Shown: one piece after another, positions 1 to 25,839 of the stretch
Layout: every line of letters begins with the position of its first letter
Numbering within the stretch: position 1 is the stretch's first letter
Source of the DNA: a virus
IMG/VR virus record: IMGVR_UViG_3300010373_000121
Location: 1-25,839 of that record
Length of the DNA stretch: 25,839 nt
Direction: 5' to 3' (one strand)
Program-made: the position numbers and the translations under genes
The notes under the pieces: generated by a model
The model's input: only the letters and a program-made list of their open reading frames with translations
What the model was told of the DNA's origin: nothing
The model's database searches: none

Positions 1-1
1 C

Positions 2-361
2 GAAGATATTGGCTGGCAAGGACTTTCCCCATTAGCGGTTTTGATGACATACCACGGACCATCCCCTCAGGGTCTGAATCCGCGCGGCAATAAAGATCGC
101 ACTCCCGCGGATGATGTGCAGGACGCATATTTGGCCCTGATGAGTCAGTCGCAAGGATGGATGCCCTCTCAAATCCTTCGGCTTGAATACACATGTCCGG
201 GTCAGCCGGTTGAGTCAAAACTTCAGAAGCTGAGGCGTATCGGCGAGAATGTGGGCCGTGTTCGCTACTATCAGCATCTTCGCATTGCCAGGGTTCATGT
301 AGCTGGGTGGATACACCTACCGTTTAGTGATGGCGAAATTGATGAAGAAAAAGCGGCATAG
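2..361 (+). CDS. Unidentified protein just upstream of the late genes, probably 5'-truncated by the window edge
   Basis: The frame is open from base 2 to a TAG at 359-361. In-window starts exist (TTG 41, ATG 44, giving about 105 residues), but neither has a convincing ribosome binding site, and the residues before them (GWQGLSPLAVLM) read like normal protein. The gene therefore probably begins upstream. The product is basic and mixed in character, with a C-terminal stretch around RRIGENVGRVRYYQHLRIAR and an acidic tail; no membrane segment or catalytic motif is visible. I do not recognise the family. It lies directly before a terminator and the late genes, where lambdoid phages keep an antiterminator, so a late-transcription role is possible. 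That rests on position alone. Confidence 0.55.
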   Translation, partial: EDIGWQGLSPLAVLMTYHGPSPQGLNPRGNKDRTPADDVQDAYLALMSQSQGWMPSQILRLEYTCPGQPVESKLQKLRRIGENVGRVRYYQHLRIARVHVAGWIHLPFSDGEIDEEKAA

Positions 362-421
362 ATGGCTTGTGTAATTACAAAATCTCTATAAAACTTGCCT
401 CAGTGAAAGTTGACACTAATT

Positions 422-449
422 AAAGCCCTGGCCCAGCGCCGGGGCTTTT
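422..449 (+). terminator. Intrinsic terminator before the tRNA and late genes
   Basis: A 10-bp stem (422-431 with 439-448, one G-T wobble) encloses a 7-nt loop and ends in a TTTT run. It follows the first gene by about 60 bases and precedes the tRNA by 5, so transcripts entering the late genes from upstream must pass it or start after it. Confidence 0.75.
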
Positions 450-454
450 CGTTT

Positions 455-526
455 GCGAGTCTGGTCTAACGGCATGACGCAACCCTTCCAAGGTTGTAGG
501 TGCGGGTTCGAATCCCGCGACTCGCT
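455..526 (+). tRNA. tRNA-Gly (anticodon TCC)
   Basis: A complete 72-nt cloverleaf can be drawn. The 7-bp acceptor stem pairs GCGAGTC with GACTCGC, with T526 as discriminator. A 3-bp D stem is followed by a 5-bp anticodon stem (CAACC/GGTTG) around the loop CTTCCAA, whose anticodon TCC is at 487-489. A 5-bp T stem (GCGGG/CCCGC) encloses TTCGAAT. The 3' CCA is not encoded. It would read GGA glycine codons. Its place between phage genes and the absence of an integrase nearby suggest a phage translation helper rather than an attachment site. Confidence 0.93.
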
Positions 527-541
527 CATCCAGGAATCAAC

Positions 542-769
542 ATGGCACAGACCAAGCTCGGTAGCTTCGTCGAAGCATGGGCGAACATTTTTGTGGGGTT
601 CGCCATAAACTTCGCGGCTAACATGTTGATCCTTCCGCATTTTGGCTTTACAAGCCTGAATGCAGCAAAGGCTTTTAATATCGGTTTGGTGTTCACTGCT
701 ATCAGCTTGGCGCGAAGTTACGTTTTGCGCCGCTGGTTCAACGGCTTGCGCATTGGTAATGCCAAATGA
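542..769 (+). CDS. Small two-helix inner membrane protein, DUF7220-like
   Basis: The 75-residue product has two hydrophobic stretches, about residues 14-32 and 42-60. The second runs into RSYVLRRWFNGL, the ending I associate with the DUF7220 family of short phage membrane proteins. The ATG at 542 follows CAGGA at suitable spacing; a longer in-frame start lies inside the tRNA gene and is rejected. The stop overlaps the next gene by 4 bases (ATGA). Its function is unknown. It is separated from the lysis genes by the nucleotide-metabolism genes, so a holin role is not favoured, though two-helix topology does not exclude it. Confidence 0.75.
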   Translation: MAQTKLGSFVEAWANIFVGFAINFAANMLILPHFGFTSLNAAKAFNIGLVFTAISLARSYVLRRWFNGLRIGNAK

Positions 770-1194
770 CGGCCGGCTCACTTCCGGATGATGCCGAAGC
801 GCGTAATCGCATCCCTCTAGCCGATGGATTGCTGTATTACTTCCCCAATGCGTTGGCAGCTGTTGCGGAAGTGAGCCGGATAGGTAACGAACAGCATAAT
901 CCTGGGCAGCCGATGCATTGGGCGCGCGGTAAATCGACCGATCACGCCAACAAGATCATGCGTCATTTGGTCGATGCTGGACAAAAAGATGGTAAGGGCG
1001 TTCGCCATTCCGCCTATCTTGCTTGGCGGGCACTAGCCCTACTCCAGGAGGAGATCGAGCAGGAAGAAGGCGCTCCGTTACCGCGTAACGCCAAGCTCAA
1101 CCCACCGGTTGAATCTGCGCGAATCAACCCGGAGGTTGAGAGGCGGCATCCGATGCATGCTGAAGTGCTTCGCGCGGATCTGATCCGTAACTGA
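766..1194 (+). CDS. dATP/dGTP diphosphohydrolase-like protein (MazZ/DUF5664 family)
   Basis: The 142-residue product carries the family core at about residues 19-98: LLYYFPNALAAVAEVSRIGN, then EQHNPGQPMHWARGKSTDH, RHL, and HSAYLAWRALALLQ. E35, E42, D59, H67 and H81 are likely metal or substrate residues. The family belongs to the all-alpha NTP pyrophosphatases and includes MazZ of phages with 2-aminoadenine DNA, which converts dGTP (and dATP) to monophosphates. No PurZ-like gene is in the window, so base replacement cannot be claimed; nucleotide-pool adjustment is the safer reading. The gene overlaps its upstream neighbour by 4 bases and ends 1 base before the phosphoesterase. Confidence 0.8.
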   Translation: MTAGSLPDDAEARNRIPLADGLLYYFPNALAAVAEVSRIGNEQHNPGQPMHWARGKSTDHANKIMRHLVDAGQKDGKGVRHSAYLAWRALALLQEEIEQEEGAPLPRNAKLNPPVESARINPEVERRHPMHAEVLRADLIRN

Positions 1195-1195
1195 C

Positions 1196-2782
1196 GTGAA
1201 GACGCTTCGCCATATCATCCTGCCTGACACGCAGGTGAAACCAGGAGTGCCGCTCGATCATCTGGATTGGGTGGGGCAGGCAGTTCAGGACTATAAGCCG
1301 GACGTAGTTGTCCATCTGGGCGACCATTGGGATTTCCCCTCGCTTTCGGGGCACGCAGTACCGGGCGCCGCGCAGCTGGAAGGTAAGCGCTTCGAAGATG
1401 ACCTAGAGGCCGGCAACGAAGCCATGCGCCGGCTGACGAAGGCGATGGGCTCCTTCAAGGGTCGCAAGGTCATCCTGCGCGGCAACCATGAATACCGCAT
1501 GGACCGCGCACTGGACGCGAATCCGAAATGGATGGGGGCGATCGGCTATCACCTCTTCGCCGATCGCCCCTTGGGTTGGGAGGTGGTGGATTACTTCATG
1601 GGCTCACCGCAGCCCATCGTGATCAATGGTGTGACCTACGCCCACTACTTCGCCAACCCGAATACGGGCAAGCCCATTGGCGGGACGATCACTAATCGTT
1701 TAGCCAAGATCGGCACGACCTTTGTTCAGGGTCATGTGCAGGGATTGCTGCAGGGCAACGTTCAATACGCCACGGGTGTCATGCGACACGGCATCGTCGC
1801 CGGAAGTTGCCTTACACCAGATCACAGGGTACTAACTGCGGATCTTCGATATGTACCGCTTGGCTCCGTTTGTACGGGCGATAAGCTGGTTAGTTTCGAT
1901 GAGCAGTTGGGCGAAGACGGAAAACGTTCACGGCGCTACAAAACCGGAACTGTTGAAGCTGTAAAGCGAGACATTGATGATGTTTTTGCTGTAACGCTAT
2001 CCAGCGGAAAGGTTTTTAAGGTTACTGGCGATCATCTTTGGCTTGCTCGAAAGGCCGGAACTACCACACAGTGGTTGCGTACAGATCAAATGCAGGCAAG
2101 GAATGCCAAAGGCGCGACGCATGTCCCAATTTTGTTCGATGAATGGGAGCAGGCATCGTCGTTTGATTGTGGATGGCTATCAGGGCTGTATGACGGTGAG
2201 GGAAGTTTGTATGCCCGCACGACTACCGGAGGCAATGTCATGCAGCTTACTTTGGCGCAGAAGCTTGGGGCAGTGTTAGATCGCGCCAGGGAAATACTCG
2301 CAACACTCAGCCATCCAAGTACATGTGACGTTAATCAGCGTGGTGTAGCCGGCCTTCGTATTCGCGGCGGTCGTCGCGAGATAGCTAGACTGCTTGGTAT
2401 TCTGAGACCCATCAGGCTTCTTGCGAAATTCCAGCCTGAGTTGTTGGCTCGCATGAATATTTCGCAATGGGATGCGATAGAAAAAATCGAGCCGATCGGT
2501 CGCCGAGAAATTGTCCGCATCGCGATTGATGCCAAAACAATGGTTGTGGAAGGCTATGGCCATCACAACTGCTACCTGCATGACGAGGAATACAAAGGGT
2601 CGGCTAATACTCATTGGCGCGGCATTGTCGTGCTGAATGAGGTGCGCGGCGGGACGTTCTGTGAAATGCCCCTGACCCTTGATTATCTGTGTCGCAAGTA
2701 TGAGCGGCGCAGTCTGTCGTCCTTCCTGCGACGGAAGTACAAGAACGCTGAGCACCGATTCACCTTGGCGAGGACAGCATGA
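1196..2782 (+). CDS. Calcineurin-like metallophosphoesterase precursor interrupted by an intein
   Basis: The 528-residue precursor consists of an N-extein (1-204), an intein (205-458) and a C-extein (459-528). Removing the intein leaves a 274-residue phage metallophosphoesterase. Visible motifs are PDTQ (D11, with Q replacing the usual H), GDHWD (42-46), GNHE (96-99), H150 and GHVQ (179-182). The spliced join AGS-CYLHDEEYKG restores a block I recognise as continuous in related phage phosphoesterases. The start is GTG at 1196, one base after the previous stop; the ATGA at the end overlaps the next gene. The substrate is unknown. Adjacency to a dNTP hydrolase suggests nucleotide or nucleic-acid phosphate chemistry, by inference only. 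Confidence 0.9.
   Translation: MKTLRHIILPDTQVKPGVPLDHLDWVGQAVQDYKPDVVVHLGDHWDFPSLSGHAVPGAAQLEGKRFEDDLEAGNEAMRRLTKAMGSFKGRKVILRGNHEYRMDRALDANPKWMGAIGYHLFADRPLGWEVVDYFMGSPQPIVINGVTYAHYFANPNTGKPIGGTITNRLAKIGTTFVQGHVQGLLQGNVQYATGVMRHGIVAGSCLTPDHRVLTADLRYVPLGSVCTGDKLVSFDEQLGEDGKRSRRYKTGTVEAVKRDIDDVFAVTLSSGKVFKVTGDHLWLARKAGTTTQWLRTDQMQARNAKGATHVPILFDEWEQASSFDCGWLSGLYDGEGSLYARTTTGGNVMQLTLAQKLGAVLDRAREILATLSHPSTCDVNQRGVAGLRIRGGRREIARLLGILRPIRLLAKFQPELLARMNISQWDAIEKIEPIGRREIVRIAIDAKTMVVEGYGHHNCYLHDEEYKGSANTHWRGIVVLNEVRGGTFCEMPLTLDYLCRKYERRSLSSFLRRKYKNAEHRFTLARTA
1808..2569 (+). other. Intein with LAGLIDADG-type endonuclease domain, inside the metallophosphoesterase
   Basis: The element encodes residues 205-458 of the precursor (254 aa). 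Its first residue is Cys205 in CLTPDHRVLT (block A). Block B has T277-G-D-H280. The endonuclease motif LSGLYDGEG (328-336) aligns with LAGLIDADG, with E335 in the last acidic position. The C-terminal block TMVVEGYGHHN ends in His457-Asn458, followed by Cys459 as the +1 nucleophile. All splicing residues (Cys1, TxxH, penultimate His, final Asn, Cys+1) are present, so it should self-splice. The DNA looks more AT-rich than the flanking exteins, consistent with separate acquisition. Only one LAGLIDADG motif is clear. Confidence 0.93.
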
Positions 2783-2985
2783 GCGACGAAGCCGAACGCG
2801 AAGCTGAGCCCGAAGTCCTTGGCGACGGCGACATCTACATCGAAGACATGCCGGATTTCCTGGAGAAGTTCGGCGCCATGGCTGTGCAGAACCGAGACGG
2901 GCAGTTATTTGTTCTCCTTGCAGAAACGCTGCAATGGAAAAGCGTCGAAACATCCGGTAGCCGGAAACCACGAGCCGTAAAATGA
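2779..2985 (+). CDS. Small acidic hypothetical protein
   Basis: The 68-residue product has a strongly acidic N-terminal half (MSDEAEREAEPEVLGDGD) and a basic tail (SGSRKPRAVK). The middle, about residues 18-54, could fold as a small alpha/beta unit. It overlaps both neighbours by 4 bases (ATGA before, ATGA after), so it is probably translated by coupling between the phosphoesterase and the endolysin. No membrane segment, motif or known family is visible, and its function is unknown. Confidence 0.65.
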   Translation: MSDEAEREAEPEVLGDGDIYIEDMPDFLEKFGAMAVQNRDGQLFVLLAETLQWKSVETSGSRKPRAVK

Positions 2986-3443
2986 TGCAACCAAGCAAAG
3001 ACGCCATTGACCTAGTCAAGGCGAGCGAGGGCTTGCGCCTGGATGCTTATCAGGACGATGGTGGCACTTGGACCATCGGGTGGGGCCATACGGATGGCGT
3101 CCACGAAGGCATGCGCATCACGGAGCAGCAGGCAGAGGAGTTCCTCGCCGCTGACCTCGCGACCGCTGGGCGTTGGGTGTCGATCCTAGTCAAGGTGCCG
3201 CTGACGCAGCCACAGTTCGATGCACTGATAGACTTCGTGTTCAACGAAGGGCAGGAGCATTTGCGCACATCGACACTGCTTCGCCTGCTTAATGCTGGCC
3301 AAGTGCAAGCCGCTGCGGCGCAATTCAAGTACTGGAACATCGCTGCTGGCCAAGTCGAACAAGGTCTCGTCAAGCGTCGTGCGGCAGAAGCTGTGCTGTT
3401 TTTGTCCAAGCCATCCGTGAATACCGTAAGGGTTGATGCATGA
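2982..3443 (+). CDS. Endolysin, GH24 (T4-type) lysozyme
   Basis: The 153-residue product matches the T4 lysozyme fold family. E16 in SEGLRL, D25 and T31 have the same spacing as the T4 triad E11-D20-T26, and the TIGWGH block follows. It should cleave the glycan bond between N-acetylmuramic acid and N-acetylglucosamine in peptidoglycan. No signal peptide or signal-arrest-release helix is seen, so release into the periplasm should depend on a holin, for which a candidate lies just downstream. It overlaps both neighbours by 4 bases and is the first gene of the lysis cassette. Confidence 0.93.
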   Translation: MMQPSKDAIDLVKASEGLRLDAYQDDGGTWTIGWGHTDGVHEGMRITEQQAEEFLAADLATAGRWVSILVKVPLTQPQFDALIDFVFNEGQEHLRTSTLLRLLNAGQVQAAAAQFKYWNIAAGQVEQGLVKRRAAEAVLFLSKPSVNTVRVDA

Positions 3444-3661
3444 GCACAGGTGATTGGATTGCCCTTGCCGCGCTCATCATTCCAAGCGTCGGCGGCTTTG
3501 CTGGCCTGCTGAAATGGTTCGGCAACCATTCCGAGCGACTGCGCACGGCTGAGGTGCGTATCGATCACCTGACCCAGCGCCAGAGCGACGACACGGCATG
3601 GATCCGCAACACATTGCAGCGGATCGAAGACAAGCTCGATCGGAAGGTTGACCGGGTATGA
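3440..3661 (+). CDS. Membrane-anchored coiled-coil protein of the lysis cassette
   Basis: The 73-residue product has one N-terminal hydrophobic segment (about residues 5-26) followed by a charged, heptad-like region to the C-terminus (HSERLRTAEVRIDHLTQRQ, then RIEDKLDRKVDRV). This topology fits either an XhlA-like holin partner or a short inner-membrane spanin subunit. It overlaps the endolysin and the holin candidate by 4 bases each. With a lipoprotein two genes downstream, it is the best i-spanin candidate in the window, although it is short for a spanin that must cross the periplasm. Confidence 0.7.
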   Translation: MSTGDWIALAALIIPSVGGFAGLLKWFGNHSERLRTAEVRIDHLTQRQSDDTAWIRNTLQRIEDKLDRKVDRV

Positions 3662-3942
3662 AGATCACGCTTGCCACGCTTGACCTAATCATTCGCATAG
3701 CGGCGAAGTTCAACGAGAAATCCAGCATATGGGCCTATTTGGTCGCCTTCGCTGGACAGTTCCTTGCCGCCAAGTATCAGGCCGATGTCCATATGGGGAT
3801 TTCAATTGCCTCCATGGGGGCTGGCGCCGTCCTATGGCTGCTCAGCGATGAGCAAGTGCGATTCCTGCTCACCGGGCAGAAGCAGACGCCATTGCCGCCA
3901 GTGCACACGCCGGCTGATATCGAACCCACCACCAAAGGGTAA
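3658..3942 (+). CDS. Putative holin
   Basis: The 94-residue product has two hydrophobic segments, about residues 23-39 (SSIWAYLVAFAGQFLAA) and 46-62 (MGISIASMGAGAVLWLL). A positively charged amphipathic N-terminus precedes them, and a proline-rich hydrophilic tail follows. Size, topology and position after the endolysin fit a class II holin that forms inner-membrane lesions to release the lysozyme. It starts within the preceding gene (ATGA). I do not recognise a specific holin family, so the call rests on topology and neighbours. Confidence 0.7.
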   Translation: MKITLATLDLIIRIAAKFNEKSSIWAYLVAFAGQFLAAKYQADVHMGISIASMGAGAVLWLLSDEQVRFLLTGQKQTPLPPVHTPADIEPTTKG

Positions 3943-3946
3943 TCCC

Positions 3947-4447
3947 ATGAAATTCCTCAAAGCACTGGCTGCCACGCTGGTGGTGGTACTTATTGGCTTG
4001 GGCGTATGCGCCTCTCTATCCGGATGCGGCGTCAAGCCTCAGCCGCTTACACCGAAGCAGATCGCCACCATCGCGTGCCCGCAGCTGGACTTGGTGCATA
4101 CGCAGCTGTCCGTGCTCAATGCCACGCTGGAGGCCAACCCCGCTACAGCAGCCATCGGTGCCAAGGCTGATGCGGATCTCGCCATCGCCCATACCGTAGT
4201 GACGAAGGTCTGCAAGGGTGCGCAAGCCGCTCCAACCGTGGATGCATCCAGCATCCAAGCGTTGATCCAGACCGGATTGCCGGCGCTCAGTTACTTGGCT
4301 GGATCGCTTCCGATACCTCCGGCGCAACAGGCGCAGGTACAGGCGGCATTAGTGATTGCTGAGACTGCGGCTGGTGTCGTTGGCGTGGTCGAGGTACAGG
4401 TCGCGGCTGCAAAGGCTGCCCCAGCGAATGCATCGAGTTCCCACTGA
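3947..4447 (+). CDS. Alanine-rich lipoprotein of the lysis cassette, possible o-spanin
   Basis: The start at ATG 3947 is chosen over a longer in-frame ORF because it gives a lipoprotein signal: basic MKFLK, a hydrophobic core, then the lipobox LSGC with Cys27 as the lipidation site. The 166-residue product continues as an Ala/Val/Gln-rich, probably helical domain with two further cysteines (in IACPQ and KVCKG). It should be anchored in the outer membrane facing the periplasm. Lysis-region lipoproteins in Gram-negative phages are usually outer-membrane spanin subunits (Rz1). This one is much longer than Rz1 and not proline-rich, so the spanin role is inferred. It starts 4 bases after the holin candidate's stop. 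Confidence 0.75.
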   Translation: MKFLKALAATLVVVLIGLGVCASLSGCGVKPQPLTPKQIATIACPQLDLVHTQLSVLNATLEANPATAAIGAKADADLAIAHTVVTKVCKGAQAAPTVDASSIQALIQTGLPALSYLAGSLPIPPAQQAQVQAALVIAETAAGVVGVVEVQVAAAKAAPANASSSH

Positions 4448-4515
4448 TGGGCAGCAATAGCAAGGGCGGTATCGATCGCGATGGCCTGATCGACAACGAC
4501 ACACAGGGCGGCTAA
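4447..4515 (+). CDS. Possible 22-residue micro-ORF between the lipoprotein and lipase genes
   Basis: An ATG at 4447 overlaps the lipoprotein stop (TGATG) and is open for 22 codons to TAA at 4513-4515. The lipase ATG follows immediately at 4516. The peptide is hydrophilic (MGSNSKGGIDRDGLIDNDTQ and two glycines). It may simply be a coupling ORF that carries ribosomes to the lipase start. No family is recognised, and it could be chance. Confidence 0.3.
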   Translation: MGSNSKGGIDRDGLIDNDTQGG

Positions 4516-5085
4516 ATGGCTCCCATCGACTACGCCGTCCTGGCGAAGCGCGCTTATACGGACGCGCCAACGATCGGGAAGGCGGATAGCGCCTCGCGGA
4601 TGCATGTGTACGGCGACGTGCATGTGTTTCGGGGTAGCGATGACATTGCATCGTTCCTTGCCGACGCGAATTGCTCGACAACTGACGTGCATGGCCTAGG
4701 TAAGGTCCATGCCGGCTTCTATGGCGCTTTGGCCGCAATATTGCCGGCTTGTCTTGCAATGCCGATGCCGTCGGCGGTTGCTGGACACAGTCTTGGTGCG
4801 GCCATGGCGATACTGTACGCAGCAGTGTTGTCTCAAATCGGCGCGCCGGTTCCTGTCTATGCGTTCGAGCCGCCGCGGTTGTGCTGTGATAACACTCTGC
4901 ATGAGCTTTTGGCGGCCAAGCGTGTGCCGTTCTATGCGACGCGAAATGGCCGCGATTTGGTGACTCAGGTGCCACTAGGCATGACGTTGCCTGGATCGTT
5001 GACGCAGATCGGTAAGGCAGTGTTGCCGTTCGACAACATCGAAGACCACAGTATCGACCGGGTTATTGAAGCCCTGGCGGCATGA
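4516..5085 (+). CDS. Class 3 lipase-like alpha/beta hydrolase
   Basis: The 189-residue product shows the lipase class 3 layout. VHAGFYGAL lies at 64-72, the nucleophile elbow AGHSLGAA contains Ser92, FEPPR is at 117-121, NGRDLVTQVP contains Asp147, and His178 lies in DHSID near the C-terminus. Ser92-Asp147-His178 is a plausible catalytic triad. There is no signal peptide. The expected activity is hydrolysis of acyl esters in glycerolipids or phospholipids. It sits between the lysis genes and the terminase genes and has no place in standard virion assembly, so it may aid envelope disruption or alter host lipids. Its start directly follows the micro-ORF stop. Confidence 0.82.
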   Translation: MAPIDYAVLAKRAYTDAPTIGKADSASRMHVYGDVHVFRGSDDIASFLADANCSTTDVHGLGKVHAGFYGALAAILPACLAMPMPSAVAGHSLGAAMAILYAAVLSQIGAPVPVYAFEPPRLCCDNTLHELLAAKRVPFYATRNGRDLVTQVPLGMTLPGSLTQIGKAVLPFDNIEDHSIDRVIEALAA

Positions 5086-5088
5086 GCT

Positions 5089-5184
5089 ATGGAAATCATC
5101 CTGCGCGCCTTGTGGGTATCCGCATGGGCCATACCGGTGGCAGGGGTATTCGGTCTGATTGGCTGGCTGGGTGGAGTGGCGTAG
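5089..5184 (+). CDS. Possible 31-residue hydrophobic micro-protein
   Basis: An ATG 3 bases after the lipase stop opens 31 codons to TAG at 5182-5184. The peptide is nearly all one membrane helix (RALWVSAWAIPVAGVFGLIG). A competing 40-codon ORF from 5082 is Gly/Arg-rich and less protein-like. It could be a small lysis-related membrane peptide. It is supported only by hydrophobicity and by filling the gap before the HNH gene. Confidence 0.4.
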   Translation: MEIILRALWVSAWAIPVAGVFGLIGWLGGVA

Positions 5185-5196
5185 GTGGAAGGGTAA

Positions 5197-5700
5197 ATGA
5201 CTGAAGAACACGTTGAGCACCGATTGCTCCATGACTTCGCCATTGACCCGGATCATGCCGATCGGACCGAGTCGGCGGAGTTCCGAGCCGCCAAGGCGCG
5301 CCTGAAGCAGGATGGGCATTACAGGTGCTACATCTGCGGAGCTACTGAGAATTTGCAGGTTCACCATCGCGCCTGCGAGTACATGTTCGCCCAAGTGGTG
5401 GACTACAACCTGCTCAAAGAGTTTTGCGAGGAGTGGGACATCTACGGGTACGGCAGGCTCCTGAAGGCCCAGCCAATCACAAGCCCGGATGATGTGCGCA
5501 ACCAGATGGTCCTGTGCCAGCCGCACCATACCGGTGTCAATCACCAAGATGGCGGCGGCGGCACGGGCATCCATTCCTGCAGCTTCCCGACATGGATAGC
5601 GCAGAAGGTGGCCTTGTCCGGCGCCAACCCAGTTCCGCAGGAAGGTGAGACATTCGCCCAGGCTGAAGCACGCATCAAGGCCCATGAACGGCAGGCATGA
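5197..5700 (+). CDS. HNH-type zinc-binding endonuclease-like protein
   Basis: The 167-residue product contains a CxxC knuckle (C44, C47 in CYICG), LQVHH (H56, H57) and CQPHHTG (C107, H110, H111). It also has a Gly-rich segment and GIHSCSFPTWIAQK, which recurs in phage HNH-like proteins. This pattern fits a zinc-stabilised HNH/beta-beta-alpha metal fold. HNH proteins beside terminase genes act with the terminase in genome packaging in several phages (HK97 gp74 is the model). The position, two genes before TerS, supports that role. A free-standing homing endonuclease is the alternative. Confidence 0.75.
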   Translation: MTEEHVEHRLLHDFAIDPDHADRTESAEFRAAKARLKQDGHYRCYICGATENLQVHHRACEYMFAQVVDYNLLKEFCEEWDIYGYGRLLKAQPITSPDDVRNQMVLCQPHHTGVNHQDGGGGTGIHSCSFPTWIAQKVALSGANPVPQEGETFAQAEARIKAHERQA

Positions 5701-5701
5701 T

Positions 5702-5944
5702 ATGGACGAGCGCACAGCCATCCTTAGCGAGCTGGAGCAATGCGGTGCCGATATCGTCCAGCACGCTTTTGCCCTTGAGAAGCTGTGCATCTTTCTGCGG
5801 GCCGATGGCGAGGGTTCGGTTAGGTGCATAGCACCCGACGTGGATCCGGCGTCTATTGCCCGCATTCTTTACGTAGCGGCAGACACCTACGCCTCTCATG
5901 CCGCTAAGCAGATACCGGCTAGCCAGATTAAGCGGATGCGCTGA
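5702..5944 (+). CDS. Hypothetical 80-residue protein upstream of the terminase
   Basis: The ATG at 5702 is preferred over upstream starts because GGCAGG lies at good spacing and the upstream codons overlap the HNH gene. The product, MDERTAILSELEQ onward, appears mostly helical, with two cysteines in its middle and ends basic (QIKRMR). No family is recognised. It lies 1 base after the HNH stop and 12 bases before TerS, so it is probably cotranscribed with the packaging genes. Confidence 0.6.
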   Translation: MDERTAILSELEQCGADIVQHAFALEKLCIFLRADGEGSVRCIAPDVDPASIARILYVAADTYASHAAKQIPASQIKRMR

Positions 5945-5956
5945 CGGTCGTGCGCA

Positions 5957-6388
5957 ATGTCTCTTACGCCTAAACAGGAAAGGTTCTGCCAGGTCTACCT
6001 AGAAACAGGTAATGCCAGCGAAGCGTACCGGCAGTCCTACGACTCCAACGGGAAGCCTGCAACGGTCAACCGTAGGGCCAAGGAGCTACTCGATAACGGC
6101 AAGATCGCGGCAAGGCTAGCGGAATTGCAATCCGAGACACGCCAGCGTCATGACGTGACAGTTGACAGCCTCCTAAAGGAACTCGAAGAGGCTCGTGTCG
6201 TGGGGAAAGATCGTGGGCAGGCATCGGCCATGGTCCAGGCAACGATGAGCAAGGCAAAGCTACTCGGCATGGAAGGCGCGACCGATGAAGACGAAACGCC
6301 TCAGTCCGTCAAAGTAACCGTGGAAGTAAAGGACGCCCGTCGTGACAGCCAGCGAGATAAGGCCACGACTAAACGTCCCCCAGGCTGA
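5957..6388 (+). CDS. terS: Terminase small subunit
   Basis: The 143-residue product begins LTPKQERFCQVYLETGNASE, followed by AYRQSY, the helix-turn-helix pattern of the Terminase_2 small-subunit family. It continues with helical segments (RRAKELLDN, then LLKELEEARVVGKDRGQ) that would form the oligomerisation core. The tail is charged. It should recognise the phage DNA start site and recruit the large subunit. Its 3' end overlaps the large-subunit gene by 47 bases. Confidence 0.88.
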   Translation: MSLTPKQERFCQVYLETGNASEAYRQSYDSNGKPATVNRRAKELLDNGKIAARLAELQSETRQRHDVTVDSLLKELEEARVVGKDRGQASAMVQATMSKAKLLGMEGATDEDETPQSVKVTVEVKDARRDSQRDKATTKRPPG

Positions 6389-7655
6389 ATTTCTGGCCCT
6401 CCCGCATAAATTCCGCGCCTTCGTTGCTGGCTTCGGCTCCGGCAAGACGTGGGTGGGATCATCGGGACTTTGCAAACACTTCTGGGAGTTTCCCAGGGTG
6501 CCAGCCGGATACTTCGCACCGACCTACGGCCAGATACGCGACATCTTCTTCCCAACAATCGAAGAGGTTGCCCATGACTGGGGACTTCGGACGGTCGCGC
6601 GGGAGGCAAACAAAGAGGTCCATCTCTATTCGGGCAGGCAATACCGCGGGACGGTGATCTGCCGTTCGATGGAGAAGCCGGAAACGATCGTCGGCTTCAA
6701 GATTGGCCGCGCTCTGGTTGACGAGCTCGACGTCCTCAAGAAGGCGAAGGCCAGGCAGGCGTGGCGAAAGATCATCGCCCGTATGCGTCACAAGGCTGAT
6801 GGGCTGATTAACGGCATCGACGTCACGACGACGCCGGAAGGATTCCAGTTCGTTTGGGAGCAGTGGGTTAAGGAGATTCGGCAGAAGCCGGAACTAGCTG
6901 CATTGTATGGCTTGGTCCAGGCCAGCACCTACGACAACGAGCTGAACCTGCCTGACGACTACATTCCATCGCTGCTGGCAACATATCCGCCGCAGTTGAT
7001 TGAGGCGTATTTAGATGGGCAGTTCGTCAATCTGTTATCTGGAACGGTCTATCACCAGTTTGACCGAAGGGCTAATGGGTGTCATGACGTTTTACAGGAT
7101 GGTGAAGCGATACATGTCGGTATGGACTTCAACGTCGGCAAGATGGCCGCGATTGTTCATGTCGAGCGGAATGGGCAACCACGCGCCGTAGACGAATTGA
7201 TTGACGGCTATGACACGCCGGACATGATTAGGCGCCTCAAGGACCGGTTCTGGCGCCATAACGGCAACGCGTTCGACAAGACGCGAGACATCACGATCTA
7301 TCCGGATGCATCGGGTGATTCACGCAAATCGGTAAATGCATCGGAAACGGACATTGCATTGCTGAAGGCGGCCAACTTCAGGGTTAAAGCGCCCGAGGCT
7401 AACCCGCCAGTGAAAGACCGCATCAATGCGATGAATGCGATGTTCTGTAACGCTCAAGGCGAGCGTCGCTACCTCGTCAATGTGGAGAAGTGCCGAACCT
7501 ACGCCGACCATCTGGAGCAACAGGTCTGGGCTGACAACGGTGAGCCGGACAAGAGTTCTGGTGCAGACCACACCAACGATGCAAGTGGTTATTACATCCA
7601 TTCACGCTGGCCGATCATCAAGCCGGAATCGCGAGTGACTTCTCTCAAGCTTTGA
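6342..7655 (+). CDS. terL: Terminase large subunit (packaging ATPase and nuclease)
   Basis: The 437-residue product has Walker A GFGSGKT (30-36), Walker B ALVDELD with D127-E128, and a C-terminal RNase H-like nuclease. The candidate metal ligands are D262 (VGMDFNVG), D322 (YPDASG) and D413 (DHTNDASG). The GTG at 6342 is favoured by AAAGGA about 8 bases upstream and by residues that run naturally into the ATPase fold. It drives DNA into proheads and cuts concatemers. It lies between TerS and the portal, as expected. Confidence 0.95.
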   Translation: MTASEIRPRLNVPQAEFLALPHKFRAFVAGFGSGKTWVGSSGLCKHFWEFPRVPAGYFAPTYGQIRDIFFPTIEEVAHDWGLRTVAREANKEVHLYSGRQYRGTVICRSMEKPETIVGFKIGRALVDELDVLKKAKARQAWRKIIARMRHKADGLINGIDVTTTPEGFQFVWEQWVKEIRQKPELAALYGLVQASTYDNELNLPDDYIPSLLATYPPQLIEAYLDGQFVNLLSGTVYHQFDRRANGCHDVLQDGEAIHVGMDFNVGKMAAIVHVERNGQPRAVDELIDGYDTPDMIRRLKDRFWRHNGNAFDKTRDITIYPDASGDSRKSVNASETDIALLKAANFRVKAPEANPPVKDRINAMNAMFCNAQGERRYLVNVEKCRTYADHLEQQVWADNGEPDKSSGADHTNDASGYYIHSRWPIIKPESRVTSLKL

Positions 7656-7662
7656 GGCTTCC

Positions 7663-7836
7663 ATGACGATCAATATCAAACCAAGTCACAAAGGCCTACT
7701 CCACAAGAAGCTTGGCGTGCCAATGGATAAGCCAATTCCAGCTGGCAAGCTTTTGAAGGCCGAGCACTCCAAATCCGCAGCACTGCGGCGCGAAGCTCAA
7801 TTCGCCGCCAATGCTCGGACGTGGAAACATAAGTGA
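7663..7836 (+). CDS. Short basic protein between terminase and portal
   Basis: A 57-codon gene runs from ATG 7663 to TGA 7836. The product is very basic, with KPSHKGLLHKKLGVP near the start and a repeat of the Lys/His theme in AEHSKSAALRREAQFAANAR. I recognise this sequence type as a common small phage protein placed by the terminase or portal gene, without known function. Its charge suggests nucleic-acid contact. The portal gene's GTG overlaps its stop by 4 bases (GTGA), indicating translational coupling. Confidence 0.75.
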   Translation: MTINIKPSHKGLLHKKLGVPMDKPIPAGKLLKAEHSKSAALRREAQFAANARTWKHK

Positions 7837-9206
7837 GTACAGTTCGCGACCTCTCGCCCTTCATGAAGAGGGTGAGTGAAGGATGGTCCATGGTCCACGC
7901 GCTCATTGGCGGCACCGCAGCCATGCGCGCTGCAGGCAAAGCGCTGCTTCCTCAATGGCCGCAAGAGGACGACGATAGTTACAAGACGCGATTGTCCGTC
8001 GCTACGTTGTATCCAGTATTCCGCAGAACGGTCGAGGTCAATGCGGCGCGTCCGTTTTCACGTCCCGCGACGGTCACTGCGAAGGGCATTCCCGAAGAAT
8101 GGCTGTGTGACGTCGATCTCCAGGGTTCGAACATCAATGCATTTGCCAATTCGATGTTGTATGAGGGTCTTGCCTATGGCATGGGCGGCATTCTGGTGGA
8201 CTACCCGCCCGTCGCCAACATCAAGACCAAGGAACAGGAAAAGGCAGTCGGGGCACGTCCCTATTTCGTCAAGTATTCCGGCACGCATATTCTTGGGTGG
8301 AGAATTGAGAGGAGTAAGCTGACACAGCTTCGCCTGCTTGAAAACGTTGAGATCGAAGATGGTCAGTGGTCCACCGAGATCATTGAGCAGGTTCGCGTCC
8401 TGGAGCCAGGAAAATGGCAGACCTACCGTCTCAACGAGAAGTCGAAAGAATGGGATCTCTTTGATGAGGGTCCGACAACCTTGGATTGCATTCCTTGGGT
8501 GTTCGTCTACGGGCTAAAGATTGCTTTTGGTCATGGTCATACTCCGCTCAAGGATCTCGCCTACCTCAACGTCGAACATTACCAGAGCAGCAGCGACCAG
8601 CAGACCATTCTGCATGTCGCCCGTGTGCCGATTCTGTTCGGGAAAGGCTTTGGTGATAGCCAGATCACGATCGGCGCATCTCACGCCGTGATGGCAGACG
8701 ACAAAGACGCTGATCTTTCGTACGTGGAGCACCAAGGCACGTCAATCGAATCTGGCCGGCAATCGCTGCTTGACTTGGAAGAGCGCATGCGCGCCACCGG
8801 TGCCGAGCTTATTAGTCAGAAGCCGGTACAAACCACGGCGACCCAGGTCAACTCCGAGGGCGAGTCCGCTAAATCATTGCTGCAGCAGATCGTCGAGAAC
8901 CTGGAGGAATCCATTTGCCAGGCGATATGCTTCATGGGGCAGTGGGCTAAGAAGCCTGTCGAGCCCACCGTGGAGTTCTTCAAGAGCTTCACCTCTCTGC
9001 CGCCGCACGACAAAGACATGATCAGCAATGCCAAGAAGGCTGGCGTCATATCAGGTCAAACGATGTTTGAAGAACTGCAGCGTCGCGACGTGATTTCGCT
9101 TGACCGCAACTGGAATGACGAGAAAACCAGACTGCAGTCAGAGCGAGACACCGTGTCTGGGCCACAGTCTGACGACATCAGGACCGACGACCTCTTAAAC
9201 GAGTAG
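7833..9206 (+). CDS. Portal protein (DUF4055 type)
   Basis: The 457-residue product has the features of DUF4055 phage portals. These are an N-terminal YKTRLSVATLYPVFRRTVEV, a GMGGILVDYPP block, and a C-terminal helical region with QVNSEGESAKSLLQQIVENL (the stem or wing). It should form the dodecameric ring at the unique capsid vertex through which DNA passes. The start is GTG at 7833, overlapping the preceding stop. After its stop comes an 89-base non-coding leader that contains the hairpin array described separately. Confidence 0.88.
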   Translation: MSTVRDLSPFMKRVSEGWSMVHALIGGTAAMRAAGKALLPQWPQEDDDSYKTRLSVATLYPVFRRTVEVNAARPFSRPATVTAKGIPEEWLCDVDLQGSNINAFANSMLYEGLAYGMGGILVDYPPVANIKTKEQEKAVGARPYFVKYSGTHILGWRIERSKLTQLRLLENVEIEDGQWSTEIIEQVRVLEPGKWQTYRLNEKSKEWDLFDEGPTTLDCIPWVFVYGLKIAFGHGHTPLKDLAYLNVEHYQSSSDQQTILHVARVPILFGKGFGDSQITIGASHAVMADDKDADLSYVEHQGTSIESGRQSLLDLEERMRATGAELISQKPVQTTATQVNSEGESAKSLLQQIVENLEESICQAICFMGQWAKKPVEPTVEFFKSFTSLPPHDKDMISNAKKAGVISGQTMFEELQRRDVISLDRNWNDEKTRLQSERDTVSGPQSDDIRTDDLLNE

Positions 9207-9226
9207 GCGCAGGCCGATTCAAAGCA

Positions 9227-9292
9227 GGCTATGCGCGGATGCGTATGGCCGTTTCGCCCCGGATGGGGTCACATCAACCTGTTGGATGACAG
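9227..9292 (+). promoter_or_regulatory. Three tandem hairpins with GGAT loops in the scaffold-gene leader
   Basis: Three stems of different sequence each enclose GGAT. Stem 1 (9227-9250) has 10 bp, GGCTATGCGC over GCGTATGGCC, with two G-T pairs. Stem 2 (9256-9269) has 5 bp, GCCCC over GGGGT. Stem 3 (9279-9292) has 5 bp, CTGTT over GACAG. Loops begin at 9237, 9261 and 9284, 24 and 23 nt apart. The third GGA sits 9 bases before the scaffold ATG and would be its ribosome binding site. GGA in a hairpin loop is the hallmark of CsrA/RsmA sites; a phage RNA-binding protein is an equal alternative. Confidence 0.65.
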
Positions 9293-9295
9293 ACG

Positions 9296-10054
9296 ATGAA
9301 ACTGAAGCTCGATGAACAGGGTCACGCCGTCCTCGCGGATGGCAAACCCGTGTATGTGCATGACGATGGCAAAGAAATTCCCTTCGACGCCGCGGCGACT
9401 ATCGCGACGATCAGCCGCCTCAACGGCGAGGCGAAGGGACACCGCGAACGCGCTGAACGTGCCGAGGAGACCCTAAAGGCCTTCGATGGTATCGAAGACG
9501 CCGAAGCAGCCCGCAGGGCACTCTCCACCATCAAAAACCTGGACGACAAGAAGCTGGTCGATGCCGGCGAGGTCGAACGGGTGAAGACGGAGGCCATCAA
9601 GGCCGTCGAGGAGAAGTACGCACCGATCATCAAGGAGCGCGACAAGCTGCAGTCAGCACTCGTCTCCGAAAAGATCGGCGGTAGCTTTGCCCGTAGCAAG
9701 CTGATCACCGACAAGCTGGCCATCCCTGCTGACTTGGTGCAGGCCCGCTTCGGTGAGCACTTCAAGCTCGATGGCGAAAACGTCGTCGCCTACGATAAAT
9801 CCGGCAACAAACTCTACAGTCGCGCCAATCCCGGCGAGCTGGCGGCGTTTGATGAAGCCCTGGAAATGATCGTTGAGCAGTACCCCTACCGCGACAGCAT
9901 CATGAAAGCATCGGGTGCAAGTGGTGGTGGTGCGCAAGGCGGTAGCAATACCGGTGGTGGCGGCAGCAAGACCATCTCACGTACGCAATTCGAGTCGATG
10001 TCGGATACCCAGCGCGCGGCCCACTTCAAGGCTGGCGGCACGATCACCGACTGA
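9296..10054 (+). CDS. Capsid scaffolding protein (DUF6651-like)
   Basis: The 252-residue product starts with a short beta-rich part (KLDEQGHAVLADGKPVYVHD). It then has a long charged, coiled-coil-like section (about residues 43-125, rich in E, R, K and A), a more globular part (130-205), a Gly/Ser linker (208-226) and a short basic-to-polar C-terminus. This layout and its place between portal and coat protein fit an internal scaffold that binds coat protein by its C-terminal end and leaves before or during packaging. I associate the sequence with DUF6651 phage proteins. Its leader carries the GGAT hairpins. Confidence 0.8.
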   Translation: MKLKLDEQGHAVLADGKPVYVHDDGKEIPFDAAATIATISRLNGEAKGHRERAERAEETLKAFDGIEDAEAARRALSTIKNLDDKKLVDAGEVERVKTEAIKAVEEKYAPIIKERDKLQSALVSEKIGGSFARSKLITDKLAIPADLVQARFGEHFKLDGENVVAYDKSGNKLYSRANPGELAAFDEALEMIVEQYPYRDSIMKASGASGGGAQGGSNTGGGGSKTISRTQFESMSDTQRAAHFKAGGTITD

Positions 10055-10078
10055 CATCCAGCAACACATTTCCTGACC

Positions 10079-10104
10079 AAGCCGCGCAACGCGGCTTTTT
10101 CTTT
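10079..10104 (+). terminator. Intrinsic terminator between scaffold and coat genes
   Basis: An 8-bp stem (AAGCCGCG over CGCGGCTT) with a CAA loop is followed by TTTTT and more T-rich sequence. It lies 24 bases after the scaffold stop and upstream of the coat-gene hairpin pair. It could end scaffold transcripts or adjust the scaffold-to-coat ratio. Confidence 0.82.
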
Positions 10105-10109
10105 GCCGA

Positions 10110-10147
10110 GCCTCGGATGAGGTGCAGGCGTTCGGGCCGGATGGCTC
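10110..10147 (+). promoter_or_regulatory. Pair of GGAT-loop hairpins in the coat-protein leader
   Basis: Hairpin 1 (10110-10123) is GCCTC-GGAT-GAGGT; hairpin 2 (10134-10147) is GGGCC-GGAT-GGCTC. Each has five pairs including one G-T wobble. The loops start at 10115 and 10139, exactly 24 nt apart, as for the first two loops before the scaffold gene. Hairpin 2 also shares flanking sequence with scaffold hairpin 2 (CGTT, then CCGGATGG, then TCAC). The coat gene's ribosome binding site (GGAGAG) lies 34 bases beyond and is not in a hairpin. Confidence 0.6.
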
Positions 10148-10192
10148 ACGAAATCCATTTCTTGACCCAATCCGATTCCCGGAGAGATATCC

Positions 10193-11353
10193 ATGAGCAA
10201 TACCCTGACCAACCTCATCCCCGACCTGTACGAGGCGATCGACGTCGTCTCGCGAGAAATGGTCGGCTTCATTCCGTCTGTCACCCTGAGCGCGACCGCC
10301 GAGCGTGCCGCACTCAACGAAAATGTCCGCGTGCCGATCACCCCCGCCGCTTCGGCGGAAGACGTCACCCCGGGCCAGTTACCACCCGATGATGGCGACC
10401 AGAGCATCGGCAATAACGTGATCGTCATCAGCAAGTCGCGCATGGTGCCGTTCCGCTGGGCTGGTGAAGAGCAGAAGGGCGTGAACAACCAGGCGCCGAA
10501 TGGCGGCTATGCCAAGATTCGCCAGAATCAGGTGCAGCAGGCGATCCGTACCCTGGTAAACGAAGTGGACGCCAATATCGGAACGCTGTTCTCGACCGCA
10601 TCGCGCGCCGAAGGCACCGCCGGCACCACGCCATTTGCCTCCAGCCTCAGCGACACCGCGCAGCTACGCAAGATCCTGTCCGACAACGGCGCTCCGCTGT
10701 CCGATATGCAGTGCGTAATCGACACCACCGCCGGCGCCAATCTGCGCACGCTAACCCAACTGACGAAGGCGAATGAAGCCGGCACCACTGAGCTGCGCGC
10801 CCAGGGTACGCTTCTGGAGCTGCATGGCTTTACGTTGCGTGAGTCCGCCGGGGTTGCCGAGTCGGTGGCCGCAGGCTCCGTGACGGGCGCTGTGACGGCA
10901 TCGGGCGCCAAGGGTGCCACCAGTGTCACCTTCACCACCCCATCCGGTGGTGCGGTTGCCCTGGTAGCGGGTGATATCGTGACCTTCGCCGGTGACTCCA
11001 ATAAGTATGTGGTGGCTGCGGCGGCGACCATTGGTGCCTCCACCAGCGGCTCCGTAACCATCGGTGCCCCTGGCCTGCGTTCCACGCTGTCCAGTGCCGC
11101 GGTGACTGTCGTGGCTACCTCGACACGCAACCTCGCCTTCGCCCGCTCGGCACTGGTCCTGGCGACCCGCCTGCCTGCACTACCGGAAGAGGGCGATATG
11201 GCGGAAGACCGCATCGTCATCACCGATCCGCGCAGCGGCATCGCTTTCGAGTTCGCCATGTACAAGCAGTATCGCCGAGTGCGGTACGAAGTGGCGCTCG
11301 CCTACGGCTGGGCCAACATCAAGCCGGAACACTCGGCGGTATTGCTGGGCTAA
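10193..11353 (+). CDS. Major capsid protein, P22 coat-like, with a beta-rich insertion
   Basis: The 386-residue product has the N-terminal region of P22-type coat proteins (NTLTNLIPDLYEAIDVVSRE, then VRVPITPA) and a C-terminal segment with TRNLAFARSALVLATRLPA and GIAFEFAMYKQYRRVRYEVA. Between them, about residues 227-303 form a Val/Thr/Gly/Ala-rich stretch that looks like an inserted beta-sandwich (GDIVTFAGDSNKYVV). It builds the icosahedral shell. The ATG at 10193 follows GGAGAG. The leader carries a terminator and two GGAT hairpins, and a further hairpin follows the stop. Confidence 0.9.
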   Translation: MSNTLTNLIPDLYEAIDVVSREMVGFIPSVTLSATAERAALNENVRVPITPAASAEDVTPGQLPPDDGDQSIGNNVIVISKSRMVPFRWAGEEQKGVNNQAPNGGYAKIRQNQVQQAIRTLVNEVDANIGTLFSTASRAEGTAGTTPFASSLSDTAQLRKILSDNGAPLSDMQCVIDTTAGANLRTLTQLTKANEAGTTELRAQGTLLELHGFTLRESAGVAESVAAGSVTGAVTASGAKGATSVTFTTPSGGAVALVAGDIVTFAGDSNKYVVAAAATIGASTSGSVTIGAPGLRSTLSSAAVTVVATSTRNLAFARSALVLATRLPALPEEGDMAEDRIVITDPRSGIAFEFAMYKQYRRVRYEVALAYGWANIKPEHSAVLLG

Positions 11354-11361
11354 TCCAAACC

Positions 11362-11387
11362 GGCGCCGGGTCTTCAGGCTCGGCGCC
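11362..11387 (+). terminator. Strong hairpin just after the capsid gene
   Basis: An 11-bp stem with two G-T pairs (GGCGCCGGGTC with GGCTCGGCGCC) encloses a TTCA loop 8 bases after the coat stop. It is followed by CCCC and only TTT, so termination would be weak. It may protect the 3' end of coat mRNA or act as a partial terminator. Confidence 0.5.
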
Positions 11388-11403
11388 CCCTTTAGGAACA
11401 GAC

Positions 11404-11577
11404 ATGTCCGATCTCGTTACCGTCGAAAAAGACGGCAAGCAGTTGCGCATTCATATCGACGCACTCGCGCAGCATCAGAAACTCGGCTGGGCGCATGTCG
11501 AAGAGGCGCAGGAAGAGGCCAATGAAGCCACTCCGCGCCGTGGTCGCAAGCCAAGGGCGCAGGAAGAGGCTGAGTAA
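11404..11577 (+). CDS. Small protein after the coat gene
   Basis: A 57-codon gene opens at ATG 11404, preceded by TTTAGGAACAGAC. The product begins with a short beta-like part (LVTVEKDGKQLRIHIDALAQ), then HQKLGW, then an acidic run, and ends with the basic cluster TPRRGRKPRAQEEAE. Short proteins of this type commonly lie between capsid and connector genes in phages; no function is established. A role in head completion is possible from position only. Confidence 0.65.
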   Translation: MSDLVTVEKDGKQLRIHIDALAQHQKLGWAHVEEAQEEANEATPRRGRKPRAQEEAE

Positions 11578-11583
11578 AAGACC

Positions 11584-11991
11584 ATGGCACTGACCGCCCA
11601 GCAAATCGCCGATGTCCGCCGCTTCGCTGGATACCCCATGCTTGGCACGGATACGCCAGCGGATGATTCGCGCGACTTTGCTTATGGGTTCGTGTCGCCA
11701 GGTGTATGGCAGACCCTGTTTCACCGGCTGAACAACTTGACGCCGGAGAACGAGACAACACTGACGACAATTTACCTCACGAATCTCTACACACTGGAAA
11801 CGGCAATCGTGAACGCCACGGCCAATCTAGATACGGCTGAGGCGGGTCCGTGGGTGCATAACGCCAACGAACTATCTGATCGGCAGAAGCTTTTCGATAC
11901 ATGGCGTAGGCGCATGTGTGCCTTTATCGGTATTGCTCCAGGCCCATCGCTTGGTAACGGCAATGGCTGCGCGAAGATTTCGAGGGCGTAA
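11584..11991 (+). CDS. Head-tail connector/adaptor candidate
   Basis: The 135-residue product begins ALTAQQIADVRRFAGYPMLG and continues with TLFHRLNNLTPENE, an ETAIVNATANLDTAEAG section and DRQKLFDTWRRRMCAFIGI. I recognise this as a frequent helical phage protein type found just after the capsid gene, where adaptor proteins that extend the portal normally lie. The start is 6 bases after the preceding stop. The assignment to the adaptor ring is by gene order and helical character, not by a diagnostic motif. Confidence 0.65.
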   Translation: MALTAQQIADVRRFAGYPMLGTDTPADDSRDFAYGFVSPGVWQTLFHRLNNLTPENETTLTTIYLTNLYTLETAIVNATANLDTAEAGPWVHNANELSDRQKLFDTWRRRMCAFIGIAPGPSLGNGNGCAKISRA

Positions 11992-12242
11992 TGAGCACAG
12001 TCACGCCACTGGCCAAGGTTGTAAGCATCAACCTGCCCAATGAAGAGGTCGTAAAGAAGCTTCGCGATCTCTTGGCGCAGGCTGAGAATGGCGCAATTAA
12101 GTCGGTGATGTACTTGGCTGATCGCTTCGACCAGACTTTTGATGTCGCATGGACTGGTTGCGATGACCTGATAGCGATCGCCGGTCAAGCAGCACGACTG
12201 CAGCATTACATCCAGATCCGCATGGACGGAAAGATCGAATAA
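11991..12242 (+). CDS. Hypothetical 83-residue protein of the connector region
   Basis: The ATG shares its A with the previous stop (TAATG), and the gene's own stop overlaps the next start in the same way. The product contains INLPNEEVVKKLRDLLAQAE, a short acidic/aromatic section (DRFDQTFDVAWTGCDDL) and an amphipathic end. No membrane segment or known family is recognised. It may be a small head-tail completion factor, judged by its coupling to connector genes. Confidence 0.6.
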   Translation: MSTVTPLAKVVSINLPNEEVVKKLRDLLAQAENGAIKSVMYLADRFDQTFDVAWTGCDDLIAIAGQAARLQHYIQIRMDGKIE

Positions 12243-12889
12243 TGGACGGCCAAACGCTTCAATCCCGTATTTACTACGGGTACAAGCAGGCGGCTGCCCA
12301 TATCGGCCTTTCGTATAGTCAATATCGCCCGTCATCGGCGGTGAACGCGTTGGCTGGCGCCAATCTCGTCCAGTCATTGAAAGCCAGCTTTACCGTCCGC
12401 GATCCGGCATGGCAAAAAGCCAGCGATTACGGTAAGGCGACTTGGTATTGCTACGCGGATGGCTCGCAGCTCCAGCGTGGCGACTACCTGACTGGGAATG
12501 GGTTCACGTACTTCATCAGTCAGATGGAGTCGCTATTGCCCATCACGGCGGTGTTGTGCAATCGCACGGTAAACGTATTCCGGCCGCAGCAAACCACCGG
12601 TGTAGGCGCGCAGCCTTATGGCGGCAATACAGCGTCAAACCAGACGGAGATCGTCACGGCTTTTCCGGGCTCCATCCTGGTGTCGAGTAAGGCCGAGAAA
12701 TCGCCCGTAAATCTGCCTGGCGACGTCCGTTCTGGGTGGTGGACGATGCTTCTGCCTCCCATTCCTGGCGGTGTTGTGATCGAGGATCACGATATCGTTA
12801 CCGACGACATCAACAACCGCTACGTCATTTCCACAGCCGAGCTTTCCGAGCTTGGATGGCGCATTGAGATGATGGAGGCAGAAACGTAA
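12242..12889 (+). CDS. Head-closure/neck protein candidate
   Basis: The 215-residue product is beta-rich, with aromatic stretches (DYGKATWYCYADGSQLQRGD, then GFTYFISQMESLLPITAVL) and a C-terminal part (VVIEDHDIVTDDINNRYVIS) typical of proteins that close the portal channel. It has no membrane segment or signal. It lies between the adaptor candidate and the tail-terminator candidate and overlaps both neighbours by one base (TAATG). Gene order suggests a stopper/neck role; I cannot name a family. Confidence 0.55.
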   Translation: MDGQTLQSRIYYGYKQAAAHIGLSYSQYRPSSAVNALAGANLVQSLKASFTVRDPAWQKASDYGKATWYCYADGSQLQRGDYLTGNGFTYFISQMESLLPITAVLCNRTVNVFRPQQTTGVGAQPYGGNTASNQTEIVTAFPGSILVSSKAEKSPVNLPGDVRSGWWTMLLPPIPGGVVIEDHDIVTDDINNRYVISTAELSELGWRIEMMEAET

Positions 12890-13740
12890 TGGCCGACATC
12901 TCCGACGTGCTGACCGCGATCGTGAACGTCATCGCGGCAGCCATCTATCCAAACGGTACGGGACAGCCATCAGCCACCGGTTTGGCGACCGCTATCTATC
13001 CCGGCTGGCCGCAGAGTTCACAGCTTGATGCAGACATGGCCGGATTCACGAATGGAAAGGGCGGCAAGATTCATGTGACCGTCTTTCCACTGGGGCGTGA
13101 GAAGAACACCACACGCTATCCGAAACAGTTTCGGGTGACGTCAACAACGACCGCAACGCTGACCATGACGGTAGCAAGCCAGACGGTGACGGTGGGTGGA
13201 GCAGTCTCCACGCCTCAAAACGTTGCCATTGTGGCGTCGAACAAGGCTTACACCTACGCAGTGCAGGCGAATGACACATTGGCCACGATTGCGGCAGCAC
13301 TAGCCAGTCAGATCACTGGCGCAACCTCTTCTGGCGCAGTGATTACGATGCCATCCACGGCACGCATTTCGGCGGCAAGAGCGGGCGGTTCCGGCTCCAT
13401 GGCTGCAATGACCAAGCAGCAGCAGCGAGCCATCCAGATCACGGTGTGGGCCGATACGCCGGCTCATCGCGATCTAGTAGCGCCATTTATCGACTCAGCA
13501 TTGTCGAATATCGATTTCCTGACCTTCCCGGACGGAACGGCGGGGCGACTGATTTACGAATCCTCGCCACTCGATGACATGGTTCAAAAGGCCAATGTGT
13601 ATCGGCGCGATCTGATCTACACCGTGGACTGGGCGACGCTCGCAACAGCATCCTCGACGGAAGTCATCGTTGCCGAACAGGTCAATCACCTAACCCAGGC
13701 CGATGGCTCGACGATCACCCTTTCGACTACCTATCAGTGA
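12889..13740 (+). CDS. Tail terminator/completion protein candidate with an inserted domain
   Basis: The 283-residue product appears to be a tail-terminator-like fold in two pieces. The N-terminal part (ISDVLTAIVNVIAAAIYPNG, then KIHVTVFPLGREKNTTRYP) and the C-terminal part (RAIQITVWADTPAHRDLVA, then DDMVQKANVYRRDLIYTVDW) would pack together. Between them, about residues 83-170, lies a Thr/Ala/Val-rich insert with AYTYAVQANDTLATIAAALA, a pattern seen as a separate module in other phage tail proteins. It probably caps the tail tube where it joins the head. Gene order supports this; no catalytic motif is present. Confidence 0.6.
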   Translation: MADISDVLTAIVNVIAAAIYPNGTGQPSATGLATAIYPGWPQSSQLDADMAGFTNGKGGKIHVTVFPLGREKNTTRYPKQFRVTSTTTATLTMTVASQTVTVGGAVSTPQNVAIVASNKAYTYAVQANDTLATIAAALASQITGATSSGAVITMPSTARISAARAGGSGSMAAMTKQQQRAIQITVWADTPAHRDLVAPFIDSALSNIDFLTFPDGTAGRLIYESSPLDDMVQKANVYRRDLIYTVDWATLATASSTEVIVAEQVNHLTQADGSTITLSTTYQ

Positions 13741-13747
13741 GCAACCC

Positions 13748-13903
13748 ATGAAACTTGTCGTTGTCGAACCCTTCCACGATTACAAGCGTGGCGACGTGAT
13801 TGCGGATGACGATTCCGTGGAAACCGTGCTCGCCGCGCATCCGCGTCATGTGGTTGTAACGCCTGACGATCCTGAACAGATTGCCGACTCAGTTACCAAA
13901 TAA
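13748..13903 (+). CDS. Short hypothetical protein before the tail sheath
   Basis: The start is placed at ATG 13748 rather than an upstream start that lies within the previous gene. The 51-residue product (MKLVVVEPFHDYKRGDVIAD onward) resembles a small beta-rich domain, with HPRHVVVTPDD near the end. Similar short proteins sit between neck and sheath genes in other phages. Function is unknown. A terminator follows 23 bases after its stop. Confidence 0.65.
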   Translation: MKLVVVEPFHDYKRGDVIADDDSVETVLAAHPRHVVVTPDDPEQIADSVTK

Positions 13904-13926
13904 ATCCCATCCCATCGTTTACCTCG

Positions 13927-13948
13927 AGCCGCCGAAAGGCGGTTTTTT
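13927..13948 (+). terminator. Intrinsic terminator immediately before the tail sheath gene
   Basis: A 7-bp stem (AGCCGCC over GGCGGTT, one G-T) with a GAAA tetraloop runs into TTTTTT. Only 18 bases separate it from the sheath ATG, including that gene's GGAG ribosome site, so no promoter fits between them. Confidence 0.85.
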
Positions 13949-13966
13949 GATTCCCGGAGACCCGCC

Positions 13967-15520
13967 ATGACGCAGATCACCCAGGCTGGACAGCTCAACG
14001 CCACTGCTCTGGTGGTGCCCGACCTTTACGTAAACATTCTCCCGCCACAGGTGGCAGCGCTTAACGGCGTGCCGACTAATGTCCTTGGCGTTGTCGGTAC
14101 GGCCCAGTGGGGTCCGGTCAATGCACCGACCATCGTCGGTAACGCCGCTCAGTATGCGCAGAACTTCGGCGCCATCCAAAACCGCAAGTACGACATGGGT
14201 GCGGCAGTGGCAGCGGCGCTACTGCAAGGTGCCAACAACTTCCGCTGCGTGCGCGTGACGGACGGCACCGATGTGGCTGCCACGGGTCAGCTCAAGGACA
14301 CGACCACTCCGACCGCTGTAACTGGCTTGACGTTGACGGCGAAATACACGGGCACGTTGGGTAACTCATTGCAAGCGACCGTTTCGGCAGGCTCCGCTGC
14401 CAGCACCTTCAAGATCGTATTGGCGCTTCCTGGCCAAGCACCGGAAGTGTTCGACAACATTGCTGGCATCGGAGCCACGTTCTGGACGAATGCTGTGGCG
14501 GCCATCAACAACGGTAATGGACCGTTGCGTGGACCATCCCAGCTCTGCACCGCAACCGTAGGTTCTTCGACGGCATCGCCCGCACTCACCACCGTCACGC
14601 TGGCAAGCGGCACGGATGGCGCCACGACGATCACCGGCACGGTGCTGGTTGGCACGGATGGTTCGACGACCGCACGAAAGGGCATGTATGCGTTGCGTGG
14701 TACGGGTGCTTCCGTGGCCATGCTGGCGGACTGCGACGATTCCACGACGTGGACCACGCAGGTGTCCTATGGTTTGTCCGAAGGCACCTACATGATTGCC
14801 GTGGGACCGGCCGGACAGTCGGTCACGGCTGCTGCGACCGCGAAGTCCACCGCCGGCATCGACAGCTACGCAATCAAGGTTCTGCTTGGTGATTGGGTCT
14901 ACTGGAATGACACCGTCAACCAGTTGACTCGCCTGATTTCGCCGCAGGGATTCGTGGCTGGCTTGCTTGCCAATCTGGCGCCGCAGAATTCAGGCCTCAA
15001 CAAGCAGGTTTATGGCGTTGTTGGCACGCAGACGAGCTATCAGAACCTTACCTATTCGTCCGCTGACCTGCAGGCGTTGGTGCAGGCAGGCATCGACGTG
15101 ATATGCAACCCGATTCCTGCCGGCGCTCAGTTTGGCGTCCGTATCGGACACAACTCCAGTTCGAACGCAGCCATCCAGGGCGACAACTACACTCGTATGA
15201 CCAACTATCTGGCTGCCACATTGGCATCCGGCATGGGTGTCTATGTGGGCAAGCTGCAGTCCACGCAGCCCAACGATCCGTGGCGCCGCAGTGTCAAGGC
15301 GACCCTGGACAACTTCCTGCAAGCCATGGACGACCAGAGCCAGATCGACAGCTTCAGCGTGCAGTGTGATCTCAACAACAACACGCCGTCACGTATCGCG
15401 CTTGGCTACGGTCAGGCCGATGTCACGGTGAAATATCTGTCCGTGGTCGAAAAGCTGATCGTCAACATGCAGGGCGGTCAAAACGTCTCCGTCGCCCGCG
15501 TCAGCACCGTCCCGGCCTAA
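13967..15520 (+). CDS. Tail sheath protein
   Basis: The 517-residue product shows the sheath N-terminal pattern VLGVVGTAQWGPVNAPTIVG, followed by NFRCVRVTDG. A long variable beta-rich middle comes next, then a C-terminal region (LDNFLQAMDDQSQIDSFSVQ, then VKYLSVVEKLIVNMQ) that carries the interlocking strand of contractile sheaths. It forms the outer contractile cylinder. The presence of this gene establishes myovirus morphology. The ATG at 13967 follows CCCGGAG. A terminator precedes the gene and another follows. Confidence 0.92.
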   Translation: MTQITQAGQLNATALVVPDLYVNILPPQVAALNGVPTNVLGVVGTAQWGPVNAPTIVGNAAQYAQNFGAIQNRKYDMGAAVAAALLQGANNFRCVRVTDGTDVAATGQLKDTTTPTAVTGLTLTAKYTGTLGNSLQATVSAGSAASTFKIVLALPGQAPEVFDNIAGIGATFWTNAVAAINNGNGPLRGPSQLCTATVGSSTASPALTTVTLASGTDGATTITGTVLVGTDGSTTARKGMYALRGTGASVAMLADCDDSTTWTTQVSYGLSEGTYMIAVGPAGQSVTAAATAKSTAGIDSYAIKVLLGDWVYWNDTVNQLTRLISPQGFVAGLLANLAPQNSGLNKQVYGVVGTQTSYQNLTYSSADLQALVQAGIDVICNPIPAGAQFGVRIGHNSSSNAAIQGDNYTRMTNYLAATLASGMGVYVGKLQSTQPNDPWRRSVKATLDNFLQAMDDQSQIDSFSVQCDLNNNTPSRIALGYGQADVTVKYLSVVEKLIVNMQGGQNVSVARVSTVPA

Positions 15521-15541
15521 TCAACCCGTCATTCCTCATCG

Positions 15542-15568
15542 AGCCCGCCTAGCGCGGGCTTTCTTTTT
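15542..15568 (+). terminator. Intrinsic terminator between sheath and tube genes
   Basis: A 7-bp GC-rich stem (AGCCCGC over GCGGGCT) with loop CTAGC is followed by TTCTTTTT. It lies 22 bases after the sheath stop and 11 bases before the tube ATG; the tube's GGAG begins directly after the T run. Confidence 0.85.
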
Positions 15569-15579
15569 GGAGAACCGCA

Positions 15580-16014
15580 ATGCCTTTCAATAGTTTTTCA
15601 ATCGGCAAGGACGTCACCATCGACGTCATGACGCCGAGCGGGTTGCTGCCGCTCCCGGTGACGGTGACGGCGTTCGACATGAAGCCGCAATACAACCGTA
15701 TCAAATCGATCGCTCTGGATGGCGTGAATCGCGAGGCGGCGCTGCCTACTGGTTGGGATGGCACGATCACCTTGGATCGCCAGGACGGCGCCATTGACGA
15801 CTTCTTCGCTCAGTACGAAGCCGGCTATTACGCAGGCCAGAACATCCTGTGGTCGCAGATCACGGAAACGATCAACGAGGCAGACGGCAGCGTCAGCCAG
15901 TACCGCTACACGAACGTCTCGCTTCGATTCGAGGATGCTGGCTCCAAGAAAGGCGACGACAAGATTGCCCAGACTATTGGTGTCTTCGCCTCCAAGCGTA
16001 TGAAGGTGGCGTGA
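15580..16014 (+). CDS. Tail tube protein
   Basis: The 144-residue product follows the sheath gene as expected and has the tube character: a beta-rich body (DVTIDVMTPSGLLPLPVTVT, then GWDGTITLDRQDGAIDDFFA) and a C-terminal SLRFEDAGSKKGDDKIAQTI. It would stack as hexameric rings forming the DNA channel inside the sheath. The ribosome site GGAG lies directly after the upstream terminator's T run. Its stop overlaps the next ATG by one base. Confidence 0.85.
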   Translation: MPFNSFSIGKDVTIDVMTPSGLLPLPVTVTAFDMKPQYNRIKSIALDGVNREAALPTGWDGTITLDRQDGAIDDFFAQYEAGYYAGQNILWSQITETINEADGSVSQYRYTNVSLRFEDAGSKKGDDKIAQTIGVFASKRMKVA

Positions 16015-16379
16015 TGAGCGACGCAATCGAAGGTGGCGCGGCTGAAGCGATCCTGCATAAAGCTGCTGCAGAAGCCCAAATTACCGATACGGCAGGGCGT
16101 GTTTTTAAGCTCAAGAACCCAGGTCCGTTAGCTCAATATCGCCTAGTCGAAAAGCTTGGCGGTCAGGTGGCATCAAACCAGGTTTACATGAACATGGTCA
16201 TGCCGCTGATCTTTATCGCCTCCATTGATGGCGATCCCGTCAGGATTGACTCGAAGGCGCAGCTTGAGGCATTGATTCAGCGTCTTGATGAGCACGGTAT
16301 TACCGCCGTGATGGAGTGCTATCAGGAGAACTTCCTTCCCAAATCGCCTGAAGAGATCAGGGAAGAAGTAAAAAACTAG
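16014..16379 (+). CDS. Tail assembly chaperone, short (unshifted) form
   Basis: The 121-residue product (ITDTAGRVFKLKNPGPLAQY, then IQRLDEHGITAVMECYQENF) has the length and position of the first chaperone protein between tube and tape measure. The start ATG 16014 is chosen because it overlaps the tube stop. It ends EEVKN with TAG directly after a slippery heptamer. Such proteins coat the tape measure during tail assembly. The longer form is described separately. Confidence 0.85.
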   Translation: MSDAIEGGAAEAILHKAAAEAQITDTAGRVFKLKNPGPLAQYRLVEKLGGQVASNQVYMNMVMPLIFIASIDGDPVRIDSKAQLEALIQRLDEHGITAVMECYQENFLPKSPEEIREEVKN

Positions 16380-16552
16380 CCCAGGCCGCATCCATCAGGG
16401 ACTGCCTTTGGTTAGTAAGAAATGGCGTCCCGTTCGATGTGGCCTTTGGCATGGATGACGCAACGAGAATCGCGTTCTCGATCATCTTTAGTGAGTTTGA
16501 AGGGCGCGAGTACGACTGGTCGAGCATGCGATTCAAGGACCCACCCAAATGA
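16014..16552 (+). CDS. Tail assembly chaperone, long form by -1 programmed frameshift
   Basis: A -1 shift at A AAA AAC (16370-16376) bypasses the TAG at 16377 and continues for 58 codons to TGA 16550-16552. The total is 179 residues. The extension begins LAQAASIRDCLWLVRNG and includes FGMDDATRIAFSIIFSEFEG and REYDWSSMRF. It has no start codon positioned to be a separate gene and reads as good protein to the overlap with the next ATG. This matches the G/GT arrangement of lambda and E/E' of P2, in which a small fraction of ribosomes make the extended chaperone that bridges to tail proteins. Confidence 0.85.
16370..16376 (+). other. -1 ribosomal frameshift site A AAA AAC
   Basis: In the zero frame the codons are GTA AAA AAC TAG. 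The heptamer A AAA AAC is a canonical X XXY YYZ slip site that allows tandem re-pairing on AAA AAA. A Shine-Dalgarno-like AGGGA begins about 11 bases upstream, and the stop follows at once, both of which can favour shifting. No strong downstream hairpin was found by eye. Confidence 0.85.
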
Positions 16553-17061
16553 GGTCATTCGATAGCTTCGGCGATTTCGCGATGCATTTGCTTGCCGTGA
16601 AGGGAGCAACGGAAATAGCCCTGCATCATGCGGTTAAGGATTCCGCTCGCATGATTGAGAAGACCGCCAAGGAAGAAATCGGGGTATATCAGCACGAAGT
16701 TGGAACGGCGCAGGATGACATTGGCGTGTACCCGGCGTGGGCTCCCTTGGCGGAATCGACTGAACGCCAAAAGGAGCGCATGGGTTATCCGTTAGACGCG
16801 CCGCTTCTTGCCTCTGGTGACTTTAGGGATAGCATCAAGAGCCAAACGATTGGCTTAAAGGCAGTCATCGGATCAGATGACCCTGTTGGCGTCTACCATG
16901 AGCTTGGCACTGACAAGATGCCTCCGCGTCCCGTCTTTGGTCCGGCCGCAGTGCGCAATGAAGAAAGGGTGCTTCGCAACCTGTTTGAAGCAGCTGGCGC
17001 CGCACTCATTGGCGGCGATTGGATGCTAAGGCCATTGGGTGGGCCTAAATCAGAAAGCTAA
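16549..17061 (+). CDS. HK97 gp10-like minor tail/morphogenesis protein candidate
   Basis: The 170-residue product begins with a helical part (SFGDFAMHLLAVKGATEIAL) and continues with WAPLAESTERQKERMGYPLD, LLASGDFRDSIKS and YHELGTDKMPPRPVFGPA. The motif LxxSGxxxxSI followed by an HxxG and PPRPxF block is typical of HK97 gp10-type and Mu virion-morphogenesis proteins. Its ATG overlaps the stop of the frameshifted chaperone by 4 bases. Those relatives act at the head-tail joint, while this copy sits before the tape measure; its exact role is unsure. Confidence 0.6.
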   Translation: MRSFDSFGDFAMHLLAVKGATEIALHHAVKDSARMIEKTAKEEIGVYQHEVGTAQDDIGVYPAWAPLAESTERQKERMGYPLDAPLLASGDFRDSIKSQTIGLKAVIGSDDPVGVYHELGTDKMPPRPVFGPAAVRNEERVLRNLFEAAGAALIGGDWMLRPLGGPKSES

Positions 17062-17335
17062 ATGTCCTGCTCAAAACTGCGCATAGCAATGCAATCAAAA
17101 GCAATGCCGCGACAGGCAACTTGCCGTCTCGCGTAGCAAGGTTTTTACCGCCCCACACAATGGCCATGAAGGCGATTCCTAGCGCCTTGCTAGTGGTCTT
17201 CACGAATTCAACAAAGAAGTTTTCCCACTTCGACAGTTGCCGCGGCCCCTTGGGTTTTACGCGCGGCACAGCGTATTGCGCGCCGAAATGATCGGCGAAC
17301 CAGTCCCTAATCCGCATTCCGATAGGCAGGCGCAT
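17045..17335 (-). CDS. Antisense two-helix membrane protein candidate inserted between tail genes
   Basis: The minus strand encodes 96 residues (or 90 from a second ATG at 17317), with stop TAG at 17047-17045. A soluble N-terminal part contains WFADHFGAQYAVPRVKPKG and is followed by two hydrophobic segments, about residues 47-63 (ALGIAFMAIVWGG) and 73-88 (LPVAALLLIALLCAVL). It fills exactly the 272-base gap that has no convincing + strand gene. It overlaps the end of the upstream gene by 17 bases and shares CATG with the tape-measure start. No good ribosome site is visible. If real, the opposite orientation and membrane character suggest a moron gene. Confidence 0.5.
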   Translation of the reverse strand: MRLPIGMRIRDWFADHFGAQYAVPRVKPKGPRQLSKWENFFVEFVKTTSKALGIAFMAIVWGGKNLATRDGKLPVAALLLIALLCAVLSRTFSFLI

Positions 17336-19607
17336 GTTTGAAGCATACAAGATCGGCGTACGGATTGGCGTGGTGGATGCTACGGCCGGGGGCATTCTCA
17401 AGATTGCCTCGCAGTTCGCAAAGGCACAAAAAGAAGCTTCCGCATTCCTCAATACCCTGCGAAAGGTCAATGAGGAATTGAAGAAGACAGCTTCCGGTTG
17501 GGCGGGTGATGCCGCAGGAGACTTCAATAGGGCCCGCAGGGCGGCGGATGATTACGCCCAAGCCGCACGCAGGGCCTCAAGGGCTGCTTCGCCCGAAACC
17601 GGCATGGCTGTGGTGGCCGGCTATGCAGGCGGGCGCTATGCCGCAGGCTACTTGCCTGGACTGGCGATGCTACGCCTGCCAGGAGCCTCTGGCGGGTCAT
17701 CCCCATCGCTGGCCATGCTGGGGCTTCCTCGCGGTTCTTATGATTCCTTTCCTGCCGTATCGATGCTTCGACTTCCCGGATCTTCCGGTGGCGGTGCGTT
17801 GCCGCCTGGAGGGTCCATTCCGCTGCTGGGGGGGGGCGGAGCATCTGGCCCCATCATGGCGGCAGCCGGGTTCCCCATGGGATTTGGCAGCGGCTCCGGA
17901 GGCGGAGGCAATAGGGGCGGCGGCGGGAATGGTTTTAGCTATGGCCCACTTGGCGCGATGGCTGGCGGCTGGTTCCTGGAGCAAGAAGGCAAGCAAGCCC
18001 TCGGCATGCTCGGCGGCCCCATTGAAGAGGCCGCCAGATATCAGTCTGCGGTCGCTCGATTCCAGCTCTATGGCCTTGGCGATCAATTGAATGCTGAGGC
18101 GATTAAGTTCGCCACGAGCATGCATATTGTCGGTACATCAATGACAGATGCCGTCAATTTCATGGCTGAAGCGCAGGGCGTTTTTCGCGAATCAGGATTG
18201 AATGGATCAGCATCTCTTGCTGGTGCCAAGCTCGCCGCGCCCATGCTCGCAAAGATCGCCTTTGCCACATCTGGACTTGATGAGGACACCAAGGCAAAGA
18301 TCCATACGCAAAGTCTTGCCATGCTGCGCTTTGTTGAAATGCGTGGCGGCCTTTCTAGTCCAGCCAGATTCAATGAGTTGGCGAATGAGGGGTGGAAGGC
18401 GATACGGTCATCGGGTGGAAACGTCGCATGGGAACAATTGCGGCAATTCATGTCTACGGGTGGCGTTGCTGCGCAGGGCCTATCTGACAAAGCCTTGTTT
18501 GGCGAGATGGAGCCCATCATCGGCGAAATGAAGGGTGGCGGCGCGGGAACGGCCTTTATGACGGCCTTTTCTCGCATGAACGGCTTGCAGCGCCTAATGC
18601 CGCGAATCTTTCAGCATGAAGTTTTGCGACTAGGTCTATGGGACCGGTCCAAGCTGACTTTCAATAGTCAGGGCGGCATCAAGGATATGAATGGAAATCC
18701 GCTCATCAATGCGAATGCTTTCAGCAAGTCGCCATTTGAGTACTACAGGGATGTCATTCTCCCCGCATACAAAAAAGCTGGCATTACGAATGACTCGGAC
18801 GTCTTCCGCGAAAACGCCATATTGTTTGGCAACACAGGCGGAAAGATGTTTAGCATCATGTACCGACAGCAGAATCAGATTGCGCAGTCGGTTGATGCGC
18901 AGCGTAAAACGCTCGGGATTGATGCTTCGGTAGGTGTTGCAAAAGGCACCTTTCAAGGGCAGATGCTCGATTACCAGAAGAAAATGCAGGATCTCCAGAT
19001 CCAGCTGGGGAAAACCATTTTGCCGATGCTTATTAATGGCCTTAGATGGCTTAATCCGCATCTCCAAAGTGCGGCCAATTGGATTGGGCAACATTCCACC
19101 TTGACGAAGGGTCTAGTGATTGCATTCGCGGCCTTTGGTGGTCTAGCCATGCTTTCCGGATCCATCCTAGCTATGGCTGGCGCATTTAGCTTGATTAGCG
19201 GCGCAGTTGCGGCTGGCGGTGGACTGGCTGCCGGATTGGGAGGAGTCGCGGCGGGGCTGAGTGCGCTTGGTCCGGCAATCGCAGTAGCCTCGGCTGCGAT
19301 TTTGGGATGGAAGGCGGGTGGGTACATCAACAAACACTTTGTTGAAGGTACAAAATTTGGTGATTGGCTTGGTAGCGCAGAAGCACACACGCTTGCATTT
19401 TTCGGTAATAAAGAAGCGAAAGATGCCATCGCCATGGAAAATAAGGCGAAAAGCGTTACTCATGTGCATCTGCATGTCGATGGTCGTGAAATAGCCCACG
19501 CAGCCGTACCACACATCGCAGACATGGCCTCCAAGCCCCAGACCGGCATGTCTGGCTGGGATAGCTCCATGTTTCCGAGTCCGGTCGGCATCAACTACGG
19601 TAACTAA
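17334..19607 (+). CDS. Tail tape measure protein
   Basis: The 757-residue product is the longest complete protein in the window and follows the chaperone genes. It has a helical N-terminus (about residues 20-85), a Gly/Pro/Ser-rich linker with a 16-residue repeat (110-200), a long helical body, and a hydrophobic Gly/Ala-rich region (about 595-675) that may enter the host membrane during DNA injection. The C-terminus includes VTHVHLHVDGREIAHAAVPH. Its length sets tail length. The ATG at 17334 follows TAGGCAGG; the frame has a stop at 17289, so it cannot extend far upstream. Confidence 0.88.
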   Translation: MFEAYKIGVRIGVVDATAGGILKIASQFAKAQKEASAFLNTLRKVNEELKKTASGWAGDAAGDFNRARRAADDYAQAARRASRAASPETGMAVVAGYAGGRYAAGYLPGLAMLRLPGASGGSSPSLAMLGLPRGSYDSFPAVSMLRLPGSSGGGALPPGGSIPLLGGGGASGPIMAAAGFPMGFGSGSGGGGNRGGGGNGFSYGPLGAMAGGWFLEQEGKQALGMLGGPIEEAARYQSAVARFQLYGLGDQLNAEAIKFATSMHIVGTSMTDAVNFMAEAQGVFRESGLNGSASLAGAKLAAPMLAKIAFATSGLDEDTKAKIHTQSLAMLRFVEMRGGLSSPARFNELANEGWKAIRSSGGNVAWEQLRQFMSTGGVAAQGLSDKALFGEMEPIIGEMKGGGAGTAFMTAFSRMNGLQRLMPRIFQHEVLRLGLWDRSKLTFNSQGGIKDMNGNPLINANAFSKSPFEYYRDVILPAYKKAGITNDSDVFRENAILFGNTGGKMFSIMYRQQNQIAQSVDAQRKTLGIDASVGVAKGTFQGQMLDYQKKMQDLQIQLGKTILPMLINGLRWLNPHLQSAANWIGQHSTLTKGLVIAFAAFGGLAMLSGSILAMAGAFSLISGAVAAGGGLAAGLGGVAAGLSALGPAIAVASAAILGWKAGGYINKHFVEGTKFGDWLGSAEAHTLAFFGNKEAKDAIAMENKAKSVTHVHLHVDGREIAHAAVPHIADMASKPQTGMSGWDSSMFPSPVGINYGN
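17664..17807 (+). repeat. Three 16-residue repeats within the tape measure
   Basis: Residues 111, 127 and 143 each begin a unit: AMLRLPGASGGSSPSL, AMLGLPRGSYDSFPAV, SMLRLPGSSGGGALPP. The period is exactly 16 residues (48 bases). The units have diverged in both DNA and protein. They lie in the Gly-rich linker, immediately before a run of nine G (17828-17836). Confidence 0.75.
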
Positions 19608-19609
19608 CG

Positions 19610-20566
19610 ATGCCTCAAGTGCAGCTAGCTCTCGGCGAAATCACCTTCGCCGATCTTGAGGTGCCCGAAAGCCTGAATTGGGGGGGTGATCAGGCCCTTG
19701 TCATCCAAAAACTCATCGGCGGCTCGCGCGTCATTGATGCGATGGGCCGCGATGACGACGCCATTCAATGGTCTGGATGGTTCTTGGGGGCTTCGGCGTT
19801 CGACCGCGCGCAGTACGTCAACACGCAGCGCATCATTGGACAGCCATTGTCGCTGACGATGGGTCCACTGAATTTCACGGTGATTATCCGTAGCTTTAAG
19901 GCTACCTATGAATTTCAGTTCCGTATCCACTACAGCATCAGCTGTGAAGTTGTTCAGGACAATGTAACGCCGACAATGCTCGGTGCTGTGCCAAGCATCG
20001 ATGACCAAATGAATGGCGATATGAATACGGCCAATGGGTTGGGCTCGCTCATCGGCGACGGGGCGCTCTCAGGATTGCTTGGAGCGCTCAATACGGCAAT
20101 CAGTGGCGTATCTACTTTTGCCAATGCGGCACAGTCAACTATCAGCAGTGTCTTACAGCCGGTCGCCGCGGTGCAGTTGCGCGTGAAGACATTGCTGGCG
20201 TCTGCCATCAATACAACCTCGAATATCGCCACCGTGGGTGGCGTACTCCCTTTTACGCCAGTGGCGCAGGCTGCGGCGAGTTTAGGCAGTCAGGTGGTGG
20301 CCTTCGAATCACAACCATCCTTGCTCAGTCTTCAAGGGGTCATGGGGCGCATGTCGGCGAATCTGAATAGCATTCGCAGCAATGCCACGACCGTAACGAC
20401 TGCGGGTGGAAACCTGCAGCAGATCGCGGCCAAGCAATATGGCGATGCGACAAGCTGGACAGGCATCGCCAAGGCTAATGGCCTCACTGATCCAGTAGTG
20501 AGCGGCGTGCAGACACTTACGGTGCCTATCCAGCCGGATTCGGCGGGAGGCGTCCTTGGCGGATAA
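19610..20566 (+). CDS. Baseplate/tube-end protein with a C-terminal LysM-like domain
   Basis: The 318-residue product has an N-terminal beta-rich part (residues 1-115, with AIQWSGWFLGASAFDRAQYV), an Ala/Ser/Gly-rich helical middle and a C-terminal LysM-like module. The module, about residues 267-307, is GGNLQQIAAKQYGDATSWTG followed by IAKANGLTDP and LTVPI. Such proteins lie between the tape measure and the gpD/gp27-like hub in contractile tails and help anchor the tube to the hub or bind peptidoglycan. It starts 2 bases after the tape-measure stop. The next gene's TTG start lies within its end. Confidence 0.75.
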   Translation: MPQVQLALGEITFADLEVPESLNWGGDQALVIQKLIGGSRVIDAMGRDDDAIQWSGWFLGASAFDRAQYVNTQRIIGQPLSLTMGPLNFTVIIRSFKATYEFQFRIHYSISCEVVQDNVTPTMLGAVPSIDDQMNGDMNTANGLGSLIGDGALSGLLGALNTAISGVSTFANAAQSTISSVLQPVAAVQLRVKTLLASAINTTSNIATVGGVLPFTPVAQAAASLGSQVVAFESQPSLLSLQGVMGRMSANLNSIRSNATTVTTAGGNLQQIAAKQYGDATSWTGIAKANGLTDPVVSGVQTLTVPIQPDSAGGVLGG

Positions 20567-21707
20567 TGCGCAGGCGGCACAGCAGATCGTATCGGGTGCT
20601 CGACGGCCACGGGGTTTAGTCAAAGTCAACGGGCAGGTTTTGCCGGCGAAAACACCTGCTGGCCAGGGCTGGACTTACTTCGAGGTAACGAACACGTCAT
20701 ATCGCGAGGCGGGAACGTTTCGTGTGTGTTTTGCGTTGTCCGGACTTCCTTCGTCATACAGCGAAGCATGGTTTGCAAGCCAAACGACGATTGGTATCGA
20801 ACTGTTCGCCGGATTTCCCGTTGACCCAACCAATTACGGCTCGTCCGAGCTTCAGAGCCTCATTCTTGGCAACGTCGATAGCGTCGAATACAAGCCTGCT
20901 GAGCGCATTCTTGAGCTTTCCGGCCGAGATCTAGCCTCGCTATTGATTGATGCCAAGACGGCCGAGAAATGGCAGAACCAGACAGCAAGTGGCATAGCCA
21001 AGACATTGGCGGCTCGGCATGGGCTGACGCCTGTTGTTACGGCGACTACGGACAAAATGGGCCGCTTCTACCAGATCGATCACGTCAATACGACGACGGC
21101 TCAGACGGAATGGGACTTCCTGTGTTGGATTGCACAACAGACGCAGAACGTCGTCTACGTGAAAGGTAACGAACTGCATTTTGAGCCTGCGCCAGATCCG
21201 GCCACGGCGCCGCAATATCCGGTTTTTTGGGTGCCAGCGACAGAAAGTGCGCCATTTCAGTCGAATGCAAAGACACTCGGTTTCTCGCGAACCCTTACGG
21301 TAGGAAAGACGATTACCGTCACGGTGCGGTCATGGAATCAGAAGCAAGCAAAAGGCTTCACGGCGACGTACCCGACAAACCATGCCAAGGGCATACGGCC
21401 CGGAAGCGCCACGGAGCCAGCCCAAAATTACAGCTATGTGATCGGCAACCTGACGCAACAGCAAGCCATTCAGCGCGCTCAGGCGATTTACAACGAAATC
21501 ATCAAGAACGAGATGCGAATGACAGCAAGCTTTCCCGGGGACGGAACGCTGGATGTCGCGCACGTCATTCCGGTTAGTGGAACAGGTACAGCCTTCGACC
21601 AAACCTATTACCCGGAAACCATCATTCGCCGAATGACCTATGACGGTGGCTACTCCATGGATGTCACTGCACGCAATCATTCCAACGATGTGGAGCCGGC
21701 CATATGA
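20556..21707 (+). CDS. Baseplate hub protein (P2 gpD / Mu gp44-like)
   Basis: The 383-residue product has the late-control-D layout: an N-terminal beta domain with EVTNTSYREAGTFRVCFALS, ELSGRDLASLLIDAKTAEKW, and a middle TEWDFLCWIAQQTQNVVYVK. A C-terminal part with QAIQRAQAIYNEIIKNEMRM follows. This fold forms the trimeric hub that connects the tube to the spike. The start is TTG at 20556, supported by GGGAGG about 6 bases upstream and by overlap with the previous gene; no nearby ATG or GTG fits better. The stop overlaps the next gene (ATGA). Confidence 0.85.
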   Translation: MADNAQAAQQIVSGARRPRGLVKVNGQVLPAKTPAGQGWTYFEVTNTSYREAGTFRVCFALSGLPSSYSEAWFASQTTIGIELFAGFPVDPTNYGSSELQSLILGNVDSVEYKPAERILELSGRDLASLLIDAKTAEKWQNQTASGIAKTLAARHGLTPVVTATTDKMGRFYQIDHVNTTTAQTEWDFLCWIAQQTQNVVYVKGNELHFEPAPDPATAPQYPVFWVPATESAPFQSNAKTLGFSRTLTVGKTITVTVRSWNQKQAKGFTATYPTNHAKGIRPGSATEPAQNYSYVIGNLTQQQAIQRAQAIYNEIIKNEMRMTASFPGDGTLDVAHVIPVSGTGTAFDQTYYPETIIRRMTYDGGYSMDVTARNHSNDVEPAI

Positions 21708-22294
21708 GCATGAATCGCTTGCTTGGCGCGGTACGTGCTCAGGCGACTATGGCGGGGCAGGGGCGTTTTACGTCTCGTGTCGGCCAGGTGTCCAGTTACG
21801 ACCCCAATAGCTATAGCGTCAAGGTGACATTCCCGCCCGACGAAACCGAAAGCGGATGGATTCCGATCGGCGCACTGTCGGTGGGCAATGGTTTCGGCAT
21901 ATTTGCCGCTCCAAACATCGGCGATCAGGTGGTCATTTTGTTCCAGGATGCCGCTCCGGACGCACCAATTGCCGCCCTCCGTCTATTCGACAATGTGCGA
22001 CCAGCGGCCGTCGTACCTGCCGGTGAAATGTGGATCGTTCACGCAAACGGCCAATACGCGAAACTTACCAATGACGGGAAGCTATCGTTAAACGACGGAC
22101 ATGGCGCAAGCGTCGTTCTGGATGGTGCGGGGAATATCGCGAGCGCCGGCAATTGGACCCATACCGGAAACCTGACCATTCAGAGCGGCACAACCGCTGT
22201 GGCAGCGATCACTTCCAATGGGCATGACATTAGTAGCACGCATAAGCATACCGGCGTCACAACGGGCTCCGGTATCACAGGCGCACCCCAATAA
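21704..22294 (+). CDS. Baseplate spike protein (P2 gpV / Mu gp45-like)
   Basis: The 196-residue product begins with an OB-fold-like domain (FTSRVGQVSSYDPNSYSVKV, then WIPIGALSVGNGFGIFAAPN). It continues as a beta-helix-type region and ends with THKHTGVTTGSGITGAPQ. H180 and H182 form the HxH motif that binds iron at the apex of P2-type spikes. It pierces the outer membrane during contraction. The ATG overlaps the hub stop by 4 bases. Confidence 0.9.
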   Translation: MSMNRLLGAVRAQATMAGQGRFTSRVGQVSSYDPNSYSVKVTFPPDETESGWIPIGALSVGNGFGIFAAPNIGDQVVILFQDAAPDAPIAALRLFDNVRPAAVVPAGEMWIVHANGQYAKLTNDGKLSLNDGHGASVVLDGAGNIASAGNWTHTGNLTIQSGTTAVAAITSNGHDISSTHKHTGVTTGSGITGAPQ

Positions 22295-22297
22295 ACC

Positions 22298-22672
22298 ATG
22301 TCCACGCTTAACGATGTCTTCCAGTACTGGGGCAATGATCTCAGTGCGGCGGCGGGTGGCGACCTTTTGCCAGCTACGGCGATTGATCGCAGCAATCAGC
22401 GCATCCTTCGACGTCTACTGACCAATCCTGGCGACTACATCTGGCACCCGGACTACGGCGCAGGGCTTCCGTCTTTCGTTGGCTCGACTGCATCAAAAGA
22501 TGAAATCGCAGCCGTTATTCGTGGGCAGATGTTGATGGAGGCATCCGTTTCACCAAGCCCGGCACCAGTCATAAAAATCACCCAAAACGGCACTTCATTC
22601 ACCGCCCAGATCACTTACACCGAAGCATCGACTGGCCAGCCGGCCGTATTGACAGTGCCTGTGGGGCAATAA
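22298..22672 (+). CDS. Baseplate wedge protein (T4 gp25 / P2 gpW-like)
   Basis: The 124-residue product has the length and key features of the gp25/W family: AIDRSNQRILRRLLTNPGDY, then IWHPDYGAGLPSFVG, and a C-terminal beta part (VIKITQNGTSFTAQITYT). The NPGDYxxxPDYG block is typical. It nucleates sheath assembly at the baseplate. It lies 3 bases after the spike stop and 3 bases before the J-like gene. Confidence 0.85.
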   Translation: MSTLNDVFQYWGNDLSAAAGGDLLPATAIDRSNQRILRRLLTNPGDYIWHPDYGAGLPSFVGSTASKDEIAAVIRGQMLMEASVSPSPAPVIKITQNGTSFTAQITYTEASTGQPAVLTVPVGQ

Positions 22673-22675
22673 ACG

Positions 22676-23800
22676 ATGGCCAACCTTTCCCAGAAAGATT
22701 TCAACACCCTTGTCAGTGATTTTGCGACAGCGGTACAAGGCGCAGCATCGGCACTTCTAGATTTCACGGTAGGTTCTATCCTGCTAGCCATTGGTGAAGC
22801 GGTTAGCTCCGTAACGGTCTGGCTGGAAGGTCTAATCCTTATCCTGCTTCAGACGACGCGCTTATCGACCTCATCCAACGGTGATGTGGACACGTTCGTC
22901 AATGACTTCGGTTATAAGCGGTTGCCTGCTGTAGCGGCTGATGGATCTGTCACGTTTGCCCGCTTCACGCCTACTATGCAGGCACAGGTCCCTGTTGAAT
23001 CGATCGTGCAAACGGCGGACGGCACGCAGTCCTATACGGTCATCGCTGACACCACGCAGAGCGCCTATAGCTCAACGCTGAATGCCTACGTTCTACCAGC
23101 GGGAGCGTCGAGCATTTCCGCCACAGTTCAGGCGGTGAATGCCGGCACGCAGGGCAATGTCGGAACCAATACGATCACGGTCATAACCGGGTCGATACCT
23201 TATGTGGACACCGTAACGAATGCCGCTGCTTTCACGTCAGGCCAGAACGCGCAGACGGATGCTCAAGTGCGGACAGGCTTCATTGCCTATTTGGCAAGCT
23301 TGGCAAAAGCTACCGCTGCAGCCATCGTCAACGCCGTACAAGGTCTGCAAGTCGGTGCGACGTGTGTCATTACCCAATTCTATGCCTATAACGGCACCTA
23401 CCAGCCAGGTTATTTCTATGCTGTGGTAGACGACGGTTCCGGAAATCCACCTTCAGGGTTTCTCTCGAATGCCTCTAATGCGATTGATGCGACGCGGGCA
23501 TGCGGAATTCAATTTAACGTGTTCGCCCCCGTAACCGTCACGGCCAATGTGGTGATGACTATCACTGCAGCGAGCGGTTATGTCCTGGCTACCCTGGAAT
23601 CGCAAGTTCAGTCCGCCATTCAAGGCTACATAGGATCTATCGCCCTAGGTCAGACATGCGAATGGTCCAAGCTTGCCGCCATCGCATACGGAGTTTCTGG
23701 TGTAGCTAATGTCACAACATGGACGCTGAATGGTGGATCGTCAGATCTCGTCCCGACATCTCAGCAACGCATCATTGCCGGCACGGTGACGGTGAACTGA
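22676..23800 (+). CDS. Baseplate J-like protein (Mu gp47-like)
   Basis: The 374-residue product starts with a helical part (ASALLDFTVGSILLAIGEAV), then LSTSSNGDVDTFVNDFGYKR, the conserved block of Baseplate_J proteins (after which sequence-diverse beta domains follow). A section with NAQTDAQVRTGFIAYLASLA and a C-terminal IQGYIGSIALGQTCEWSKLA complete the family pattern. With gp25-like and gp48-like neighbours it forms the wedge that links the hub to the tail fibres. It ends 1 base before the next GTG. Confidence 0.88.
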   Translation: MANLSQKDFNTLVSDFATAVQGAASALLDFTVGSILLAIGEAVSSVTVWLEGLILILLQTTRLSTSSNGDVDTFVNDFGYKRLPAVAADGSVTFARFTPTMQAQVPVESIVQTADGTQSYTVIADTTQSAYSSTLNAYVLPAGASSISATVQAVNAGTQGNVGTNTITVITGSIPYVDTVTNAAAFTSGQNAQTDAQVRTGFIAYLASLAKATAAAIVNAVQGLQVGATCVITQFYAYNGTYQPGYFYAVVDDGSGNPPSGFLSNASNAIDATRACGIQFNVFAPVTVTANVVMTITAASGYVLATLESQVQSAIQGYIGSIALGQTCEWSKLAAIAYGVSGVANVTTWTLNGGSSDLVPTSQQRIIAGTVTVN

Positions 23801-23801
23801 C

Positions 23802-24482
23802 GTGGCGACCGGTGATAAGCAAGACATCTTTACGCGCCTAAAAGGTGCAATGCCTGTTCGCTGGTTTGGGACGATAGCGGATAGCACGCCCATACTGGAT
23901 GCCATTCTGACGGGTATCGCGGCCGTTCTAAGTTGGCTCTATTCGCTTTATGCCTACGCCAAGCTTCAGACTCGCCTCGCTACGGCGACGGATGGCTGGC
24001 TTGATCTCATTGCCTATGATTTCTTCGGATCGACTCTACCTCGGCAGGATGGCGAGTCGGATGGGTCCTATCGCTCGCGTATTCGTGCCGCACTTATTCA
24101 GGCCAAGGCGACGCGCAGCGCAATCATTCAGGCCGTTACGGCGCTTACTGGACGGGCGCCCAAGATATTCGAGCCATTTCGCCCCGCTGACACGGGCGCC
24201 TACAACAGCGCACAAAGCCTTGCATGGAATACGGCGGGAGGATGGGGCTCTACCCAACTTCCCGCACAGTACTTCATCACCTGCTACCGGCCACATGCTG
24301 CAAACGGCCTAGCCAATGTAATGGGCTGGGGTGTGTCGGTGGGTGCGTGGAACACGGGAAGTCAAATCAACTATGCCACGCTCGCGAACTGGGACGCCAA
24401 TGTGCCGGACAGCGCCATCTACGACTGCGTAGCAAAGACGACTGCGGCAGGCGTTATTGCCTGGACACAGATTCAGAACTGA
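23802..24482 (+). CDS. Tail protein I / Mu gp48-like baseplate protein
   Basis: The 226-residue product has an N-terminal helical part (RWFGTIADSTPILDAILTGI, then LQTRLATATDGWLDLIAYDF) and the recurring LPRQDGESDGSYRSRIRAAL block of phage baseplate proteins after J. The C-terminal half is beta-rich and aromatic (LPAQYFITCYRPHAANGLAN). It probably closes the baseplate periphery and binds the tail fibre encoded next. The start is GTG at 23802, one base after the J-like stop. A terminator follows the gene. Confidence 0.78.
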   Translation: MATGDKQDIFTRLKGAMPVRWFGTIADSTPILDAILTGIAAVLSWLYSLYAYAKLQTRLATATDGWLDLIAYDFFGSTLPRQDGESDGSYRSRIRAALIQAKATRSAIIQAVTALTGRAPKIFEPFRPADTGAYNSAQSLAWNTAGGWGSTQLPAQYFITCYRPHAANGLANVMGWGVSVGAWNTGSQINYATLANWDANVPDSAIYDCVAKTTAAGVIAWTQIQN

Positions 24483-24509
24483 CGAAGTAGCCAACACCCC
24501 TTTCGCGAC

Positions 24510-24533
24510 AAGCCGGCCATGCGCCGGCTTTTT
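24510..24533 (+). terminator. Intrinsic terminator between baseplate genes and tail fibre
   Basis: An 8-bp stem (AAGCCGGC over GCCGGCTT) with loop CATGC is followed by TTTTT. It lies 28 bases after the baseplate stop and 16 bases before the fibre ATG, whose GGAG site directly follows. Confidence 0.85.
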
Positions 24534-24549
24534 ATTGCCTGGAGCAACC

Positions 24550-25839
24550 ATGCGCCGTCAAACCGTATACCCCGGATCGATTCCGGAAGACACCGATTTC
24601 CTTAACGCCAACAAGAATGCAATGGTCGCTCTGGGGCGATTGTGTAATGCATTACTCGGTACGGGAGGCCTTTTTTATGGTCTAAGCGTTTCGCCTACGT
24701 CGCCGGCAAGCCTTTCGGTAAACGTGGCTAATGGCGAGCTGTATCAGCTTGAGAACGTAGACAACACCGCATACGGCTCTCTCGCAGCAGACACCACCAA
24801 CACGATCGTCAAGCAAGGCATTTTGCTTGCCTCAAATGCACCCGTGGCCCTTTCGTGCCCCGCGCCTTCCGCTGCCGGATTCTCGATCAATTACCTGATC
24901 GAGGCTACATTCGCAGAGGTGGATGGAGGCAATGCGGTTCTCCCGTATTACAACGCAGCTAACCCATCTCAGCCGTACGCGGGTCCCAATAATACGGGTG
25001 CGGCCAACTCCACGTATCGCGATGGCGCCATCACCATCCAGGCAAAAGCCGGCGTGGCGGCAACCACGGGAACGCAGACGACGCCAGCGCTTGATTCGGG
25101 TTACGTGGCGCTTGCTGTGGTGACCGTTGCAAACGGTCAAGCCACCATAACGGCCGGCAATATCGCAGCCATCACGACAAACAAGCTGCCCACGGATCTG
25201 CTGCATATCATGCAACAGGACGCAGCGAATTATGCGATCGATACCGGAACGGCGAACAACTATGCCATCGCATGCGTGCCGGCAATCAGTGCGCTTACTG
25301 ATGGTATGCCGCTCACTTTCCGCGTCCTGAACTCGAATACGGGCGTGAGCACGCTTTCTGTCAACGGACTTTCGGCCCAGTCTATCGTCACGACGGGACA
25401 TAGCGCGCTTTTCGGAGGCGAGTTAAAGGCAGGTAGCATTGCCACCGTTGTCTGGAATGCGAATGCATCGGTCTTCGAGCTTCAGGTTCAGCAGCAAGGC
25501 GGCCGCCTTCTTCGCACAACCGTCTACACCATCAATGGTGGCGTCCAGCAGGTTTCGGTCAATGGCGGTGCGTTCACCTCCACGGGCGCCTCTACATTCA
25601 CCTCTCTGGCGCAGACGAATTCGATCATTGTCGAAGGTGTTGGCGGCGGCGGGGCTGGCGGCGGATCTCCCGCCTGTACGCGCAGCCAGGCAACAGGGGG
25701 AGCCGGTGGCGGCGGCGGGGCTTATTTTAAGTCGCTACTGACTAGCGGTTTTTCCGGCGGTATCGCAATCACTATTGGATCTGGCGGTGTTGGCGCTTCC
25801 GGCACCATAGGGGCGAGCGGCGGCACTACGACATTCGGC
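24550..25839 (+). CDS. Tail fibre protein with glycine-rich tip (3' end beyond the window)
   Basis: The frame from ATG 24550, preceded by GGAG, is open for 430 codons to the window edge. The N-terminal part (RRQTVYPGSIPEDTDFLNAN, then KNAMVALGRLCNALLG) resembles baseplate-binding segments of Mu-like or P2-like fibres. A Thr/Ala/Asn-rich beta shaft follows. From about residue 360 the sequence is glycine-rich (GVGGGGAGGG, then TGGAGGGGGAYFKSLL and ITIGSGGVGASG), the character of polyglycine receptor-binding tips. It would recognise the host surface. A chaperone gene is expected downstream but is not in the window. Confidence 0.85.
   Translation, partial: MRRQTVYPGSIPEDTDFLNANKNAMVALGRLCNALLGTGGLFYGLSVSPTSPASLSVNVANGELYQLENVDNTAYGSLAADTTNTIVKQGILLASNAPVALSCPAPSAAGFSINYLIEATFAEVDGGNAVLPYYNAANPSQPYAGPNNTGAANSTYRDGAITIQAKAGVAATTGTQTTPALDSGYVALAVVTVANGQATITAGNIAAITTNKLPTDLLHIMQQDAANYAIDTGTANNYAIACVPAISALTDGMPLTFRVLNSNTGVSTLSVNGLSAQSIVTTGHSALFGGELKAGSIATVVWNANASVFELQVQQQGGRLLRTTVYTINGGVQQVSVNGGAFTSTGASTFTSLAQTNSIIVEGVGGGGAGGGSPACTRSQATGGAGGGGGAYFKSLLTSGFSGGIAITIGSGGVGASGTIGASGGTTTFG

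Follow-up and report, generated by a model that had tools for sequence, protein, structure and literature searches.

In the RNA phages MS2, PP7 and Q-beta, the coat protein, a capsid-assembly protein, represses translation by means of a hairpin at the start site. In phage P22, unassembled scaffolding protein lowers its own synthesis post-transcriptionally, as was inferred decades ago. The product of gene 43 of phages T4 and RB69 represses its own mRNA via a short hairpin that lies close to the ribosome site and has a specific loop of four bases; this operator loop varies between related phages (UAAC and UAAA) (PMC3014915). The element described here, which precedes the head scaffolding gene of many tailed phages, differs from all of these. 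The gene 43 operator is one hairpin about 40 nt upstream of one gene and its protein is a DNA polymerase, whereas the scaffold element is a row of two or three hairpins with the same loop and is found at two genes. The coat operators of the RNA phages are also single hairpins, but they lie in an RNA genome, are bound by an unrelated protein and repress the replicase instead of the protein's own gene. P22 has the same coat fold as the phages studied here, but its portal gene is separated from its scaffold gene by just 13 nt and tandem hairpins are missing; any P22 site must therefore be different. The sites of CsrA/RsmA and the CsrB-type RNAs are alike in presenting GGA in hairpin loops at several tandem positions, whereas the hairpins described here are almost devoid of the ANGGA core, some of the hosts yielded no corresponding gene and relatives carry NAG, NGG or NGT loops.

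Autogenous operators are thus known as a kind (T4 gene 43), but the tandem same-loop form, the gene context and the correspondence between loop and scaffold are, as far as we found, apparently undescribed. A search of Rfam with E values up to 1 gave no relevant match on the window (tRNA aside) or on seven relatives, and none was obtained at the gathering thresholds on thirteen relatives. No description of the element was found by full-text search, to which most subscription papers were closed, and no mention of DUF6651 was found in the full texts searched.

The window, a 25,839-base IMG/VR virus record that is probably a fragment, carries terminase, portal, scaffold, P22-fold capsid and sheathed-tail genes. 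Between the portal gene (7833-9206) and the gene of the head scaffolding protein (9296..10054, plus strand; 252 aa, DUF6651, phrog_784 and phrog_206), three tandem GGAT hairpins with stems of 10, 5 and 5 bp were found on the plus strand exactly where the first-pass annotation had placed them. Hairpin I (9227..9250), GGCTATGCGC[GGAT]GCGTATGGCC, has ten pairs and the loop at 9237-9240; its equivalent in relatives (helix 1) covaries. Hairpin II (9256..9269), GCCCC[GGAT]GGGGT, has the loop at 9261-9264, and the corresponding helix 2 in the alignment of relatives shows double-sided changes at all five of its pairs. Hairpin III (9279..9292), CTGTT[GGAT]GACAG, corresponds to helix 3 in the alignment and has the loop at 9284-9287. 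The loop starts are spaced 24 and then 23 nt apart, and all three hairpins are present in the minimum-free-energy fold of positions 9200-9320 (-44.9 kcal/mol, z = -2.5). A set of 100,000 simulated 80-nt leaders (Markov-1) contained no case of three GGAT loops on stems of at least 5 bp and six cases of two; a single tetraloop word of any kind common to three hairpins was seen in none of 20,000 simulated leaders. Nine bases separate the last GGA (9284-9286) from the scaffold ATG (9296), and this GGA is the sole Shine-Dalgarno candidate for that ATG in the window.

The scaffold-leader trio is only a part of the element; the earlier annotation had overlooked both a GGAT pair in the capsid leader and the link between loop and scaffold. 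The second gene bearing the element encodes the major capsid protein with the P22 coat fold (10193..11353, plus strand; PF11651, phrog_283). Capsid-leader hairpin I (10105..10129, plus strand) has the inner stem GCCTC/GAGGT, the loop GGAT at 10115-10118 and a possible outer stem of GCC (10105-10107) with GGC (10127-10129); hairpin II (10134..10147, plus strand) has the stem GGGCC/GGCTC and the loop GGAT at 10139-10142. Their loops are spaced 24 nt apart, as in the scaffold leader. The pair sits in the scaffold-capsid intergenic region, downstream of an intrinsic-terminator-like hairpin (10079..10097, plus strand) predicted by a consensus scan alone. The nearest relative has both hairpins at identical positions (I at -78, II at -54) and others are similar; in relatives generally, the first hairpin lies roughly between -87 and -68 and the second between -63 and -45. 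The pair is present in most phages with a scaffold-capsid gap greater than roughly 85-90 nt and in none with a shorter gap. Being 45-79 nt 5' of the ATG, these hairpins are outside the ribosome site. The capsid leader of Pseudomonas phage R656 mixes GGAT with GGAC.

Relatives were gathered by their scaffold and capsid proteins from viral contigs, bacterial genomes and named phages. Among 173 loci, GGAT clearly exceeded every other tetraloop word in hairpin content (7.3% of all GGATs, compared with 1.9% for the next word). Of the GGATs in leaders, 72% lay inside the loop of a stem of at least 4 bp; for GGATs at other places in these loci, the figure was 6%. Scaffold leaders typically have three hairpins, near -60, -36 and either -12 or -20, and the distance from one loop to the next is 19-25 nt in almost every case. 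In an alignment of 36 leaders, 95.6% of the cells were standard-paired (72.0% after shuffling), double-sided cells numbered 91 (26 after shuffling) and the covariation score was 0.63 (0.20 after shuffling), with double-sided changes at 12 of 13 pairs. None of 500 shuffles matched any of the covariation measures, the signal was lost when the partner strand was slid, and RNAalifold recovered the three hairpins unaided. Similarly, pair 2 was formed at 195 of 201 unique GGAT sites, compared with 83 after shuffling. The earlier suggestion of selection on RNA structure is borne out by this covariation. Scaffold genes kept with their hairpins lost or broken, which had been named as evidence against it, were looked for among the relatives, and nearly all DUF6651 leaders bear the hairpins. 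The array of same-loop hairpins in scaffold and capsid leaders is a genuine and widely conserved RNA element.

When IMG/VR was scanned for the pattern of tandem C-GGAT-G sites, 55 of 80 loci had a scaffold gene downstream. Most of the others were either chance matches lacking good stems or contig ends; L326 apparently precedes a capsid gene, and L334 has good stems and no scaffold match. A GGAT hairpin was also present inside many scaffold genes: 44 cases with a stem of at least 4 bp fell between +200 and +299 relative to the scaffold start, and those listed were all at +263, with GCTGGT[GGAT]GCCGGC or a close variant (for example L005:5264 and its equivalents). This internal hairpin was treated as a codon coincidence since it coincides with the conserved codons LVDAGE, and the window lacks it. 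In 81 of 101 leaders (for example L010:4920-4945), a U-tract resembling that of an intrinsic terminator was found within 115 nt of the start codon and 5' of the first GGAU hairpin. A terminator ahead of a highly needed gene is puzzling.

Among phages with the P22 coat, tandem GGAW was found only where the gene before the capsid gene encodes a DUF6651 scaffold, and it was absent where the scaffold is of another type (PF06810-like or other relatives within phrog_206). Many, though not all, of the non-DUF6651 leaders have tandem hairpins with another common loop (NAG, NGG, NGT or GNGAU). The loops are C[NAG]G in Pasteurella and Herbaspirillum phages and in L091 and L100, C[NGG]G in L122, L140, L149 and their relatives, NGT in L120, L136, L138 and L145, and GNGAU in L173 and also, within DUF6651, in Microcystis phage Me-ZS1. 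In the NGG group the stems vary (GTCAC, GCTGC, TGTAC, TCTAC) and GGG is constant. Strict-pair triloop stems of at least 5 bp averaged 0.74 per non-DUF6651 leader, compared with 0.13 per window drawn at random from those loci, and letters 2-3 of the triloop agreed in 8 of 9 within-leader pairs, compared with 21% between leaders. Several non-DUF6651 leaders showed no clear hairpin row, and the leader of Listeria phage A118 showed no clear row with a common loop. In three of the NGG-loop phages (L431:1378-1478, L457:2401-2501 and L140:1-87), a promoter-like TTGACA or TTTACT followed by TATAAT or a similar sequence was seen by eye directly 5' of the tandem hairpins, which suggests a short leader consisting of the hairpins alone. 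In Stenotrophomonas phage ANB28 (L185:3160-3273), which has a distant DUF6651 scaffold, two upstream stems carry the larger loops AAGCGATA and AAGAGATA, perhaps another loop word.

The scaffold is the protein that changes when the loop differs at about equal closeness of terminase, portal and capsid. L091 and L100 are 60-61% identical to the window in terminase, 47% in portal and 63-65% in capsid; their scaffolds have no BLAST match to the window scaffold and their loops are NAG triloops. In L010 and L088, the portal and capsid of which are about equally close to those of the window, a DUF6651 scaffold goes with GGAU loops. On this comparison, the portal protein and the terminase were rejected as binders. 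The capsid protein was rejected as well, since GGAU occurs with two capsid families under DUF6651 scaffolds, P22_coat and Gp13-like (the latter in Acinetobacter phage B1251 and Pseudomonas phage PS-1), and one and the same family is also found with other loops. In a phylogeny of 61 scaffolds, the deep branches of which are uncertain and in which near-copies add to the clustering, loop type changed 11 times (minimum 7), compared with a mean of 24.3 after shuffling, and none of 200 shuffles was as low; the sampled NAG rows formed one clade, as did the sampled NGT rows. Within a phage, uniformity of the fourth loop base is only partial: where one loop was not GGAT, its partner matched it in 14 of 28 cases. 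Loop type thus tracks scaffold type, although a part of this co-segregation could be simple linkage, as the leader adjoins the scaffold gene.

A loop that is mostly constant within a phage on stems that are free to change makes a dedicated RNA-binding protein the natural reading, and to this extent the controller proposed at first pass, an RNA-binding protein of phage or host, stands. The binder is probably encoded by the phage and is most likely the scaffold protein itself. Acinetobacter baumannii phages differ in their loop (GGAU in B1251, NAG in qsb1) and the hosts of some GGAU prophages yielded no CsrA gene, both of which argue for a phage-encoded binder. That several loop words exist, each mostly uniform within its phage, points the same way, and the scaffold protein is the adjacent candidate. 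PF02599 was found in 5 of the 12 genomes searched. It was detected neither in Kaistia soli nor in Aquitalea aquatica, the prophages of which carry arrays, nor in an array-bearing alphaproteobacterial MAG; as these are draft genomes, the absence is strong but not absolute.

We therefore regard it as fairly likely that the hairpins are a phage translational operator and that the scaffold protein binds them and represses its own translation; the gene at 9296..10054 would then be both the regulated gene and the source of the RNA binder. Scaffold protein in excess over coat protein would bind the GGAU loops of the two or three tandem hairpins in the leader of its own mRNA, and the bound hairpin that contains or abuts the Shine-Dalgarno sequence would block the entry of the ribosome, so that scaffold synthesis would be matched to capsid assembly. 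A capsid gene with a separate leader would receive the same signal via the same hairpins. The operator would thus be both encoded and read by the phage and would act on translation. The analysis establishes the conserved structure, its position, both gene contexts, a loop mostly constant within a phage and the match between loop and scaffold types; the scaffold protein as binder, repression as its effect and cooperative binding are inferences.

The position of the last hairpin is in agreement with this. In 34 of 101 leaders, including that of the window, the last loop is positioned at -8 to -14 and the tail contains no other Shine-Dalgarno match, so that the loop GGA must serve; in the other 67, a separate match was present 3' of the last hairpin in 54. 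A protein on the last hairpin would exclude the ribosome, which makes repression the simplest reading. As with the gp43 operator of T4, a conserved hairpin with a fixed loop lies at or near the ribosome site of the gene for the putative regulator, and variation of the operator accompanies variation of the encoded protein, which linkage could also cause. The AlphaFold model of the scaffold protein (mean pLDDT 84, pTM 0.40) has a small beta unit at the N terminus, a pair of long helices and a small mixed domain (residues about 133-204). A fold search with this model gave no significant match to a solved fold and no known RNA-binding domain.

On this evidence the binder must be encoded by the phage and vary along with the loop, and the tie between loop and scaffold gene could come from linkage by itself. 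Another phage protein linked to the head module might accordingly bind the hairpins, with the scaffold and capsid genes as mere targets. We consider this unlikely, since capsid, portal and terminase do not correspond to loop type and, among the subset of genes compared, none besides the scaffold was shown to track the loop.

Still less probable is a put-like antiterminator RNA, in which tandem hairpins after terminators would act on host RNA polymerase and let late transcription proceed. Phage HK639 carries the array, and King's 2011 work in J Bacteriol on new antiterminator RNAs in phages reportedly dealt with HK639. The put RNA consists of two stem-loops (PMC9378689), and the U-tracts lie ahead of the first hairpin, as described above. 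However, put RNA binds the polymerase via irregular stems and not via one repeated loop word (PMC9378689), and the hairpins studied here are tightly spaced to start codons, with a loop that serves as the Shine-Dalgarno site. Moreover, a common polymerase target does not predict loops that differ among phages of the same host species. Antitermination of the put type is therefore not supported. Stems of high stability close to ribosome sites commonly tune expression and shield 5' ends, and the stems found here are stable; nevertheless, hairpins that acted by themselves, with no dedicated protein, to provide ribosome standby or to stabilise the mRNA would explain neither the common loop word within a leader despite varying stems nor the change of the loop with scaffold type, and we rate them marginally below the put-like RNA. 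The earlier proposal of control by host CsrA/RsmA, which would bind the GGA loops and control scaffold translation, is highly improbable: tandem GGA hairpin loops at a ribosome site do resemble CsrA targets, but the ANGGA core (A at -2) occurs in just 3 of 155 unique hairpins, CsrA was not found in some array hosts, and loops differ among phages of one host species and include NAG triloops without GGA.

Translational repression by the scaffold protein thus remains the reading that we favour. Whether it extends to phrog_206 scaffolds in the wide sense is, in our estimate, evenly balanced. These proteins would form a superfamily of sequence-specific hairpin readers with a loop code of GGAW, GNGAW, NAG, NGG, NGT, NGA and GNAA, one word per phage, read from rows of two or three hairpins before the scaffold gene and any separately led capsid gene, and would hold the scaffold-to-coat ratio. 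The proportion of scaffold to coat in tailed phages is an old question, to which the element brings a defined and mutable RNA site that is present in many phages, among them laboratory phages such as the Escherichia coli phage HK639. It also has a built-in test of specificity, in which the loop word and the scaffold are swapped together. A set of orthogonal hairpin-protein pairs, if such it is, would be useful as RNA tags and translational switches.

Two genes elsewhere in the window are of separate interest. A class 3 lipase domain protein (4516-5085; Lipase_3, E = 1.2e-14) is encoded upstream of the terminase genes and is unusual cargo at that place. In the metallophosphoesterase gene (1196-2782), the phosphoesterase match spans residues 1-210, and the remainder has, judged by eye only, the look of an intein inserted in frame (CLTPDHRV... 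to ...GHHNC), the middle of which resembles a homing endonuclease.
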